From positions 62,001-126,000 of the forward strand of contig NZ_FRBI01000014.1 in NCBI RefSeq assembly GCF_900142575.1: DNA of 64,000 nucleotides. The letters run 5' to 3'. A model generated the notes under the pieces. The model was given only the letters and a program-made list of their open reading frames with translations, made no database searches and was not told the DNA's origin. The translations under genes and the position numbers were made by a program. Positions 1-64,000 of this stretch are shown one piece after another (the first letter of the stretch is position 1; every line of letters begins with the position of its first letter). Source of the stretch: Actinacidiphila paucisporea (lineage in GTDB: Bacteria > Actinomycetota > Actinomycetes > Streptomycetales > Streptomycetaceae).

Positions 1-1767
1 CTGTCCGCGCTCGCCGTGCCCACCTTCGCCTACTACAACGGCGCGGCCATGGGCGGCGGCGTCGAGATCGGCCTGCACTGCACCTACCGCACGGTCTCCG
101 CCTCGGTGCCCGCCTTCTCGCTGCCCGAGGTCTTCCTCGGCCTGGTGCCCGGCTGGGGCGGCTGCGCGCTGCTGCCGAACCTGATCGGCGCGGACCGCGC
201 GGTCACCGTGATCATCGAGAACTCGCTGAACCAGAACCGCCAGCTCAAGGGCGCCCAGGTCTTCGAACTGGGCATCGCAGACGCGCTGTTCGAGGCGGCG
301 GACTTCCTGGAGCAGTCGCTGGCGTGGACCGCGGCCGTCCTCAAGGGCGAGATCGAGGTCGTACGCCCCGAGGTCGACCGCGGTGACGCCTGGGACCAGG
401 CCGTGGAGCGCGGGCGCTTCATCGCCGACGGCAAGGTGCACGGCGCGGCCCCGGCGGCCTACCGGGCGCTGGACATCATCGCGGCGGCCAAGGACGGCGA
501 CCTCGGGAGGGGCTTCGACGCCGAGGACGCGGCGCTGGCCGACCTGATCATGGGCGGCGAGCTGCGCAGCGGCATCTACGCCTTCAACCTGGTGCAGCGG
601 CGCGGCAAGCGCCCGGTCGGCGCCCCCGACAAGGCACTGGCCAGGCCCGTGTCCAAGGTCGGCGTGGTCGGCGCGGGCCTGATGGCCTCGCAGCTGGCAC
701 TGCTGTTCGTGCGCCGCCTCGAAGTGCCCGTGGTGCTGACCGACATCGACCAGGCGCGGATCGACAAGGGCGTGGCCTACGTCCACGGCGAGATCGACAA
801 GCTGCTGGCCAAGGGCAGGCTCGGCCAGGACGCGGCGAACCGCTACAAGGCGCTGGTGACCGGACACCTCGACAAGGCCACGGCCTTCGGTGACGCGGAC
901 TTCGTCATCGAGGCGGTCTTCGAGGAGATGGGCGTCAAGCAGCAGGTCTTCGCGGAGCTGGAGGCGGTGGTGCGCCCGGACACGATCCTGGCCACGAACA
1001 CCTCCTCGCTGTCGGTGACCGAGATGGCCGCGAAGCTCGACCACCCCGAGCGGGTGGTGGGCTTCCACTTCTTCAACCCGGTCGCGATCCTGCCGCTGCT
1101 GGAGATCGTCCGCGGTGAGGGCACCGACGACCCGTCGCTGGCGACGGCCTTCGCGGTGGCCAAGAAGCTGCGCAAGACCGCGGTGCTGGTCAAGGACGCG
1201 CCGGCCTTCGTCGTCAACCGGATCCTGACCCGCTTCATGGGCGAGATCCAGAACGTCATCGACGAGGGCACCCCGGTGGCGGTCGCCGAGAAGGCGATCG
1301 AGCCGCTGGGCCTGCCGATGTCCCCGCTGGTGCTGCTGGAACTGGTCGGCCCCGCCATCGGCCTGCACGTCTCGCAGACCCTGCACGGCGCCTTCCCCGA
1401 TCGCTTCACCGTCTCGGAGAACCTGGCGGCGGTCGTCAAGGCCGGCAAGCGCGGCTTCTACGTCTACGACTCGGGCCGCCCCGAGCTGGACCCGGAGGTC
1501 GCCGCGCTGCTCAAGCAGGGCGACAGCGTGCTGACCGAGGAGCAGGTGCGGGAGCGGGTGCTCGACGCGGTGGCGCAGGAGATCGGGCTGATGCTCGACG
1601 AGGGCGTGGTCGCCGAGGCGCAGGACATCGACCTGTGCCTGATCACCGGTGCCGGCTGGCCCTTCCACCTGGGCGGTGTGACTCCTTACCTGGACCGTGA
1701 GGGCGTCTCGCAGCGGGTGAACGGCAAGCCGTTCCTGGCCCCGGGCGTCGCGAGCGTCCCGGCCTGA
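1..1767 (+). CDS. fadB: 3-hydroxyacyl-CoA dehydrogenase / enoyl-CoA hydratase (FadB-like), 5' truncated
   Basis: Bifunctional alpha subunit of the fatty acid beta-oxidation complex. It hydrates trans-2-enoyl-CoA and then oxidises L-3-hydroxyacyl-CoA with NAD in the cytosol. The frame is open from base 1, so the true start lies to the left. About 588 residues are visible against roughly 710-730 for the family. The visible N-terminus is the second half of a crotonase domain (NGAAMGGGVEIG oxyanion-hole motif). A Rossmann NAD site (GVVGAGLMASQ) starts near visible residue 220. The dehydrogenase signature follows (NTSSLSVTEMA, then GFHFFNPV with the catalytic His), and then the two C-terminal helical domains. 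The usual GLMG glycine is replaced by GLMA, which is mild. A strong hairpin follows the stop. A thiolase gene is expected just upstream but is outside the window. Confidence 0.93.
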   Translation: MSALAVPTFAYYNGAAMGGGVEIGLHCTYRTVSASVPAFSLPEVFLGLVPGWGGCALLPNLIGADRAVTVIIENSLNQNRQLKGAQVFELGIADALFEAADFLEQSLAWTAAVLKGEIEVVRPEVDRGDAWDQAVERGRFIADGKVHGAAPAAYRALDIIAAAKDGDLGRGFDAEDAALADLIMGGELRSGIYAFNLVQRRGKRPVGAPDKALARPVSKVGVVGAGLMASQLALLFVRRLEVPVVLTDIDQARIDKGVAYVHGEIDKLLAKGRLGQDAANRYKALVTGHLDKATAFGDADFVIEAVFEEMGVKQQVFAELEAVVRPDTILATNTSSLSVTEMAAKLDHPERVVGFHFFNPVAILPLLEIVRGEGTDDPSLATAFAVAKKLRKTAVLVKDAPAFVVNRILTRFMGEIQNVIDEGTPVAVAEKAIEPLGLPMSPLVLLELVGPAIGLHVSQTLHGAFPDRFTVSENLAAVVKAGKRGFYVYDSGRPELDPEVAALLKQGDSVLTEEQVRERVLDAVAQEIGLMLDEGVVAEAQDIDLCLITGAGWPFHLGGVTPYLDREGVSQRVNGKPFLAPGVASVPA

Positions 1768-1780
1768 CGCGGACCGATAC

Positions 1781-1814
1781 GAGGGGGGCGGGGCCGTTGC
1801 GGCCCCGCCCCCTC
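1781..1814. terminator. bidirectional GC hairpin between fadB and SPFH gene
   Basis: The arms are GAGGGGGGCGGGGCCG and CGGCCCCGCCCCCTC around a TTG loop: 15 pairs with one bulged G. It lies between two convergent stop codons (1767 and 1849), so it can end both transcripts. There is no U-tract, as is usual in Streptomyces. Confidence 0.8.
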
Positions 1815-1848
1815 CCGTTTCCCGCCCCCGCCCTTTCCGAGCCCCGGC

Positions 1849-2973
1849 TCAGCCGCGCGGCCGGCCCCCCGCGGGCTCGGGGGCGGCGAGCAGGGCCACC
1901 GTCAGGTCGCGGACCAGAGACTTGCGTTCGTAGTCGTCCAGCTCCACCAGGCCGCGCTCGGCGATCCCGCGCAGGGTGTCGGCGACCGCGGTCAGGACGT
2001 CGTCCAGCACCGCCCTGCGCCGCCTGGCCTCCAGCGAGGCGATCCTGGCCCGGCGCATCGCCACCGCGACCTCGGGGGCGTAGTCCAGCCGCACCGGCGT
2101 CACCGAGAAGACCTCCACGCCCGCCTCGCGCACCGCGCCGGCCACCAGGCGCCCCAGCTCGTCGCCGAGCCGGTCGCAGTCCCGCAGCGTCACCGCGTCA
2201 CCGCGGAAGTCGTCCGCCGGGTGCCGGGACACCGCACGGGCGACCGCCGCCTCGACCTCCTCGCGCAGCAGCCGGGTGCAGTCGTCGACCGCGAAGGCGG
2301 CCCGCGCGGTCTCCCTGATCCGCCACACCAGCAGCACGGTGACCTGGACGGGGGTGCCGTACGCGTCGACCGCGTCGATCGGGCGGCTGCGCCAGTGCCT
2401 CAGCGACACGTCCATCCGGCGCCGCCGCAGCAGGGGGCTGATCCACAGCAGCCCGGTGCGGCGGACCGTGCCGCGGTAGCCGCCGTACCGGGTGAGCACC
2501 CAGACCCTGCCGGGCCGGCCCCGCGTCAGCCCGCTGCCCGCGAGCGCGGCGACGGCGCCGATGAGCACCAGCCCGCTCCACAGCCCGCTCCCCCGCACCA
2601 CGCCGTCCGGCGGCCCGGGCAGCAGCCCGCCGGTCGGCGGCAGCGGGAGCAGTCCCGCCCGCCACAGCAGCCACGCCGCGGCGCCGACCGCGGCCGCCAG
2701 CGCGGTCCCCGCCGTCCACCCCGGCAGGCACGGACCCGGCCGCTCGGCGAGCGCGTCAGCGGGCGGCTGGACCCGCGGCATCAGCAGCGTCTGCTCGGTG
2801 GAGGGGCCGGGCTGCTCGGGCAGGTCCGCCCTGGCGGGGCCGTCGGGACGGTCGTCCTGCGCGAGGCCGCCGGCCTGGGCGGCTTCCGCGGTCCGCGCGG
2901 GCCGTTCGGCGGCCCGCGCTGGCTCCTGGCTCTCCGCGGGCCCGGTGGGTGCGGCGGTGTCGGGTGGTGTCAC
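1849..2973 (-). CDS. SPFH/band-7 domain membrane protein
   Basis: 374-residue SPFH (stomatin/prohibitin) protein. The N-terminal ~90 residues are Pro/Ala-rich and probably disordered. Two hydrophobic segments follow (roughly residues 95-115 and 130-155). The band-7 domain runs from about 165 to 320 (VWVLTRYGG, then VQVTVLLVWRI, then REAGVEVFSV), ending in a charged helix rich in Arg/Glu that resembles the SPFH coiled coil. Family members form membrane-bound oligomeric scaffolds; the client here is unknown. I chose the GTG at 2973 because it overlaps the upstream stop as GTGA and has GGAGG 11 nt before it. An earlier GTG at 2991 is possible. The overlap makes it translationally coupled to the wall hydrolase gene. 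Confidence 0.85.
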   Translation of the reverse strand: MTPPDTAAPTGPAESQEPARAAERPARTAEAAQAGGLAQDDRPDGPARADLPEQPGPSTEQTLLMPRVQPPADALAERPGPCLPGWTAGTALAAAVGAAAWLLWRAGLLPLPPTGGLLPGPPDGVVRGSGLWSGLVLIGAVAALAGSGLTRGRPGRVWVLTRYGGYRGTVRRTGLLWISPLLRRRRMDVSLRHWRSRPIDAVDAYGTPVQVTVLLVWRIRETARAAFAVDDCTRLLREEVEAAVARAVSRHPADDFRGDAVTLRDCDRLGDELGRLVAGAVREAGVEVFSVTPVRLDYAPEVAVAMRRARIASLEARRRRAVLDDVLTAVADTLRGIAERGLVELDDYERKSLVRDLTVALLAAPEPAGGRPRG

Positions 2974-4247
2974 GAGAACAGTCGCCTCCACGTCTCGGGG
3001 CCGGGATGTCCGTCGGCGCTGCGGCCCGACCAGCCCTGGGCGCGCTGGAAGGCCTCGACCTTGCGGCGGTCGGCCTCGCGCCAGTGGCGGCTGGGGCGGT
3101 AGCCGGCGCCGAAGCCCTTGGCGACCAGCCGGTGGCCGAGCGCGAGGACGCTGTCATTGCCGCGCCCGGGGCGGAAGGACCCGGCCCCGGGGTACGGCGG
3201 GGCCGTGGACTTGTGGCCAGTGGTGCCTTCCGGGCGGAGGGACCCGGCCCCGGGGTGCGACGGGGCCGTGGTTTTGTGGGCGGTGGTGCGCCGCGGGCCG
3301 CCGGCGATGTCGTGGCCCTTGTGGTGGACCAGGTACGACCACGTGGTGGGGCCGGGCATGCCGTCGGCCTTGGCGCCGGTCCAGCCCTGGGCGCGCTGGA
3401 AGGCGGCGGTGGCGGCGCGGTCGGCCGCGCTCCACACCCGCCCGGGACCGACCCGGTAGTAGGCGCCGGCGCCGCGGCCGATCAGCAGGCTGCCGAGCCG
3501 GGCGACGGCGGCGCCGGAGCGGCCGGTGCCGAACGCGGCCCGGCCCGGGTAGCCGGTGGCGGCGGGCCCGGGGCTGCCGGCCAGGTACCGGTAGCGGTAC
3601 GGGACGTACTTCGCGGAGTCGACCCAGTAGGCGTACGGCGTCGTCCTGGCCCTGGCGCCGGGGACCGCCTGCTCGTAGGCCTTGTAGCGGGTGCGCGACC
3701 TGTTCGCCCAGCCCGCGAAGATCACGGCGTGGGAGCCCTTCTGCGGGTCCGCGGTGTTGTGGAAGAGCAGGAGGTCGCCCGGCCGCAACCGGTCGCGGGT
3801 GACGCGGACCGCGTAGTGGGCGAGGTCGCCGGTCCAGGCGTTGACGCCGAGCCCCCAGGCCATGGAGACGAAGCCGGAGCAGTCCTGCCGGTAGCCGTCC
3901 TTCCAGTGGGCGGTCATGCTGTACGGCACCCCGGCCGTCACCCACCTCTTGGCCCGTTGCAGGATCTGCGCGCGGGTCAGCCGCAGCGGGACGGGCGCGG
4001 CGGGCGCGGCCAGGGAGCCGCGGCCGGTGGTGTGGCCGGTGACAGCGGCGGGGCGGGGCACGGCGGCGGCCGCGGTGCCGCTGAGCGCGGTGCCCGCCAC
4101 GGCGGCCACCACCAGGGCCCTGGTGGCGCCGGTGCCGGCGGGCCCGCGGGTGTCTCGGGCCAGGGAGTCGGCGAGGCGCTGCCGTGCGCAGCCCTCGCAT
4201 CCGCAGGCGGGCGGTGGTTCGACGTCGTCGAACAGCGGCATCGGCAT
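2970..4247 (-). CDS. secreted NlpC/P60-type cell wall hydrolase with two peptidoglycan-binding modules
   Basis: 425-residue protein, probably a D,L-endopeptidase acting on peptidoglycan. A Cys-rich leader (CGCEGC) precedes a hydrophobic segment (LVVAAVAGTALSGTAAAA), consistent with export or anchoring, although the ~35-residue polar leader is long. The NlpC/P60 domain spans roughly residues 90-230, with the catalytic Cys in DCSGFVSMAWG and the His in GSHAVIFAGW. The rest holds two related modules ending in FQRAQGW and PGPTTW/PGPETW, typical of Streptomyces wall-binding repeats. They are joined by a linker made of two imperfect copies of an HK(T/S)TAP...PGAGS(L/F)RP unit. The ATG at 4247 has AGGAG 8 nt upstream; the longer ATG at 4277 does not. 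It is followed directly by the SPFH gene. Confidence 0.88.
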   Translation of the reverse strand: MPMPLFDDVEPPPACGCEGCARQRLADSLARDTRGPAGTGATRALVVAAVAGTALSGTAAAAVPRPAAVTGHTTGRGSLAAPAAPVPLRLTRAQILQRAKRWVTAGVPYSMTAHWKDGYRQDCSGFVSMAWGLGVNAWTGDLAHYAVRVTRDRLRPGDLLLFHNTADPQKGSHAVIFAGWANRSRTRYKAYEQAVPGARARTTPYAYWVDSAKYVPYRYRYLAGSPGPAATGYPGRAAFGTGRSGAAVARLGSLLIGRGAGAYYRVGPGRVWSAADRAATAAFQRAQGWTGAKADGMPGPTTWSYLVHHKGHDIAGGPRRTTAHKTTAPSHPGAGSLRPEGTTGHKSTAPPYPGAGSFRPGRGNDSVLALGHRLVAKGFGAGYRPSRHWREADRRKVEAFQRAQGWSGRSADGHPGPETWRRLFS

Positions 4248-4383
4248 GCACACCACTCCTCTGTGATCGGGCGTCACCTGTCTTGCTACCCGATTTCTCC
4301 GAAAAGTTGACGAAATCGGAGATATCTGTGCAAGAAGGGGTGAATCGCCCGATCGCGAGGGGCGGCAGAAAGCCGAAAGAGCG

Positions 4384-5247
4384 TCAGCCGGCCAGCGCGG
4401 GAGTGTCCGTCGGGACGGCCTGCAGGGCGATGACCCGCTTGGCCTCCTTGAGGATCTGGGCGCGCAGCTTCGCCGGCGTCAGCGAGGTGTGCACGGTCTT
4501 GACCGCGACTCCGTTGACCTCCACGACCGGGACCGTACCGAAGCCCGAGGCGGCGAAGTCCGCCTGCGACTTGTCCACCCAGCCCTCGTGGTCGCGCTGC
4601 TCGATGCACGGGTCGAAGCTGGCGGTCTGGATCTTGCCCGCCTTGTCGGCCAGCTTGCGCATCATCTTCTCGCTCGCGAACCCGTCGACCTTGGGGTCGC
4701 TCGGCTGGTGCTTCCACACCTGGCCGACGAAGGCGGAGAAGCGGCCCTGGTCCTGCGCGCAGGCCGCGGCATTGGCCGCCACCAGGGCGCCGGAGCCGCC
4801 GTACTGCTTGTCCGAAACGGTCACCAGGCGGTAGTCGATGGTCACCTGGCCGGTGGTCAGCAGCTGCTGGAAGGTCGCCTCGTACTCCTCGTGGAAGGCC
4901 TTGGAGTCGGGGCTGCGCAGGTCCTCGTAGACCGTGACGGTCACCGGGACGGTCGGGCGCACCGGGATGGCGAGCTTGGGGCCCGCGGCGGGGGCGGGGC
5001 TCGGTGACGCGCCGTCCGTGGGGGGCGCCGCCGGCGGCCGGGCCGCGGCGACCGCGCCGCTGGGCTCGGAGACCTTCACGTCCTTGTTGCCGCGGACGTG
5101 GGCACCGATCACCGCCGACGCACCGAAGACCACGACCATCGCCGTCACGCCGATCGCGTACGGGCGCAGCCGGTCGACCACGGACCTGCGCTTCTTCTTC
5201 GGGGCCGCCGAACCGCCCGGAGTGTCGGGTCCCTTGGACTCCGTCAT
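4384..5247 (-). CDS. membrane-anchored DsbA/thioredoxin-fold protein lacking the CxxC motif
   Basis: 287-residue protein: a short basic cytoplasmic tail, one transmembrane helix (AIGVTAMVVVFGASAVIGA, residues ~34-52), a Pro/Ala linker, then an extracytoplasmic DsbA-type thioredoxin domain from about residue 95. At the place where actinobacterial relatives carry a CPxC active site after a Y-D/E-D strand, this protein has YEDLRSPDSKAF: Ser-Pro-Asp-Ser, with no Cys. Two other cysteines remain, in AACAQDQG and FDPCIEQ. They are spaced as in DsbA-like proteins that carry an extra helical-domain disulfide. A classical dithiol oxidase role is therefore unlikely; a chaperone-like or structural role is inference. 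The ATG at 5247 has GAGGTGG upstream. It follows dxs in the same direction but is separated from it by a strong terminator. Confidence 0.85.
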   Translation of the reverse strand: MTESKGPDTPGGSAAPKKKRRSVVDRLRPYAIGVTAMVVVFGASAVIGAHVRGNKDVKVSEPSGAVAAARPPAAPPTDGASPSPAPAAGPKLAIPVRPTVPVTVTVYEDLRSPDSKAFHEEYEATFQQLLTTGQVTIDYRLVTVSDKQYGGSGALVAANAAACAQDQGRFSAFVGQVWKHQPSDPKVDGFASEKMMRKLADKAGKIQTASFDPCIEQRDHEGWVDKSQADFAASGFGTVPVVEVNGVAVKTVHTSLTPAKLRAQILKEAKRVIALQAVPTDTPALAG

Positions 5248-5299
5248 TGCTACGCCACCTCGATCATCCGCACTGCTCTCGCGCATTTCTACCACCGGT

Positions 5300-5329
5300 C
5301 CCGGGAGCCCCGTTAACGGGGCTCCCGGG
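5300..5329 (-). terminator. hairpin terminator downstream of dxs
   Basis: A perfect 30-bp palindrome with arms CCCGGGAGCCCCGTT and AACGGGGCTCCCGGG starts 30 nt beyond the dxs stop and ends 52 nt before the start of the next gene. It should isolate dxs from the thioredoxin-fold gene. Confidence 0.8.
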
Positions 5330-5359
5330 CCGCCACGCGGTCCCGGGGGCGCGGCACGG

Positions 5360-7300
5360 TCAGTCCTTCGCGAGCTCCGCGGTGCTGCTCGCGCCGCCGC
5401 CGGCCGCCGCGTCGGCGAACCGGCCGTCGATGGTGGCGAACACCCCGGTGACCTGGCGGGCGATGTCCGGCGCGGTCAGCCCGATCGCGGCCATGACGTC
5501 CTTGCGGGAGCCGTGGGCGAGGAACTGCGGCGGAATGCCGAAGTCGCGCAGCGGCACGTCCACCTCGGCGTCGCGCAGCGCCTGCGCGATCGCCGAGCCG
5601 ACACCGCCGACCCTGCCGTTGTCCTCGACGGTGACCACCAGGCGGTGCCGGGCGGCCAGGCCGGGCAGCGCGTCGTCCACCGGCTTGACCCAGCGCGGGT
5701 CGACCACGGTGCTGGTGATGCCCTGGGCGTCGAGCAGCGCGGCGATCTCCAGGCACATCGGGGCCAGCGCGCCCACCGAGACCAGCAGCACGTCGGGCTG
5801 CCCGTCGCCGGCCGGCTCGCGCAGCACGTCCATGCCGCCGACCCGGCCGACCGCGGCGACCGCCGGGCCGACCGCGCCCTTGGAGTAGCGGACCACGGTG
5901 GGGGCGTCCTCGACCGCGACGGCCTCCCGCAGCTGCGCCCTGACCTGGTCGGCGTCGCGCGGGGCGGCGATCCGCAGGCCGGGCACGACCTGGAGGATCG
6001 ACATGTCCCACATGCCGTTGTGCGAGGCGCCGTCACTGCCGGTCACGCCGGCCCGGTCGAGCACGAAGGTGACGCCGCACTTGTGCAAGGCGACGTCCAT
6101 CAGCACCTGGTCGAAGGCCCGGTTGAGGAAGGTCGCGTAGACCGCGAAGACCGGGTGCAGGCCGCCGGTGGCCAGGCCCGCGGCCGACACGGCGCCGTGC
6201 TGCTCGGCGATGCCGACGTCGTAGACCCGGTCGGGGAAGGCGGCGGCGAATTTGGTCAGGCCCACCGGGTGCAGCATCGCGGCGGTGATGGCCACGATGT
6301 CGGAGCGCTCCTTGCCCAGCTCCAGCATCTCGTCGCCGAAGACCGAGGTCCAGTCGGCGCCGGCCGCGGCGATGGGCAGTCCGGTGTCGGGGTGGATCGG
6401 GCCGATGCCGTGGAAGCGGTCGGTCTCGTCGCGCTCGGCCGGGGTGTAGCCGCGGCCCTTCTCGGTGATGCAGTGCACGATCACCGGGCCGCCGAAGCGG
6501 CGGGCGCGCTGGAGGGCGGACTCCACTGCCTCGATGTCGTGGCCGTCGATCGGGCCGACGTACTTCAGGCCCAGGTCCTCGAACATCCCCTGCGGGGTGA
6601 TGAAGTCCTTCAGGCCCTTCTTGGCGCCGTGCAGCGTCTCGTAGAGCGGGCGGCCGATGAGCGGGGTGCGCTCGAGGAGCTCCTTGGTGCGGGCCAGGAA
6701 CTGCTCGTAGCCGTCGGTCGTGCGCAGGGTGGCCAGGTGGTTGGCCAGGCCGCCGATGGTCGGCGAGTACGACCACTCGTTGTCGTTGACGACGATCACC
6801 AGCGGGCGGTCCTTGGCGGCGGCGATGTTGTTCAGCGCCTCCCAGGCCATGCCGCCGGTCAGCGCCCCGTCGCCGATGACGGCGACGACGTGGTCGTCGC
6901 GCTCCAGCAGCTCGTTGGCCTTGGCCAGGCCGTCGGCCCAGCCCAGCACGGTCGAGGCGTGGCTGTTCTCGATCACGTCGTGCTCGGACTCGGCGCGCGA
7001 GGGGTAACCGGACAGGCCCCCGGTGCTCTTGAGCCGGGCGAAGTCCTGGCGCCCCGTCAGCAGCTTGTGCACGTACGCCTGGTGGCCGGTGTCGAACAGG
7101 ATGCGGTCGGCGGGCGAGTGGAAGACCCGGTGCAGCGCGATCGTCAGTTCCACCACGCCGAGGTTGGGGCCCAGATGCCCACCGGTCTTGGAGACCGCTT
7201 CGACGAGGAAGGAGCGGATCTCGCCGGCCAGCTGCACGAGCTGCTGCTGGTCGAGCCGGTCGAGGTCGCGTGGTCCGTTGATACGGGTCAGCACTGCCAC
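5360..7300 (-). CDS. dxs: 1-deoxy-D-xylulose-5-phosphate synthase
   Basis: 646 residues, normal length. It condenses pyruvate with glyceraldehyde 3-phosphate using thiamine diphosphate to give DXP, the first step of the methylerythritol phosphate isoprenoid pathway and also a thiamine/pyridoxal precursor. Visible motifs are [12 protein letters not shown], the ThDP/Mg site [20 protein letters not shown], the second-domain IAEQHG, and [10 protein letters not shown] in the pyrimidine-domain region. The GTG at 7300 has AGGAGG 5 nt before it and gives the usual N-terminus [10 protein letters not shown]; an open frame extends upstream without a better site. It is a single-gene unit flanked by terminators. 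The product feeds terpenoids such as the 2-methylisoborneol pathway encoded at 51-53 kb. Confidence 0.97.
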
Positions 7301-7439
7301 CCGATCCTCCTCTGCCTGTCGCTCCCGGCCGATCTGGCCTTGGACGAGTCTAATGTTCCGGTTACCGGCGCGTCGGCCGCCCCGTGCGATCTCCGTCACG
7401 GCGCTCCTGCCCTCTTCCCTCGGGCCCGCGCACGCCGAA

Positions 7440-7477
7440 CCGCCGGCCGGTCCTGGAAGGCCAGGTCCGACCGGCGG
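7440..7477 (-). terminator. hairpin terminator downstream of xylH
   Basis: A 17-nt arm starting CCGCCGG pairs with one ending CCGGCGG around an AAGG loop: 15 base pairs interrupted by two mismatches (7+3+5). It begins 15 nt after the xylH stop and lies before the dxs promoter region. Confidence 0.7.
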
Positions 7478-7492
7478 TGCGGGGTGTGCGTG

Positions 7493-8776
7493 TTACGCGC
7501 GGCCGGAGCTGCGCTGGGTGCGGCGGGACACCGAGTCGACGACCACGGCGGCGAGCAGAACCGCGCCGGTGATCATGTACTGGATCGACTGGTCCATGTT
7601 CAGCAGGTCAAGACCGGTCTGGATGGACTGGATGACCAGCATGCCGAGCAGGGCGGACCAGACGTTGCCGCGACCGCCGAACAGGCTCGTACCGCCGATG
7701 ACGGCGGCTGCGATGGCGAGCATCAGCAGGTTGCCGGTACCGGCCTGCAGGGTGGCGGTGTAGGTCTGGCCGGCCAGGAACAGGCCGCCGATGGCCGCGA
7801 AGCCGCCGGAGATGGCGAAGACGACGATGCGGATCATGGCGACGTTGATACCGGCGCGGCGGGCGGCCTCGATGCTGCCGCCGACCGCGAAGATCTTGCG
7901 GCCGAAGGTGGTGCGGCGCAGCACGAAGTCACAGATCACCAGGGTGGCCAGGAAGATCACCAGGGCATTGGGCACACCGGCGGACTTGTTGAGCACGTAC
8001 GCGGCGACGTACGCCACGACGGCCAGCGCGACGGTGCGGACCAGGATCTCGCCGGTGGGCCGGAAGGGCACGCCGGCGGACCGGCGGCGGCTCTGGTCGA
8101 TCAGCGAGCCGACCAGCAGCGCGCCGACGCCCAGGGTCGCCAGGATGTACGCGCCGGCGATGCTCTGGTTCATGAAGAACGAGCGCTGGCCCAGGACGTG
8201 CAGCAGGCCCTTGTCCTGGATCGTGAGGCTGCCCGTGCCGCGCAGCAGCCACTGCATCAGACCGGTCCAGCCGAGGAAGCCGGCCAGGGTGACGACGAAC
8301 GCCGGGACGCCGATCTTGGCGAAGAAGAAGCCGTGGATCGCGCCGATGGCGATACCGGTGAGGACCGTCAGCACGACCGCGACCCACGCGTTGATGTTGT
8401 GGGTGACGCTCAGGCTGGCGAAGACCGCCGCGGCCAGACCGCTGACCGAGGCGACCGACAGGTCGATCTCACCGAGCAGCAGCACGAAGACCAGGCCGAC
8501 GGCGAGCATGCCGGTGCCGGCCATGAAGTAGCAGATGTTGACCATGTTCGCGGAGCTGAGGAACAGGCTGTCCTTCAGCTGGAAGATGGTCCAGATGATC
8601 ACCAGCGCGAGGATGACCGGCAGCGAGCCCAGCTCGCCGCCCTTCAACTTGCGCTTGAACTCGGTGAGGTAGCCCTTCAGGCCCTCCTCACGGACCAGCA
8701 GCCGGGGGTCCAGCGGCGCCACGGCCGGCGGCGGCACCTCGTCCAGCGGCTGTCGCATCGTGGTCTTGTCGCTCAC
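7493..8776 (-). CDS. xylH: xylose-type sugar ABC transporter, permease
   Basis: 427-residue inner-membrane permease of the RbsC/XylH family (BPD_transp_2). It has about ten hydrophobic helices from residue ~50 onward, including VYFM-like and LVFVLLLGEIDLS segments. The conserved loop EAARRAGINV and the motif FGGRGNVWSALLG fit the family. It should form the channel for pentose import with XylF and XylG. The GTG at 8776 overlaps the xylG stop by four bases (GTGA), so translation is coupled. The matching S. coelicolor gene, from memory, is SCO6011 in the xylFGH operon regulated by Rok7B7. A terminator follows. Confidence 0.93.
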   Translation of the reverse strand: MSDKTTMRQPLDEVPPPAVAPLDPRLLVREEGLKGYLTEFKRKLKGGELGSLPVILALVIIWTIFQLKDSLFLSSANMVNICYFMAGTGMLAVGLVFVLLLGEIDLSVASVSGLAAAVFASLSVTHNINAWVAVVLTVLTGIAIGAIHGFFFAKIGVPAFVVTLAGFLGWTGLMQWLLRGTGSLTIQDKGLLHVLGQRSFFMNQSIAGAYILATLGVGALLVGSLIDQSRRRSAGVPFRPTGEILVRTVALAVVAYVAAYVLNKSAGVPNALVIFLATLVICDFVLRRTTFGRKIFAVGGSIEAARRAGINVAMIRIVVFAISGGFAAIGGLFLAGQTYTATLQAGTGNLLMLAIAAAVIGGTSLFGGRGNVWSALLGMLVIQSIQTGLDLLNMDQSIQYMITGAVLLAAVVVDSVSRRTQRSSGRA

Positions 8777-9552
8777 TGGGTCGCCTCCGCGTTGCGCGCC
8801 AGCCGGCGGGTCACGGCGTTGTCCGTGGCTCCGGTGATCGCAGCGATGATCTGTTCGTTGGTGGTGCCCTTGACCGGGAACGCACCGTTGTTCTTGCCGA
8901 GGCGCAGCACGTGGACGGTGTCCGCGACCGCCGTGACGTCGGCCATGTTGTGGCTGATGAGGATGACGCCGAGCCGGCGCTCGCGCAGCCGCTCGACCAG
9001 GTCGAGGACCTGGGCGGTCTGCTCGACACCGAGGGCGGCGGTCGGCTCGTCGAGGATGACGACCTTGGGCTCGCCGATCAGTGCGCGGGCGATGGCCACC
9101 ACCTGGCGCTGGCCGCCGGAGAGGCTGGCGATCGGGATTCTGACGCTGGGAATGCGGATCGACAGCGTGTTCAGAAGTTCGCGGGAGCGCTTTTCCATCG
9201 TGACCTCGTCGAGGCTGCCGTAACGCAGCAGCTCGCGGCCGAGGTAGAGATTACCGACAACATCGAGGTTGTCGCACAGCGCGAGGTCCTGGTAGACCGT
9301 GGCTATACCGAGACCCTGGGCGTCCTGCGGCCGGTTGATGTGCACCGGCCGGCCTTCCCACTCGATAACGCCCTCGTCGACGGGGTGAACGCCCGCGATG
9401 GTCTTGACCAGGGTCGACTTACCGGCTCCGTTGTCACCAACAAGGGCGACAACCTCTCCGGCGTGGACCTCCAACTCGACATCGGTGAGGGCCTGGACCG
9501 CACCGAATCGCTTGGAGACTCCGCGCAACGCCAGCACGGGCGTAGCGGACAC
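8773..9552 (-). CDS. xylG: xylose-type sugar ABC transporter, ATPase
   Basis: 259-residue single-domain ABC ATPase that energises sugar import. Walker A is GDNGAGKST, the signature is LSGGQRQ, Walker B is VVILDEPTAAL, and the switch His is in LISHNMAD. E. coli XylG has two tandem ATPase domains. This single-domain form is the usual actinobacterial version, so it probably acts as a homodimer. I chose the GTG at 9552 (VSATPVLALRG) because AAGGAG sits 9 nt upstream; the in-frame ATG at 9561 has the Shine-Dalgarno directly against it. It is separated from xylF by 255 nt containing a hairpin and is coupled to xylH downstream. Confidence 0.94.
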   Translation of the reverse strand: MSATPVLALRGVSKRFGAVQALTDVELEVHAGEVVALVGDNGAGKSTLVKTIAGVHPVDEGVIEWEGRPVHINRPQDAQGLGIATVYQDLALCDNLDVVGNLYLGRELLRYGSLDEVTMEKRSRELLNTLSIRIPSVRIPIASLSGGQRQVVAIARALIGEPKVVILDEPTAALGVEQTAQVLDLVERLRERRLGVILISHNMADVTAVADTVHVLRLGKNNGAFPVKGTTNEQIIAAITGATDNAVTRRLARNAEATQ

Positions 9553-9706
9553 GTGAACCATCTCCTTCGCCGCCTGACCGGCGGGGATGCCGCGTGCTGA
9601 ACAGAACAGCCGCGGAGGGAGTGCACAGAGCACAGGATTACAAAGTGAACGGGGAAGGGGTAGTACCCCTGCCCCGATTGCTGCTCCCGCAAGCGTTTCC
9701 GTCCGG

Positions 9707-9727
9707 CACCCCGCCCCTAGCGGGGTG
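9707..9727. other. intergenic hairpin between xylF and xylG
   Basis: The arms CACCCCGC and GCGGGGTG are perfect (8 bp, 5-nt loop) in the 255-nt gap after the xylF stop. There is no xylG promoter I can point to, so a partial terminator or mRNA 3'-end stabiliser that keeps the binding protein in excess is the likely role (inference). On the plus strand it is followed by TTTT; on the transcribed minus strand it is not. Confidence 0.5.
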
Positions 9728-9807
9728 TTTTGTCGGGGTGGGGCGCCGGACAGGCTTGCGGTTTGCGGTGCGGGGACGGTGAACCGGCCCGAACCGCGGG
9801 GTCCGGA

Positions 9808-10908
9808 CTAGGAGATGCCGGCGGCGGCGCAGGCCGCGGCGAAGTCCGACGTGCAGATCTGGTCCTTGGTGTACAGGTTGTCCTTCACGACCGTGTCCTT
9901 GATGTTGGCCTTGGTCACGGAGAAGGCCGGCAGCAGCTTGGACGGGATCTCGGATCCGCCGAGCTGCTTGGCGGTGGTGTCGGCGACGCTCTTGAAGTCC
10001 TTGCCGTTCACCAGGTCCACCGCGATCTCGGCGGTGGCGTCGGCCTCGGGCGCGTAGGGCTTGTAGATCGTGCTGGTCTGCGTGCCGGCCAGCAGCCGCT
10101 GCACACCCGCGAGTTCCGCGTCCTGACCGGTCAGCGGCGGGTTGATGCCGGCGCCCTTGAGGGCGGTCGCGATACCACCGGCCATACCGTCGTTGGCGGA
10201 GTAGACGCCGGCGATGTTGCCCTTGCCGAGCTGGGTGATCGCAGCGGACATCTTCTGCGCGGCGACGGTGTCCTTCCACAGGCCGGACTGCTCGTAGGCG
10301 ATCTTGACCTTGCCGTCCAGCACCTTGTGGGCGCCGGCCTTGAACATGGCGGCGTTCGGGTCGGCCGGGTCACCGTTGATCATGACAACGTTGGCGGACG
10401 GCGTGGCCTTCGGGCCCATGGCGTCGAGCAGGGCCTGGCCCTGCAGCTCGCCGATCTTCTCGTTGTCGTAGGAGACGTAGGCGGAGATCGGACCCTCGGC
10501 GAGGCGGTCGTAGGCGACGACCTTGATGCCCTTGTCGACTGCGGCCTGGACGGAGGACTTGATACCGGTCGAGTCCTGGGCGTCCAGGATGAGGACCTTG
10601 ACGCCCTTGGCGATCATGCTGCTGACCTGCTGGGCCTGCTTGGCCGGGTCACCGGCCGCGTTGTCGTACTGCACGTTGCAGTCCGGGCACAGCTCGGCGA
10701 TCTTCTTCTCGATCAGCGGCTTGTCGAACTTCTCGTACCGGGTCGTCGCGTTCTCCGGCAGCAGCAGGCCGATGGACTTGTTCTTGCTGTCGCTGCTGCT
10801 GTTGCTGCTGGAGCTCTTGTTGTCACCGGCCTTACCGCAGGCGGCCATGGTGAGCGCTATCGAAACAGCTGCTGTCCCGACGACGATGCGACGCGTCATT
10901 GCGTTCAT
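9808..10908 (-). CDS. xylF: xylose-type sugar ABC transporter, substrate-binding lipoprotein
   Basis: 366-residue periplasmic-binding-protein-fold lipoprotein. The signal peptide is MNAMTRRIVVG...ALTMAAC, with Cys about 20 residues in as the lipidation site, followed by a Ser/Asn-rich linker. The mature part has the pentose-binder pattern: IGLLLPENATTRYEKFD, then DNAAGDPAKQAQQV, then GVKVLILDAQDS, and VYSANDGMAGG near the second lobe. This fits XylF/ChvE-type binders. The ATG at 10908 has GGGAGG 9 nt upstream. First gene of xylFGH. The upstream gap carries a candidate ROK operator that is also present before the neighbouring regulator gene. Xylose as the ligand is inferred from similarity to the S. 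coelicolor locus. Confidence 0.93.
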   Translation of the reverse strand: MNAMTRRIVVGTAAVSIALTMAACGKAGDNKSSSSNSSSDSKNKSIGLLLPENATTRYEKFDKPLIEKKIAELCPDCNVQYDNAAGDPAKQAQQVSSMIAKGVKVLILDAQDSTGIKSSVQAAVDKGIKVVAYDRLAEGPISAYVSYDNEKIGELQGQALLDAMGPKATPSANVVMINGDPADPNAAMFKAGAHKVLDGKVKIAYEQSGLWKDTVAAQKMSAAITQLGKGNIAGVYSANDGMAGGIATALKGAGINPPLTGQDAELAGVQRLLAGTQTSTIYKPYAPEADATAEIAVDLVNGKDFKSVADTTAKQLGGSEIPSKLLPAFSVTKANIKDTVVKDNLYTKDQICTSDFAAACAAAGIS

Positions 10909-10994
10909 GTGAAGATGCCTCCCTGACAGGGCCGCAACACCGCGGCCGAGGTGCTGGTGAGTCAACTCCGGCTGACACCCTGTCGTCAAGAAGT

Positions 10995-11049
10995 AAACAC
11001 TTAACGAGATGGCAACGGCGCGTTTCGTTAGCAGTGTGAACGCTCAGTT
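10995..11049. promoter_or_regulatory. candidate ROK-regulator operator region upstream of xylF
   Basis: Two elements lie 87-141 nt before the xylF start. AAACACTTAAC (10995-11005) reads GTTAAGTGTTT on the minus strand. TGTGAACGCTCAGTT (11035-11049) follows. Both recur with one or two changes before the regulator gene (GTTGAGTGTTT at 12371-12381 and TGTGAACTCTAAGTT at 12359-12373). The core AACKCTMAGTT is a short inverted repeat. Binding by the adjacent ROK protein is inference. Confidence 0.45.
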
Positions 11050-12250
11050 ATGCCGAAAAGGCCGGTGTGTCAACCGGTTGATTCCCATCCAAAAGGGTCG
11101 AATCGCCCATCTCGCTCAGGACCAGGGCAAGAGCGCCCAGAACCTCCGCCCGGGCTCCCAGCGCACCGGGTACCACCGACAGCCGCTGGGCGGCGCTGGG
11201 GATCGCGTAACGGGACACCGACTCCCTTATCGGGCCGAGCACCAGCTCCCCCGCCTCCGCCAGATCGCCGCCGAGCACGATCCGGCTGGGGTTGAGCAGG
11301 TTGCACAAACTGGCCACGCCCATGCCGATGTGCCGCCCGACGTCGCCGGTCACCCGGCGGCAGCCCGGGTCGCCCTCGCGGGCCAGCTGCACCATGCGCG
11401 GCACGGTCAGGCCCTCGCCGTGGCTGCCGCGCAGCAGCTCCAGCACGTAGCGGGCCGCGGTGAAGGTCTCCAGGCAGCCGCGGTTGCCGCAGCGGCAGAC
11501 CGGCCCCGACTCGTCCAGCGTGATGTGGCCGATCTCGCCGGCCGTGCCCCCCGGGCCGCGGTAGATCCGGCCGTCTATCACCAGGCCCGCGCCGACTCCG
11601 CTGGCCACCTTGATGTAGGCCAGGTCCTTGACCCCGCGGCCGCCGCCCCAGACCAGCTCGCCGAGCGCGCCGAGATTGGCGTCGTTGTCCACCTGGACCG
11701 GGACGCCGAGCCGGTCGGACATCTCCTGGCGCGGGTTGATGCCGCTCCAGCCCGGCAGGATCGCGGTCGAGCCGAGCGCGCCGGACTCCACGTCGATCGG
11801 CCCGGGCACCCCGAGGCCGACGCCGAGCACCTTGTCGGCGCTGATGCCGGTGGACTCCACGAGGCGGGCCACCAGCTGCTCGGCCCGGTCGAAGCCCTGC
11901 GAGGCCGAGGCGTCCACGTCGATCGGCTCGGACTGCTCGGCCAGCACCTGGTGCGCCAGGTTGCCCACGGCGACCCGCAGGTGGGAGTGGCCGAAATCGA
12001 CGCCGACCACGATGCCGGCGTCCCCGGACAGCGCCACGCTGCGCGCCCGCCGACCCCCCGAGGAGGTCGGCGTGACCTGCACCGTTCCGTTGTCCCGCAG
12101 CTCACGTACGATATTGGACACTGTCGCGGCCGACAGACCGGTGCTGCGCGCGATCTCCGCCTGGGTGAGCGATCCGGCCAGTCGTACGGCGCGCACCACG
12201 CGTTCCAGATTGGCCCGGTGCAGTGATGACTGCGATCCCGGAGTCTCCAC
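11048..12250 (-). CDS. rok7B7: ROK-family transcriptional regulator (Rok7B7/XylR-like)
   Basis: 400-residue regulator: an N-terminal winged helix (LTQAEIARSTGLSAATVSNIV, residues ~25-45) followed by a ROK sugar-kinase-like domain. It keeps the phosphate/nucleotide-like GVDFGHSHLRVAVG strand, GVGLGVPGPID, and the Zn-binding pattern GHITLDESGPVCRCGNRGCLE. The GTG at 12250 has CAGGAG 8 nt upstream; the longer open frame lacks a good site. S. coelicolor Rok7B7 is reported to control the xylFGH operon, carbon catabolite repression and antibiotic production. The gene here has the same neighbours on both sides. It likely regulates xylFGH and possibly itself through the shared motif at 11035 and 12359. 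Confidence 0.92.
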   Translation of the reverse strand: METPGSQSSLHRANLERVVRAVRLAGSLTQAEIARSTGLSAATVSNIVRELRDNGTVQVTPTSSGGRRARSVALSGDAGIVVGVDFGHSHLRVAVGNLAHQVLAEQSEPIDVDASASQGFDRAEQLVARLVESTGISADKVLGVGLGVPGPIDVESGALGSTAILPGWSGINPRQEMSDRLGVPVQVDNDANLGALGELVWGGGRGVKDLAYIKVASGVGAGLVIDGRIYRGPGGTAGEIGHITLDESGPVCRCGNRGCLETFTAARYVLELLRGSHGEGLTVPRMVQLAREGDPGCRRVTGDVGRHIGMGVASLCNLLNPSRIVLGGDLAEAGELVLGPIRESVSRYAIPSAAQRLSVVPGALGARAEVLGALALVLSEMGDSTLLDGNQPVDTPAFSA

Positions 12251-12358
12251 GACATCCACTCCTGCCCGGCAGGCGGCCCGTGTCCGCTTGCCCGCACGGG
12301 ACGGGGCCGAGCCCTGATGCAGATGCAGCACACCAGCGAGACCCCGTCGTCTACAACA

Positions 12359-12381
12359 TGTGAACTCTAAGTTGAGTGTTT
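12359..12381. promoter_or_regulatory. candidate ROK operator upstream of rok7B7
   Basis: TGTGAACTCTAAGTT directly overlaps GTTGAGTGTTT about 110 nt before the rok7B7 start. Both elements have close matches upstream of xylF. The region 12251-12545 holds no gene; apart from this motif and the hairpin at 12446, nothing else stands out. Confidence 0.4.
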
Positions 12382-12445
12382 GGGGTGATGTCCCGTCAAG
12401 GGGGAGAACCACACCGTTATGCGAATCGGCTCGGGGAGCGCCGAG

Positions 12446-12474
12446 CGGCGGCTCCGCGGGAAGCGGAGCCGCCG
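12446..12474 (-). terminator. hairpin terminator after the second sugar ABC operon
   Basis: CGGCGGCTCCGC and GCGGAGCCGCCG form a perfect 12-bp stem with a GGGAA loop, 72 nt beyond the stop of the last permease gene and before the rok7B7 promoter region. Confidence 0.75.
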
Positions 12475-12545
12475 GGGGCCGGCCGGCCGTGCACGGGAGG
12501 GTCCACGGGGGCCCGGGGAGGGCTGCGGGAGCCTGCGGGCGCGCG

Positions 12546-13469
12546 CTACTTGAGGGCCCCCGCGGTGAGTCCGGCCTGCACCTGGCGCTGGAAGACGATG
12601 TAGACGGCCAGCACCGGGAGCATCGCGATCGACAGGCCCGCGAAGAGCCCGCCCCAGTCGCCCTGATAGCCCTGCTGCACGGCGAGGTCGGCCAGCCCCT
12701 GGGTGAGCACCCACTTGTTGGTGTCGCCCTGGTTCAGCACCAGCGGCAGCAGGTACTGGTTCCACTGCCCGAGCACGTTGAAGATCCCGATGCTGATGAT
12801 TCCGGGCTTGGCCATCGGCACCATGATCTGGAAGAAGGTCCTGGTGTGGGACGCGCCGTCCACCAGTGCCGCCTCCGCCACCGAGGTCGGCAGGGTGCGG
12901 AAGAAGGACGTCATGAAGAAGACGGTGAAGGGCAGCGAGTAGGCGATGTAGACCAGGATCAGCCCCGGCAGGGTGTTGATGATGCCGAGGTTGGTGGTGA
13001 CGAAGAAGAGCGGCACCAGCACCATGACCACCGGGAAGGCCATGCCTCCCACGAAGAGGAAGTAGATCAGCCGGTTGCCGGGGAATTCGAACCGGGCCAG
13101 AACGTAGGCAGCCATCGAGCCGAACAGCATGGTGCCGACGGTCGAGAAGCCGACCACGATGATGGTGTTGATGAAGTACTGGCCCATGTTCGCCTTCGTC
13201 CAGGCGTGGGACCAGTTCTCGAAGTGCAGGTGGGTCGGCAGTGACAGCGGGTGGCTGAGGATGTCCCCTGAACTCTTGAAGGAGCTCCACAGCGCCCACA
13301 GCAGCGGCAGGCCCACCATCAGCGCCCACACGGCGAGGAAGACATGGCTGAAGGCGTTCAGCACGCCGCCCTCGCTGCGCCGCCATTTCCAGCGGGCCGC
13401 GTCGGAGGCGGGCGAGCCGGACTTGCGGGGCGCGGAGCCCGGGGCCCCGTCGATCGTCTCGGTTGTCAT
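12546..13469 (-). CDS. sugar ABC transporter permease, MalG type
   Basis: 307-residue inner-membrane permease with six predicted helices. The EAA loop (EAALVDGASHTRTFFQIMVPM) sits between helices 4 and 5 and would contact an ATPase. The C-terminus (QRQVQAGLTAGALK) is the standard MalG/UgpE ending. The N-terminal ~35 residues are polar. It is the last gene of a three-gene set (binding protein, MalF-type and MalG-type permeases), with the start ATG 10 nt after the previous stop. No ATPase is encoded; in Streptomyces such systems commonly use the shared MsiK ATPase (known biology, inferred here). In S. coelicolor the matching set is, from memory, SCO6005-6007, linked to Rok7B7. The substrate is unknown. 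Confidence 0.9.
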   Translation of the reverse strand: MTTETIDGAPGSAPRKSGSPASDAARWKWRRSEGGVLNAFSHVFLAVWALMVGLPLLWALWSSFKSSGDILSHPLSLPTHLHFENWSHAWTKANMGQYFINTIIVVGFSTVGTMLFGSMAAYVLARFEFPGNRLIYFLFVGGMAFPVVMVLVPLFFVTTNLGIINTLPGLILVYIAYSLPFTVFFMTSFFRTLPTSVAEAALVDGASHTRTFFQIMVPMAKPGIISIGIFNVLGQWNQYLLPLVLNQGDTNKWVLTQGLADLAVQQGYQGDWGGLFAGLSIAMLPVLAVYIVFQRQVQAGLTAGALK

Positions 13470-13479
13470 CGGGGCACCC

Positions 13480-14406
13480 CTAGAACTCGATACGCTCGCG
13501 GCGCGACAGCCGCAGCGTCAGTACGGCGAACACCAGCGTCACGATCAGCATGGCGACACCCATGGCCGCCGCCAGGCCGTACTGGCTGTTGTCCCGGAAG
13601 GCCGTCTTGAACAGCAGCAGCGGTACGACGTCGGTCTTCTCGTTGGGACCGCCGTTGTTGACCGACATCAGCTGCACGTAGGCGAAGGCGTCCATGGCGA
13701 TGATGCCCATGTAGACCCAGCCGGTGGCGACGGTGTCGGACAGCAGCGGCAGGGTGACCCGGAAGAAGGTGGTCGTCCGGTTGGCGCCGTCCAGGAGCGA
13801 GGCCTCGTAGATCTCGGTCGGGATGGAGGACATGCCCGCCGAGAAGAGCACCACGTAGAAGCCGACGTTCGCCCAGACCATCACCGCCATGATGCAGGCC
13901 AGCGCGAGTTTCGGGTCGCCGAGCCAGGACTGGGCCTGCGAGCCGAGCCCGATGCCGTGCAGGACGACGTTGAGCACGCCCTCCTCGGGGTCCGGGTTGT
14001 AGATCTGCTGCCACAGGATGGCGATCACCGCGACGGAGAGCACCTGGGGGAAGAAGAAGATGATCTTGTAGGCGCCCGACCCCCTGACGCCGGCGACCGA
14101 CGCGCTGCCTTTGCGCCGGCCGCCGACGTTGAGCATGAAAGCGAAGAACAGACCGAGCGCCAGCGTCACGACCGGCACGATCAGCAGCAGCAGGATGTTG
14201 TGCCACAGCGACTGCCAGAAGAGGTGGTTGTGAATGATCTTCCGGTAGTTGTCGAACCCGATGTAGTGCTTGTCGGGGGTGAGCCCGGTCCAGTCCGTCA
14301 AGGAGATCTGGAAGTCCTGCACGAAGGGCGAGATCACAAGGACCCCGTACAGCGCCAGGGGAATCGCCAGAAACCCGATGATGAACCGGTACTTGCCGTG
14401 TCGCAT
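13480..14406 (-). CDS. sugar ABC transporter permease, MalF type
   Basis: 308-residue permease with six predicted helices. It starts MRHGKYRFIIGFLAIPLALYG, and the EAA loop is EASLLDGANRTTTFFRVTLPL. The sequence LTDWTGLTPDKHYIGFDNY after the first helix is typical of UgpA/MalF-type subunits. It pairs with the MalG-type subunit encoded 10 nt downstream to form the channel. The binding-protein gene lies 43 nt upstream, all on one strand and surely one operon. A shared ATPase such as MsiK must be supplied from elsewhere. Confidence 0.9.
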   Translation of the reverse strand: MRHGKYRFIIGFLAIPLALYGVLVISPFVQDFQISLTDWTGLTPDKHYIGFDNYRKIIHNHLFWQSLWHNILLLLIVPVVTLALGLFFAFMLNVGGRRKGSASVAGVRGSGAYKIIFFFPQVLSVAVIAILWQQIYNPDPEEGVLNVVLHGIGLGSQAQSWLGDPKLALACIMAVMVWANVGFYVVLFSAGMSSIPTEIYEASLLDGANRTTTFFRVTLPLLSDTVATGWVYMGIIAMDAFAYVQLMSVNNGGPNEKTDVVPLLLFKTAFRDNSQYGLAAAMGVAMLIVTLVFAVLTLRLSRRERIEF

Positions 14407-14449
14407 GTCGCCGGTCGCTCTCGTCTCAGCCGTTAGAGGGGGTTACCGA

Positions 14450-15871
14450 TCACAGGTGCTTGAACTTGGGCACGGACGAGTCCTTCTTGGTGGCGTCGGA
14501 GGCCTTCTGGGCGCCCTCGATCCACTTGGCGGCGTTGATCTGCCCGGTGAGCAGCTGGGCCGTCAGGTTGCCGATCGTCTCCTGGTTGAGCTTGACGTAC
14601 CAGTCCTGGATGCGCGCGTTGAGCACGTTCGGACCCGCCGCCTTGAGCGCCGCGCTCGCCGAGGCCAGGCCCGGGGTGAGGGTCAGGCCCTCGGCCGAAC
14701 CGGCGACGCAGGTGAGCGACTTGATGGTGTTGGTGAAGTTGTCCGTCTGCTTCTTGGCCAGCATGATGCGCAGCAGCTCCATGCCGCCGGCCGGGTTCTT
14801 GCCGTTGGCTGCCACGATGAAGGGCTCACCGGCTGCCGCGTAGAGCGTGCCGAAGGGCAGCTTGTCGCTGTCGCCGCCGCCGACCAGCGGGCCGACCGCC
14901 AGGTCGAAGTCCTTGGGCATGGTCGGGGCGGCCTCGTTCTCCACCCACGAGCCGTCGGCCACCAGGGCCGCCTTGCCCTTGGTCCAGTCGGTCTGCATCT
15001 GGATGTGCGTCTTGCCCTCGGAGCCGGCCAGGAAGTACTTCTTGGCGGCCAGTTCCTCGTAGTAGCCCACGACCTGCTTGACCGCGTCGACCTGGAAGGC
15101 GCCGTCCTCCAGGTCGTCGATGGCGTTGAGGACCTCCTTGCCGCCGACCTTGCCGATCTGGGCGAAGAGGTCGAAGTGCACGTAGTACGGGTACTTGCCC
15201 GGGTAGGTGAACAGCGCGATACCGGCGGCCTTGGTCTTGGCGCCGAGCGCGATCATCTCGTCGAAGGTCTTGGGGTAGGTCCAGCCCTTGGCCTGGAAGA
15301 GCTTGTTGGAGTACCAGCTGCCGTAGACGGTGAAGGCGTAGTTCAGCGCGTACATCTGCTGCGAGCCGAACTGGCCCTGCTCGACGGTGCCGGCGATCAG
15401 GACGTCGCGGACCTTCTTGGCCGGGTCGTCGATCGTCGGGGCGTCCAGCAGCGGCGTCAGGTCCAGCAGCTTGCCCTCCTTGGCGAGGGCCGCGGTGTCG
15501 AGGTTGTCGGCACCGGAGTTGTCCATGAAGTCCGGCGGCGTGTTGTTGGCGAAGCGCGGCTGCAGCTTCGGCCCTATGGCCTGCGTGCCGGTGTGCTTGA
15601 CAGTTACGCCGTAGCTCGTGTTGTACGCGGACTCGGCGGCCTTGATGTAGTCGTCGCCGAAGCCGCCCTTGAAGACGAACGCCTCCAGCGGCGCGCCGTT
15701 CTTGACACCGAGCGGGTTGTTGGCCGACTTGGTGCCGGTCGCCACCGGCTTGTTCTTGTCCCCACCACTGGACGTGGCACATGCCGACAGCAGCGAACCC
15801 GACGGAATCGCCACCACGCCGATCGCCATTGCCCGCTTGATTGCATCGCGCCGGTTGAACTCGGATCCCAT
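14450..15871 (-). CDS. sugar ABC transporter substrate-binding lipoprotein (Tat-type signal)
   Basis: 473-residue family 1 extracellular solute-binding protein. The leader FNRRDAIKRAMAIGVVAIPS...LLSAC combines a twin-arginine pattern with a lipobox, so export as a folded lipoprotein through Tat is likely, as for many Streptomyces binding proteins. After a Ser/Gly linker the mature lobe shows the usual extended pattern (TPPDFMDNSG near residue 120; WTKGKAALVADGSW near residue 300). The ATG at 15871 has GAGGA 7 nt upstream; the longer open frame has no site. First gene of its operon. The substrate is unknown; the S. coelicolor counterpart (SCO6005, from memory) is a Rok7B7-associated transporter. 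Confidence 0.9.
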   Translation of the reverse strand: MGSEFNRRDAIKRAMAIGVVAIPSGSLLSACATSSGGDKNKPVATGTKSANNPLGVKNGAPLEAFVFKGGFGDDYIKAAESAYNTSYGVTVKHTGTQAIGPKLQPRFANNTPPDFMDNSGADNLDTAALAKEGKLLDLTPLLDAPTIDDPAKKVRDVLIAGTVEQGQFGSQQMYALNYAFTVYGSWYSNKLFQAKGWTYPKTFDEMIALGAKTKAAGIALFTYPGKYPYYVHFDLFAQIGKVGGKEVLNAIDDLEDGAFQVDAVKQVVGYYEELAAKKYFLAGSEGKTHIQMQTDWTKGKAALVADGSWVENEAAPTMPKDFDLAVGPLVGGGDSDKLPFGTLYAAAGEPFIVAANGKNPAGGMELLRIMLAKKQTDNFTNTIKSLTCVAGSAEGLTLTPGLASASAALKAAGPNVLNARIQDWYVKLNQETIGNLTAQLLTGQINAAKWIEGAQKASDATKKDSSVPKFKHL

Positions 15872-16286
15872 GCTCAAGTCCTCGCCTTCTCCAGGACTCA
15901 TGCGGTGCAGCGGAATCCGCCGACGCCCGCGAACAGTTGAAGCTTGAGTGATGCCGTGCATCCAGTGAGGCAGGGAACGATATCCGACGACCGGCGGTGC
16001 CACCCTGCCGATTGACCCGCCTGACCCCGTGCTCCAGCAGGTTCCCTGGACGCGCACAGGTATAGTCCACTTCTCTCCGGCAGGGCAAGATCAAGAGGGC
16101 GTTTGGTCGGCAAGCTTTCCCGAGTTGAGACCTGTCCGAAATGCGGGACGAGAAAACCGCAGGTCAGGGCGACCCCCGCGAGCCGATGGCGGACGATCGA
16201 CCGATTGGCTTCCGCAAATGGGACGGACCGCGCCTCCCCGGACGGGGAGACGCGGTCCGCACTACTTGCGAGTAACCCCGGTCGGG
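15872..16286. other. gene-free stretch: ABC operon promoter region and acnA 3' region
   Basis: 415 bases without a convincing gene. The left part must hold the promoter of the minus-strand ABC operon. It includes an AAGCTT-centred element (CAGTTGAAGCTTGAGTG) that loosely resembles the GTTRAGTGTTT motif near rok7B7, but the match is weak. The right part contains the acnA terminator. Confidence 0.5.
16225..16258 (-). terminator. acnA terminator hairpin
   Basis: GGACCGCGCCTCCCC and GGGGAGACGCGGTCC pair over 15 positions with one C-A mismatch around a GGAC loop, 28 nt beyond the acnA stop. Confidence 0.8.
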
Positions 16287-19130
<2,844 letters not shown>

Positions 19131-19316
19131 TCATGTGCGGCCGCCGTACCGTTCCCCGCGCGACCTCGGGCCCGGATGTGACGTATGTGGCGGGGGTTGC
19201 GCGACGGGCCACAGTAGGTACGGTGAAGTCGGCCGGTGCCGCCGTCCGGGGCGGGCGCAAGCGGCCGTTCGGGTCATGGTGGACAGGGCCACGAATGGCG
19301 GTACCCGCGTTGCTCC

Positions 19317-19332
19317 ATCTCATATATGAGAT
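19317..19332. promoter_or_regulatory. 16-bp perfect palindrome upstream of the HTH-MurA gene
   Basis: ATCTCATATATGAGAT is an uninterrupted perfect palindrome ending 12 bases before the ATG at 19345, in an otherwise GC-rich region. Its position over the start or -10 region suggests a repressor operator. The adjacent protein carries its own XRE DNA-binding domain, so autoregulation is an attractive inference. Confidence 0.5.
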
Positions 19333-19344
19333 AGGGTCACCCGT

Positions 19345-20874
19345 ATGACCGACGACTACCTCGTACGTATCGGCAGGCTCATCAGGGACGCCCGGCAGCA
19401 TCGCGGCTGGACACAGACCCATCTGGCGGACGCGCTCGGCACCAGCCAGAGCGCGGTGAACCGGATCGAGCGGGGCAACCAGAACATCAGCCTTGAGATG
19501 ATCGCCAGGATCGGCGAGGCCCTCGACAGCGAGATCGTCTCCCTCGGCTACTCGGGCCCCATGCACCTGCGGGTGGTCGGCGGCCGTCGGCTATCCGGTG
19601 CCATAGACGTCAAGACGAGCAAGAACGCCTGCGTCGCCCTGCTGTGCGCGACGCTGCTGAACGCCGGCCGCACCACTCTGCGCCGGGTCGCCAGGATCGA
19701 GGAGGTCTACCGCATCCTCGAAGTGCTCGGCAGCATCGGGGTGCGCACCCGGTGGATCAACGACGGCAACGACCTGGAGATCGTCCCGCCCGCCACGCTC
19801 GACCTGGCCGCGATGGACACCGAGGCCGCCCGGCGCACCCGCAGCGTGATCATGTTCCTCGGCCCGCTGCTGCACAGGACCGACCGCTTCAGGATCCCGT
19901 ACGCAGGCGGCTGCGACCTCGGCACCCGAACGGTCCAACCGCACATGAACGCGCTGCGGCACTTCGGTCTCGACGTCACCGCCACCGACGGCTTCTACCA
20001 CGCCGAGGTGGCCGGCGGAGTCGCCCCGCACCGCCCGATCGTGCTGACCGAGCGCGGCGACACCGTGACCGAGAACGCGCTGCTGGCGGCCGCCCGCTAC
20101 GAGGGCGTCACCGTCATCCGCAACGCCAGCTCCAACTACATGGTCCAGGACCTGTGCTTCTTCCTCGAAGAGCTGGGCGTCAAGGTCGAGGGCATCGGCA
20201 CCACCACGCTGACCGTGCACGGCGTGGCGCACATCGACAAGAACGTCGACTACGCGCCCTCCGAGGACCCGGTCGAGGCGATGAGCCTGCTGGCCGCGGC
20301 CGTGGTCACCGAGTCCGAGCTGACCATCCGCCGGGCGCCGATCGAGTTCCTGGAGATCGAGCTCGCGGTCCTGGAGGAGATGGGCCTGGACTTCGAACTC
20401 ACCCCGGAATACCGCGCGGACAACGGCCGTACCCGGCTGGTGGACCTCACCGTCCGCCCGTCCAAGCTGCGCTCGCCGATCGACAAGATCCACCCGATGC
20501 CCTTCCCCGGCCTGAACATCGACAACGTGCCCTTCTTCGCGGCCATCGCCGCGACCGCCCAGGGCTCGACCCTCATCCACGACTGGGTCTACGACAACCG
20601 CGCGATCTACCTCACCGAGCTGACCCGGCTCGGCGCGGCCGTCAAGCTCCTCGACCCGCACCGGATCATGGTGGAGGGCCCCACCCGCTGGCGCGCCTCG
20701 GAGATGATGTGCCCGCCGGCGCTGCGCCCCGCGGTGGTCGTCCTGCTGGCCATGATGGCGGCCGAGGGCACCTCGGTGCTGCGCAACGTCTACGTCATCA
20801 ACCGCGGCTACGAGGATCTGGCCGAGCGGCTGAACACGATCGGTGCGCAGATCGAGATCTTCCGCGACATCTGA
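19345..20874 (+). CDS. murA2: XRE HTH domain fused to UDP-GlcNAc 1-carboxyvinyltransferase-like enzyme (MurA2)
   Basis: 509 residues. Residues 8-65 are an XRE/cro-type helix-turn-helix (WTQTHLADALGTSQSAVNRIE). Residues ~72-508 are an EPSP/MurA two-domain inside-out barrel. Key MurA features are kept: Lys93-Asn94 (KTSKNA) of the UDP-GlcNAc/PEP site and Cys190 in GGCDLGTRTVQPH, equivalent to the catalytic loop Cys. MurA transfers enolpyruvate from PEP to UDP-GlcNAc, the first committed peptidoglycan step. Streptomyces have a housekeeping MurA elsewhere plus this fused paralogue (SCO5998 in S. coelicolor, from memory). Whether the fusion is an enzyme, a nutrient-sensing regulator or both is open. 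The promoter palindrome at 19317 supports DNA binding. Divergent from acnA. Confidence 0.9.
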   Translation: MTDDYLVRIGRLIRDARQHRGWTQTHLADALGTSQSAVNRIERGNQNISLEMIARIGEALDSEIVSLGYSGPMHLRVVGGRRLSGAIDVKTSKNACVALLCATLLNAGRTTLRRVARIEEVYRILEVLGSIGVRTRWINDGNDLEIVPPATLDLAAMDTEAARRTRSVIMFLGPLLHRTDRFRIPYAGGCDLGTRTVQPHMNALRHFGLDVTATDGFYHAEVAGGVAPHRPIVLTERGDTVTENALLAAARYEGVTVIRNASSNYMVQDLCFFLEELGVKVEGIGTTTLTVHGVAHIDKNVDYAPSEDPVEAMSLLAAAVVTESELTIRRAPIEFLEIELAVLEEMGLDFELTPEYRADNGRTRLVDLTVRPSKLRSPIDKIHPMPFPGLNIDNVPFFAAIAATAQGSTLIHDWVYDNRAIYLTELTRLGAAVKLLDPHRIMVEGPTRWRASEMMCPPALRPAVVVLLAMMAAEGTSVLRNVYVINRGYEDLAERLNTIGAQIEIFRDI

Positions 20875-21086
20875 CGGGCGGCTGCCGCCGCACCCTCTCT
20901 GAGCTGGCATTCAGCGGGTCAGGGAGTGGTAGGGCGGCGCCTCTGGGCCCGGTCCAGAAGATCGCCCGCGATCTCACCTTCCCGGCCGAGCGAGGGACAA
21001 CGAGCCGCCGCCGGAGGCTGGGGCGCCTACGCAGCCGAGATCAGCCGAGATCAGCCGAAGCAAGGCTCCTGAGATGCGCCTTCCGG

Positions 21087-21584
21087 TCAGCTCGCGCTGA
21101 CGGCCCCGTTGCGGACGTAGCCAAGGTCGATGGGCGTCGCCGGGGCACCGTCTTTCCACACGGCGAGCAATGCGGGCAGCTGCGGCGGCCACAACGGCTC
21201 GGAATCACCGGCCAGATCCTCGGGCGACCACCACCTCCATCGGAGGATTTTGTCCGCGGCATGCGCAGCAGCCAGATCGCCGACTGGATCTCGGCGGGGA
21301 CCACGCGCGAGGAAGATCTGCTCGTGCTGACGAACCGCCACCCCGGCCCTGGTGAAGTCGTGTTCCCACAGGCACAGCACGGTGCCGTCGACCTCGATGT
21401 CGGTCCACCCCGTCTCCTCGCGCAACTCGCGCTCAGCCGCCTGCAGCGGTGACTCTCCCGGATCCAGCCCGCCGCCAGGCATCGCCCAGTGGACGCCGAC
21501 TTCCTCGTTGTCATACCGGAACATGAAGATCGACCCCGCTGGGTCCAGGACCGCGACTCTGGCTGCTTGTCTGGGTATCCGCAT
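21087..21584 (-). CDS. NUDIX hydrolase
   Basis: 165-residue NUDIX protein with the complete box: G in GGGLDPGE, then REL and EETGW, matching Gx5Ex7REUxEExGU at residues ~38-60. Such enzymes hydrolyse nucleoside diphosphates linked to another moiety; this one's substrate cannot be told. It ends with a W-rich segment (RWRWWSPEDL) common in actinobacterial NUDIX proteins. The start is uncertain. The ATG at 21584 begins the domain cleanly but has no good Shine-Dalgarno, and the frame continues upstream through another ATG at 21623. Low-copy context: it sits next to a possible integration scar. Confidence 0.8.
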   Translation of the reverse strand: MRIPRQAARVAVLDPAGSIFMFRYDNEEVGVHWAMPGGGLDPGESPLQAAERELREETGWTDIEVDGTVLCLWEHDFTRAGVAVRQHEQIFLARGPRRDPVGDLAAAHAADKILRWRWWSPEDLAGDSEPLWPPQLPALLAVWKDGAPATPIDLGYVRNGAVSAS

Positions 21585-22113
21585 CGCGCCAGCCTGCCAG
21601 CCCTGAACAACGCCGTCGATCATGTCAGCGGCAGGGCATTCGGGCAGTTCCCATACCCGACTCCACCATGACACCCCGACCTGCACACCGTCGTCCGCGC
21701 CGGCGACACCCTCAGCACCCGCCTCACCGCGAAGCCCGGCCTGCCCCGCCCCCACCGCACCAGGGACGAACGCTCCGGGGTTTGCAGGAAACCGACGGTC
21801 GGGCGTCCCGCAAGGATGATCTCGAATCGGGCTGAAAACACGCTGACCTGGCCAAATGCCAATCCAGCGGGCCTTTTGTGCACCGTCGGGACGACAGGAA
21901 TTGAGCCGCGGCCGACCGAGCCGCGGCCGGTCGGCCGCGGCTCGGTCGGGTGGTCGAACGCGCCGCCGTTCGGTCGATCGTGGTGGCGCCGCGGACGCCC
22001 GGGACGGCGGGTCGCCGGAATCGGCGGTGCGGAAACCTAGACTCGCCCGGCAGGACCGTGCCGCACATCCACCGCAGGCGCCGCAGCACCCCGAAAGCGA
22101 GGAGACGCGCACC
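21585..22113. other. gene-free stretch with LysM-like remnant, tRNA-3'-end-like fragment and large hairpin
   Basis: About 530 bases with no intact gene. On the plus strand near 21676-21735 a short open stretch reads HTVVRAGDTLSTRL, a LysM-like N-terminus with no continuation. At 21884-21905 the minus strand reads TCCTGTCGTCCCGA preceded by a degenerate T-arm, like the 3' end of a tRNA (proline type most similar from memory). A perfect 18-bp-arm hairpin follows at 21912. The zwf promoter must also lie here. A decayed integration site is the inference. Confidence 0.35.
21912..21949. terminator. large hairpin, terminator-like
   Basis: Two perfect 18-nt arms (CCGACCGAGCCGCGGCCG and its complement) are separated by GT; part of the left arm is also repeated just upstream. 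No gene clearly ends here, so it may terminate a lost gene or read-through into zwf. Confidence 0.55.
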
Positions 22114-23553
22114 ATGACCTCTGCCGACCGGACCTCCGCCGCCCCCGCGGATCCGCAGATCCTCGTCCTGTTCGGCGCGACCGGCGATCTGGCCGGGCGG
22201 AAACTCTTTCCCGGCCTCTACAAACTCTTTCGCGCCCAGATGCTGCCCGACGAGTTCGCGATCATCGGCTCGGGCCGGCATTCACCCGGCACCGACGCGG
22301 AATTCCGCGACAGATTGGCCGCGAAGGTCCGTGAACACGCCGGCGAGGTGTTCGAGGACGATGTCTGGACGGCTTTCGCCGCCCACATCCGCTTCCAGAC
22401 GTCGTCGGCGGACGACGGCGAGGACCTGGCGGCCGCAGTGCGGCAGGCACAGCAGGACGCGGGCGAGCGGGCCCGCACGCTGGTCTACATGTCGGTCCCG
22501 CCGAGCACCATGAAGCCCATGATCCAGATGGTCGGCGCCACCGGCCTCGCCGAGAAGGCGTCACTGATCATGGAGAAGCCGTTCGGCAGTGACGAGGCGA
22601 GTGCGAAGGCGCTGAACGCGGCGGTGCACGAGGTGGTCCCGGAGGAACGCGTCTTCCGGATCGACCACTTCCTCGGCAAGGAGCCGGTCCAGAACATCCT
22701 CGCGCTGCGCTTCGCCAACGGCCTGTTCGAACCGGCGTGGAACCGGGACCACATCGCCTACGTGCAGATCGACGTGCCGGAGGACCTCGGTATCGAGGGC
22801 CGGGCCGCCTTCATGGAGGGCACCGGCACCTTCCGGGACATGGTCACCACCCACCTGTGCCAGATCCTCGGCTTCGTCGCGCTGGAGCCGCCGGTGCGGA
22901 TCGGCGGGAAGGAACTGCGGGCCGAGAAGTACAAGGTCTACCAGTCCCTGCGGCCCTTCGCGCAGGACGAGGTGGTGTTCGGGCAGTACGAGGGATACCG
23001 CGACGAGGATGGCGTCGATCCGCACTCCACGGTCGAGACCTTCGCCGCCGTCCGCGCCTGGATCGACAACTGGCGCTGGCAGGGTGTGCCCTTCCTGCTG
23101 CGGACCGGCAAGTCGATGGCCCAGTCGCGCCGGGTGGTGACCGTCGGGTTCCGCAACCCGCCGCAGGCGCTGTTCGGCGCGGCCTCCTGCAGGCAGGGCG
23201 ATCCCAACGAGATCGTGCTGGAACTCACCGACGAACCAGAGGTGTCGGTGGTGCTGCGTGCCAAGAAGCCCGGCCCGGAGATGGTGCTGGCCGACGCCCG
23301 GCTGGAGTTGCGGTTCGGCGAAGCGTTCCCCAGCGTGGAACCGCTCGAAGCGTACGAGAAGTTGCTGCTCGACGCGATGCACGGCGACCAGACGCTCTAC
23401 ACCGGCGCCGAGGAGATCGAACGGCTGTGGCAGGTGTGCGACGCCGTGCTGCGTGAGCACCCCGACCCGCTGCCGTACGCGCGCGGCTCGTGGGGCCCGG
23501 AGGCGGCCATGCGGCTTGCGGGCGACCGGGGTTGGCGGCTCCCCGACAACTGA
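22114..23553 (+). CDS. zwf: glucose-6-phosphate 1-dehydrogenase
   Basis: 479 residues, slightly short for the family (about 490-510). It oxidises glucose 6-phosphate to 6-phosphogluconolactone and supplies NADPH for the oxidative pentose phosphate pathway. Visible features are the NADP site [10 protein letters not shown] (residues 21-30), the active-site signature [13 protein letters not shown] near residue 185, and the C-terminal beta domain with [10 protein letters not shown]. The ATG at 22114 has GAGGAG 9 nt upstream. The usual Streptomyces zwf genes sit with tal, opcA and pgl. Here the gene stands alone, although a transaldolase lies 12 kb away, so it is probably an additional paralogue. 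Confidence 0.93.
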
Positions 23554-24080
23554 GCGTCACCGTTCGGTGCAGACCGTCCACCCCGGCGGTCCCGCGACCT
23601 CGGTGTGCCAGGAGTCGATGCCGCCGATCCCGGCCGGAGCGCCCTGCCACCGCGGGTGAACGACACGATCGTGGCGTTCACAGCCATGGCGGGCGGAGCC
23701 CCCCGTACCGGCGCGGCGGGCGTGGCCGCCCACCACGTCGGGCTCTCGCTCCAGCTTGATGGCGGCGGAGTCCAGGCCGGCCTTCGTCTGACCCCACAGC
23801 TTCTGCGACGGCTCGCCGCGTTTTCACCCATGGAAGCGAACAGAGAATCGAACAAGGTTGGAGGGGTGGGGCCCCGGCCCAGTTCGAGCCCGTGCCCTGT
23901 GCGCCGCCGCGACTGCCCCGCTGACACCGCAGGTCGGAAGCCGGCCGGGATCGAGCGTGACCGCGCGCGGTGTCGCGCCCCGCCGCGGTCGCCTGAGTGG
24001 CGGGCGGACGCGACGCTTGGGACCCTGGACGTAGGACGGCAGGTGAGGCTATGTCGTCATGATTGCGGGAGGCGTGCGCG
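23554..24080. other. gene-free stretch after zwf
   Basis: Open frames on both strands here look like chance products of high GC. On the minus strand around 23740-23830 a short frame reads KLWGQTKAGLDSAAIKLE, which has a natural composition but no start or continuation; it could be a gene relic. I see no clear promoter or hairpin. Confidence 0.35.
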
Positions 24081-24287
24081 ATGGCCGAACAGGGGTTGGA
24101 CAGGATGATCAGCCAGTTGTCGCCGGAGAACCGCGCCTGGGTGGAGCACCTCGACGGTGAGCGGCAGCGGCAACTGCTTGAACAGTGGCAGAGCGAAGGC
24201 GGCAGCACAGGGCTCGGCAGTGTGGGGACCGACGCGAAGAGCGAGACGAGCGCCGACGACCTCGTTGCCCGGTGGCGCCAGAGCTGA
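24081..24287 (+). CDS. small hypothetical protein, 68 aa
   Basis: 68-residue acidic, mostly helical protein beginning MAEQGLDRMISQLSPENRAW, with no signal peptide or membrane segment. The ATG at 24081 has GGGAGG 8 nt upstream and the third codon positions are strongly G/C, so it is likely expressed. I do not recognise the family. Neighbouring intergenic regions are long, suggesting its own promoter. No function can be assigned. Confidence 0.6.
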   Translation: MAEQGLDRMISQLSPENRAWVEHLDGERQRQLLEQWQSEGGSTGLGSVGTDAKSETSADDLVARWRQS

Positions 24288-24842
24288 GCCCGCCACGGGC
24301 CCGTCCTGTGCGCCGCTCGTGGCGACACCCCCCGCCCACGGCACCACCCGCCAGACGGAACCGGCGCACGTCTGCCAGGACGGCAACCGCTCCTGGCGCC
24401 GTGCGCATGAATCCCCCGCCGTGGCGTCGACCGAGACCGTCATCAGCAGGTGGGCGCGGGCGGGGTGGTGAGCTTGCGCTCCTCCACCCACCGGCGCCGG
24501 GACGCCGACGGTGAACTGCCCTTCCCTGACAGCCGACGACCCGATGCGGTCGGGCCACTGTCACCGTCGCTGTCGTCAACGAGTGGTTTTGACCAGGTTG
24601 CCACGGGAAGACAGGATTTCCGGTCCTCGCCGGTCCACGGCTCCCGTGCCGGCCGCCGGCCTGCGGAGGAGCGCGCCTGGCGGGTCACGGTGGGAGGGGT
24701 GCGAGCACCCCCTGCGACCAGCTCGTCGGGCCCGGTCGGGGAGCGCCGCACGCTCGTTGGGCGGGCGTTGGGAAACCGTTGGACCCGTTCGCAAGACTCG
24801 CGGAGCGGTCGCCGAAGGTGCGGCCCGTCTGTGAGGAGAGCA
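24288..24842. other. gene-free stretch upstream of the secreted protein gene
   Basis: About 555 bases where no open frame has both a plausible start and natural composition. The right end must carry the promoter and leader of the secreted protein gene at 24843. I see no distinct operator or riboswitch fold. Confidence 0.4.
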
Positions 24843-25253
24843 ATGCGAATGACAGCGAAAAGGTCCGCTCTGGCGGTGAAGGCGGTGGCCGTCGCGGCGA
24901 CGGCCCTCGCCGGTGTGTTCATGGCTCCCGCGGCCCATGCCGCGGCGGCCGGCACCACCGTACGCGGCACCGCCTGGGCGGGTAAGTGCGAGGCGATCCT
25001 GTACTCCAACGACTCGTCGCAGGCCAGCATGGGGACCTACCAGAGCCAGACGGCGAGCAACGGCGAGGTCTGCACGGGGTGGCTGGAGCGGTCCGTCAAC
25101 GGAGGCGACTACAAGCGGATCTCCGACTACCACAACGTGTACGACCAAGGCGCGAGCTCGTACACCGGCTGGTACTGGGACGGTGCGACCTACTCGGCGG
25201 TTGCGTGCGTGGAGGACGCTGCGGGCGCCATCGCCTGCAGCGCCCCCTGGTGA
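24843..25253 (+). CDS. small secreted protein of unknown function
   Basis: 136-residue precursor. Residues 1-33 are a clear Sec signal peptide (MRMTAKRSALAVKAVAVAATA...), with a likely cut after AAHA. The mature ~100 residues contain four cysteines (AGKCEA, GEVCTG, VACVED, IACSA), enough for two disulfides. They are rich in Tyr, Trp, Ser and Gly, with repeated aromatic stretches (YTGWYWDGATY), suggesting a small beta-rich extracellular domain. The ATG has GAGGAG 4 nt upstream. I do not recognise a family. A 42-bp perfect palindrome ends the unit. Confidence 0.8.
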   Translation: MRMTAKRSALAVKAVAVAATALAGVFMAPAAHAAAAGTTVRGTAWAGKCEAILYSNDSSQASMGTYQSQTASNGEVCTGWLERSVNGGDYKRISDYHNVYDQGASSYTGWYWDGATYSAVACVEDAAGAIACSAPW

Positions 25254-25267
25254 CCCTCGCATGAGCC

Positions 25268-25309
25268 CCGGTGGCCGATCCCGCGGCCGGCCGCGGGATC
25301 GGCCACCGG
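25268..25309. terminator. bidirectional terminator, 42-bp perfect palindrome
   Basis: Arms of 21 bases starting CCGGTGGCCGATCCC mirror each other exactly with no spacer, between the convergent stops of the secreted protein gene and the SARP gene. Confidence 0.85.
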
Positions 25310-25332
25310 GCCCGGTTCGACGGGCCGGCCCG

Positions 25333-28300
25333 TCACCTCGCCGCGAGCCGGGCCTCGATGCGCTCAGCGTCGGGGACCACGAGCTGCCGGGCGAGGACGA
25401 GCGCCTGGCGCAGGTGCCCGGCGGCCTGGTCCGCGGGGGCGCTGCCGGCCAGTGCCTCCAGGGCGAGCATCTCCTCGTACGGTGCCTGGGCGGCCCTGGC
25501 CAGGGCAAGCGCCTGGCGGTGGCAGTCACCGGCCTCGGCAATGGCCGCCGGGGTCCCCTCGGCCAGCAGGACCGCGCCGAGCACGGTGAGGGCCTCCGCC
25601 CTGCCGCGGTGGTCGTGCAGCGTGCGGGAGAGGTCCACGGCGGCGCGGGCGTCGGCCAGCGCGGGGGTGTGGGCGCCGGCGGCCTCCTGGACCTCGGCGA
25701 GTCGCGCCAGCGCACGCGTCCGGTCCGCGGCGCTGTCAGCGTGCGTGCACAGCGCGAGCGCCTCGCGTAGGTCCTTCTCCGCGGCCACCACGTGTCCGGC
25801 CCGCCGGCTGAGCGCGCTGCGGTAGGTGAGGGCCCTGACCCGGTCCAGCAGGGAGCCCGATGTCCGGGACAGCAGGTCGAGGGACTCCTCCAGACACCGT
25901 GCGGCCTCCCCGTACGCCCCGGTCTGCCTCAGCAGGTCGCCGAGGTCGGCCAGCACGGTGGCTGTTCCCACCGGGTGGTCCAGGGAGCGGTAGAGCGCGA
26001 GGGCGGCGCGGTACCGGAGCAGAGCCCGCGCGTAGTCGCCGGTCGACCTGACGAGACAGCCGAGCGCGGTGAGCGCGGCGGCCTGCCCCAGCTCGTTGGA
26101 ATCCGCGACGCTCAGGGCCAGGGCCCGCTCAAGACTCGCGGTGGACTCCTGGTACAGGCCGGCGATCTTCTGCAGCCGGCTGGCCTCGGTCCACGCCTCG
26201 GCCTGCCCCCGTACGTCGCCCACGTCGATGAAGAGCTGCAGGGCGCGCCGCACCGCGTCCTCGGCCGTGTCGCACCGTCCCGTCACGCGCGCGATGCCCG
26301 CGAGGAGGTGCAGGGCGATGGCCTCGCCGTGGGGGTCCGGCAGCGCGCGGGACAGCGCCAGTGCCTCCCGCAGGCTGTCCTCGGCCTCCTCAGGGCCCTG
26401 GAACGTGGAGATGTCGCGCAGGCACGTGGCCTGCCCTGCCCGGTCGCCGGCCGCCCGGGCGGTGTCCACGGCGGTCCGGTACAGGGCCAGCGCCTCCTGC
26501 CGGTACCCGTGCGTGCGCAGGAACTCCTTCATCACGACCGGCAGGTACACCGCGTGCACGCTCAGCCCGTTGCGTGCGGCGTACTCGGCCGCGGACCGCA
26601 GGTTGAGCCGCTCGGTCCGCATCCAGGCAGTCGTCGCCATCGGCCCGTCCATCGCCGGCAGCTCACCCGCCCGGTGGCCCGGCTCAGGCAGCCCGTGCAG
26701 ACCGAACTGCGTGAACGGGCGGACGGCCCGGGCCCCGGCCAGCAGGTAGTAGTCCAGCTGGCGGCGCACGGCCGCGTCGTCGCCGGCGTCGGGCGGCAGA
26801 CCGCGAGCGTACTCGCGGACCAGGTCGTGCATGCGGTAGCGGCCGCGGGTCAGCTCCTCCAGGAGGTGGTGGTCCTCGAGTTCTTCGAGCAGGCGGCGGG
26901 CGGTCGCCAGGTCCACGTCGTGGAGCGCGGCGGTGGCGTAGGCGTCGACGTCCGGCGCGGGCTGCGTACCGAGCCTGCGGAACAGCGCCTTCTGGTCCGC
27001 GGACAGGTCCGCCCACGACGACCGGAACGCCGTGGCGACCGAGGTGTGCTCGGTGGCCAGCGCGGTGAGCTGGTCCTTCGCCGCGCCGAGGTCGGCCACC
27101 AGGTCCGCGGCGGTCCAGGAGGGGTGGTGGCGCAGCCGGGCGGCGGTCAGGTGCAGGGCGAGCGGCAGGTAGCCGCACAGTCGGGCCAGTTCGGCGACCG
27201 CGCCGCTCTCGGCGGCGAGTTCGGGGCGGTCGGCCTTTGCCACCAGCAGTTGGGCGGCGAAGCGCGGGGGGAGCACGCCCAGGGAGACCGGCACCGCATC
27301 CCGCAGCGCCACCAGGCGCCGGCGGCTGGTGACCAGCACGGTGGAGCCCGGGGTGCCCGGCAGCAACGGCTCGATCTGCTCGCTGCTCGCGGCGTCGTCG
27401 AGGATCACCAGAACCCGTCGGCCGGCCAGGCGGCTGCGCCAGAGCCCGGCCCGCGCCGCCACGTCGGCCGGGATCCGCTCGGGGATCTCACCGAGTGCCA
27501 GCAGCAGGCCGGTGAGGGCGTCAGCGGGCTCCACCGGAGGGGTGCCGGGGGTGTGCGCGTGCAGCGGGAAGAAGATCTGACCGTCGGGGAAGTGTTCGGC
27601 CACCCGGTGCGCGACGTGGATGGCGAACGCCGTCTTGCCGACGCCGGGCATGCCGTCCACCGCGTGGACGGCGACCGCCGGCGGCGGGTCGTTGCCGTCG
27701 CGGACCGCGGCAAGCAGGTCGCGGACCGCGACGTCCCGGCCCGAGAAGGCGGCGACGTCGCGCGGCAGAGCGGAGGGCGGGCCGGGCGCCGCCGCGTTCG
27801 GCGAGGCGTGGACCGGGCCGGCGGAGGCAGGGGGGCCGGCCGCCGGGGCCGGTGGTGCGGCAGCCCGGCGGGCAGGCGTGTCAGCGAGGATCTGCTGATG
27901 GGCCGCGCGGGCCGCCGGCCCGGGTTCCACCCCCAGTTCGTCGATGAGTGTGCGGCGCAGCCTCTGGTACGCCTCCAGCGCACCGGCCCGCTGGCCGACG
28001 CGGTGCAGGGTCTGCATGAGCTGGACGTGGAAGACCTCCCGTAAGGGGAACTCCGCGGTCATCCGGAGGAGTTCGGGCAGCAGCCCGTCGGGTCGGCCCT
28101 GCCGCATCTCGGCGTCGCAGCGCCACTCCACCGCCTGCAGCCTGGCTTCCTGCCAGCCGCCGACGCGTGCGCTCTCCAGGGCGGCGAGCCGGGGGAACTC
28201 GCTCAGCGGCGTGCCGCGCCACAGCCCCAGGGCGGCCTGCGTCTCCCGCGTCACCGCCGCCCAGTCGCCCGCCAGGCGCGCGGTCCGGGCCGCGTCCAGC

Positions 28301-28614
28301 CGTCGGCTGAAGTCCGCGGTGTCCAGTTCGCCGTCGCCCACCCGCAGGACCAGGCTGCCCTGCGGCGCGGCCTTGATCCGGTCCTGCTCGCCCAGCGCGC
28401 GGCGCAGCCGCGTCAGGTGGTTGTGGAGCGAGGAACGCGCGGTGGCCGGGGCCCGCTCGCCCCACAGCGCGGTCTCGATCCGGTCCAGCGGGACGGGCCG
28501 GTTCGGCGCGATCAGCAACCCGGCGAGCAGGGCCCTGGTCATGGGCGGACCGGCGGGCTGGTCGGTGCCGTGCCGGTCCTGGACGGTCAGCGGGCCGAGC
28601 AGTGCGAACCTCAT
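25333..28614 (-). CDS. AfsR-type SARP regulator with NB-ARC ATPase and TPR repeats
   Basis: 1093 residues. Residues 1-95 are an OmpR-like winged helix (MRFALLGPLTV start, RSSLHNHLTRLRRALG). Residues ~96-245 are the bacterial transcriptional activation domain. The NB-ARC STAND ATPase runs from ~290 to 560, with Walker A GMPGVGKTA near 320, Walker B RVLVILDDAAS and sensor TSRRRL. A long array of TPR repeats fills residues ~680-1090. AfsR-type proteins activate secondary metabolism genes and are often phosphorylated or ligand-gated. There is no biosynthetic cluster within reach. The closest genes are the divergent conflict-system pair starting 478 nt away, which makes them candidate targets (inference). 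The ATG at 28614 gives the standard SARP N-terminus. Confidence 0.9.
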   Translation of the reverse strand: MRFALLGPLTVQDRHGTDQPAGPPMTRALLAGLLIAPNRPVPLDRIETALWGERAPATARSSLHNHLTRLRRALGEQDRIKAAPQGSLVLRVGDGELDTADFSRRLDAARTARLAGDWAAVTRETQAALGLWRGTPLSEFPRLAALESARVGGWQEARLQAVEWRCDAEMRQGRPDGLLPELLRMTAEFPLREVFHVQLMQTLHRVGQRAGALEAYQRLRRTLIDELGVEPGPAARAAHQQILADTPARRAAAPPAPAAGPPASAGPVHASPNAAAPGPPSALPRDVAAFSGRDVAVRDLLAAVRDGNDPPPAVAVHAVDGMPGVGKTAFAIHVAHRVAEHFPDGQIFFPLHAHTPGTPPVEPADALTGLLLALGEIPERIPADVAARAGLWRSRLAGRRVLVILDDAASSEQIEPLLPGTPGSTVLVTSRRRLVALRDAVPVSLGVLPPRFAAQLLVAKADRPELAAESGAVAELARLCGYLPLALHLTAARLRHHPSWTAADLVADLGAAKDQLTALATEHTSVATAFRSSWADLSADQKALFRRLGTQPAPDVDAYATAALHDVDLATARRLLEELEDHHLLEELTRGRYRMHDLVREYARGLPPDAGDDAAVRRQLDYYLLAGARAVRPFTQFGLHGLPEPGHRAGELPAMDGPMATTAWMRTERLNLRSAAEYAARNGLSVHAVYLPVVMKEFLRTHGYRQEALALYRTAVDTARAAGDRAGQATCLRDISTFQGPEEAEDSLREALALSRALPDPHGEAIALHLLAGIARVTGRCDTAEDAVRRALQLFIDVGDVRGQAEAWTEASRLQKIAGLYQESTASLERALALSVADSNELGQAAALTALGCLVRSTGDYARALLRYRAALALYRSLDHPVGTATVLADLGDLLRQTGAYGEAARCLEESLDLLSRTSGSLLDRVRALTYRSALSRRAGHVVAAEKDLREALALCTHADSAADRTRALARLAEVQEAAGAHTPALADARAAVDLSRTLHDHRGRAEALTVLGAVLLAEGTPAAIAEAGDCHRQALALARAAQAPYEEMLALEALAGSAPADQAAGHLRQALVLARQLVVPDAERIEARLAAR

Positions 28615-29091
28615 CCGCGGTCTCCCCCATGAGCGCCGTTCGAGCGGTCTGCCGGGCGCTCCCCTGCGAGCGCCGGGCGGCCGGCCGCTCCCGCGGACGT
28701 GCCGCCGCAGACATCGTAGACACCCCCTCCGGGCTCAGCGATCCCCGACCGGCCGGTACGGAAGCCGGGCAGATCGCGGCCGGGCCGGGGCAGGGGCAGG
28801 GGCAGGGGCACTCGACCAGCCTGCCGACCAGGCCGCCCCGATCGACTCCCCGCCGACTGCGTGACCGTCAGCTGACCCGACGCGCCCGTGCCGGGGAGTA
28901 CGCGGAGACGGGTGGCGGGCGCGGGAGCAGCGGCAGGCGCCGCTGTCGTGGCCGTGGCACTGGGGCCGGTCACCGACCAGGCCGGCGCCGTCTCGTCGAA
29001 AGCCGCACGCCCGTGCAAATCGACGTGGACAATGACGTGGACAAAGAAGCCTGTTCCCCTTCCGGTGCGGGAGCAGAAGCCAGGGGGGCCG
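28615..29091. promoter_or_regulatory. divergent control region between the SARP and EACC1-caspase genes
   Basis: 477 bases without a convincing gene. It contains a short GGGGCA tandem array (four copies near 28793-28818). A stretch encoding a signal-peptide-like sequence in frame with the EACC1 gene begins at a GTG at 28888. A longer EACC1 product starting there is possible but has no ribosome site. SARP proteins usually bind heptamer direct repeats; I could not identify a convincing set. Confidence 0.4.
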
Positions 29092-29550
29092 GTGGAAGTT
29101 CGGATCACAGTGGACGAGGACACCCCGTCCGCTGCGCGCCTGCGCGACTTGCTGGGGTGGCTGGAGCGTCGGCAGGATCCCTGTCTGCTGGATGGCGTCG
29201 ACCGCCCTCCCCCGCCGGGGACCCTGGGCCCGGTGCTCGAGGCGGTATCGGCGTCCGTGGCCTCGGGCGGTGCGCTCGCCGTGCTGGTGGGCGGGGTCGT
29301 GGAATGGATACGCCACGGGCGTGGGGGCGGGCAGCCGGTCGTTCCTCTGAAGGTGTCGCTCAAAAGCGCCGACGGGGTCGAGATCGTCATCGAAACCGCG
29401 GTCGCCGAGGCGTGGACCGCTGCCGAGCTGACCGAGCGGATCGACGGCCTGGCGGCGCTGCTGCGCCAGGAGTCACCGGCGGGCGCGGGCACTCCCGAAG
29501 CCGGCGGGGAGGGCGACGACTGCGGCAGCCACGGTGCGGCGGCGTCGTGA
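29092..29550 (+). CDS. EACC1-like effector-associated protein
   Basis: 152-residue protein. It starts with a short beta strand (VEVRITVDED), then a helical segment, a Gly/Ala/Val hydrophobic patch ending VVEWI (about residues 58-76), and a second beta unit (VPLKVSLKSADGVEIVIE). It ends in a helix and an acidic Gly-rich tail. This layout fits effector-associated constant component EACC1, described by comparative genomics as the invariant small partner of caspase- or trypsin-like effectors in actinobacterial NTP-dependent conflict systems. The GTG at 29092 follows an AGGGGGG site. The stop overlaps the next start as GTGA, so the two proteins are made together. Family assignment rests on context and motif pattern, not a search. 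Confidence 0.75.
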   Translation: MEVRITVDEDTPSAARLRDLLGWLERRQDPCLLDGVDRPPPPGTLGPVLEAVSASVASGGALAVLVGGVVEWIRHGRGGGQPVVPLKVSLKSADGVEIVIETAVAEAWTAAELTERIDGLAALLRQESPAGAGTPEAGGEGDDCGSHGAAAS

Positions 29551-32500
29551 GATCGGGCCTGTCCGGACCTGGCGTGCGGGTCGTTCTGATCGGTACGGGG
29601 CGCCATGACGCCGACTCCGTGCTCGGCGACGTGCCCGCGGTCGAGGCGACCCTGCGTGACCTCGGCCGGGTACTGGTCGAGGCGTGCGGCCTCCTTCCGG
29701 AGAACCTGCTCGTCGTCCAGGACCCGGCCGCCCCCGAGGACGTCCTTCTCGCGGTGGCGCGGGCCGCCGAGTTGGCCGACGAGGTGGTGGTGGTCGTTTA
29801 CGTGGGCCACGGGCTGCTGTCCTGGAACGGGAGCCTGTACCTGGCGACCGCCGGTACGAGCACGCTCCACCCGGCCCTCGCCGATCACCAGGCCGTCCGG
29901 TACGAGCACCTGGCCACCGCCGTGGGCACCAGCCGGGCGCCGACGACGGTCGTCATCCTGGACTGCTGCTTCTCCGGCCGGGCCGATCCACCGACCCGGC
30001 GCGGCCACCTTCTCGTCTCGGCCTCGGGCGAGGAAATGGCACTGGCTCCCGCAGGCGAGCCGTACACCGCCTTCACCGGCACGATGATCGAGCTGCTGCG
30101 CGAGGGCGATCCGGGCGCACCGCCCTTCCTGACGCTCGACCACCTCTACCGGTACCAGTGGCGGGCGCACCGGGAGAGCGGGCGTCCCGTACCGCGTCGC
30201 CAGGCCGGTGACCTCTCCGGCGCACTGGTGCTGGGCCCGAACGCGGCCTACCGTCCCGCGCAGCCGCCGGCCCCTGCGGGACCGGTGGCCCACGGTGCCG
30301 ACGTACCGTGCCCGTACCGCGGCTTCCACCCGTATCTCGCAGCTGACGAGGGCTACTTCTGCGGCCGGACCGAGCTGACCAACCATCTGGTGCGGCGGGT
30401 GGCCCAGCGGCTGTGGCACCATCACCCGCTGGTGGTGACCGGTCCGTCGGGCGCGGGGAAGACCTCGCTGCTGCACGCGGGGCTGCTGCCCGCGGTCGGC
30501 CGGGGTGAACTGGGCGTGCCGCGCTCCGGCGGATGGCCGACGGTGACGATGACGCCCGGAAAGGATCCGGCGGGCGCCCTGGCCGCGCGGATCGGTGAAC
30601 TGGCCGGCTGTGACCCGGCCGCGGTGCTCGAACATCCCGGCCGGGTCGCCGGCAGGCTCAGGACGGAGCCGAACCAGCCGGACACCCGGCTCCTGATCGT
30701 CGTCGACCAGTTCGAGCAGCTGTTCACGCACAGCGTGGACGAGGCGGGGCGCGGTGCTTTCATCCGGCTGCTCGCGGCGCTCGCCCGAGGGGACGGAGCC
30801 GAGCCCGCGGCCGCCGTGGTGGTGCTCGGCCTCCGCGCGGAGTTCTACGGGCACTGCGCGCGCTCTCCGGAGCTGGCCGGCGCCCTGGAGGACACGGTGC
30901 TGGTCGGGCCGATGAGCCGCACCGAGCTGCGCGCGGCGATCACCGAGCCCGCCGCACTGGCCGGCCTCACCGTCCAGCAGGAGCTGGTGGACCTCCTGTT
31001 GGGCGACCTGGGCGCCGACCGCGTCGGCGGATACGAAGCGGGACGGCTCCCGTTGCTCTCGCACGCCCTGCAAGGGACGTGGGGGCAGCAGGAGGACGGG
31101 ACGCTGACCGCCAAGGGGTACCTGAGCACGGGGGGAATCGCGCGGGCGGTCGAGGTCAGCGGCGAGAAGACGGTCAGGAGGTTCGCCGGGTCGCAAGCGG
31201 CGCTGGACTGCGTCCGGCAGGTACTGCTGTCGATGATCCGCTTCAACGAAGGCGCCCCCGAGGTGGCCCAGCGGGTCGCCGTCGCCGAACTGCTCGGCAA
31301 GCTGCCCGATCCGAGGGTCGGTCGCGAGGTGCTCGACACGCTCGCGCGCGCCCGGCTGGTGACCCTCGACCGGGAGTACGCGGGCATCACCCACGAGGCG
31401 CTGCTGAGGTCCTGGCCGCGGCTTCGCGGCTGGATCGAGGACGACCGGGACTGGCTCCACGTCCGGCAGCGGATCGTCACCGACGCCACCGCATGGAAGG
31501 ACCGGGGCCGGGACGTCTCCCTGCTCTACCGGGGAGCGAACCTGGCCGCGGCCCGCGCCACGACACGGGCGGCGAACCACGAACAGGACCTCGGCCCGGT
31601 CGGGCGGGAGTTCCTGGCGGAGGGCGCGCGCCACGCCCGACGCGGTCGGCTGCTGCGCCGTGCGTCGGTCGCCGCCGGCGTGGCACTCGCCGTCCTCGCG
31701 GCGGGCGGAGTGGCGTATGTGAAGAACAAGGACGCGGAGGCCGCGCGCCAACACGCGGAGGCGGTCAGCCAACGCCATACGGCCGAGGTGCGACGCGACC
31801 TCAACATCTCGCTGCAACTCGCCTCGAAGAGCGAGGCCGAAGGCAACCAGGATCCCGCGTCCGCCGCGCTGCTCAGCCTCGCGGCCTGGCGGATCTCGCC
31901 CACCGCGGCCGCACGCCAGGCCATGCTCCATTCCCTGGAACGTCCGGCGGTGGCCGACCTCGGGGCGATCGGCGATACGGCCGAGGCGATCGCGTTCGAT
32001 CCCGGCGGGCGAAAGCTCGTCGTCGCGGGCGACGACTTCTCGACACACGGCGTCGCGGTCTCCCGCTGGGACACCGCGGTCGGCGCCGGCACCGGCGTCC
32101 ACGAGACGGTGACCGATCGGGCGGTGGGGTGCAAGGCGCTCAGCAGGGACGGGCGGTTCCTCGCGGTCGCCCTCACGCCGCAGGGCGCGTTCGGCGGGAG
32201 CGACACCGTGCAGGTGTGGGATATGACGACGGGCAGCAAGCTCCTGGACCGGCCGGCCGACAGCGCGGGCCGGATCACCAGCCTGGCGCTCAGCCCTGAC
32301 GGGAAGATGCTCGCCGAGGGCGGCCCGAACGACAGCGTGCCGGTGTGGAACGTGACGACCGGGACGATGATCAGGCGACTGACCACGGGCAGGCGCGGCG
32401 GAGCGGCGACAGCCGGCTTGGCGTTCAGCGCGACAGGAGTCCTCGCCGTCGCCGTCAAGGACGAAAACGTCCACTTCCTGAGCGAAGGCCCGTTGCCCCC

Positions 32501-34034
32501 GGTGTACCTGTGGAACTTACGCGCGCCCGCCGGACCTCCTGTGCCGCTCGGCGCGACGGGCGGTCCGGTCACCGCCTTGGCGTTCGACGCGCGCGGCGCC
32601 ACCCTGGCCACCGCTGACACGGGCCGAGGCGGCACCTCGACCACGACGGGAGGGAGTCCTGCCGTACGCCTGTGGAACACGGCGACGGGCAGGCCCACAG
32701 GCCGGCACCTCACCGCCCCCGGCGGCGCGGTGAACGCCCTGGCCTTCAGCCCGGACGACGCCACGCTGGCAGGAGGCGTCGAGGACAGGGGGATGGAGTT
32801 GTGGGCGACGGCCACCGGACAGCAGTCCGGCACCTCACTGACCGGCCAGCAGGGTTCGATCCGGGCCATCGCCTTCAGCCCTGACGGCAGGACCGTGGCC
32901 AGCTCCACGGACGTCGGCGGGGTGCGGTTGTGGCGGCCCTTCGGCCGCCGGCCGCTCGCCACCCTCGCCGGCCATCACGGCACGGTGGACTCGATCGCCT
33001 TCGCCGGCAGCGGAGGCAGGCTGGTCGCCGCCGGCGGCGGCCACGGCAGGGCCACCGCCTGGGACACCGCGGCCGCCGCGCCCGCGAAGGGCAGCCCGGT
33101 CGGTGACTCCGACCGGGCCGACACGGTGGCCTTCAGCCACGACGGGACGACGACGGCCGTCGGTACCTACGACGGCACGGTACGACTGCAACTCGACGGC
33201 CGCGAGTCCCGTGATCTGGCGGTCAACGCGCCCGACGTGGTGGACGCCGAGGTGGAGTCCCTCGCCTTCAGTGGCGACGGAAGCACGCTGGCAGTGGCCA
33301 TCACCTGCGTCCCCGGTGACGGCGACGGCACCTGTCGCGCGTACGGCGTGCAGCGCTGGGACACCGCCACAGGCAGGCGACTCAAAGCCCTGGACCTGCC
33401 CGCCGGACTCGACGTGTCGGGGGCGTTCGCCGTCGCGTTCGCCCCCCGGCGCCCGCTGGTCGTCGCCGCGACGGACGAAGGTCCGCTCGTCCGGTGGAAC
33501 AGCGTGACCGGCAAGGCCACGGGAACGTACTTCCCGTCTGCTGACCGGTTCTACACCTCCCTTGCCTTCGGCCCCGACGGGACGACGGTCGCGGCCGCCC
33601 GCTCCGACAGCACCGTGGACGTCTTCGACGCGGCGTCCTCAGCCGACCTGACGCCGACGTACTCGATCACCACGAGCTCGTCGGTGAGGTCCGTGGCCCT
33701 CGACCCGCACGGGGACGTCCTCGCGGCCGGCATGGCCGATGGCGCCCACGGCTCGATCCAGCTCTACGGCACCTCGGACGTCAGTCCCGCCGGTGCGCCC
33801 CTGGTGACCACAGCCCCGGTCAACGCGGTGGCATTCGACCCCGGCCGGGCAATCCTGGCAGCCGGGCTCGGCAACGGCACCGTCCAGCTGTGGGACACCT
33901 CGTACGTGACGGCCACCGCCGACGCGCTCTGCGCACGCGTCATCGCCCCCTTCACCCCTCAGGAGTGGAAGGGCGAGATCCCGGCCGGCCCGGCCTACCG
34001 GAACGTCTGCCCGGGCAAGGGGACGAGCCGCTGA
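29547..34034 (+). CDS. caspase-like peptidase - nSTAND1 NTPase - TM - WD40 protein
   Basis: 1495 residues in four parts. (1) Residues ~9-230 are a caspase/metacaspase-type peptidase (C14) with His88 (VYVGHGLL) and Cys141 (LDCCFSG), both catalytic residues present. (2) Residues ~255-690 are an nSTAND1 NTPase beginning CPYRGFHPYLAADEGYFCGR. Walker A is GPSGAGKTS (299-307), Walker B is LLIVVDQFEQLF (~381-392), and a winged-helix-like region contains ITHEALLRSWPRL. (3) One transmembrane helix lies at ~702-725 (VAAGVALAVLAAGGVAYV). (4) About 14 WD40 repeats at ~790-1485, enough for two seven-bladed propellers. The peptidase and NTPase would face the cytosol and the propellers probably lie outside the membrane if the single helix is real, but topology is inference. 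It is likely a sensor-switch-killer protein coupled to EACC1. Confidence 0.93.
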   Translation: MRSGLSGPGVRVVLIGTGRHDADSVLGDVPAVEATLRDLGRVLVEACGLLPENLLVVQDPAAPEDVLLAVARAAELADEVVVVVYVGHGLLSWNGSLYLATAGTSTLHPALADHQAVRYEHLATAVGTSRAPTTVVILDCCFSGRADPPTRRGHLLVSASGEEMALAPAGEPYTAFTGTMIELLREGDPGAPPFLTLDHLYRYQWRAHRESGRPVPRRQAGDLSGALVLGPNAAYRPAQPPAPAGPVAHGADVPCPYRGFHPYLAADEGYFCGRTELTNHLVRRVAQRLWHHHPLVVTGPSGAGKTSLLHAGLLPAVGRGELGVPRSGGWPTVTMTPGKDPAGALAARIGELAGCDPAAVLEHPGRVAGRLRTEPNQPDTRLLIVVDQFEQLFTHSVDEAGRGAFIRLLAALARGDGAEPAAAVVVLGLRAEFYGHCARSPELAGALEDTVLVGPMSRTELRAAITEPAALAGLTVQQELVDLLLGDLGADRVGGYEAGRLPLLSHALQGTWGQQEDGTLTAKGYLSTGGIARAVEVSGEKTVRRFAGSQAALDCVRQVLLSMIRFNEGAPEVAQRVAVAELLGKLPDPRVGREVLDTLARARLVTLDREYAGITHEALLRSWPRLRGWIEDDRDWLHVRQRIVTDATAWKDRGRDVSLLYRGANLAAARATTRAANHEQDLGPVGREFLAEGARHARRGRLLRRASVAAGVALAVLAAGGVAYVKNKDAEAARQHAEAVSQRHTAEVRRDLNISLQLASKSEAEGNQDPASAALLSLAAWRISPTAAARQAMLHSLERPAVADLGAIGDTAEAIAFDPGGRKLVVAGDDFSTHGVAVSRWDTAVGAGTGVHETVTDRAVGCKALSRDGRFLAVALTPQGAFGGSDTVQVWDMTTGSKLLDRPADSAGRITSLALSPDGKMLAEGGPNDSVPVWNVTTGTMIRRLTTGRRGGAATAGLAFSATGVLAVAVKDENVHFLSEGPLPPVYLWNLRAPAGPPVPLGATGGPVTALAFDARGATLATADTGRGGTSTTTGGSPAVRLWNTATGRPTGRHLTAPGGAVNALAFSPDDATLAGGVEDRGMELWATATGQQSGTSLTGQQGSIRAIAFSPDGRTVASSTDVGGVRLWRPFGRRPLATLAGHHGTVDSIAFAGSGGRLVAAGGGHGRATAWDTAAAAPAKGSPVGDSDRADTVAFSHDGTTTAVGTYDGTVRLQLDGRESRDLAVNAPDVVDAEVESLAFSGDGSTLAVAITCVPGDGDGTCRAYGVQRWDTATGRRLKALDLPAGLDVSGAFAVAFAPRRPLVVAATDEGPLVRWNSVTGKATGTYFPSADRFYTSLAFGPDGTTVAAARSDSTVDVFDAASSADLTPTYSITTSSSVRSVALDPHGDVLAAGMADGAHGSIQLYGTSDVSPAGAPLVTTAPVNAVAFDPGRAILAAGLGNGTVQLWDTSYVTATADALCARVIAPFTPQEWKGEIPAGPAYRNVCPGKGTSR

Positions 34035-34130
34035 GGGCTCCGGTCCGGCGGTGTCAGCACGCGCCGCGGCTCGCGCGCGGGAGATCGCGCCATCGCCGCC
34101 GCCCTGGATCTGCGGGACGAGAAGCGCCGA

Positions 34131-35801
34131 TCACACGGACGCCCGGGTGGGGGGCAGGACGCGGGCCGCCGCGTCGAGACGCAGCCTCTCCAGCACGCCG
34201 ATCTGGTGTTCGGCGCGCTCCAGCAGGATGTCGAGGTGTTCGGGGTAGAGCCGGTTGTCGGTCCGGGCCAGTTCCCGCAGGGACCGCCAGCACGCCGCCT
34301 TGCCCTGGACGCCCAGCAGCATGGACTCCAGCTCCAGCAGGTCGCTGAGCGGCGACCGGGAGAAGAGGTGGCCGTTGGGCTTGAGGCGGCCCGCCTTCTC
34401 CGCGAGCCAGCCGAGCGCGACCTTGGAGTGGTCGGCGGATACGCCCAGGTCGGCCATGATCTGGGTCAGCGAGTCGCGGTCCTGCTGCACCTGCCGGCAC
34501 AGCTCGGCCAGCGTCTCGGCGTCGTCCTGGCCTTTGCGGTTCTGTGCGGCCCGGCGGAAGAGTTCCAGGCCTGCCGTCGCGCCGGACAGGTGGTCGTTGA
34601 GGTAGATCGCCAGCAGGCCGGCGTCGTCCGGCGCCTTCTGCGGCGCCCCGTGGGGCCGGCCTGCGGGCTCGTCGGCGCCGGAGGCGCTGTGCATCTCGCG
34701 GTCCACGGAGGCCCCCAACTCGGTCCAGCTGGCCTCGAACTTGCTCAGCCCCTCGCGTTCCAGGGTCTCGGTGACGTCCGCGAAGTCGACACCGGCTCGC
34801 TCCAGGGCCGCGAAGTGGGCTGCCGCGGCGGCGTAGCCGTCGGGCGCCGGCGCGTGGGCGGGGAGGGTTCCGTGCTCGGCGAACGCCGCCAGGGTGCTGC
34901 CCGGCATGGTGTTCACGGTGCCGGCGATCGCGAGTTCGCTGACGTACAGCGTGTCGGGGTAGTCCGGGTTCTTGACGCCGGTGGAGGCCCACAGGGGCCG
35001 CTGCGGGCGGGCGCCGTCCGCGGCCAGGGCCTGCCAGCGGGGTCCGGCGGTCATCTCCTCGTACGCCTGGTGGGCGAGCCGGGCGTTGGCGATCGCGGCT
35101 TTGCCCTTGAGGGCCCGGGCCTCCGGCGTGCCGAGGGCATCGAGCCGGGCGTCGACCTCGGTGTCGACGCGGGAGACGAAGAACGAGGCGACCGAGTGGA
35201 TGCCGGCCAGGTCGCGGCCGGCGTCGCGGGCCTGCTCCAGCCCGCTCAGGTAGGCGTCCATCACCGCGCGGTAGCGGTCCAGGGAGAAGATCAGCGTGAC
35301 GTTGACGCTGATGCCCTGGGCGATGACGGCGGTGATCGCGGCCAGTCCCTCCTCGGTGGCCGGGATCTTGACCAGGAGGTTCGGCCGGTCGACGGTTGCC
35401 CACAGCTTCCGGGCCTGGTCGACCGTTGCTGCGGTGTCCCGGGCCAGTCGCGGGTCGACCTCGATCGAGACCCGCCCGTCGGTCCCGCCGGTGCGCTCGT
35501 ACACCGGCCGGAAGACGTCGCAGCCCTCCCGTACGTCGTCGGTGGTCAGGGCGAAGACGGCGTCGTCGACGCTCGCGCCCTCGCCGCCCAGCCGGCGCAA
35601 CTGCTCGCTGTAGCGGTCGCCCTTGGACAGCGCGGAGGCGAAGATCGTGGGGTTCGTCGTCACCCCCACGACGTGCCGGTCGGCGATCAGCGTCCTCAGC
35701 TCGCCGCCGGCCAGCAGCTCGCGGGACAGATCGTCCAGCCAGACCGACACCCCGGCGGCGGAGAGCTCGGCGAGCGGGTCGGACGCGCTGGGAACTGACA
35801 T
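34131..35801 (-). CDS. tal: transaldolase with additional C-terminal four-helix domain
   Basis: 556 residues, far longer than the ~370-residue actinobacterial transaldolase. Residues 1-~372 are a complete enzyme: TTNPTIF near 49-54, the Schiff-base Lys145 in [11 protein letters not shown], and [17 protein letters not shown]. It shuttles dihydroxyacetone units between sugar phosphates in the non-oxidative pentose phosphate pathway. After a Gly/Pro/Ala linker, residues ~393-556 form a helix-rich domain beginning [21 protein letters not shown]. This resembles stand-alone actinobacterial ferritin-like helical proteins of unknown role. There is no stop codon or frame change between the parts. The ATG at 35801 has AGGAGG 6 nt upstream. 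It lies opposite a stress-type membrane gene cluster, which hints at stress-linked expression. Confidence 0.92.
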
Positions 35802-36223
35802 GGGAAACCTCCTGAGAGCTGCGGCACCGCGCGGTGAGCGCGTTCTGCGTGCCCGGCGCGTACCCGGCACTGCCCTGGCGCGGGACGGGGCGGCGGGAAG
35901 CCGCTTTCTCCGGCGGACTCCCGTGCGGGACCGTGGTGGACGGTGGTCATGGTAACTGTGGGTGAGAATCGTTTACGGAAAGTCAGGCCGGTCACATGCT
36001 TCCGGTGCCCGCCCGACCCTGTGCGCCTGTCCTGGATCGCTCGTCCTATCCGTCCGAGCCGGACGATTCGCGGCACAGCACGGCGTCCGCCACTCGTCGG
36101 AACCCTTTGCCGGGGCAATGCGACCGGGGGGACTTTTTTCGAGCGGCCTTTTCGCGTTGTTCGAAGAATGCAGGGGCATGCGGCGGAGGGAAGGCGTCCG
36201 CATCGACATGTTTTGGAGGAGCC
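35802..36223. promoter_or_regulatory. divergent promoter region between tal and the membrane-stress cluster
   Basis: 422 bases without a gene. It includes an AT-richer block around 35945-35985 that could hold promoters in either direction. I looked for the GNNT-N15-GGGTA(T/C) pattern of SigB-like sigma factors, which often drive such clusters, and saw no convincing copy. Confidence 0.4.
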
Positions 36224-36904
36224 TTGAGTGACTTCGACCCCGCGCAGACACCCGACACGACTCGCTCGGCGGAGGTAGCGCACACCGCACAGGACAAGGC
36301 GGCCGAAGGTGCGGGACTCGTCGGTGAGAAGGCGGCCGACGTCGCCGGCACCGCCAAGGACCAGGCCGTGAACACCGCGCAGGAAGTCGCCACGCAGGCG
36401 CGTGACCTGCTGGGCGAGCTGCGGGAGCAGCTGCAGGGGCAATCCCGCGCGCAAGCACAGCAGTTGGCGGGCAACGTGCGCCGACTGGCCGACGAGCTGC
36501 ACGAGATGAGCGAGAACGGCAAGCCGGACTCGACCGCCACCGCGGTGGTGCGGCAGGTCGCCGACAGCGGCCGGCAGGTGGCCTCGCACCTGGAGAACCG
36601 CGGCCCCGAGGGCGTCGTCGAGGACCTGCGGGACTTCGCCCGCCGCAGGCCCGGACTGTTCCTGGCCGGCGCGGCTGTCGCGGGCTTCGCCGCGGCACGG
36701 CTGGGCAAGGGGATAGCCGCCGCCGGGTCCTCCAACGGCCAGGGCGCGGTCGCCGGTACGGCGAGCCGCCCGCGCGCCACCGGGTCGGCGGAGGCGCTGC
36801 CGCAGATCGCACCCCAGCCGCGGGCCGCCGTCCCTGCCGCCCCGGTGTACCCGCCCGCCGCAACGCCGGACCAGGGCCGCGCCTCGTACCCCGAGGGGAA
36901 CTGA
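36224..36904 (+). CDS. amphipathic-helix protein with C-terminal membrane segment
   Basis: 226 residues. The N-terminal ~75 residues are a long Ala/Glu/Lys/Gln heptad-like helix (TAQDKAAEGAGLVGEKAADV), similar to LEA-like or apolipoprotein-like stress proteins. Next comes RRPGLFLAGAAVAGFAAARLGKG, a short hydrophobic segment near residues 143-165 typical of the actinobacterial family that accompanies DUF3618 and holin-X proteins. The rest is a Pro/Ala tail. The start is TTG at 36224, within a few bases of GGAGGAG, giving the usual LSDFDP N-terminus. First of four co-directional genes; probably membrane-associated and expressed under stress (inference). Confidence 0.8.
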   Translation: MSDFDPAQTPDTTRSAEVAHTAQDKAAEGAGLVGEKAADVAGTAKDQAVNTAQEVATQARDLLGELREQLQGQSRAQAQQLAGNVRRLADELHEMSENGKPDSTATAVVRQVADSGRQVASHLENRGPEGVVEDLRDFARRRPGLFLAGAAVAGFAAARLGKGIAAAGSSNGQGAVAGTASRPRATGSAEALPQIAPQPRAAVPAAPVYPPAATPDQGRASYPEGN

Positions 36905-36907
36905 ACG

Positions 36908-37348
36908 ATGGCCCTGTCGGACTCGGAGCACTACCCGCCGCAGGCGGGTCCCGACACCGGGACTGCCGCGGGCGAGCCTTCGCTGGGCGAGCTGATCAGC
37001 GACATCAGCAGCGATCTGTCGCAACTCGTCCGCAACGAGATCGAACTGGCGAAGGCCGAACTCAAGCAGGAGTCGGTGAAGGCCGGCAAGGCGGGCGGCA
37101 TGCTCGCCGGCGCCGGTTACGCGGGACACCTGGCCGTGCTGCTCGCCAGCCTGACGGTGGTCTTCGCGCTCGGCAACGTCATGGACCTGGCCTGGGCGGC
37201 GCTGATCGTCACCGCGGTCTGGGCGATCGCCGCCGGCATCTTGTACGTCAACGGCCGCAAGCGACTGCGCGCCGTGAAACTCAAGCCCGACCAGACGGTG
37301 GAAACGCTGAAGGAGGATGCCCGATGGGTACGGAACCCGACGAACTGA
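36908..37348 (+). CDS. holin-X/phage holin superfamily membrane protein (DUF1469 type)
   Basis: 146-residue membrane protein. The N-terminal helix has the family signature LGELISDISSDLSQLVRNEIELAKAE (residues ~26-50). Two transmembrane segments follow: AGYAGHLAVLLASLTVVFAL and AALIVTAVWAIAAGILYV. The family is annotated as actinobacterial holin-X, but there is no lysis gene nearby and a membrane-organising or stress role is more likely. It starts 4 nt after the previous stop, and its 3' end overlaps the next gene by 25 nt. Confidence 0.85.
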   Translation: MALSDSEHYPPQAGPDTGTAAGEPSLGELISDISSDLSQLVRNEIELAKAELKQESVKAGKAGGMLAGAGYAGHLAVLLASLTVVFALGNVMDLAWAALIVTAVWAIAAGILYVNGRKRLRAVKLKPDQTVETLKEDARWVRNPTN

Positions 37349-38004
37349 GGCGCGACGTCGACCAGACGCGAGCGCATCTGGCCCGCAACGTCGACCGTCT
37401 CGCCGACCGGGTGGTGCCCGGCCGGGTGGCCCGCCGCAAGATCGACGCCACCCAGAGCCGGCTGAGCGGAATCAAGGAGCGTGTCATGGGATCAGCGCAC
37501 AGCGGCGGCCACACGGTGGCGGACACCGCGCACGGCCTCTCCGACCACGCGGGCCAGGCCGCCGGACGGGTCGGTGACGCCGTGACCGGCACCGCCTCCA
37601 CCGTCGGCGACGCGGCACAGCAGGCACCGGCGCAGATCAGGAAACAGACGCAGGGCAGCCCCCTGGCCGCGGGCGTCATCGCCTTCGGAGCAGGCATGCT
37701 GGCCGCCGCACTCATCCCGGCCACGAAGGCGGAGGAGCACGTCGGCGGTCACCTGCGCGAGCACGCCGACCAACTCGTCGAACCGGCCAAGCAGACCGCC
37801 CTGCAGGCGGCGCAGGAAGTACGCGAGGAGCTGCGCGAGCCGGCCGCCGAGGCGGTGCAGTCGGTGAAGGACACCGCCACGGAGGGTGCCAGGACGACTG
37901 GGGACCACGCGCGGCAGGCCGGGCAGGAGACGGCCGACGGCCTGCGTTCGACGGCTCGGGACGGCATCGACGAAGTCCGCGGCTCCGGGCAGGGCACCGT
38001 CTGA
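37324..38004 (+). CDS. DUF3618 domain protein
   Basis: 226 residues. Residues ~5-50 match DUF3618: DELRRDVDQTRAHLARNVDRLADRV and VARRKIDATQSRL, a helix ending with the typical pattern. A long Ala/Gly/Thr stretch follows, then a hydrophobic segment (PLAAGVIAFGAGMLAAALIP, ~115-135), then a heptad-rich Gln/Glu/Ala tail (AAQEVREELREPAAEAVQSV). The start ATG lies inside the 3' end of the upstream gene, so translation is coupled. The family nearly always occurs next to the holin-X type gene, as here; its function is unknown. Confidence 0.82.
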   Translation: MGTEPDELRRDVDQTRAHLARNVDRLADRVVPGRVARRKIDATQSRLSGIKERVMGSAHSGGHTVADTAHGLSDHAGQAAGRVGDAVTGTASTVGDAAQQAPAQIRKQTQGSPLAAGVIAFGAGMLAAALIPATKAEEHVGGHLREHADQLVEPAKQTALQAAQEVREELREPAAEAVQSVKDTATEGARTTGDHARQAGQETADGLRSTARDGIDEVRGSGQGTV

Positions 38005-38058
38005 CACGCCCGCGGAGCCGAACACACCGACCGGGAACGGACAAGCGAGGAGAAGGAC

Positions 38059-38262
38059 ATGAGCGGACTGGGAGACCTCGCCGCCAAGGCGAAGAAGGCG
38101 GCGCAAGAGCACCCCGATCAGGTCGACAAGGCAGCCGACAAGGTGCAGGACTTCGTGCAGGACCACACCGGGCACCGGCACGACCAGCAGATCGACCGCG
38201 GTGTCGACGCGGCACAGAGGTCCTACGGCGGCAACGCCGACGACCCCGAGAGAGGTGCCTGA
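38059..38262 (+). CDS. MT0933-like antitoxin family protein
   Basis: 67 residues, highly charged and helical: GDLAAKAKKAAQEHPDQVDKA then DKVQDFVQDHTGHRHDQQIDRG. This is the MT0933/Rv0909 antitoxin-like pattern. No toxin gene is adjacent, and in Streptomyces such genes are usually orphan stress genes, so the antitoxin label should be read loosely. The ATG is preceded by AGGAGAAGGAC. Last gene of the cluster, followed by a strong terminator. Confidence 0.75.
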   Translation: MSGLGDLAAKAKKAAQEHPDQVDKAADKVQDFVQDHTGHRHDQQIDRGVDAAQRSYGGNADDPERGA

Positions 38263-38285
38263 GCGGCTGAGCGCTCGCGCACCAG

Positions 38286-38315
38286 GGGCCCGGAGCCGTT
38301 CGCGGTTCCGGGCCC
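38286..38315. terminator. bidirectional terminator
   Basis: GGGCCCGGAGCC and GGTTCCGGGCCC form a 12-bp stem with one mismatch around GTTCGC, between the convergent stops at 38262 and 38354. Confidence 0.8.
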
Positions 38316-38353
38316 TCCGCGTTTCCCGCAGTCCGGCGGCGGTTGGCCGACTG

Positions 38354-39544
38354 TCAACCGGCGGGCCGGTCGGCCGTCACGGCGTGCAGGCCCATCGGGG
38401 GGAGCGCCCTGTTGCGCCTGGGTGCGGTGGAGTGGCGGACGACGAGTTCGGGCTCGTGGAGGAGTTCCTTCGGGATCGGGTTGGTGCCGTTGATCTGGTT
38501 GGCGAGGAGGGTGACGGCGGCGCGGGACATGGCTTCGATGGGTTGGCGCAGGGTGGTCAGGGGTGGGTCGGTGTAGTTCATGAAGGCGGAGTCGTCGTAG
38601 CCGACGACGGACAGGTCGTGGGGGACGGTGAGTCCTTGGCGGCGTGCGGCTCTGACGGCGCCGAGGGCCAGGATGTCGCTGCCGCATATGAGGGCGGTGA
38701 TGCCGGTGGTGAGCAGTTCGGTGGCCACGGCCTGGCCGCCCTCGAAGGAGAACAGGGCGTGGCCGATGGGATGGGTCCCCGGGCCCGTCCCGGTGCCGCC
38801 GCCGGTGGCCGACTGCCTGGCCAGGGTGGTGAAGGCGGCGGCCTTGCGCAGGGAGGGGGTGTGGTCGGCGGGGCCGACCATCAGGCCGATACGGGTGTGG
38901 CCGAGCGAGGTGAGGTGGGCGTAGGCCTGCTGGACCGCGGCCACGTCATCCGTCGACACCTGGGGAAAACCGGGGGTGCGGAAGCTGCGGTGGTTCGGCC
39001 GGCGCCCCACGAGGTGACCCGCGGGGCGGCCGGGGTCCCGGACGCTCTGGTCCTGTACGACCGCGGCGGACCGGTCGGCGAACAGTTCCGCCTGGACGGC
39101 GGCGTAGTCGACGGCGGCGTTGAGCAGGACGACGGGCACGCCGCGCTGGAGCAGCGTGCCGTACTCGTCGGAGCTCAGTCCGCCGCAGAAGATGACGCCG
39201 GAGACCTGCTGGTCCAGCAGCATCGTCACGTACTCCGCCTCGGTGAGGCCGCCCGCGGTACGCGTGCACAGCACGGGGGTGAAGCCGAGCTGGACCAGCG
39301 CGCCGCCGGCGACCTCGGCCAGCGCCGGGAAGATCGGGTTCTGCAGCTCGGGCAGCACCAGACCCACCAACCGGGCCCGCACCCCCCGCAGTTGCGTGGG
39401 ACGTTCGTAACCGAGCACGTCCAGCGCGGTCAGCACCGCCTGCCGGGTGCTGTCCGACACCCCCGGCTTGCCGTTCAGCACCCGGCTCACCGTCGCCTCG
39501 CTGACACCCACCCGCTTGGCCACTTCCGCCAGTCTCCGCGTCAT
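38354..39544 (-). CDS. LacI-family regulator, MalR-like (copy 1, with internal insertion)
   Basis: 396-residue LacI regulator: an N-terminal HTH (VGVSEATVSRVLNGKPG, residues ~12-28) with the hinge LRGVRARLVGLVLPE, then the periplasmic-binding-like sensor domain ending DLSVVGYDDSAF...PPLTTLRQP. It is nearly identical in DNA to the gene at 44996-45991. Two differences stand out: about 45 extra residues between NAAVD and GFPQVSTDD (starting YAAVQAELFADRS), and a GGGTGTGPG insertion. The long insertion sits in the sensor domain at a place where LacI proteins have a short turn, so ligand response may be altered or lost. It reads outward from the alpha-glucan cassette. Likely targets are aglA and mal genes. 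Confidence 0.88.
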   Translation of the reverse strand: MTRRLAEVAKRVGVSEATVSRVLNGKPGVSDSTRQAVLTALDVLGYERPTQLRGVRARLVGLVLPELQNPIFPALAEVAGGALVQLGFTPVLCTRTAGGLTEAEYVTMLLDQQVSGVIFCGGLSSDEYGTLLQRGVPVVLLNAAVDYAAVQAELFADRSAAVVQDQSVRDPGRPAGHLVGRRPNHRSFRTPGFPQVSTDDVAAVQQAYAHLTSLGHTRIGLMVGPADHTPSLRKAAAFTTLARQSATGGGTGTGPGTHPIGHALFSFEGGQAVATELLTTGITALICGSDILALGAVRAARRQGLTVPHDLSVVGYDDSAFMNYTDPPLTTLRQPIEAMSRAAVTLLANQINGTNPIPKELLHEPELVVRHSTAPRRNRALPPMGLHAVTADRPAG

Positions 39545-39608
39545 GACTCGCCGTCCGCTCTCCAGGCCGATGTCTTCGTCTGCTTCTTCATGCCGGCCGC
39601 CGCGCCGC

Positions 39609-41267
39609 TCAGCGCTGCCGCAGCCACGCGGTGGTGTCGGCCGGCAGTTCGTCGACGCCCGGGCCGACGCCGGGGTCGCTGGCGAGGACCACGTCCGCGC
39701 CGGCCGGCAGCGGCACCGGGGCGCCCGAGAGGTTCGCCAGGCAGGAGAAGCCGTCGCCACGGGTGAAGCCCAGGACGCCGGGGGATCCTTCGGGCAGCCA
39801 GCGGAAGTCGGCGCCGCGCAGGCCGGCTTCGCCGCGGCGCAGTCGCAGGGCCTCACGGTAGAAGGTGAGCATCGAGCCGGGCCTGCCGTCCTGGGCCTGC
39901 GCGGTGTACGCGGCCCACTGCCGCGGCTGGGGCAGCCACGGCGGGGCGGAGGCGCCGGCGGGGCTGAAGCCGAAGGGCGGCGCGTCGCCGGACCAGGGCA
40001 GCGGCACCCGGCAGCCGTCGCGGCCGATGTCGGTGCCGCCGGTGCGGTGGAAGATCGGGTCCTGGCGCAGCGCGTCGGGGATGTCCTCGACTTCCCACAG
40101 GCCGAGTTCCTCGCCCTGGTAGAGGTAGACGCAGCCGGGCAGCGCCAGGTCGAGCAGCAGCGCGGCCCGCGCCCTGCGGGTGCCGAGCTCCAGGTCGGTG
40201 GGGGCCTTGTGCTGGCGCAGCGACAGCCCGAAGGAGGTGTCGGCCCGGCCGTAGCGGGTGACGTGCCGGGTGACGTCGTGGTTGGAGAGCACCCAGGTGG
40301 CGGGCGCTCCGACGGAGGCGTGCGCCGCCAGCGTCGCGTCGATGACCCGGCGCAGCGCGGCCGCGTCCCAGGGGCAGTTGAGGTAGTCGAAGTTGAAGGC
40401 GCTGTGCATCTCGTCGGGCCGCAGGTAGTGCGCGAACCGCTTGGGGTCGGCGAGCCACACCTCGCCGATCAGCGCCCGCGGCCGGGGGTAGCTGTCGGCG
40501 AGCGCGCGCCAGGCCCGGTAGATCTCGTGCACCTCGTCGCGGTCGATGTACGGGTGCGGGGCCGGCGACGCGTCCGGGCCGAAGTCGGGGAGGGCGGGGT
40601 CCTTGGCGGGCATCGTCGCGGAGTCGATCCGCACGCCGTCGGCGCCGCGGTCGAACCAGAAGCGCAGGACGCTCTCGTGCTCCTCGCGGACCTTGGCGTT
40701 GTTCCAGTTCAGGTCGGGCTGCTCGGGGGCGAAAAGGTGCAGGTACCACTCGCCGGGCGCGCCATCCCGGTTGCGGGTACGGGTCCAGGCCGGTCCGCCG
40801 AACACCGACTGCCAGTCGTTCGGCGGCAGCGCGCCGTGCGGCCCGCGGCCGGCCCGGAACCAGAACAGGTCGCGGGCCTCGGCGCCGGGACCGGCGGCCA
40901 GCGCCTCCTGGAACCAGGCGTGCCGGTCGGAGACGTGGTTCGGCACCACGTCGACGATGATCTTCAGGCCGAGCGCGTGGGCCTCGGCGATGAGCGCCTC
41001 GGCCTGCTCCAGGGTGCCGAAGGCGGGGTCGATACGGCGGTAGTCGGCGACGTCGTACCCGGCGTCGGCCTGCGGGGAGGCGTACCAGGGGCTGAACCAC
41101 AGGGCGTTCACGCCGAGGTCGGCCAGATAGGGCAGGCGGTCGCGGACGCCGGTCAGGTCACCGATCCCGTCGCCGTCGCCGTCGGCGAAGGAGCGCGGGT
41201 AGACCTGGTAGATGACGGCGTCACGCCACCACTCGGCGGGTTCGGCTGCGGCGTGCTGATCGGCCAC
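39609..41267 (-). CDS. aglA: GH13 alpha-glucosidase
   Basis: 552-residue cytoplasmic GH13 enzyme of the oligo-1,6-glucosidase/alpha-glucosidase group. Conserved regions are DVVPNHVSD, the nucleophile in GVRIDSATM, the acid/base in LIGEVWLAD, and the third carboxylate in VLSNHDVTRH. It has no signal peptide, so it acts on imported oligosaccharides. I chose the GTG at 41267 because AAGGAG lies 9 nt upstream; the longer ATG start lacks a site. Last gene of a malE-malF-malG-aglA run on the minus strand, the same order as the S. coelicolor maltose locus (SCO2228-2231, from memory). Regulated presumably by the flanking MalR-like proteins. Confidence 0.93.
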   Translation of the reverse strand: MADQHAAAEPAEWWRDAVIYQVYPRSFADGDGDGIGDLTGVRDRLPYLADLGVNALWFSPWYASPQADAGYDVADYRRIDPAFGTLEQAEALIAEAHALGLKIIVDVVPNHVSDRHAWFQEALAAGPGAEARDLFWFRAGRGPHGALPPNDWQSVFGGPAWTRTRNRDGAPGEWYLHLFAPEQPDLNWNNAKVREEHESVLRFWFDRGADGVRIDSATMPAKDPALPDFGPDASPAPHPYIDRDEVHEIYRAWRALADSYPRPRALIGEVWLADPKRFAHYLRPDEMHSAFNFDYLNCPWDAAALRRVIDATLAAHASVGAPATWVLSNHDVTRHVTRYGRADTSFGLSLRQHKAPTDLELGTRRARAALLLDLALPGCVYLYQGEELGLWEVEDIPDALRQDPIFHRTGGTDIGRDGCRVPLPWSGDAPPFGFSPAGASAPPWLPQPRQWAAYTAQAQDGRPGSMLTFYREALRLRRGEAGLRGADFRWLPEGSPGVLGFTRGDGFSCLANLSGAPVPLPAGADVVLASDPGVGPGVDELPADTTAWLRQR

Positions 41268-41396
41268 GGGGGCTGGCTCCTTGTGTGATGGGGGAGGTTC
41301 GCGCAGGGGGCTCATGCGGTAAAGGGCGGGCAGCGGGACGGCGGCGACCCCAGGGGCCGCTCGGTGGTCCCTCCGCCGCGGTCGGTCGTGGCTTCG

Positions 41397-42305
41397 TCAG
41401 CCCTTGAGCGCTCCCGCGGACAGGCCGCCCAGGATGTGCCGCTGGAAGAAGAGGAAGAGCACGATCATCGGCACCGCCGCGATGGACAGGCCCGCGATCA
41501 TCTCGGTCGGCGGGACCTGCGTGGTCGAGGTGGACAGCCGGTGCAGCGCCACCGACAGGGTCTGCTTGCCGGGGTCCTGGAGCACCAGCAGCGGCCACAG
41601 GAAGTCCTTCCACATCCCGACGACGGCGAAGATGGAGATCACCGCGAGCACCGGGCGCGACAGCGGCAGCACCACCCGCAGCAGCGTCTGCAGCCGGGAG
41701 GCGCCGTCGATGGCGGCGGCGTCGAGGAGTTCGCCGGGAATCTGGTCGAAGAACCGTCGCAGCACGTAGATGTTGAAGGCGTTGGCCGCTCCCGGCAGCC
41801 ACAGCGCCCAGGGGGTGTTCAGCAGGTTGAGGTGGAGCAGCGGCAGGTCGGAGACGGTCAGGTAGGCGGGTACCAGCAGCGCCGCGGAGGGCAGCATCAG
41901 GCTGGCCAGCATCCCGGCGAAGACCGCTTTGCCGAAGACCGGCCGCAGTTTGGACAGCGCGTAGGCGGCGCACACGTCCACCGATATCTGGATCAGCCAG
42001 CCGCCGGCCGCGTACCAGACGGTGTTGAGGAAGAAGTGCGCGATGTCCATCTGGGTCCACGCGTCGTGGTACGCGGTCAGGTGCACGGACTTGGGCACCA
42101 GCGTCGGGGTCTGCGCGGCGAACTCGCGCGGGGTCTCCAGCGCGGAACTGGCCATCCAGTACAGGGGGAAGAGGAAGGCCGCGGCGAACAGCACGGTGGT
42201 GAGGCTCAGCACGGTGAAGTAGGCGGCCCGGTAGCCGGGCCTGGCCAGCTCCTGGTCGGAGATCAGGCTGCGGGTCGCCGGCGCGGCGGACTCGTGTGCG
42301 GTCAT
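41397..42305 (-). CDS. malG: maltose/oligosaccharide ABC transporter permease MalG
   Basis: 302-residue permease with six predicted helices, the EAA loop DAAAIDGASRLQTLLRVVLPL, and the C-terminal QRHILGGLSAGALKG. It works with MalF, MalE and an external ATPase (MsiK in Streptomyces). AAGGAC precedes the ATG at 42305. The 87-nt gap to malF consists largely of short TGGTCC/CCGGTGG repeats without a promoter signature. aglA follows after 129 nt. Confidence 0.93.
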   Translation of the reverse strand: MTAHESAAPATRSLISDQELARPGYRAAYFTVLSLTTVLFAAAFLFPLYWMASSALETPREFAAQTPTLVPKSVHLTAYHDAWTQMDIAHFFLNTVWYAAGGWLIQISVDVCAAYALSKLRPVFGKAVFAGMLASLMLPSAALLVPAYLTVSDLPLLHLNLLNTPWALWLPGAANAFNIYVLRRFFDQIPGELLDAAAIDGASRLQTLLRVVLPLSRPVLAVISIFAVVGMWKDFLWPLLVLQDPGKQTLSVALHRLSTSTTQVPPTEMIAGLSIAAVPMIVLFLFFQRHILGGLSAGALKG

Positions 42306-42392
42306 GGCGGTGTCCTTCTGGTCCTCGTGGTCCTTGTGGCCCTCGGTCGCCGATGGCCACCGGTGGTCGCCGGTGGTCCTCGGCGCGTCGTC

Positions 42393-43349
42393 CTAGTCCG
42401 CTTCGCGAGTGAGTCGCAGGTACAGCGCGGCGAAGACGCCGAGCACGGCGAACAGCAGCACGCTCATGGACGCGGCGAGTCCGAAGTCGTTGTTGACGGC
42501 GAAGGCGTAGCGGTAGATCAGCGTCATCACGGTGATGGTCGACGGGTCGGTGAAGCCGGTGAGCTGGAACGGCTCGATGAAGACCTGCATCGTGGAGATG
42601 ACCTGGAGCAGGAGCAGGACCAGCATGATGAAGCGCATCTGCGGCAGCGTGACGTACCGCAGCCGGGCCCAGACGCCGGCGCCGTCCAGTTCCGCCGCCT
42701 CGAACAGCTCGCCCGGGATGGACTGGAGGGCGGCGAGGTACATCAGGGTCGCGCCACCCATGTTGGCCCAGGTCGACACCAGCACCAGCGAGATCATCGC
42801 CGTGTGCGGCGACTGGATCCACTGCGAGGTCGGCAGGTGCGCGCCGCGCAGGGCGGTGTTGAACAGGCCGTCGCCGGGGTCGTAGAAGAACTGCCACAGC
42901 ATCACGCTGACGATCGGTGGCAGCATCACCGGCAGGTAGACCGCGATGCGGAAGTACCCCCTGAAGTGGCGCAGTTCGTTGAGCAGCACCGCGATCGCGA
43001 ACGGCACCGCGTAGCCGAGCAGCAGCGCGAGTCCGGTGAACTCCGCGGTGTTCTTCCAGGCCGTCCAGAACAGCGGGTCGTCGAACAGGTGGCGGTAGTT
43101 GTCCAGGCCGACCCACTGCGGGTCGGTGATGAGGTTGTCCTGCTGGAAGCTCAGGACGATGCCGCGGAAGAGCGGGTACCACGAGAACACCGCGAAGCAC
43201 ACGATGCCGGCTGCCATGAAGGCGTACGCCAGTGCGTTGTCCGCGACCCGGCGGCGCAGCCGGGCGTGGCGCGCGGAGCGCTCCCCGCTCCGGCCGCGGG
43301 CGGGTGCCGCGGGAGGTCCGGGACGGCGGGGGGCCAGCGAAGTGGCCAT
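42393..43349 (-). CDS. malF: maltose/oligosaccharide ABC transporter permease MalF
   Basis: 318-residue permease. A basic N-terminal tail (GRSGERSARHARLRRR) precedes six predicted helices; the EAA loop is EAAELDGAGVWARLRYVTLPQ. ATG at 43349 with AAGGAG 7 nt upstream. Forms the translocation channel with MalG; 82 nt downstream of malE in the same operon. Specificity for maltose-type alpha-glucosides is inferred from the neighbours. Confidence 0.93.
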   Translation of the reverse strand: MATSLAPRRPGPPAAPARGRSGERSARHARLRRRVADNALAYAFMAAGIVCFAVFSWYPLFRGIVLSFQQDNLITDPQWVGLDNYRHLFDDPLFWTAWKNTAEFTGLALLLGYAVPFAIAVLLNELRHFRGYFRIAVYLPVMLPPIVSVMLWQFFYDPGDGLFNTALRGAHLPTSQWIQSPHTAMISLVLVSTWANMGGATLMYLAALQSIPGELFEAAELDGAGVWARLRYVTLPQMRFIMLVLLLLQVISTMQVFIEPFQLTGFTDPSTITVMTLIYRYAFAVNNDFGLAASMSVLLFAVLGVFAALYLRLTREAD

Positions 43350-43431
43350 GGGGAATCTCCTTGGTCGGTGCCCGCGGGCCGCGCCGGTCGGCGCCGCCCG
43401 CGGGTGATGCGGGTCGGGGTCCCGGCGCGGC

Positions 43432-44802
43432 TTACGGGGCCGCGAGCAGGGAGTCGACCTGCCGGGAGGCGTCCGACAGCAGGGCGTCGATGTCGGCGTC
43501 CTTCTGGGTGAGGACCTTGGCCATGGCGGTGTCCAGCACGGCGTAGAGCTGCTGGGCCTTCGGCGGTTCGAGGATCAGCGGGATGCCGGGCAGCGCCTGC
43601 TGGAAGGGCGCGTAGTTGGCGACCGGCTGGTTGGCGTACTTCTGGTCCGCGGCGGACTTGGTCCGCGCGGCCGCGCCGGTCCAGATGTTGGGTTCCGGCA
43701 GACCGACCGGCTGCTTGGCCTGCGACGCGCGCTGGACGCCCGTCTCGATGCGGTCGGGGTTCTCGTACTTGAAGGTCACCCAGGCCATGGCGGCCTTGAT
43801 CTGCGCGGGGGTGTCCTTGGGGCTGAACATGAACCCGCCGCCGCCGGCCAGGGTGCCCTTGCCGCCGGGGATCGGGCCGAGGCCGTAGTCCTTGGGGTCG
43901 CCCTTGTACTGCGAGGCGATGGTGGGGATGTTGTCCGCGGTGGCCAGGTACATGCCGAGCTTGCCCGCGCCCATCATCTGCAGCAGGTCCGCCCACTCCA
44001 GCAGCTGCCGCTGCCCCATCGAGCCGTCGGTCCAGCGCATGTCGTGCAGCTGCTGGAGCACCGCCTTGCCGGTGGCGTTGTCGAAGTCGGCCTTCCAGGT
44101 GCCGTCGGACTGCTGCTTGGCGACGGCGCCGCCGCGCGAGTACATCTCGGCGGTGAAGTGCCAGCCGCCGGTGTTGGACTTGCTGTAGTCGCCGTAGCCG
44201 ACCACCCCCTTGCCCAGGGCCGCGATCTTCTTCGCGTCGGCCCGCACCTCGTCCCAGGTCGCCGGCGGCTTGTCCGGGTCGAGTCCGGCCCGCTGGAACA
44301 GCGCGCGGTTGTAGACCAGGCCCATCGAGTAGTTGCCCTCGGGCAGGCCGTAGGTATGGCCGCTCGCGTCCTGGAACACCTTGCGGAGCTGCGGCTTGAC
44401 CTGGTTCACGGCCGGGAACTGCGACAGGTACGAGGAGATGTCAGCGGCCTGGTGCTTGGCGATCAGACCCGCGGGGTCGGTGTAGTAGACGTAGAAGGCG
44501 TTCTCCAACTGGCCGCCGGCCAGCTTGGTGGCGAAGGTCTGGGGGTCCATCTGACCCTCGTGCGGCACCACCTTGATCTTCGGGTGGAGCTTCTCGAAGG
44601 CCGCCACGTCCTGCAGGAAGATCTTCCGGTTCACCGGGTCGGTCTTGGCGGGCATGTCGTTCACGGTGACGGTGACGGTGCCGTCGGCGGATGTCGAGGA
44701 GCCCGAGCCGCCACCGCAAGCGCTCGCGGTGAGCGCGAGCACTGCCGTCGTGGCGATGATGAGGGAGACGCGGGCTCTGCTGCCCGCCGGGAAACCGGTC
44801 AT
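43432..44802 (-). CDS. malE: maltose/oligosaccharide-binding lipoprotein MalE
   Basis: 456-residue family 1 solute-binding lipoprotein with signal and lipobox (ALTASAC; Cys near residue 29) and a Gly/Ser linker. Mature-lobe features include HPKIKVVPHEGQMDP, GLPEGNYSMGLVYNR and WADLLQMMGAGKLGMYL. The ATG at 44802 has AGGGAC 5 nt upstream. First gene of the malEFG-aglA operon and divergent from the second LacI gene. The 193-nt gap between them is AT-rich for this genome and holds a 9-bp direct repeat that may be the operator. The exact sugar is unknown; the neighbouring GH87 enzyme suggests nigero-oligosaccharides as well as maltodextrins. Confidence 0.93.
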   Translation of the reverse strand: MTGFPAGSRARVSLIIATTAVLALTASACGGGSGSSTSADGTVTVTVNDMPAKTDPVNRKIFLQDVAAFEKLHPKIKVVPHEGQMDPQTFATKLAGGQLENAFYVYYTDPAGLIAKHQAADISSYLSQFPAVNQVKPQLRKVFQDASGHTYGLPEGNYSMGLVYNRALFQRAGLDPDKPPATWDEVRADAKKIAALGKGVVGYGDYSKSNTGGWHFTAEMYSRGGAVAKQQSDGTWKADFDNATGKAVLQQLHDMRWTDGSMGQRQLLEWADLLQMMGAGKLGMYLATADNIPTIASQYKGDPKDYGLGPIPGGKGTLAGGGGFMFSPKDTPAQIKAAMAWVTFKYENPDRIETGVQRASQAKQPVGLPEPNIWTGAAARTKSAADQKYANQPVANYAPFQQALPGIPLILEPPKAQQLYAVLDTAMAKVLTQKDADIDALLSDASRQVDSLLAAP

Positions 44803-44889
44803 GGATTGTCCCTGGTCATGAGGGTGGTGGAGGGGCGGCCGCTGCCCGAGGTGACGCACAAGTTACGTCGCTCTCACCAGGCGTGCAAT

Positions 44890-44944
44890 ATGAAAGCACA
44901 TTTACGCAAAAACCTTAGGGATTCGTCAGCGCACGATGAAAGCA
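44890..44944. promoter_or_regulatory. candidate MalR operator between malE and the LacI gene
   Basis: ATGAAAGCA occurs exactly twice (44890-44898 and 44936-44944, 46 nt apart). On the minus strand each copy is preceded by a TTTGCG element and followed by a TGC-rich element (ATTGCACGC and CGTGCGC). Such paired half-sites in a divergent LacI promoter are plausible operator sites; binding is inference. Confidence 0.45.
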
Positions 44945-44995
44945 GCGCAAACATCACGCATAAAATCCACGGCCGCTGGCGTATATAGTGCGCAC

Positions 44996-45991
44996 ATGGT
45001 GCGCAAACTCGTGCAGGTGGCCCAAAAAGTCGGGGTCAGCGAGGCGACGGTGAGCCGGGTGCTGAACGGCAAGCCGGGGGTGTCGGACAGCACCCGGCAG
45101 GCGGTGCTGACCGCGCTGGACGTGCTCGGTTACGAACGTCCCACGCAACTGCGGGGGGTGCGTGCCCGGTTGGTGGGTCTGGTGCTGCCCGAGCTGCAGA
45201 ACCCGATCTTCCCGGCGCTGGCCGAGGTCGCCGGCGGCGCGCTGGTCCAGCTCGGCTTCACCCCCGTGCTGTGCACGCGGTCGGCCGGCGGCCTCACCGA
45301 GGCCGAGTACGTGACGATGCTGCTGGACCAGCAGGTCTCCGGCGTCATCTTCTGCGGCGGGCTCACCCCCGACGAGAGCAGGGCTCTGAAAGAGCGGGGC
45401 GTACCGGTGGTGCTGCTCAATGCCGCCGTGGACCACGGCGGTTTTCCTCAGGTGTCGACCGATGACGTGGCCGCGGTCCAGCAGGCCTACGCCCACCTCA
45501 CCTCGCTCGGCCACACCCGTATCGGCCTGATGGTCGGCCCGGCCGACCACACCCCCTCGCGCCGCAAGGCCGCCGCCTTCACCACCCTGGCCAGGCAATC
45601 GGCCACCGGGACCCATCCCATCGGCCACGCCCTGTTCTCCTTCGAGGGCGGCCAGGCCGTGGCCACCGAACTGCTCACCACCGGCATCACCGCCCTCATA
45701 TGCGGCAGCGACATCCTGGCCCTCGGCGCCGTCAGAGCCGCACGCCGCCAAGGACTCACCGTCCCCCACGACCTGTCCGTCGTCGGCTACGACGACTCCG
45801 CCTTCATGAACTACACCGACCCACCCCTGACCACCCTGCGCCAACCCATCGAAGCCATGTCCCGCGCCGCCGTCACCCTCCTCGCCAACCAGATCAACGG
45901 CACCAACCCCACCCCCAAAGAACTCCTCCACGAGCCCGAACTCGTCGTCCGCCACTCCACCGCACCGGCTCCAGGCGGTGCCGGGCTGTAA
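44996..45991 (+). CDS. malR: LacI-family regulator, MalR-like (copy 2)
   Basis: 331-residue LacI regulator with a normal-length sensor domain: HTH (VGVSEATVSRVLNGKPG), hinge, ligand domain, and C-terminal PELVVRHSTAPAPG. It is nearly identical to the copy at 38354 over two long DNA blocks but lacks its 45-residue and Gly/Thr insertions. It is divergent from malE, the position of MalR in the S. coelicolor maltose locus, so it is probably the functional repressor of malEFG-aglA and perhaps of the GH87 gene downstream. TATAGT (44984-44989) ends 6 nt before the ATG and there is no Shine-Dalgarno, so the mRNA may be leaderless. Confidence 0.9.
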   Translation: MVRKLVQVAQKVGVSEATVSRVLNGKPGVSDSTRQAVLTALDVLGYERPTQLRGVRARLVGLVLPELQNPIFPALAEVAGGALVQLGFTPVLCTRSAGGLTEAEYVTMLLDQQVSGVIFCGGLTPDESRALKERGVPVVLLNAAVDHGGFPQVSTDDVAAVQQAYAHLTSLGHTRIGLMVGPADHTPSRRKAAAFTTLARQSATGTHPIGHALFSFEGGQAVATELLTTGITALICGSDILALGAVRAARRQGLTVPHDLSVVGYDDSAFMNYTDPPLTTLRQPIEAMSRAAVTLLANQINGTNPTPKELLHEPELVVRHSTAPAPGGAGL

Positions 45992-46302
45992 GCGGCCGGC
46001 GGCGGGCGGCAGCGCGGAGAAGGCGCAGGACCCGACCGGGAGCGACCGCGCACTGCCCAGCTCACCCTGCAGATCCGAGCAAGAAACCGACCGGAAAGCT
46101 TCGCCGCCTGCATCGCCTGCCGCAGTACCGACCCGCTGCAGCCAACGTTCCAGCAGGTCAGGCCACATGCAGGGGATGGCTTCCGGATTCCGCGGCGTAG
46201 CGCCGACATTGCGCGGAATCGCCTTCACGCATTGCACCGGGATTGACGCGGCGTTACGGTGCCGCTCACTCAAGCACCCCCCTCCTGCTGCGGAGTCCAC
46301 CC
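45992..46302. promoter_or_regulatory. promoter region of the GH87-like gene
   Basis: 311 bases with no gene. It contains ACGCATTGCACC near 46227, whose ATTGCAC core also occurs beside the repeat in the malE-malR gap. This is weak support for co-regulation. No terminator hairpin is obvious after malR. Confidence 0.35.
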
Positions 46303-49257
46303 ATGCCCGAATCCCCCCGGGGTACCCGTTTGCCCAGAACAGCGCCGGCCGCGGTCGTCGCGCTGCTCGCCCTGCTGGCCGCCCTCGTCGGCTGGACCGC
46401 GCTGCGCGCCACCGCGTCGACCGGCACCGTCTACGAAGCCGAGTCGGCCGCCCTGTCCGGCGGCGCGGTCGTCGCCTCCGACCACACCGGCTACACCGGC
46501 AGCGGCTTCGTCGGCGGCTACACCGACGCCGACAAAGGCACCGCCGCCACCACCTTCTCGGTAAGCGCCGCCACTGCCGGCGGGTACGTCTCCGCCCTGC
46601 GCTACGCCAACGGCACCACCGCCACGCAGACCCTCTCCGTCTACGTCAACGGCGCCAAGACCGTACAGATCGCGCTGCCGGCCACCACCGACTGGAACAC
46701 CTGGAGCACCGTCACCACCCCCGTCACGCTGAAGGCAGGCAGCGACACCGTCGCCTACCGCTTCGACAGCGCCGACAGCGGCAACGTCAACCTCGACGAC
46801 ATCACCCTCGCCGCCGCCCCGGTCCCGCCCAGCGGCCAGTACGAAGCCGAGTCGGCCGCGCTGTCCGGTGGCGCGGTCATCGTCTCCGACCACACCGGCT
46901 ACACCGGCAGCGGCTTCGTCGGCGGCTACACCGACGCCGGCAAGGGCACCGCCGCCACCACCTTCTCGGTGACCGCCGCCACCGCCGGCAGCACACCGGT
47001 CACGCTGCGCTATGCCAACGGCACGGGCAGCACCCGCACCCTGTCCGTCTACGTCAACGGCACGAAGGCGGTGGCCACTTCACTGCCCGCGACCGCCAAC
47101 TGGGACACCTGGGGCACCACCACCGAGAACCTGAACCTCAACGCCGGCGCCAACACCGTCGCCTACCGCTTCGACAGCACCGACAACGGCAACGTCAACC
47201 TGGACAACATCACCGTCGGCACGACGACGACCACCCCGCCCACCACTCCTCCGACGTCCCCGCCGCCCGGCGGCCAGGTCTACGACGCCGCGACCGCCTT
47301 CTTCACCGGCGGCCCCTCGGTCGGCACCTCGATCTCCGGATACAACGGCAGCGGCTACCTCACCGGATTCACCGCCCAGGGCGCACAGACCCAGGTGGAC
47401 ACCGCCGTGCCGGCAGCAGGCGACTACCCGGTCTCCCTCACCTACGCCAATTCCACCGGCACGGCGCAGACCCTCTCGCTCTACCTCAACGGCATCAGGA
47501 ACGGCCAGCTCAGCCTTCCCGCGGGCAGTGGCTGGCTGTCGGTCTCCAGGACGGTGACCCTGCGCTCCGGCCTGAATCTGATCGGCCTGCAGCACGACTC
47601 GGGCGACAGCGGCGGCGTCGCCGTCGACGGGGTGTCGATCGCCGGCGGCGCCGCGCTCGCCGCCCAGGGCGCGACCGTGCCGTACACCGAATACCGAGCG
47701 GCCGACGGCGCCACCAACGGCACGGTGCTGCCGGTGAGCCGCACCTATCCCTCCCTCAGCTCCGAGGCCACCGGCCGCAGCGCCGTCCAGCTCACCGGCA
47801 CCGGGAAGTACGTCCAGGTCACCCTCACCAAGCCGGCGAACGCGGTGGTCGTGCGCTACTCGATTCCAGACACCTCGACCGGCACGCCCACCACCGCCCC
47901 GCTCGCGCTGTACGCCGGCGGCACCAAGGTCACCGACCTGACGCTGACCAACACGTACGCGTGGCTGTACGGCGGCGGCTACTACGACACCAACAACCCT
48001 GCCGACGGCTCGGGCCACCACTTCTACGACGAGGTCCGCTTCCGCAACTCCGCGACCTGGCCGGCAGGAACCGTGCTGAAACTGCAGAAGGACAGCACGG
48101 CCGGCGGTACCTTCACCGTCGACACCGTCGACGCCGAACAGGTCGACGCGGCCTACGCGATGCCCGCCGGCTACGTCTCCGCGGCCGGCTACGGCGTCAC
48201 CCCCGGCGGCGCCGACGTCACCTCGGCGCTCAACAGCGCGCTCAGCCAGCTCTCCAGCACCGGCCAGGGGCTGTGGCTGCCCGCCGGCACCTACACCATC
48301 TCCGGGCGGGTCTCGCTGAACAACGTCTCGCTGCGCGGGGCCGGCCAGTGGTACACCACGATCCGGTCCACCGCCGAGAACGGCTCCGGTGGCCTCTACA
48401 CGACCGGCGGCCGCAACCAGATCGCCGACCTGACCGTCTCCGGCGACCAGACCTCCCGTAACAACGACCAGGGCGCGGCCGCGATCGAGGGGTCGTTCGC
48501 CTCCGGGTCGCTGATCCTCGACGTCTGGATGGAGCACACCAAGGTCGGCCTGTGGGCGGTGCCGGGCACCGGTCTCGACGCGGCCGGACTGCGCGTGCGC
48601 GACGTCTTCGCCGACGGCGTCCACATCCACGGCGGCTCCTCGGGCTCCACCGTGGAGCAGTCCTCGGTGCGCAACACCGGCGACGACACCATCGCCCTGG
48701 ACACCGAGGGCGGCAACGTCACCAACTGCACCGTCTCGCACAACACCTCGCAGAGCCCCATCCAGGCCAACGGCATCGGCGTCTACGGCGGCGGCGACAA
48801 CACGATCCAGAACAACGCCGTCAGCGACACGGTCGCCTTCGGCTCGGGCATCACGGTCAGCACCTACTTCGGCCAGAACTTCTCCGGCCCCACCACCGTC
48901 CGCGACAACCTGCTGACACGCACCGGCTCCTACCACTCCAACTGGGCCTCCGACATCGGCGCCCTGTGGATCTACGCGGCGAACCAGGGCGACATCACCC
49001 AGCCGGTGAAGGTCACCGGCAACACCATCAAGGACAGCACCTACCAGGCCGTCCTGCTCAGTTACGGCCACACGATCAGCAATCTGACCTTCGACCGCGA
49101 CACGATCACCGGGGCCGGCACCTACGGCTTCGACATCAACAACGTCACCGGCAGCATGACGGTCAGCAACACCACCGTCAGCGGCGCGGCCTCGGGCGGC
49201 CTCAACAACCCCGGCAACTACACCGTCACCCGAGGATCGGGCAACTCCGGCTTCTGA
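46303..49257 (+). CDS. secreted GH87-like alpha-1,3-glucanase (mycodextranase) with three CBM35-type modules
   Basis: 984-residue secreted enzyme. The signal segment is PAAVVALLALLAALVGW (residues ~16-32). Two nearly identical carbohydrate-binding modules start YEAESAALSGGAV (about 45-170 and 185-305), followed by a Thr/Pro linker (TTTPPTTPPTSPPP), a third divergent module (~325-450) and a further beta domain. The C-terminal parallel beta-helix (~625-984) begins GYGVTPGGADVTSALN. The sequence FADGVHIHGG...NTGDDTIALD places three Asp with 23 and 1 spacing. That equals the catalytic triad spacing I recall for GH87 alpha-1,3-glucanase (D1045, D1068, D1069 in a Paenibacillus enzyme). The ATG at 46303 has GGAG 7 nt upstream. 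Likely degrades alpha-1,3-glucan of fungal walls or dental-type mutan; its products would suit the adjacent transporter. Confidence 0.82.
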   Translation: MPESPRGTRLPRTAPAAVVALLALLAALVGWTALRATASTGTVYEAESAALSGGAVVASDHTGYTGSGFVGGYTDADKGTAATTFSVSAATAGGYVSALRYANGTTATQTLSVYVNGAKTVQIALPATTDWNTWSTVTTPVTLKAGSDTVAYRFDSADSGNVNLDDITLAAAPVPPSGQYEAESAALSGGAVIVSDHTGYTGSGFVGGYTDAGKGTAATTFSVTAATAGSTPVTLRYANGTGSTRTLSVYVNGTKAVATSLPATANWDTWGTTTENLNLNAGANTVAYRFDSTDNGNVNLDNITVGTTTTTPPTTPPTSPPPGGQVYDAATAFFTGGPSVGTSISGYNGSGYLTGFTAQGAQTQVDTAVPAAGDYPVSLTYANSTGTAQTLSLYLNGIRNGQLSLPAGSGWLSVSRTVTLRSGLNLIGLQHDSGDSGGVAVDGVSIAGGAALAAQGATVPYTEYRAADGATNGTVLPVSRTYPSLSSEATGRSAVQLTGTGKYVQVTLTKPANAVVVRYSIPDTSTGTPTTAPLALYAGGTKVTDLTLTNTYAWLYGGGYYDTNNPADGSGHHFYDEVRFRNSATWPAGTVLKLQKDSTAGGTFTVDTVDAEQVDAAYAMPAGYVSAAGYGVTPGGADVTSALNSALSQLSSTGQGLWLPAGTYTISGRVSLNNVSLRGAGQWYTTIRSTAENGSGGLYTTGGRNQIADLTVSGDQTSRNNDQGAAAIEGSFASGSLILDVWMEHTKVGLWAVPGTGLDAAGLRVRDVFADGVHIHGGSSGSTVEQSSVRNTGDDTIALDTEGGNVTNCTVSHNTSQSPIQANGIGVYGGGDNTIQNNAVSDTVAFGSGITVSTYFGQNFSGPTTVRDNLLTRTGSYHSNWASDIGALWIYAANQGDITQPVKVTGNTIKDSTYQAVLLSYGHTISNLTFDRDTITGAGTYGFDINNVTGSMTVSNTTVSGAASGGLNNPGNYTVTRGSGNSGF

Positions 49258-49272
49258 CCCGATCCCGTACAG

Positions 49273-49318
49273 CCGGCGGGCCCGGTCGCACGCCACCACG
49301 TGCGACCGGGCCCGCCGG
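49273..49318. terminator. bidirectional terminator, 20-bp perfect stem
   Basis: The arms are 20 bases each (left begins CCGGCGGGCCCGG) with a CCACCA loop, between the convergent stops of the GH87-like gene and the DUF1801 gene. Confidence 0.88.
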
Positions 49319-49326
49319 TCAACGGG

Positions 49327-49668
49327 TCAGGCTTCGAGCGAAGCACGGATGAGCTCGCCCAACTCCTCGTCGGTGACGCCCGCCGCCTGTTCCGAGCGCA
49401 GCCGGATGGTCCCCTTCCCGCTGACGAGGTCCGGGTGGCGAGAGGTGAAGGGCGCAGCCCGCTCCTTGTCCCACCCGTAGACCGATACCCCGTGCTGCCA
49501 GACCCCGACGTGCAGCTTTCGGCCGCCGACCCGGTAGGTCGGCATCCCGTAGGACAGCACGAGGCCCGCCTCGGGGTACGCCTCCATGATCAGCCGATGC
49601 ACCCGCTCGAACAGGGGACGGTGCACCGACGTGATCCCGTTGACATAGGCCTGCACTTCAGCATCCAT
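49327..49668 (-). CDS. DUF1801 (YdhG-like) protein
   Basis: 113-residue soluble protein of the DUF1801/YdhG family. It starts MDAEVQAYVNGITSVHR; the core YPEAGLVLSYGMPTYRVGGRKL is the family signature, and it ends in a helix (LGELIRASLEA). The family is structurally similar to frataxin-like folds and is of unknown function, sometimes labelled iron chaperone. The ATG at 49668 is preferred over the one at 49677 because AGGA then lies 8 nt upstream. 66 nt downstream of the phosphotransferase gene and possibly co-transcribed with it. Confidence 0.8.
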   Translation of the reverse strand: MDAEVQAYVNGITSVHRPLFERVHRLIMEAYPEAGLVLSYGMPTYRVGGRKLHVGVWQHGVSVYGWDKERAAPFTSRHPDLVSGKGTIRLRSEQAAGVTDEELGELIRASLEA

Positions 49669-49734
49669 ACGCCTCATCCTGGCCGGGCTTCAGTGGACGC
49701 CGTCGAGTGGTCACGGTCGGAAACCGGGGCGACG

Positions 49735-50631
49735 TCACACCGTCGACCCCAGAATGCGGTCGAGTGTCCGGCGCCCCATTCCGCTCATCGGCGGATTGCT
49801 CTCGACGTAATACCAGACAAGACCCATCGCCTGTTGAAAAGCCCATGCCTTGCCGCGCTCCCACTCCAGATCGTCACAGGCCAGTGACCGCCGGAGCACC
49901 TCCCGCGGACCCGGCTGCAAGAGGTGCCAGGCACTGACCAGATCGAGCGCGGGGTCGGCCGGGCCGAAGCCGCCGGTGTCGAGTACGCCGCTGAGCCGGT
50001 CTCCCGCGACCAGGACATTGCCGGGGATCAAGTCACGGTGGCTCATCACGTCGGCGCCCGAGCGCGGCAATTCCCGGAGGTGGTTCCACACCTGGCGCAG
50101 CCGGGGCACGTCGAGCAGCCCCTCACTCTCCTCGAAGCACCTCGCCATCCAATCGTCGTGGTGAGTGAGAACGCCGCCGCGGCCCTCGCCACTGAAGTGC
50201 CGCCCTCGCGTGTCGGCCTTTCGGAGGGCTGCGATGAAGGCCGCGAGATCCTCGGCAAAAGCGTCCGACCCACTCGGGTCGGCATCCGAGGCGACCGTTC
50301 CCGGCAGCCAGGTCTGGACCGCCCACGGCATGGGGTATCCCGCTCCGGGCTTTCCCAAGGCGACGGGTTCCGGGGCGGGGAACCGGGACACCCGCGCCAG
50401 GTCCGCGCTCGCGCGGGCTTCCTGTTCCAGAAAGGCCAGCGTCTCGGCGGCATCGGCCAGGCGCAGTGGGAAACGCGCCGCGAGGTCGCTCCCGATACGG
50501 AAGATGGCGTTGACCGTCCCGGTCGACGGCAGGGGCCGGATCGCCTTGCCGCTCCACTGAGGGAACTGTTCCCGGACCAAAGCCGCAACCGTTTCGGTGC
50601 TCAGGTCCAGCTGGTCATCGTGCATGGTCAT
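49735..50631 (-). CDS. aminoglycoside phosphotransferase-fold (APH) family protein
   Basis: 298-residue small-molecule kinase of the APH family. Visible features are RFPLRLADAAETLAFLEQEA in the N-lobe, the catalytic loop MSHRDLIPGNVLV, and the metal-binding region VLDTGGFGPADPALDL. In most relatives that segment reads IDWG or IDFG; here the residue after Asp is Thr, a conservative change in context. It resembles a group of actinobacterial APH proteins of unconfirmed specificity, so a resistance function should not be assumed. The ATG at 50631 has GGAGGAG about 10 nt upstream. Confidence 0.85.
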   Translation of the reverse strand: MTMHDDQLDLSTETVAALVREQFPQWSGKAIRPLPSTGTVNAIFRIGSDLAARFPLRLADAAETLAFLEQEARASADLARVSRFPAPEPVALGKPGAGYPMPWAVQTWLPGTVASDADPSGSDAFAEDLAAFIAALRKADTRGRHFSGEGRGGVLTHHDDWMARCFEESEGLLDVPRLRQVWNHLRELPRSGADVMSHRDLIPGNVLVAGDRLSGVLDTGGFGPADPALDLVSAWHLLQPGPREVLRRSLACDDLEWERGKAWAFQQAMGLVWYYVESNPPMSGMGRRTLDRILGSTV

Positions 50632-51049
50632 CTCTCGCCCGCTCCTCCACCAGTCCCCCGCGGAACGCCGGAAGGAGACCGGATCACCTGGGACGACACC
50701 CATTTTTCCTCCGCCGGCGTCCGGATCAACCGGGTTTTCTGCCCGCCCAGGCGTCTCCATCGTTTCGCGGCAGGCGCGGGGGCGCGCGGGGCGGGGGCGC
50801 GCCCCCGCCGCTGCCTCAGGTGGACGTTTGGCACCACCAGTGCGCGAAGCGCCCCCTTTCACGCCATACCAGGTCCGAGCGCCCGCTGGTTGGCTTGGTT
50901 CCGCGGTCGGGGCGCCTTGCCATGGGGGGCGCCCGGGCCGCGTACCTGCGTCCATCCGCCGGGAGGAAAAACGTGTCCACACCGGAAGGCGTCACCGGTT
51001 CGGCGGCCGAAGAACGGCCGCGCGGCCGAGCGACCCAGTGGAGTACGCC
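50632..51049. promoter_or_regulatory. divergent promoter region of the APH and terpene cyclase genes
   Basis: 418 bases with no convincing gene. It must hold promoters for both directions. The frame of the cyclase is open through much of it, but the composition is unlike a protein and no start there has a ribosome site. In other Streptomyces a cyclic-nucleotide-binding regulator gene stands here; it is absent. Confidence 0.45.
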
Positions 51050-52099
51050 ATGAGCACTCCCGTGAACGCCGACGCACCGCGCCGGCTGCCCGGGCCGCCG
51101 ACCCTCGTCCGTCCCCGGCGCGGCGGAGCGATCCCCGGGCTCCGATACCGGCCCGCCGTCCCGGCGGACCCGGTGAAGGTCGAGGAGGTCGACCGCAGGG
51201 TGGAGGCCTGGGCGAGGGAGCTGGACCTCTTCCCGCCGGCCTGGAACGGCGACTTCGCCGGCTTCCAGTTCGGCCGGGCCGTGGTGCTCCAGCACCCGCG
51301 CGCCGCCGACCTGGACCGGGTGACCGTCGCCGGCCAGTTGCTGCTCGCCGAGAACCTGGTCGACAGCTGCTACTGCGAGGAGGACGAGGGCCGCGGCGGG
51401 TCGCACCGCGGGCTCGGCGGCCCGCTGGTCATGGCCCAGTCGGCGATCGACCCCTTCCACGGCACGCCGGAGCTGGAAGCCGAGTGGCGGCAGGGCGTGC
51501 AGGCCGACGGGCCGCTGCGTTCCTACCACTGGGCGATGAAGGACTACGCCGCCTTCGCCACCCCAAGCCAGACCGACCGTTTCGTGCACGACATGGCCCG
51601 CCTGCACCAGGGCTACCTCGCCGAGGCCGCCTGGGCGGAGACGCGGTATGTCCCGAAGGTGTGGGAGTACCTGGTCATGCGGCAGTTCAACAACTTCCGC
51701 CCGTGCCTGTCGCTCGTGGACGCGATCGACGGCTACGAGCTGCCCGAACCGGTCTACGCCCGCCCCGAGATCCAGCGGATCACGGCGCTGGCCTGCAACG
51801 CGACCACCATCGTCAACGACCTGTACTCCTTCGCCAAGGAGATGGCGAGCGACCCCGAGCACCTCAACCTGCCGCAGGTGGTGGCCGCCAACGAGGGGCG
51901 CGGCCTGAAGGCCGCCTATCTGCGGAGCGTCGAGATCCACAACGCGATCATGGCGGCCTTCGAGGAGGAGGCCGCGACGCTGTCGGTGACCTCGCCCGTC
52001 GTGGAGCGCTACGCCCTGGGCCTGTCCGACTGGGTGGCCGGCAACCACGAATGGCACGCGACCAACAGCCACCGCTACTTCCTGCCCAACTACTGGTGA
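51050..52099 (+). CDS. 2-methylisoborneol synthase-like terpene cyclase
   Basis: 349-residue class I terpene cyclase. It converts 2-methyl-GPP to 2-methylisoborneol, the earthy/musty odorant. The core matches the family: RQFNNFRPCLSLVDAIDGYELP, the NSE motif NDLYSFAKE, and the C-terminal WHATNSHRYFLPNYW. Two oddities. The Asp-rich motif, DDCYCED in characterised enzymes, reads DSCYCEE here, so the second Asp is Ser. The Pro/Ala-rich N-terminus is also about 90 residues shorter than in S. coelicolor SCO7700 (about 440 aa). The ATG at 51050 has GGAG 6 nt upstream. The adjacent methyltransferase supports the assignment; 2-methylenebornane synthase is an alternative. Confidence 0.88.
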   Translation: MSTPVNADAPRRLPGPPTLVRPRRGGAIPGLRYRPAVPADPVKVEEVDRRVEAWARELDLFPPAWNGDFAGFQFGRAVVLQHPRAADLDRVTVAGQLLLAENLVDSCYCEEDEGRGGSHRGLGGPLVMAQSAIDPFHGTPELEAEWRQGVQADGPLRSYHWAMKDYAAFATPSQTDRFVHDMARLHQGYLAEAAWAETRYVPKVWEYLVMRQFNNFRPCLSLVDAIDGYELPEPVYARPEIQRITALACNATTIVNDLYSFAKEMASDPEHLNLPQVVAANEGRGLKAAYLRSVEIHNAIMAAFEEEAATLSVTSPVVERYALGLSDWVAGNHEWHATNSHRYFLPNYW

Positions 52100-52210
52100 C
52101 CCCGCGCACATCCGCGCACATCCGCGTCCCCGCGCGTCCTCGCGACGCACCCGCGGCGACCGGCAGCACCGCACCCGTACCAGCACACGCACCAGCACGA
52201 GGAGCCACCG

Positions 52211-53083
52211 TTGGCCATCACCCAGTCCGGCGCCACCGTTTCGCTGCCCGCCCAGTCCACGTACCAGAGCCGCGTCGCGGACTACTGGAACGCCGAGCAG
52301 AACCCGGTCAACCTCGAACTCGGCGGGATCGACGACCTGTACCACCACCACTACGGCGTCGGTGACGTCAAGTGGTCCGTACTCGACGAGTCCGATCCCG
52401 CGCGGCGGGCCGAGCGGGTCACCGCGGAACTGCACCGACTGGAGCAGGCGCAGGCCGAGCTGCTCGCCTCCCGTCTCGGGCCGCTCTCCCCCGCCGACCG
52501 GGTCTTCGACGCCGGGTGCGGGCGCGGCGGCGGCAGCGTGGTGGCGCACCAGCGCTACAACTGCCATGCCGACGGCGTGACGCTCTCCACCAAGCAGGCG
52601 GACTTCGCCAACAGCCAGGCGCGCGCCCGGGGCATCGACGGCAAGGTGCGCTACCACCACCGCAACATGCTGGACACCGGCTTCACCACGGGCGCCTACG
52701 CGGCGTCCTGGAACAACGAGTCCTCCATGTACGTGGAGCTGGACCTGCTGTTCGCCGAGCACTCCCGGCTGCTGCGCCGCGGCGGGCGCTACGTGGTGAT
52801 CACCGGCTGCTACAACGACACCTACGGGCAGGCCTCCCGTGAGGTGTCGCTCATCAACGCCCACTACATCTGCGACATCCACCCGCGGTCGGAGTACTTC
52901 CGTGCCATGGCCCGCCACCGCCTCGTCCCCGTCCACGTCGAGGACCTCACGCAGGCCACCATCCCGTACTGGGAGCTGCGCAGGACCGCGGAGCACCTGG
53001 TCACCGGCATCGAGGACACGTTCCTGACGGCGTACAAGAACGGCAGCTTCCAGTACCTGCTGATCGCGGCCGACCGGGTCTGA
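52211..53083 (+). CDS. gdpmt: geranyl diphosphate 2-C-methyltransferase
   Basis: 290-residue SAM-dependent methyltransferase that adds a methyl group at C2 of geranyl diphosphate to make 2-methyl-GPP, the substrate of the cyclase upstream. Visible features are the SAM motif VFDAGCGRGGGSV (residues ~95-108), SWNNESSMYV, and ITGCYNDTYG. The N-terminus SRVADYWNAEQNPVNLELG and length match S. coelicolor SCO7701. The start is TTG at 52211 with GAGGAG 6 nt upstream. 111 nt after the cyclase, same strand; probably one operon. Confidence 0.94.
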   Translation: MAITQSGATVSLPAQSTYQSRVADYWNAEQNPVNLELGGIDDLYHHHYGVGDVKWSVLDESDPARRAERVTAELHRLEQAQAELLASRLGPLSPADRVFDAGCGRGGGSVVAHQRYNCHADGVTLSTKQADFANSQARARGIDGKVRYHHRNMLDTGFTTGAYAASWNNESSMYVELDLLFAEHSRLLRRGGRYVVITGCYNDTYGQASREVSLINAHYICDIHPRSEYFRAMARHRLVPVHVEDLTQATIPYWELRRTAEHLVTGIEDTFLTAYKNGSFQYLLIAADRV

Positions 53084-53107
53084 GCGGGCCGGTCCCGCGG
53101 CGGTCGT

Positions 53108-53143
53108 CCCGGCACCGGGCGGTGGGCGCGGCCCGGTGCCGGG
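53108..53143. terminator. bidirectional terminator
   Basis: CCCGGCACCGGGC pairs perfectly with GCCCGGTGCCGGG (13 bp, 10-nt loop) between the convergent stops of the methyltransferase and OTC genes. Confidence 0.85.
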
Positions 53144-53166
53144 CCGGGCCGGGCCGGTCCCGCGCG

Positions 53167-54180
53167 TCAGGCCAGCGTCGCGACCAGGACGGCCTTGATG
53201 GTGTGCATACGGTTCTCGGCCTGGTCGAAGACGACGGAGTGCGCCGACTCGAAGACCTCGTCGGTGACCTCCAGCTCGCTCAGCCCGTACTGCTCGTGGA
53301 TCAGCCGGCCGACCTCGGTGCCGAGGTCGTGGTAGGCGGGCAGGCAGTGCAGGAACTTCACGTCGGGCTTGCCGGTGGCCCGCAGCACGTCCATCGTCAC
53401 CGCGTACGGCGCGAGCGCGGCGATCCGCTCGGCCCACACCTCCTTCGGCTCGCCCATCGAGACCCAGACGTCGGTCACCACGAAGTCGCAGCCCAGGACG
53501 CCTTCCGCGATGTCCTCGGTGAGCAGGACCGTCGCGCCGGTGGTCTCGGCGAGCTTGCGGGCGCGGGCGACGACGTCCTCGCTCGGCCAGTACGCGCGCG
53601 GCGCCACGATCCGCACGTCGAGGCCGAGCAGGGCGCCGGTGACCAGATAGGAATTGCCCATGTTGAACCGGGCGTCGCCGAGGTAGGCGAAGGCCACACC
53701 GCCGGAGCCGAGGCCCGCGACGCCGCCGCCGGTGTGCTCGGCCATGGTGAGCACGTCGGCGAGCATCTGCGTGGGGTGCCAGTCGTCGGTGAGCCCGTTG
53801 TAGACCGGCACACCGGCGTGCAGCGCGAGCTCCTCGACGGCGGTCTGGCTGGCGCCGCGGTATTCGATCGCGTCGAACATCCGGCCCAGCACCCGGGCGG
53901 TGTCCTTGACCGACTCCTTGTGGCCGATCTGGGAGCCCGCCGGGTCCAGGTACGTGGTGGCGGCGCCCTGGTCGGCCGCGGCGACCTCGAAGGAGCAGCG
54001 GGTCCTGGTGGACGTCTTCTCGAAGATCAGCGCGATGTTGCGACCTCGCAGCCGCGGCTCCTCCGCACCCGCCCGCTTGGCCGCCTTGAGGTCGGCGGCC
54101 AGCTCCACCAGGCCGAGGAACTCCTCGGGCGTGAAGTCCAGCTCCTTGACGAAGTGGCGGCCCTTGAGATCGACGGCCAT
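53167..54180 (-). CDS. arcB: ornithine carbamoyltransferase
   Basis: 337 residues. Interconverts ornithine plus carbamoyl phosphate and citrulline. The carbamoyl phosphate site is STRTR (residues 57-61); other motifs are HPTQ in DDWHPTQML and the ornithine-site Cys in [10 protein letters not shown]. Position next to arginine deiminase indicates the catabolic role: splitting citrulline so that carbamoyl phosphate can yield ATP. The ATG at 54180 has GAGGAG 7 nt upstream. The 140-nt gap before it contains an AT-rich block (GTATAGACTT on the minus strand) that may be a separate promoter. No carbamate kinase gene follows. Confidence 0.93.
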
Positions 54181-54320
54181 GCGGGGACTCCTCGGTCGGT
54201 GGTTCATCGGTAACTGTGGAAGTCTATACGAGGATAGGCATTCTTATACAGCCCCTTCTCCGGCTTCCCTGGCGCTGCGGCACGGCTCCCTGCCGTCGGC
54301 ATCCGTGGCTGCGTCCCAGC

Positions 54321-55562
54321 TCACACCGCGTCGCGCTCGATCGGGCAGCTCATACAGCGCGGCCCGCCGCGGCCCCGGCCCAGCTCGCTGCCCGGAATCT
54401 CGATCACCTCGATGCCGCGCTTGCGCAGGAAAGTGTTGGTGGTCGCGTTGCGCTCGTAGGCCACCACCACGCCGGGCTCCACCGCCAGCACGTTGCAGCC
54501 GTCGTCCCACTGCTCCCGCTCGGCCGCGTGCACGTCCTGCGTCGCGGTCAGCACCTTGACCGAGTCCAGTCCGAGCGCCGCCGCGATGGCCCGGTGCATG
54601 TGCTCGGGCGCGTGGTCGGTGACCTTCAGCTCGCCGTACTCCGCGCCGGGCTCGATGGTGTACGACGGCAGCATCCCCAGGCCCGCGTACTGCGTGAAGG
54701 TGTCGCCGTCGACCATCGTCATCACCGTGTCCAGGTGCATGAACGCACGCCGCTTCGGCATGTCGAGCGCCACGATGGTCCGCGCCGACCCCGCCGCGAA
54801 CATCCCGCGGGCCAGCATCTCCACCGCCTGCGGGGTGGTCCGCTCGCTCATCCCGATCAGCACCGCGCCCGACCCGATCACCAGCACGTCCCCGCCCTCG
54901 ATCGTCGAGGGATACGCGCTCTGGCCCTCCGACCAGACGTGGAAGCCGCCGTCCGCGAAGAGCGGGTGGTGCCGGTAGATCGCCTCGAAGTGCACGGTCT
55001 CGCGCCGGCGGGCACGCCAGCGCATCGCGTTGATGCTGACCCCGTCGTAGACCCAGGCGGAGGTGTCCCGGGTGAAGATGTGGTTCGGCAGCGGCGCGAG
55101 CAGGAAGTCGTCCAGGTCCATGGCGTGGAAGCGGACCGAGACCGGCTCCGCGAAGCGGTCCAGGAACTCCCGCTTGGTCATCCCCCCGACCAGCGCCTCG
55201 GTCAGCTCCGCCGGGGCGAGCCGGTCGAACGCCTCCCGCAGCGGCCCGGTGGCCAGTGGCCCGTACTCCTTCTCGTCGAACACCCGGTCCAGCACGAGCG
55301 CCTTGGCGGCGGGCGACGCCAGCGACTCGGTCAGCAGGTCGCCGAACAGGTGCACCTCGACCCCGCGGTCCCGCAGCACGTCGGCGAAACCGTCGTGCTC
55401 CGCACGGGCCCTGCGCACCCACAGGACGTCGTCGAACAGCAGCGCGTCCTTGTTCGTCGGCGTCAGCCGCTTCAGCTCCAGGTCGGGCCGGTGCAGGATG
55501 ACGCGGCGCAGCCGCCCGGTCTCGGAGTCCACGTGGAAGCCCATGAAAGCAGAGCTTCCCAC
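54321..55562 (-). CDS. arcA: arginine deiminase
   Basis: 413 residues. Hydrolyses arginine to citrulline and ammonia. Substrate-site features include [13 protein letters not shown], the Asp in [18 protein letters not shown], the His in [10 protein letters not shown], and the catalytic Cys near the end in [10 protein letters not shown]. The start is uncertain. A GTG at 55562 gives [16 protein letters not shown]; an ATG at 55544 would give a shorter product. Neither has a strong Shine-Dalgarno. Followed by arcB. In an aerobic actinomycete this pathway supplies ATP or ammonia under low oxygen or acid. Confidence 0.93.
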
Positions 55563-55669
55563 GTCCGGTGCCGTCTATCCCGTCCGCGGCCCCCGCCCCG
55601 CCCCCGGACCTCGTCCGGGTGGACGCGGCAGGAGGTCCGGCGGCGGCGCGGGCACGGCAGCCGGCGCGG

Positions 55670-58245
55670 CTACAAGCGGGGGTCCACCGGCTCGGACTCC
55701 AGGGCCAGGACGGCGAAGACGGCCTCGTGGACACGCCACAGGGGCGAGCCGGAGGCGCGGCGGTCGAGGGCTTCAAGGCCGAGTGCGTACTCGCGCAGCG
55801 CGAGCGAGCGCTTGTGGCCCAGCGAACGCCGGCGGAGGCGGTCGAGGTGGGCCGGGCGGGTGTACTCCGCGCCGTAGATGATGCGCAGATACTCCCGGCC
55901 GCGGCACTTGACGCCCGGCTGGACGAGGCCGCCCTTGGGGTCGCGGGCCGTCGCCGCCAGTGGCTTGACGACCATGCCCTCGCCGCCGGCCTCCGTCAGG
56001 TCGAGCCACCACCGCGTGCCGGCCGCGACCGACGCCTCGTCAGCGGTGTCGACGGCCAGCCGCCGGGTGGTACGTAGCAGCCCGGTGGGATCGGCGTCGA
56101 CCAGCCGGTCGACGAGCGCGAGCTGCCGGTCCTGCGGCAGCTCCCCCGCGAGGTTGCGGTCGCGGACGGCGAGCAGCTGGAAGGGGGCGAGGTGGACCCC
56201 GTCCAAGCCGTCGGTGGTCCAGCAGTAGCGGCGGTAGGCGTCGGTGAACGCCTGCGCGTCGGCGGCCCGCTCGTACTGCCTGGCCAGCACCTCACCGACG
56301 TCGGCACCGCGGTCCGCCGCGGCGCGGAGCGCGGCGAGGGCCGGCGGGAAGGCGGCACCCGCGGCCGCGCCGACCGCCGCGTACTGCTTGCGCAGCAGCC
56401 CCGACGCCTTGAGCGACCCGGCAGCAGCTCGGCGTCGAGCAGCAGCCAGTCGGTGTCCAGCTCGTCCCACAGCCCCGCCGCGGTGACGGCGCCGCGCACC
56501 CGGTCGAGCACCGCCTCGGTGACGGCCGGGTCGTCGAAGAACGGCCGGCCTGTGCGGGTGTGCACCGTCCCGGTCACCCCCGCGGCGGCGCCGAACCGCT
56601 CGGCGGCGGCCGCCTCGTCCCGGCACACCAGGGCGACCGCTCGGGAGCCCATGTGCTTCTCCTCGCACACCACCTGCCGCACCCCGTCGGCCCGGTAGGA
56701 GGCGAAGGCCTCCGCGGGGTGTTCGAGGTAGCCGTCCTGCGTGGAGGTGGCGCAGGGCGCCATGGTCGGCGGCAGGTAGCACAGCAGCCGCGGGTCGACC
56801 GCGAAGCGGCTCATCACCTCAAGGGCCGCGGCCGCGTTCTGCTCGCGCACCGCGAGCCGTCCCATCAGGGCCGTCTCCACGATCCTGCGCCCCGCGACGT
56901 CGTCCAGGTCGAGCGGGCGCCCCTCCCGGCCGCCGGGCGCGTCGGACAGCAGCGGCTTGACCGGCTCGTACCAGACCCGCTCGGCGGGGACGTCCACGAT
57001 CTCGCGCTCTGGCCAGCGCAGGGCGGTCAGCCGGCCGCCGAAGACGGCGCCCGTGTCGAGGCAGAGCGTGTTGTTGATCCAGGAGGTGGTGGGGACGGGC
57101 GTGTGGCCGTAGACGACGGCGGCGCTGCCGCGGTAGTCCTCGGCCCAGGGGTAGCGGACGGGCAGGCCGAACTCGTCGGTCTCGCCGGTCGTGTCGCCGT
57201 AGAGGGCGTGCGAGCGGACCCGGCCGGAGGTACGGCCGTGGTATTTCTCCGGCAGGCCCGCGTGGCAGACCACCAGCCGGCCGCCGTCGAGGACGTAGTG
57301 GCTGATCAGGCCGTCGATGAAGTCGGCGACGCGGCCCCGGAACCCGGGGTCGCGCTCGTCCTCGCGAGCGAACTGCTCCAGCGTCTCGGCCAGGCCGTGG
57401 GTGGGCTGCACGCGGCGGCCCTTGAGGTGCCGGCCCAGCTTGTTCTCGTGGTTGCCCGACACGCACAGGGCGGTGCCCGCCTCGACCATGCCCATGACGC
57501 GGCGCAGCACGCCGGGGCTGTCCGGGCCGCGGTCGACCAGGTCGCCGACGAAGACCGCGGTACGGCCGTCCGGGTGCCGGCCGTCGTCGTAACCGAGCTT
57601 GGCCAGCAGCGTCTCCAGCTCGGAGCCGCAGCCGTGGACGTCGCCGATGATGTCGAACGGCCCGGTGAGGTGCCGCAGGTTGTTGTAAGCCGGCTCGCCG
57701 ACGACGCGGGCGGCGTCGATCTCCGCGGTGCCGCGCAGGACGTGGACCCTGCGGAAGCCCTCGCGCTCCAGGCCGCGCAGCGAGCGGCGCAGCTCGCGCT
57801 GGTGCCGCGCGATGACGTGCCGGGGCATGCCCGCCCGGTCGGAGCGTGCCGCGTTGCGCTCGGCGCACACCTGCTCGGGCACGTCGAGCACGATCGCGAT
57901 GGGCAGGACGTCGTGCTCCCTGGCCAGCTGCACCAGGTGCCTGCGGCTCTCCGGCTGCACGTTGGTGGCGTCCACGACGGTCAGCCGGCCGGCCGCGAGC
58001 CGCTTGCCCGCGATGTAGTGCAGCACGTCAAAGGCGTCGCCGGTCGCGCTCTGGTCGTTCTCGTCGTCGCTGACCAGGCCGCGGCAGAAGTCGGAGGAGA
58101 CCACCTCGGTGGGCTTGAAGTGCCGGGCCGCGAAGGTGGACTTGCCGGAGCCGGTGGCGCCGATCAGCACCACCAGGGACATCTCGGTGACGGCGAGGGT
58201 GCGGGGCGCAGCGGTGGTGCCGCCGTCACGGTCGTCGCCGGTCAT
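55670..58245 (-). pseudogene. pnkp: polynucleotide kinase-phosphatase-ligase (Pnkp), broken by a 1-nt deletion
   Basis: The bacterial Pnkp has three catalytic modules of RNA repair. The N-terminal kinase has GATGSGKST at 29-37. The central metallophosphatase has DIIGDVHGC, GDLVDRGPDS and SGNHENK. The C-terminal adenylyltransferase/ligase has the nucleotidyl Lys in EEKHMGSRA near residue 529. Together the two frames give about 858 residues, the usual length. Near 56418 the reading frame is lost. Codons for LLLDAELLP continue in frame only if one base is restored, making CCG-TGG-TCG out of CCGGGTCG. After that, SLKASGLLRKQYAAV and a normal C-terminus run to 55670. As read, translation would stay in the wrong frame and end at 55996, after the kinase, phosphatase and ligase motif I. 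A sequencing error at a C-run is a real alternative. The ATG at 58245 overlaps the hen1 stop. Confidence 0.85.
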
Positions 58246-59777
58246 GCCGCGTCCTCCTTCTTCTTCTCGTGGGTGCCGGTGTCGGTGCCGGTGTCAGTGG
58301 TGGTGCCGGTGCCGCCGGTGCCGCCGGTGCCGCCGGTGCCGCCGGTGAAGAGTGCGAGCTGGGTGGGCGGGCCGACCTCGGGGTCGTCGGGGCCGACCGG
58401 CTGGAATTCCACGGCGTAGCCGTAGCGGTCGGCCACCGCCCGCGCCCAGTCGCGGAATTCCCGCCGGGTCCACTCGAAACGGTGGTCGGCGTGCCGGCGG
58501 TGACCGGCCGGCAGCGTCTCCCAGCGCACGTTGTACTCGACGTTCGGCGTCGTCACGATCACCGTCCGCGGGCGGGCGGCGCCGAAGACGGCGTATTCGA
58601 GCGCGGGCAGCCGCGGCGGGTCCAGATGCTCGACCACCTCGCTGAGCACCGCCGCGTCATAGCCCTTGAGCCGCTTGTCGGTGTACGCCAGCGAGCCCTG
58701 GAGCAGCGTGAGGCGGGAGGACTGCCGCTCGCCCATCCGGTCCAGGTGCAGCCGGCGGGCGGCCATCTCCAGGGCACGGACCGAGACGTCGACGCCGACG
58801 ATCTCGGTGAAGCGCGGCTCCTTGAGCAGCGCGGCCAGCAACTGGCCCTGGCCGCAGCCCAGGTCGAGGACCCGGGTGGCGCCGGCCGCGCGCAGCCCGG
58901 CGAGGATCGCCTCGCGGCGCTGCACGGCCAGCGGCGCCGGGCGCTCCTGCGAGCCGTCCGGCTGCTCGGGCTCGACGGCGTTGTCGATCTCCTCGACCTC
59001 CACGTCGTCGGCGTCGGCCAGCCGCACCAGCTCAAGGCGCTCGTCCGCCTCCCGGGTGAGCGACCGGCGGCGGGCCAGATAGCGCCGGCTGATCAGCTGC
59101 TGCTCGGGGTGCCCCGCGAGCCAGCCGTCCCCGAACCGCAGCAGCTTGTCCACCTCCTCGGCCGACACCCAGTAGTGCTTCGCGTCATCCAGCACCGGCA
59201 GCAGCACGTAGAGGTGCCGCAGTGCGTCGGACAGCCGCAGCTCGCCCTCAAGCACCAGCCGTACGTACCGCGAGTCGCCCCACTCGGGGAAGTGGTCGTC
59301 CAGCGGCACCGGCTCGGCGGCCACCTGCCAGCCCAGCGGCTCGAACAGCCGGGCCACCAGCGCGGGTCCGCCGCGGGCGGGCAGCGCGGGCACCTCGACC
59401 CGCAGCGGCAGCGGCGCCGCGGCCCGCTCGGGCAGCGTGCGGCACTCCCCGCGCAGCGCGCTGGCGAAGACGGTCCGCAGGGCCACCGCGAGCAGTGACG
59501 ACGCGGCGTACGGCCGGTCGTTCACATACTGCGCCAGCGCCGCGTCGGGCGCCCCGCCCCTGCCCTTGCCGCGCCCACGCCGCACGAGCGCCGGCGGATC
59601 GACTTCGAGCAGCAGCGCGGCCGTGCAGCGCTCCTCGCCCGCCTCGGGGTAGAAGACGTGCGCGTCACCGTAGGACGTGGCGAAGACCTGGGCCTTGCCC
59701 GGGTGCTTGTGCAGCAGATAGCCGAGGTCCGTTGCCGGCCGCGCGGCGCTGCCTGTGGTGGAGATCGTCAGGAACAC
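58242..59777 (-). CDS. hen1: Hen1 3'-terminal RNA ribose 2'-O-methyltransferase
   Basis: 511 residues. Marks the 3' end at the repair junction of cleaved RNA with a 2'-O-methyl group, so the ligated RNA resists being cut again. Residues ~1-240 are the N-terminal domain that activates the Pnkp ligase (starts VFLTISTTG). The methyltransferase follows, with the SAM site VLDLGCGQGQLL and metal ligands in SEVVEHLD and HADHRFEW. The last ~35 residues are a Gly/Thr repeat. The GTG at 59777 gives the family N-terminus. GATACT lies 7 nt upstream with no Shine-Dalgarno, so the transcript may be leaderless. Overlaps pnkp by ATGA. Confidence 0.94.
   Translation of the reverse strand: MFLTISTTGSAARPATDLGYLLHKHPGKAQVFATSYGDAHVFYPEAGEERCTAALLLEVDPPALVRRGRGKGRGGAPDAALAQYVNDRPYAASSLLAVALRTVFASALRGECRTLPERAAAPLPLRVEVPALPARGGPALVARLFEPLGWQVAAEPVPLDDHFPEWGDSRYVRLVLEGELRLSDALRHLYVLLPVLDDAKHYWVSAEEVDKLLRFGDGWLAGHPEQQLISRRYLARRRSLTREADERLELVRLADADDVEVEEIDNAVEPEQPDGSQERPAPLAVQRREAILAGLRAAGATRVLDLGCGQGQLLAALLKEPRFTEIVGVDVSVRALEMAARRLHLDRMGERQSSRLTLLQGSLAYTDKRLKGYDAAVLSEVVEHLDPPRLPALEYAVFGAARPRTVIVTTPNVEYNVRWETLPAGHRRHADHRFEWTRREFRDWARAVADRYGYAVEFQPVGPDDPEVGPPTQLALFTGGTGGTGGTGGTGTTTDTGTDTGTHEKKKEDAA
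58266..58346. repeat. GCCGCCGGT minisatellite in the 3' end of hen1
   Basis: Several perfect 9-base units (GCCGCCGGT, then degenerate GGTGTCGGTGCC units) encode GGTGGTGG and TDTGTDTG tracts in the Hen1 tail, close to the pnkp start. Such tracts vary in length by slippage in units of three bases and stay in frame. Confidence 0.8.
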
Positions 59778-59834
59778 CTGACCGAGTATCCCCGCCGCCC
59801 CGCACCCGGCCCAGGCGTTTTCCCCACCGCCGAG

Positions 59835-59878
59835 CCCCACCGGGACCGGCGGGGCCGGCGCCGCGGGTCCCGGTGGGG
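59835..59878 (-). terminator. terminator after the homocysteine methyltransferase gene
   Basis: CCCCACCGGGACC and GGTCCCGGTGGGG form a perfect 13-bp stem with an 18-nt GC-rich loop, between the mmuM stop and the hen1 start. Confidence 0.8.
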
Positions 59879-59946
59879 CGGCCGCTGCCGGAGCCGAGGC
59901 CCCGGTCGGCTGGGGCCGCCGGGGCCGCCGGCCCGAGAGCCTGCGC

Positions 59947-60870
59947 TCAGGACAGGGCAGCACGCAAGGCCGCGACGGCGGACGGGCCGACGCGGCAGCA
60001 GCCGCCGATCAGGCGGGCGCCGGACGCCTGCCAGGCGGTGGCGAGGAGCGGCGAGAGGTCGGGGGCGCCCTCCCAGTGGCGTGCCGTGGCATTCCAGCGC
60101 TCGCCGCTGTTGGGGTAGGCCACCACCGGCTTGCCGGTGACCGCGGCCGCCAGCTCCACCGCGGGCAGCACGTCCCGCGGCGCGCAGCAGTTGACGCCCA
60201 CCGCGATCACCTCGTCGCGGCCCGCGGCCAGTGCGAAGGCCTCGGCCAGCGGCTGCCCGGCCCGGGTCCGGTCGCCGTCGGCGGTGTAGGACAGCCACAC
60301 CGGCAGGCCCGTCGGCGCCGCAGCCCGCAGCATCGCCTCGGCCTCGTCGATGTCCGGCAGCGTCTCCAGGGCCAGCACGTCGGGCCCCGCGGCGGCCGCC
60401 GCCTCGATCCTCGGCCGGTGGAAACGCTCCAGCTCCCCCACCGTCAAGCCGTACCGCCCGCGGTATTCGCTGCCGTCCGCCAGCACCGCTCCGTACGGCC
60501 CGACCGACGCCGCCACCCGCACTCCCGGCCGGTCCGCGGCCGCCCGGCGGGCCAGCTCCACGCTGCGCCGCAGCAGCGCCGACGCCTCGGCCCGCCCGAT
60601 GCCGCGGCGGGCGAAGCCCTCGTAACTGGCCTGGTAGCCCGAGGTGATCAGCACATCCGCACCCGCCCGCGCATACGCCCGGTGGGCTGCCTCGATCTGC
60701 CCGGGGTCGTCGGCGAGCAGCCGGGCCGTCCAGAGCGGGTCGGACAGATCGCAGCCCTGGTCGGCGAGCTGGTTGGACAGCCCGCCGTCCAGCACCAGGG
60801 TGCGGCCCGAGGCCAGCAGCGCCCCCAACTCCCCGGTGGGAGCGGGCGGGACGGCGGGCGGTGTCGGCAT
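59947..60870 (-). CDS. mmuM: homocysteine S-methyltransferase
   Basis: 307 residues. Transfers a methyl group, usually from S-methylmethionine or SAM, to homocysteine to give methionine. The fold is a betaine-homocysteine methyltransferase barrel, with Zn ligands in GVNCCAP and GGCCRVGP; early motif VLDGGLSNQLADQGCDL. The ATG at 60870 has GAGG upstream and starts 9 nt after the stop of the oxidoreductase gene, so the two are co-transcribed. No methionine riboswitch was seen. Confidence 0.93.
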   Translation of the reverse strand: MPTPPAVPPAPTGELGALLASGRTLVLDGGLSNQLADQGCDLSDPLWTARLLADDPGQIEAAHRAYARAGADVLITSGYQASYEGFARRGIGRAEASALLRRSVELARRAAADRPGVRVAASVGPYGAVLADGSEYRGRYGLTVGELERFHRPRIEAAAAAGPDVLALETLPDIDEAEAMLRAAAPTGLPVWLSYTADGDRTRAGQPLAEAFALAAGRDEVIAVGVNCCAPRDVLPAVELAAAVTGKPVVAYPNSGERWNATARHWEGAPDLSPLLATAWQASGARLIGGCCRVGPSAVAALRAALS

Positions 60871-60879
60871 CCGGCGGCC

Positions 60880-61800
60880 TCAGCCCAGCTGCGGCTTGAC
60901 CTGGGCGGCGATCAGCTCCAGGTGGTCCAGGTCGCCGAGGTCGAGGGTCTGGAGGTAGAAGCGGGTCGCGCCCTGCTCGGCATACCGCCCGATCTTCTCC
61001 ACGACCTCCGCCGGCGATCCGGCCAGCCCGTTCTCCTTCAGCTCCGCGACCTCGCGGCCGATCGCCGCCGCCCGCCTGGCCACTTCCGCGTCGTCCCGGC
61101 CGACGCAGACCACCAGCGCGTTCGAATACACCATGCTGTCAGCCGGGCGCCCGGCCGCCCGCACCGCGTCGCGGACCCGCCCGATCTGCCGGGCGGAGTC
61201 CTCGATCGAGGCAAAGGGCACGTTGAACTCGTCGGCATAGCGCGCCGCCAACTCCGGGGTGCGCTTGGCGCCCATGCCGCCGATCAGCACCGGCACCTTG
61301 GCCTGAGCGGGCTTGGGCAGCGCGGGGCTGTCCTTGAGCTGGTAGAACTCCCCCTCGAAGTCGAACGTCTTGCCGACCGGGGTGGCCCACAGCCCGGTGA
61401 TCACCGCGAGCTGCTCGGCGAGCCGGCCGATCTTCTCCTTCGGGAACGGGATGCCATAGGCGGTGTGCTCCGCCTCGAACCAGCCGGCACCCAGCCCGAA
61501 CTCGACCCTTCCACCCGACATCGCGTCGACCTGCGCCACCTGGATCGCCAGCACGCCGGGCAGCCGGAAGGTGCCCGCCGTCATCAGGGTGCCGAGCCTG
61601 ATCCTGCTGGTCTCCCGGGCGAGACCGGCCAGGGTGATCCACGCGTCCGTGGGTCCCGGCAGCCCGTCGCCGCCCATCGTCAGATAGTGGTCCGATCGGA
61701 AGAAGGCGTTGAAGCCGAGGTTCTCCGTCGCCTTGGCGACCGCGAGCAGCGTGTCGTAGTCGGCCCCCTGCTGGGGCTCGGTGAAGATTCGCAGATCCAT
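60880..61800 (-). CDS. F420-dependent LLM-class oxidoreductase
   Basis: 306-residue luciferase-like monooxygenase-fold protein of the actinobacterial F420 type (MDLRIFTEPQQGADYDTLL start). Visible features are RSDHYLTMGGDGLPGPTDAW, GLGAGWFEAEHTAYGIPFP, and VPVLIGGMGAKRTPELAARYADEFN. The family reduces or oxidises diverse substrates with coenzyme F420; the substrate here is unknown. The ATG at 61800 is preferred because AGGA lies about 8 nt before it; a GTG at 61815 is possible. Confidence 0.9.
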   Translation of the reverse strand: MDLRIFTEPQQGADYDTLLAVAKATENLGFNAFFRSDHYLTMGGDGLPGPTDAWITLAGLARETSRIRLGTLMTAGTFRLPGVLAIQVAQVDAMSGGRVEFGLGAGWFEAEHTAYGIPFPKEKIGRLAEQLAVITGLWATPVGKTFDFEGEFYQLKDSPALPKPAQAKVPVLIGGMGAKRTPELAARYADEFNVPFASIEDSARQIGRVRDAVRAAGRPADSMVYSNALVVCVGRDDAEVARRAAAIGREVAELKENGLAGSPAEVVEKIGRYAEQGATRFYLQTLDLGDLDHLELIAAQVKPQLG

Positions 61801-61833
61801 TCCCCCATCCTGCACTCATCCCGCGCCCGCCCG

Positions 61834-62316
61834 TCAATCGGCGCATGGCAGCCCCCCGGCGCCCGTCGGCCCCGGCGCCCACAAGCCGCGGGCGAGCGCC
61901 CGCACCCGGTCCCTGGCCTCGTCCACCGCGTCCAGCGCCTCGATGCACTGCCAATACGCCCCCTCGTCCTGCACCGCGCAGGTGAGTCCCACCAGGGCGT
62001 GGGTGATCTCGCCGAGCAGCACCCGCAGGGCCCGCAACGTCCCCGCCGGATCGCGGACCGCGGTCATCCTGGCCGCCCGCGGCGGCCCCGCCCCCGCGGC
62101 CGCGAGCACCGGCCCCGCCCGACCGGCCGGCCCCGCCGCCCAAGCCGGGCCCACCGTGTCCGCGTCCGCCCCCGGCGGCTGCTGACCGGCGGCCAGCAGC
62201 CGCTCCACCGCCTCGACCAGCTCGCCGGCCTGCCAGGCCTCCGCGATGACGTCCTCGGGCTGCGGCGCCCCGCGCATCACCCTTTCCGCCTCCGCCACCA
62301 ACCGTGCCGCGTCCAT
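61834..62316 (-). CDS. conserved actinobacterial protein, DUF6099-like
   Basis: 160-residue helical protein. It starts MDAARLVAEAERVMRG. The C-terminal half holds LRALRVLLGEITHALVGLTCAVQDEG and YWQCIEALDAVDEARDRVR, which resembles the Streptomyces DUF6099 family as I remember it. There is a Gly/Pro/Ala-rich spacer in between (residues ~47-85) and no signal peptide. The ATG at 62316 has GAGGGGG 7 nt upstream. Function is unknown. Confidence 0.7.
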   Translation of the reverse strand: MDAARLVAEAERVMRGAPQPEDVIAEAWQAGELVEAVERLLAAGQQPPGADADTVGPAWAAGPAGRAGPVLAAAGAGPPRAARMTAVRDPAGTLRALRVLLGEITHALVGLTCAVQDEGAYWQCIEALDAVDEARDRVRALARGLWAPGPTGAGGLPCAD

Positions 62317-62523
62317 CAGCGCACCCCCTCGACACCGGTGGTGGCGACCCCTTCGCCACCTGCCGACATCACTCAGCGTGACACAGTCGCGGTACCGCGA
62401 AAGGGTTGATCACGACATCTGTGGATAACCTCGCACCCGCGGACAAACACCCCTGAAACCGCACCCAAATCCCGTGCCGCACCCCTGCACCGGACCCCGT
62501 GCCGCCTCCCCCGCACCGGATCC

Positions 62524-62880
62524 TCACCCGGCCGGGGGATCCCCCGGCCGGCCGGGCCGCGGGAAGCGCTCCTCGTTCCTGTCGATCTTGGCCGCGAGCG
62601 CGGCCAGCACGTCGATCTCCAGCGCCGCGCAGAACTGCAGTAGATACGCCAGCACGTCCGCGACCTCGTCGCGCACCCGGTGGGCGGACCCGGGGTCCGC
62701 CATCACCGCCGACGACTGCCCGGGCGTCAGCCACTGGAAGATCTCGAGCAACTCGGACGCCTCGACGCTCAGCGCGGCGGCCAGATTCTTCGGGGTGTGG
62801 AAGGGCTCCCAGTCACGGGCGGCGGCGAATTCGACCAGGCGGCGCTGCAGGGCCGCCAGGTCCGTTGGTTGTCCGGTCAC
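62524..62880 (-). CDS. MazG-like nucleotide pyrophosphohydrolase
   Basis: 118-residue all-alpha NTP pyrophosphatase of the MazG/dCTPase (RS21-C6) type. The metal sites are EASE in LSVEASELLEIFQWLT and DEVAD in RVRDEVADVLAYLL. It cleaves (deoxy)nucleoside triphosphates to monophosphates and is thought to clean the nucleotide pool. The GTG at 62880 overlaps the upstream ATPase stop by four bases (GTGA), so it is translationally coupled to it. Confidence 0.88.
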   Translation of the reverse strand: MTGQPTDLAALQRRLVEFAAARDWEPFHTPKNLAAALSVEASELLEIFQWLTPGQSSAVMADPGSAHRVRDEVADVLAYLLQFCAALEIDVLAALAAKIDRNEERFPRPGRPGDPPAG

Positions 62881-64000
62881 CCGGACTGGTCTACCGCATC
62901 GCCGCACCCTTCCTCCTCCCGGCCCACGCCGCCCGAGTCACCTCCCCCGCCGGCACCCGCGCCCGTACCGCCCGCCGCACCCACGCCCGTACCGCCCGCC
63001 GCACCCACGCCCGTACCGCCGATCGGGTGACCGCCCATCAGGTCACCGCCGCGCCCGCCGCGCCGCCCGGCCCCCCGGTCGCCGCCCCCGTCACCGCCGC
63101 GGTCCGCCTCCCCCGTCTCCTGCGCCGGCACCCGCCGGCCCTCGCCGAGCCGGGCGACCGTCACACCGCCCAGGCCCTCCGCGCAGGCGGGGTCCTGCAC
63201 CGTGCCGAGCAGCCGGATGTGGCCGCGGGCGGCGGCCATCCCGGCGAGCCGCAGCAGTTCGCGCACCTGCCGGCGGTCCAGGCCCAGATCGAGCCCGTCG
63301 CCCAGGACGGTGAGCACCTGGCCGGCCGGCAGCAGCTCCGTACTGGTGTCGACGTCCAGCACGCCGGGGCCGGTGAGCAGCACCAACGCCAAAGCCAGGA
63401 AGCGCAGTTCGCCATCGCCGAGCCGGTCGACCGGCACCACGCCCAGCGGACCGCGGTCCACCGCGGCGATCACGGCCTCCAGCGGCGCACGGCCGCCGCC
63501 CGGCGAGGGAAGCACCGCGGGCAGCACGGTCAGGCCCTCGACCGGTGGACTGCACACCGCCCGCACGGCGTTGACCAGTGCCGCGTGCCGCGTGCCGCAC
63601 TCGCCCTCCGTCCTGGCCAGAACGGCGGACAGGTTGTCGCAGGCGGCGCGCAGCCGCCCGTCGCCCTGCGGCACGGGGGCGCGCATCAGTTCGGGCCGCG
63701 GTGCCACCGGGAAGACCCCGCGCAGCGCCACCACCAGCTGCTCGGCGGCCGCGAGCACCAGCCGCTGCCCGTCGGTGCGTCCGGAGACCCGCAGCGGCAG
63801 CAGGGCGCTGGCCAGGACGTTGTCCGGCAGCGGTGCACGGGTGACGGAGACCTCGCCGGCCGTGTGCCAGGCCGCCTGCACGGTGCGGCGGGCCGGATCG
63901 CGCAGCGCGGTGGTCAGCAGTGTCTCGCCGGCGCCGGTCAGCCGCTCGCCGACGATCCGAAGCGTCGGCTCCGCCTGCACCGCGACGTCCAGCCGCACCG
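62877..64000 (-). CDS. ABC/SMC-type ATPase, 5' truncated by the window
   Basis: The last ~374 residues of a larger protein whose start is beyond base 64000. Visible: an ABC-like signature and Walker B area (RLGDGELRFLALALVLL, then TGPGVLDVDTSTELL), followed by LLGTVQDP, resembling RecF/SMC-type ATPases common in Streptomyces upstream of MazG-like genes. The final ~85 residues are Gly-rich and low-complexity, including tandem GGTGVGAA units. The role is unknown; pairing with a nucleotide pyrophosphatase suggests a housecleaning or DNA-related unit (inference). Confidence 0.75.
   Translation of the reverse strand, partial: VRLDVAVQAEPTLRIVGERLTGAGETLLTTALRDPARRTVQAAWHTAGEVSVTRAPLPDNVLASALLPLRVSGRTDGQRLVLAAAEQLVVALRGVFPVAPRPELMRAPVPQGDGRLRAACDNLSAVLARTEGECGTRHAALVNAVRAVCSPPVEGLTVLPAVLPSPGGGRAPLEAVIAAVDRGPLGVVPVDRLGDGELRFLALALVLLTGPGVLDVDTSTELLPAGQVLTVLGDGLDLGLDRRQVRELLRLAGMAAARGHIRLLGTVQDPACAEGLGGVTVARLGEGRRVPAQETGEADRGGDGGGDRGAGRRGGRGGDLMGGHPIGGTGVGAAGGTGVGAAGGTGAGAGGGGDSGGVGREEEGCGDAVDQSG
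62945..63030. repeat. 24-bp tandem repeat in the 3' end of the ATPase gene
   Basis: About three copies of a 24-base unit (ACGCCCGTACCGCCCGCCG plus five bases), in frame, encode repeated GGTGVGAA. The unit length is a multiple of three, so copy number can change without frameshift. Confidence 0.75.

Follow-up and report, generated by a model that had tools for sequence, protein, structure and literature searches.

The locus described here bears on the question of why bacteria wrap an enzyme that makes a volatile compound in a virus-like shell. The window analysed, a stretch of 64,000 nucleotides from Actinacidiphila paucisporea (contig NZ_FRBI01000014.1), encodes side by side a terpene cyclase resembling the synthase (2-MIBS) of the earthy-smelling compound 2-methylisoborneol (2-MIB) and a geranyl diphosphate 2-C-methyltransferase (GPPMT), and does so without the Family 2B (F2B) encapsulin shell gene that accompanies the pair in most relatives. 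Judging from sequence comparison, we consider it probable that the locus descends from a C11-terpene operon linked to an encapsulin and has become shell-free, and that it most likely still makes 2-MIB. Since close kin with and without the shell exist and the ends of the deletion can be read, yield, product profile and timing could be compared between them without engineering.

The two-gene 2-MIB-type locus that a preliminary description had placed here was found, with both open reading frames present (Table 1), and its statement that the methyltransferase looks normal holds as well: the protein scores 454 bits against the GPPMT equivalog NF041943 (cut-off 400), which provides the adjacent GPPMT expected of a 2-MIB pathway, and 362 bits against the structure 4F84. 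The cyclase reaches 411.4 bits against NF041167, the family of encapsulin-cargo 2-MIBS-like proteins, which is near the cut-off of 400. By sequence, the solved structures nearest to it are 4ZQ8, a terpene synthase of Streptomyces lydicus, and then the 2-MIB synthase of S. coelicolor. Its AlphaFold model (mean pLDDT 79, falling below 50 at residues 1-25 and 109-125) matched 4ZQ8 best (81% identity, TM-score by target 0.93), followed by 4LA6/3V1V of S. coelicolor (~50% identity, TM-score by target 0.90-0.92). Directly downstream, on the opposite strand, positions 53167-55562 encode an ornithine carbamoyltransferase (Pfam) and a second protein that we take to be arginine-deiminase-like; this neighbourhood, with argF and arcA downstream, is common to a group of seven shell-less loci that includes the window (support 93).

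Table 1. Features of the cyclase-methyltransferase locus (window positions) and of the orphan F2B encapsulin of the same genome
Feature	Position	Strand	Details
Scar of deleted F2B encapsulin gene	50962..51013	+	GGAGG, GTG and the beginning of the coding sequence (~14 codons; VSTPEGVTGSAAEE...)
Residual ORF of 26 codons from the old shell start	50973..51053	+	Stop TGA overlaps cyclase ATG (ATGA)
Probable encapsulin 3' end remnant and old intergenic ribosome site	51016..51049	+	GGAG at 51040-51043; aligns with tail and spacer of L212
2-MIB-synthase-like class I terpene cyclase, short N-terminus, D[S/N]xYCEE clade	51050..52099	+	ATG, 349 aa; NF041167 411 bits, PF19086 104.8 bits, 4ZQ8 657 bits, 3V1V 381 bits
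N-terminal LPGPPTL peptide, residues 13-19	51086..51106	+	GP kept in relatives; putative role
Asp-rich motif DSCYCEE, residues 105-111	51362..51382	+	S/N at second position in 86/90 clade loci
NSE metal-binding triad NDLYSFAKE, residues 256-264	51815..51841	+	N, S and E invariant in 154/154 rows
GPPMT (geranyl diphosphate 2-C-methyltransferase)	52211..53083	+	TTG, 290 aa; matches to NF041943 and 4F84
Orphan F2B encapsulin, window genome (L006, L225)	G000:C45:536936-538282

Relatives were collected by a single scan covering 84,980 species genomes, and the best 80 of 137 matches (74-89% identity) were kept. For motif counts, genus genomes were added and copies removed, giving 154 rows, 90 from the clade of the window cyclase and 64 from other 2-MIBS-like proteins; L010-L013, L019, L020 and L031-L033 (treated as copies of genus genomes) and L224 had been left out before these counts. 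Among the best 80 of the 137 relatives, GPPMT lies downstream of the cyclase in every case, and an F2B encapsulin homologue, a gene with a cNMP domain, lies upstream in 72. The spacing is tight in the clade, the shell stop usually being no more than 20 nt from the first cyclase codon, and is mostly 110-690 nt in other loci. Outside the clade, encapsulin was found nearby in 49 of 60 comparison regions, a non-random sample hand-picked from the listed matches above cut-off; in the other 11 no encapsulin match was detected within ~6 kb, and most of these regions still have the GPxGLGT motif. A side case is L129 (G103): its 2-MIBS-like cyclase lacks any methyltransferase match, and the encapsulin ~2.7 kb upstream is a distant one, at 45% identity.

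At the window locus, the intact F2B shell gene that should stand beside its cargo in an F2B encapsulin operon is absent, and the lack of a cNMP-binding partner reported earlier extends to the whole 64 kb (tblastn, best E-value 0.27, at noise level). Within the genus, a clade cyclase (at least 81% identity) was present in 19 of the 35 genus genomes searched; a clade-type shell adjoins it in nine, and in the other ten, including the window genome, no clade-type shell was detected anywhere in the genome. Of the three features that the preliminary description singled out (motif, short N-terminus and missing partner), all of them beyond chance, the missing shell is the one that is truly derived at the window locus. 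That the gene has merely moved elsewhere can be discarded, because the one F2B encapsulin of this genome, on another contig, belongs to a different lineage.

What became of the shell gene can be read from the DNA directly ahead of the cyclase, which indicates that the gene was deleted and left a scar. A GGAGG ribosome site (50962-50966) is followed by a GTG start at 50973 and then by ~14 codons. Over 41 nt this head aligns locally with the opening codons of the L028 encapsulin gene, scoring 29 where no shuffle exceeded 15, and the ribosome-site-and-start block is identical to that of L212 at 30 of 32 positions, while the DNA further upstream is homologous to the L212 shell promoter region (84/109 positions). 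The tail remnant of the window is by itself not significant, as 14 of 100 shuffles score as well. The residual ORF that starts at the old shell GTG may be translationally coupled to the cyclase; its stop, for its part, is inherent in ATGAGC. In the sister locus L206 (93% cyclase identity) both shell ends survive in one reading frame, with scores of 23 for the head and 40 for the tail against shuffle maxima of 16 and 20. When head and tail were compared with 100 dinucleotide shuffles for each of 12 non-redundant shell-less loci (24 comparisons in total), one or the other beat all shuffles in nine. The shell tail is retained in L219 and L069; only weak scars were seen in L208 and L214, and none in L073. 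In L209/L012 (Actinacidiphila bryophytorum) the cyclase appears to begin at the GTG of the dead shell gene, its N-terminus thereby gaining a few shell-derived residues. L069 also carries a longer encapsulin pseudogene remnant 220 nt upstream of its cyclase (tail score 43, best shuffle 20); being a Streptomyces locus outside the group of the window, it probably represents an independent shell loss. A literature search covering sources other than bioRxiv and most subscription papers returned no report of shell deletion scars, and no volatile or product data for strains of the clade or for any DSCYCEE enzyme.

The preliminary description had also taken the cyclase to lack most of the disordered N-terminal region. 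The short N-terminus is real, with ~30 aa ahead of the catalytic domain, and the S. coelicolor enzyme aligns with the window cyclase only from chain residue 94 onward; the whole clade has it, however, even beside a shell gene. It is, from the alignments, a clade-wide mark and no loss particular to the window. With the shell stop usually within 20 nt of the first cyclase codon, a long N-terminus would not fit, and the clade survey shows that linkage to a shell gene does not depend on the long canonical N-terminal domain. Most members of NF041167 have a disordered N-terminal domain of ~100-120 aa with a GPTGLGT consensus (PMC8346489), which the window cyclase does not have. Short 2MIBS homologues of ~330 aa are known, and the S. 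coelicolor enzyme became more active, at 238%, once its N-terminal domain had been removed (both PMC10520479). An earlier start was considered, as no stop interrupts this frame over 164 codons upstream, and was ruled out by the position of the shell stop in shell-linked relatives and by the conserved ribosome-site-plus-start pattern. That the long N-terminus and the shell were lost together was likewise ruled out, most short-form loci having a shell.

What the clade does share near its N-terminus is a peptide with the consensus LPGPPNLARSLRARR, lying close before IPGLRYRP. Its GP is present in 12/12 shell-less and 71/72 shell-linked proteins, and agreement of the LPGPPTL peptide with the consensus is 0.81 in the former versus 0.86 in the latter. 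GPxGLGT itself occurs in none of the 84 clade proteins examined (L014, L043, L046, L048 and L076, for which no start was chosen, and L223 having been left out before this count) and in 54 of 64 non-clade rows. The clade peptide is similar to the canonical stretch RGPSGLGTAGLHLARRE; it may represent the GPxGLGT cargo motif in compact and degenerate shape. On the shell side, the N-arms of the L017, L187, L188 and L190 encapsulins and of L006 carry SLGTxAARQLATTTKS-like strings, whose LGTxAAR recurs in GPTGLGTSAAR, the cargo motif of canonical cyclases; the cargo tag of these cyclases may mimic the N-arm of the shell itself.

The Asp-rich motif DSCYCEE noted in the preliminary description is indeed present, the second Asp of DDxxxE that one expects in a class I cyclase being replaced by Ser106. 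It had been read there as an oddity that could alter activity, and the survey of other actinobacterial cyclases that was proposed in the same place speaks against this. Ser (73) or Asn (13) is the rule at this position among the 90 clade rows, Asp occurring in only four, and Asp is found in 64 of the 64 other cyclases; among the best 80 of the 137 relatives alone, the motif begins with DS in 65, DN in 13 and DD in two. Ser or Asn at the second Asp is, on this survey, a mark of a widespread Streptomyces/Actinacidiphila clade and no peculiarity of the strain. The second motif, NDLYSFAKE, is intact in the window cyclase. None of the 154 rows departs from the first Asp, the NSE residues or the C-terminal RY pair expected of class I, and at the position of the motif glutamate 89 of the 90 clade rows carry Glu, the remaining one having an alignment gap. 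The substitution accompanies a longer acidic loop (EEDEGRGG in the window): the loop after the motif has its greatest length, 15, in all 86 S/N clade rows, with lengths of 12, 14, 15 and 15 in the four DD clade members and 12-14 in other cyclases. A 2-MIB producer that lacks the second Asp has moreover been published, Pseudanabaena dqh15 with DGYYAD (PMC3072421), and mtf and mtc of a cluster 99.55% identical to that of dqh15 sufficed for 2-MIB production in E. coli, no cnb gene being needed (PMC10580876); the cyclase tested there presumably also has DGYYAD. The second Asp is therefore not required in the wider family. Across the entire actinomycete clade it appears free to vary under purifying selection.

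From family knowledge and the published pathway, the chemistry would most likely be as follows. The methyltransferase would convert geranyl diphosphate to 2-methyl-GPP, which the Mg2+-dependent class I cyclase would ionise and cyclise, most likely to 2-MIB. The ancestor would have been a three-gene operon in the order F2B encapsulin shell, cyclase, GPPMT, with the cyclase presumably the cargo of the shell. A deletion would then have taken out almost the whole shell gene. What is left of it, its ribosome site, start codon and opening codons behind the old promoter region, now runs straight into the cyclase, and both enzymes are probably expressed from the former shell promoter. Because there is no cognate shell, they are probably free in the cytosol.

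Other explanations can be offered for the enzyme and for the operon. The Ser and the acidic loop could have shifted the main product to 2-methylenebornane or another C11 terpenoid, which we regard as rather unlikely. The lengthened loop of all 86 S/N members and the mere ~50% identity to S. coelicolor 2-MIBS would fit such a shift, as would the kinship of 2-methylenebornane synthases, which are close relatives of 2-MIB synthases acting on the same substrate (PMC5908152). However, the catalytic residues are invariant as described, a producer with Gly at the second Asp has been published (PMC3072421), L215 and L222 carry DD within an otherwise ordinary clade member, and NCBIfam files the methyltransferase as a GPPMT, all of which argues against such a shift. 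It could also be that shell loss was a first step in losing the whole pathway, the enzymes being no longer useful. The shell gene is gone in several lineages, and cyclase dN/dS (Nei-Gojobori) is slightly higher in the seven shell-less loci, with a mean of 0.26 (21 pairs, dS 0.12-0.43) versus 0.18-0.25 in five shell-linked groups hand-chosen from the tree, so that a mild relaxation is possible. A ratio of 0.26 over such divergence nevertheless points to purifying selection and to a pathway that is kept; with catalytic residues intact and GPPMT retained throughout, decay seems to us very improbable.

The fate of the cyclase after shell loss may be viewed differently, in that it could have been loaded into an orphan F2B encapsulin found genus-wide. 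Such a further F2B gene is present in all 23 genus genomes searched, and the GPPxL peptide has no clear decay in shell-less species (GP in 12/12), although this peptide may be a plain part of the enzyme, or the time elapsed may be too short. The orphan is only 54-57% identical to clade shells, the whole range being 54-60% (the extra F2B gene of G063 falls at 57-60%), whereas the clade shells that were compared share 67-88% with one another, and an orphan occurs also in G021, G032 and G067, which have no match to a 2-MIBS-type cyclase. We regard re-housing as unlikely. A Pfam scan of eight ORFs at the orphan locus of the window genome, the shell gene included, revealed no known cargo type; a Bestrophin-like and a VTT-domain protein are its neighbours. 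If true, re-housing would be a natural case of cargo swapping between encapsulin lineages. A broader scenario, in which encapsulation is dispensable, the shell has been deleted repeatedly in one actinomycete clade and a compact N-terminal tag is selected via re-housing in a second F2B shell, is similarly a long shot. The reverse history, with the shell-less arrangement ancestral and encapsulin gained later in other lineages, is hardly credible. The cyclase-plus-GPPMT tree requires five changes in shell presence, two to three of them being forced by well-supported branches, and such counts on an unrooted tree are blind to gain versus loss; but L206 retains both shell ends as a scar, the window retains the head, and L219 and L069 retain the tail, the shell-less loci are few and nested, and non-clade cyclases mostly lie near an encapsulin. 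Deletion of the shell from an encapsulin-linked operon, with about five losses on the tree, remains the reading that we prefer.

Among known systems, the cyanobacterial mtf-mtc clusters with cnbA/cnbB are comparable. Those of Pseudanabaena (PMC3072421, PMC10580876) share with the locus a 2-MIB-type pathway and, in one strain (PMC3072421), a missing second Asp (DGYYAD), and they have capsid-like neighbours with cNMP domains; unlike in the window, the mtf-mtc pair still lies between its two cnb genes, and the sequences are distant. S. coelicolor 2-MIBS (3V1V, 3V1X, 4LA5, 4LA6) agrees with the window cyclase in its catalytic domain, its NSE triad and its RY pair, but is ~50% identical, reads DDCYCED and bears a long proline-rich N-terminal domain. 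The F2B encapsulin operons with 2-MIBS-like cargo described by Andreas and Giessen (2021; PMC8346489) have the order shell, cyclase, methyltransferase, as do the relatives of the window; in the window, by contrast, the shell gene has apparently been deleted, and its clade is without the long N-terminal domain or GPxGLGT. Closest is 4ZQ8 of S. lydicus (EFI-540129), whose entry title names no product: it is ~80-81% identical and has the short N-terminus, a non-DD motif and the same acidic loop, but with Asn in place of Ser (DNCYCEE), and at its locus (L017), unlike at that of the window, the shell gene stands directly upstream.
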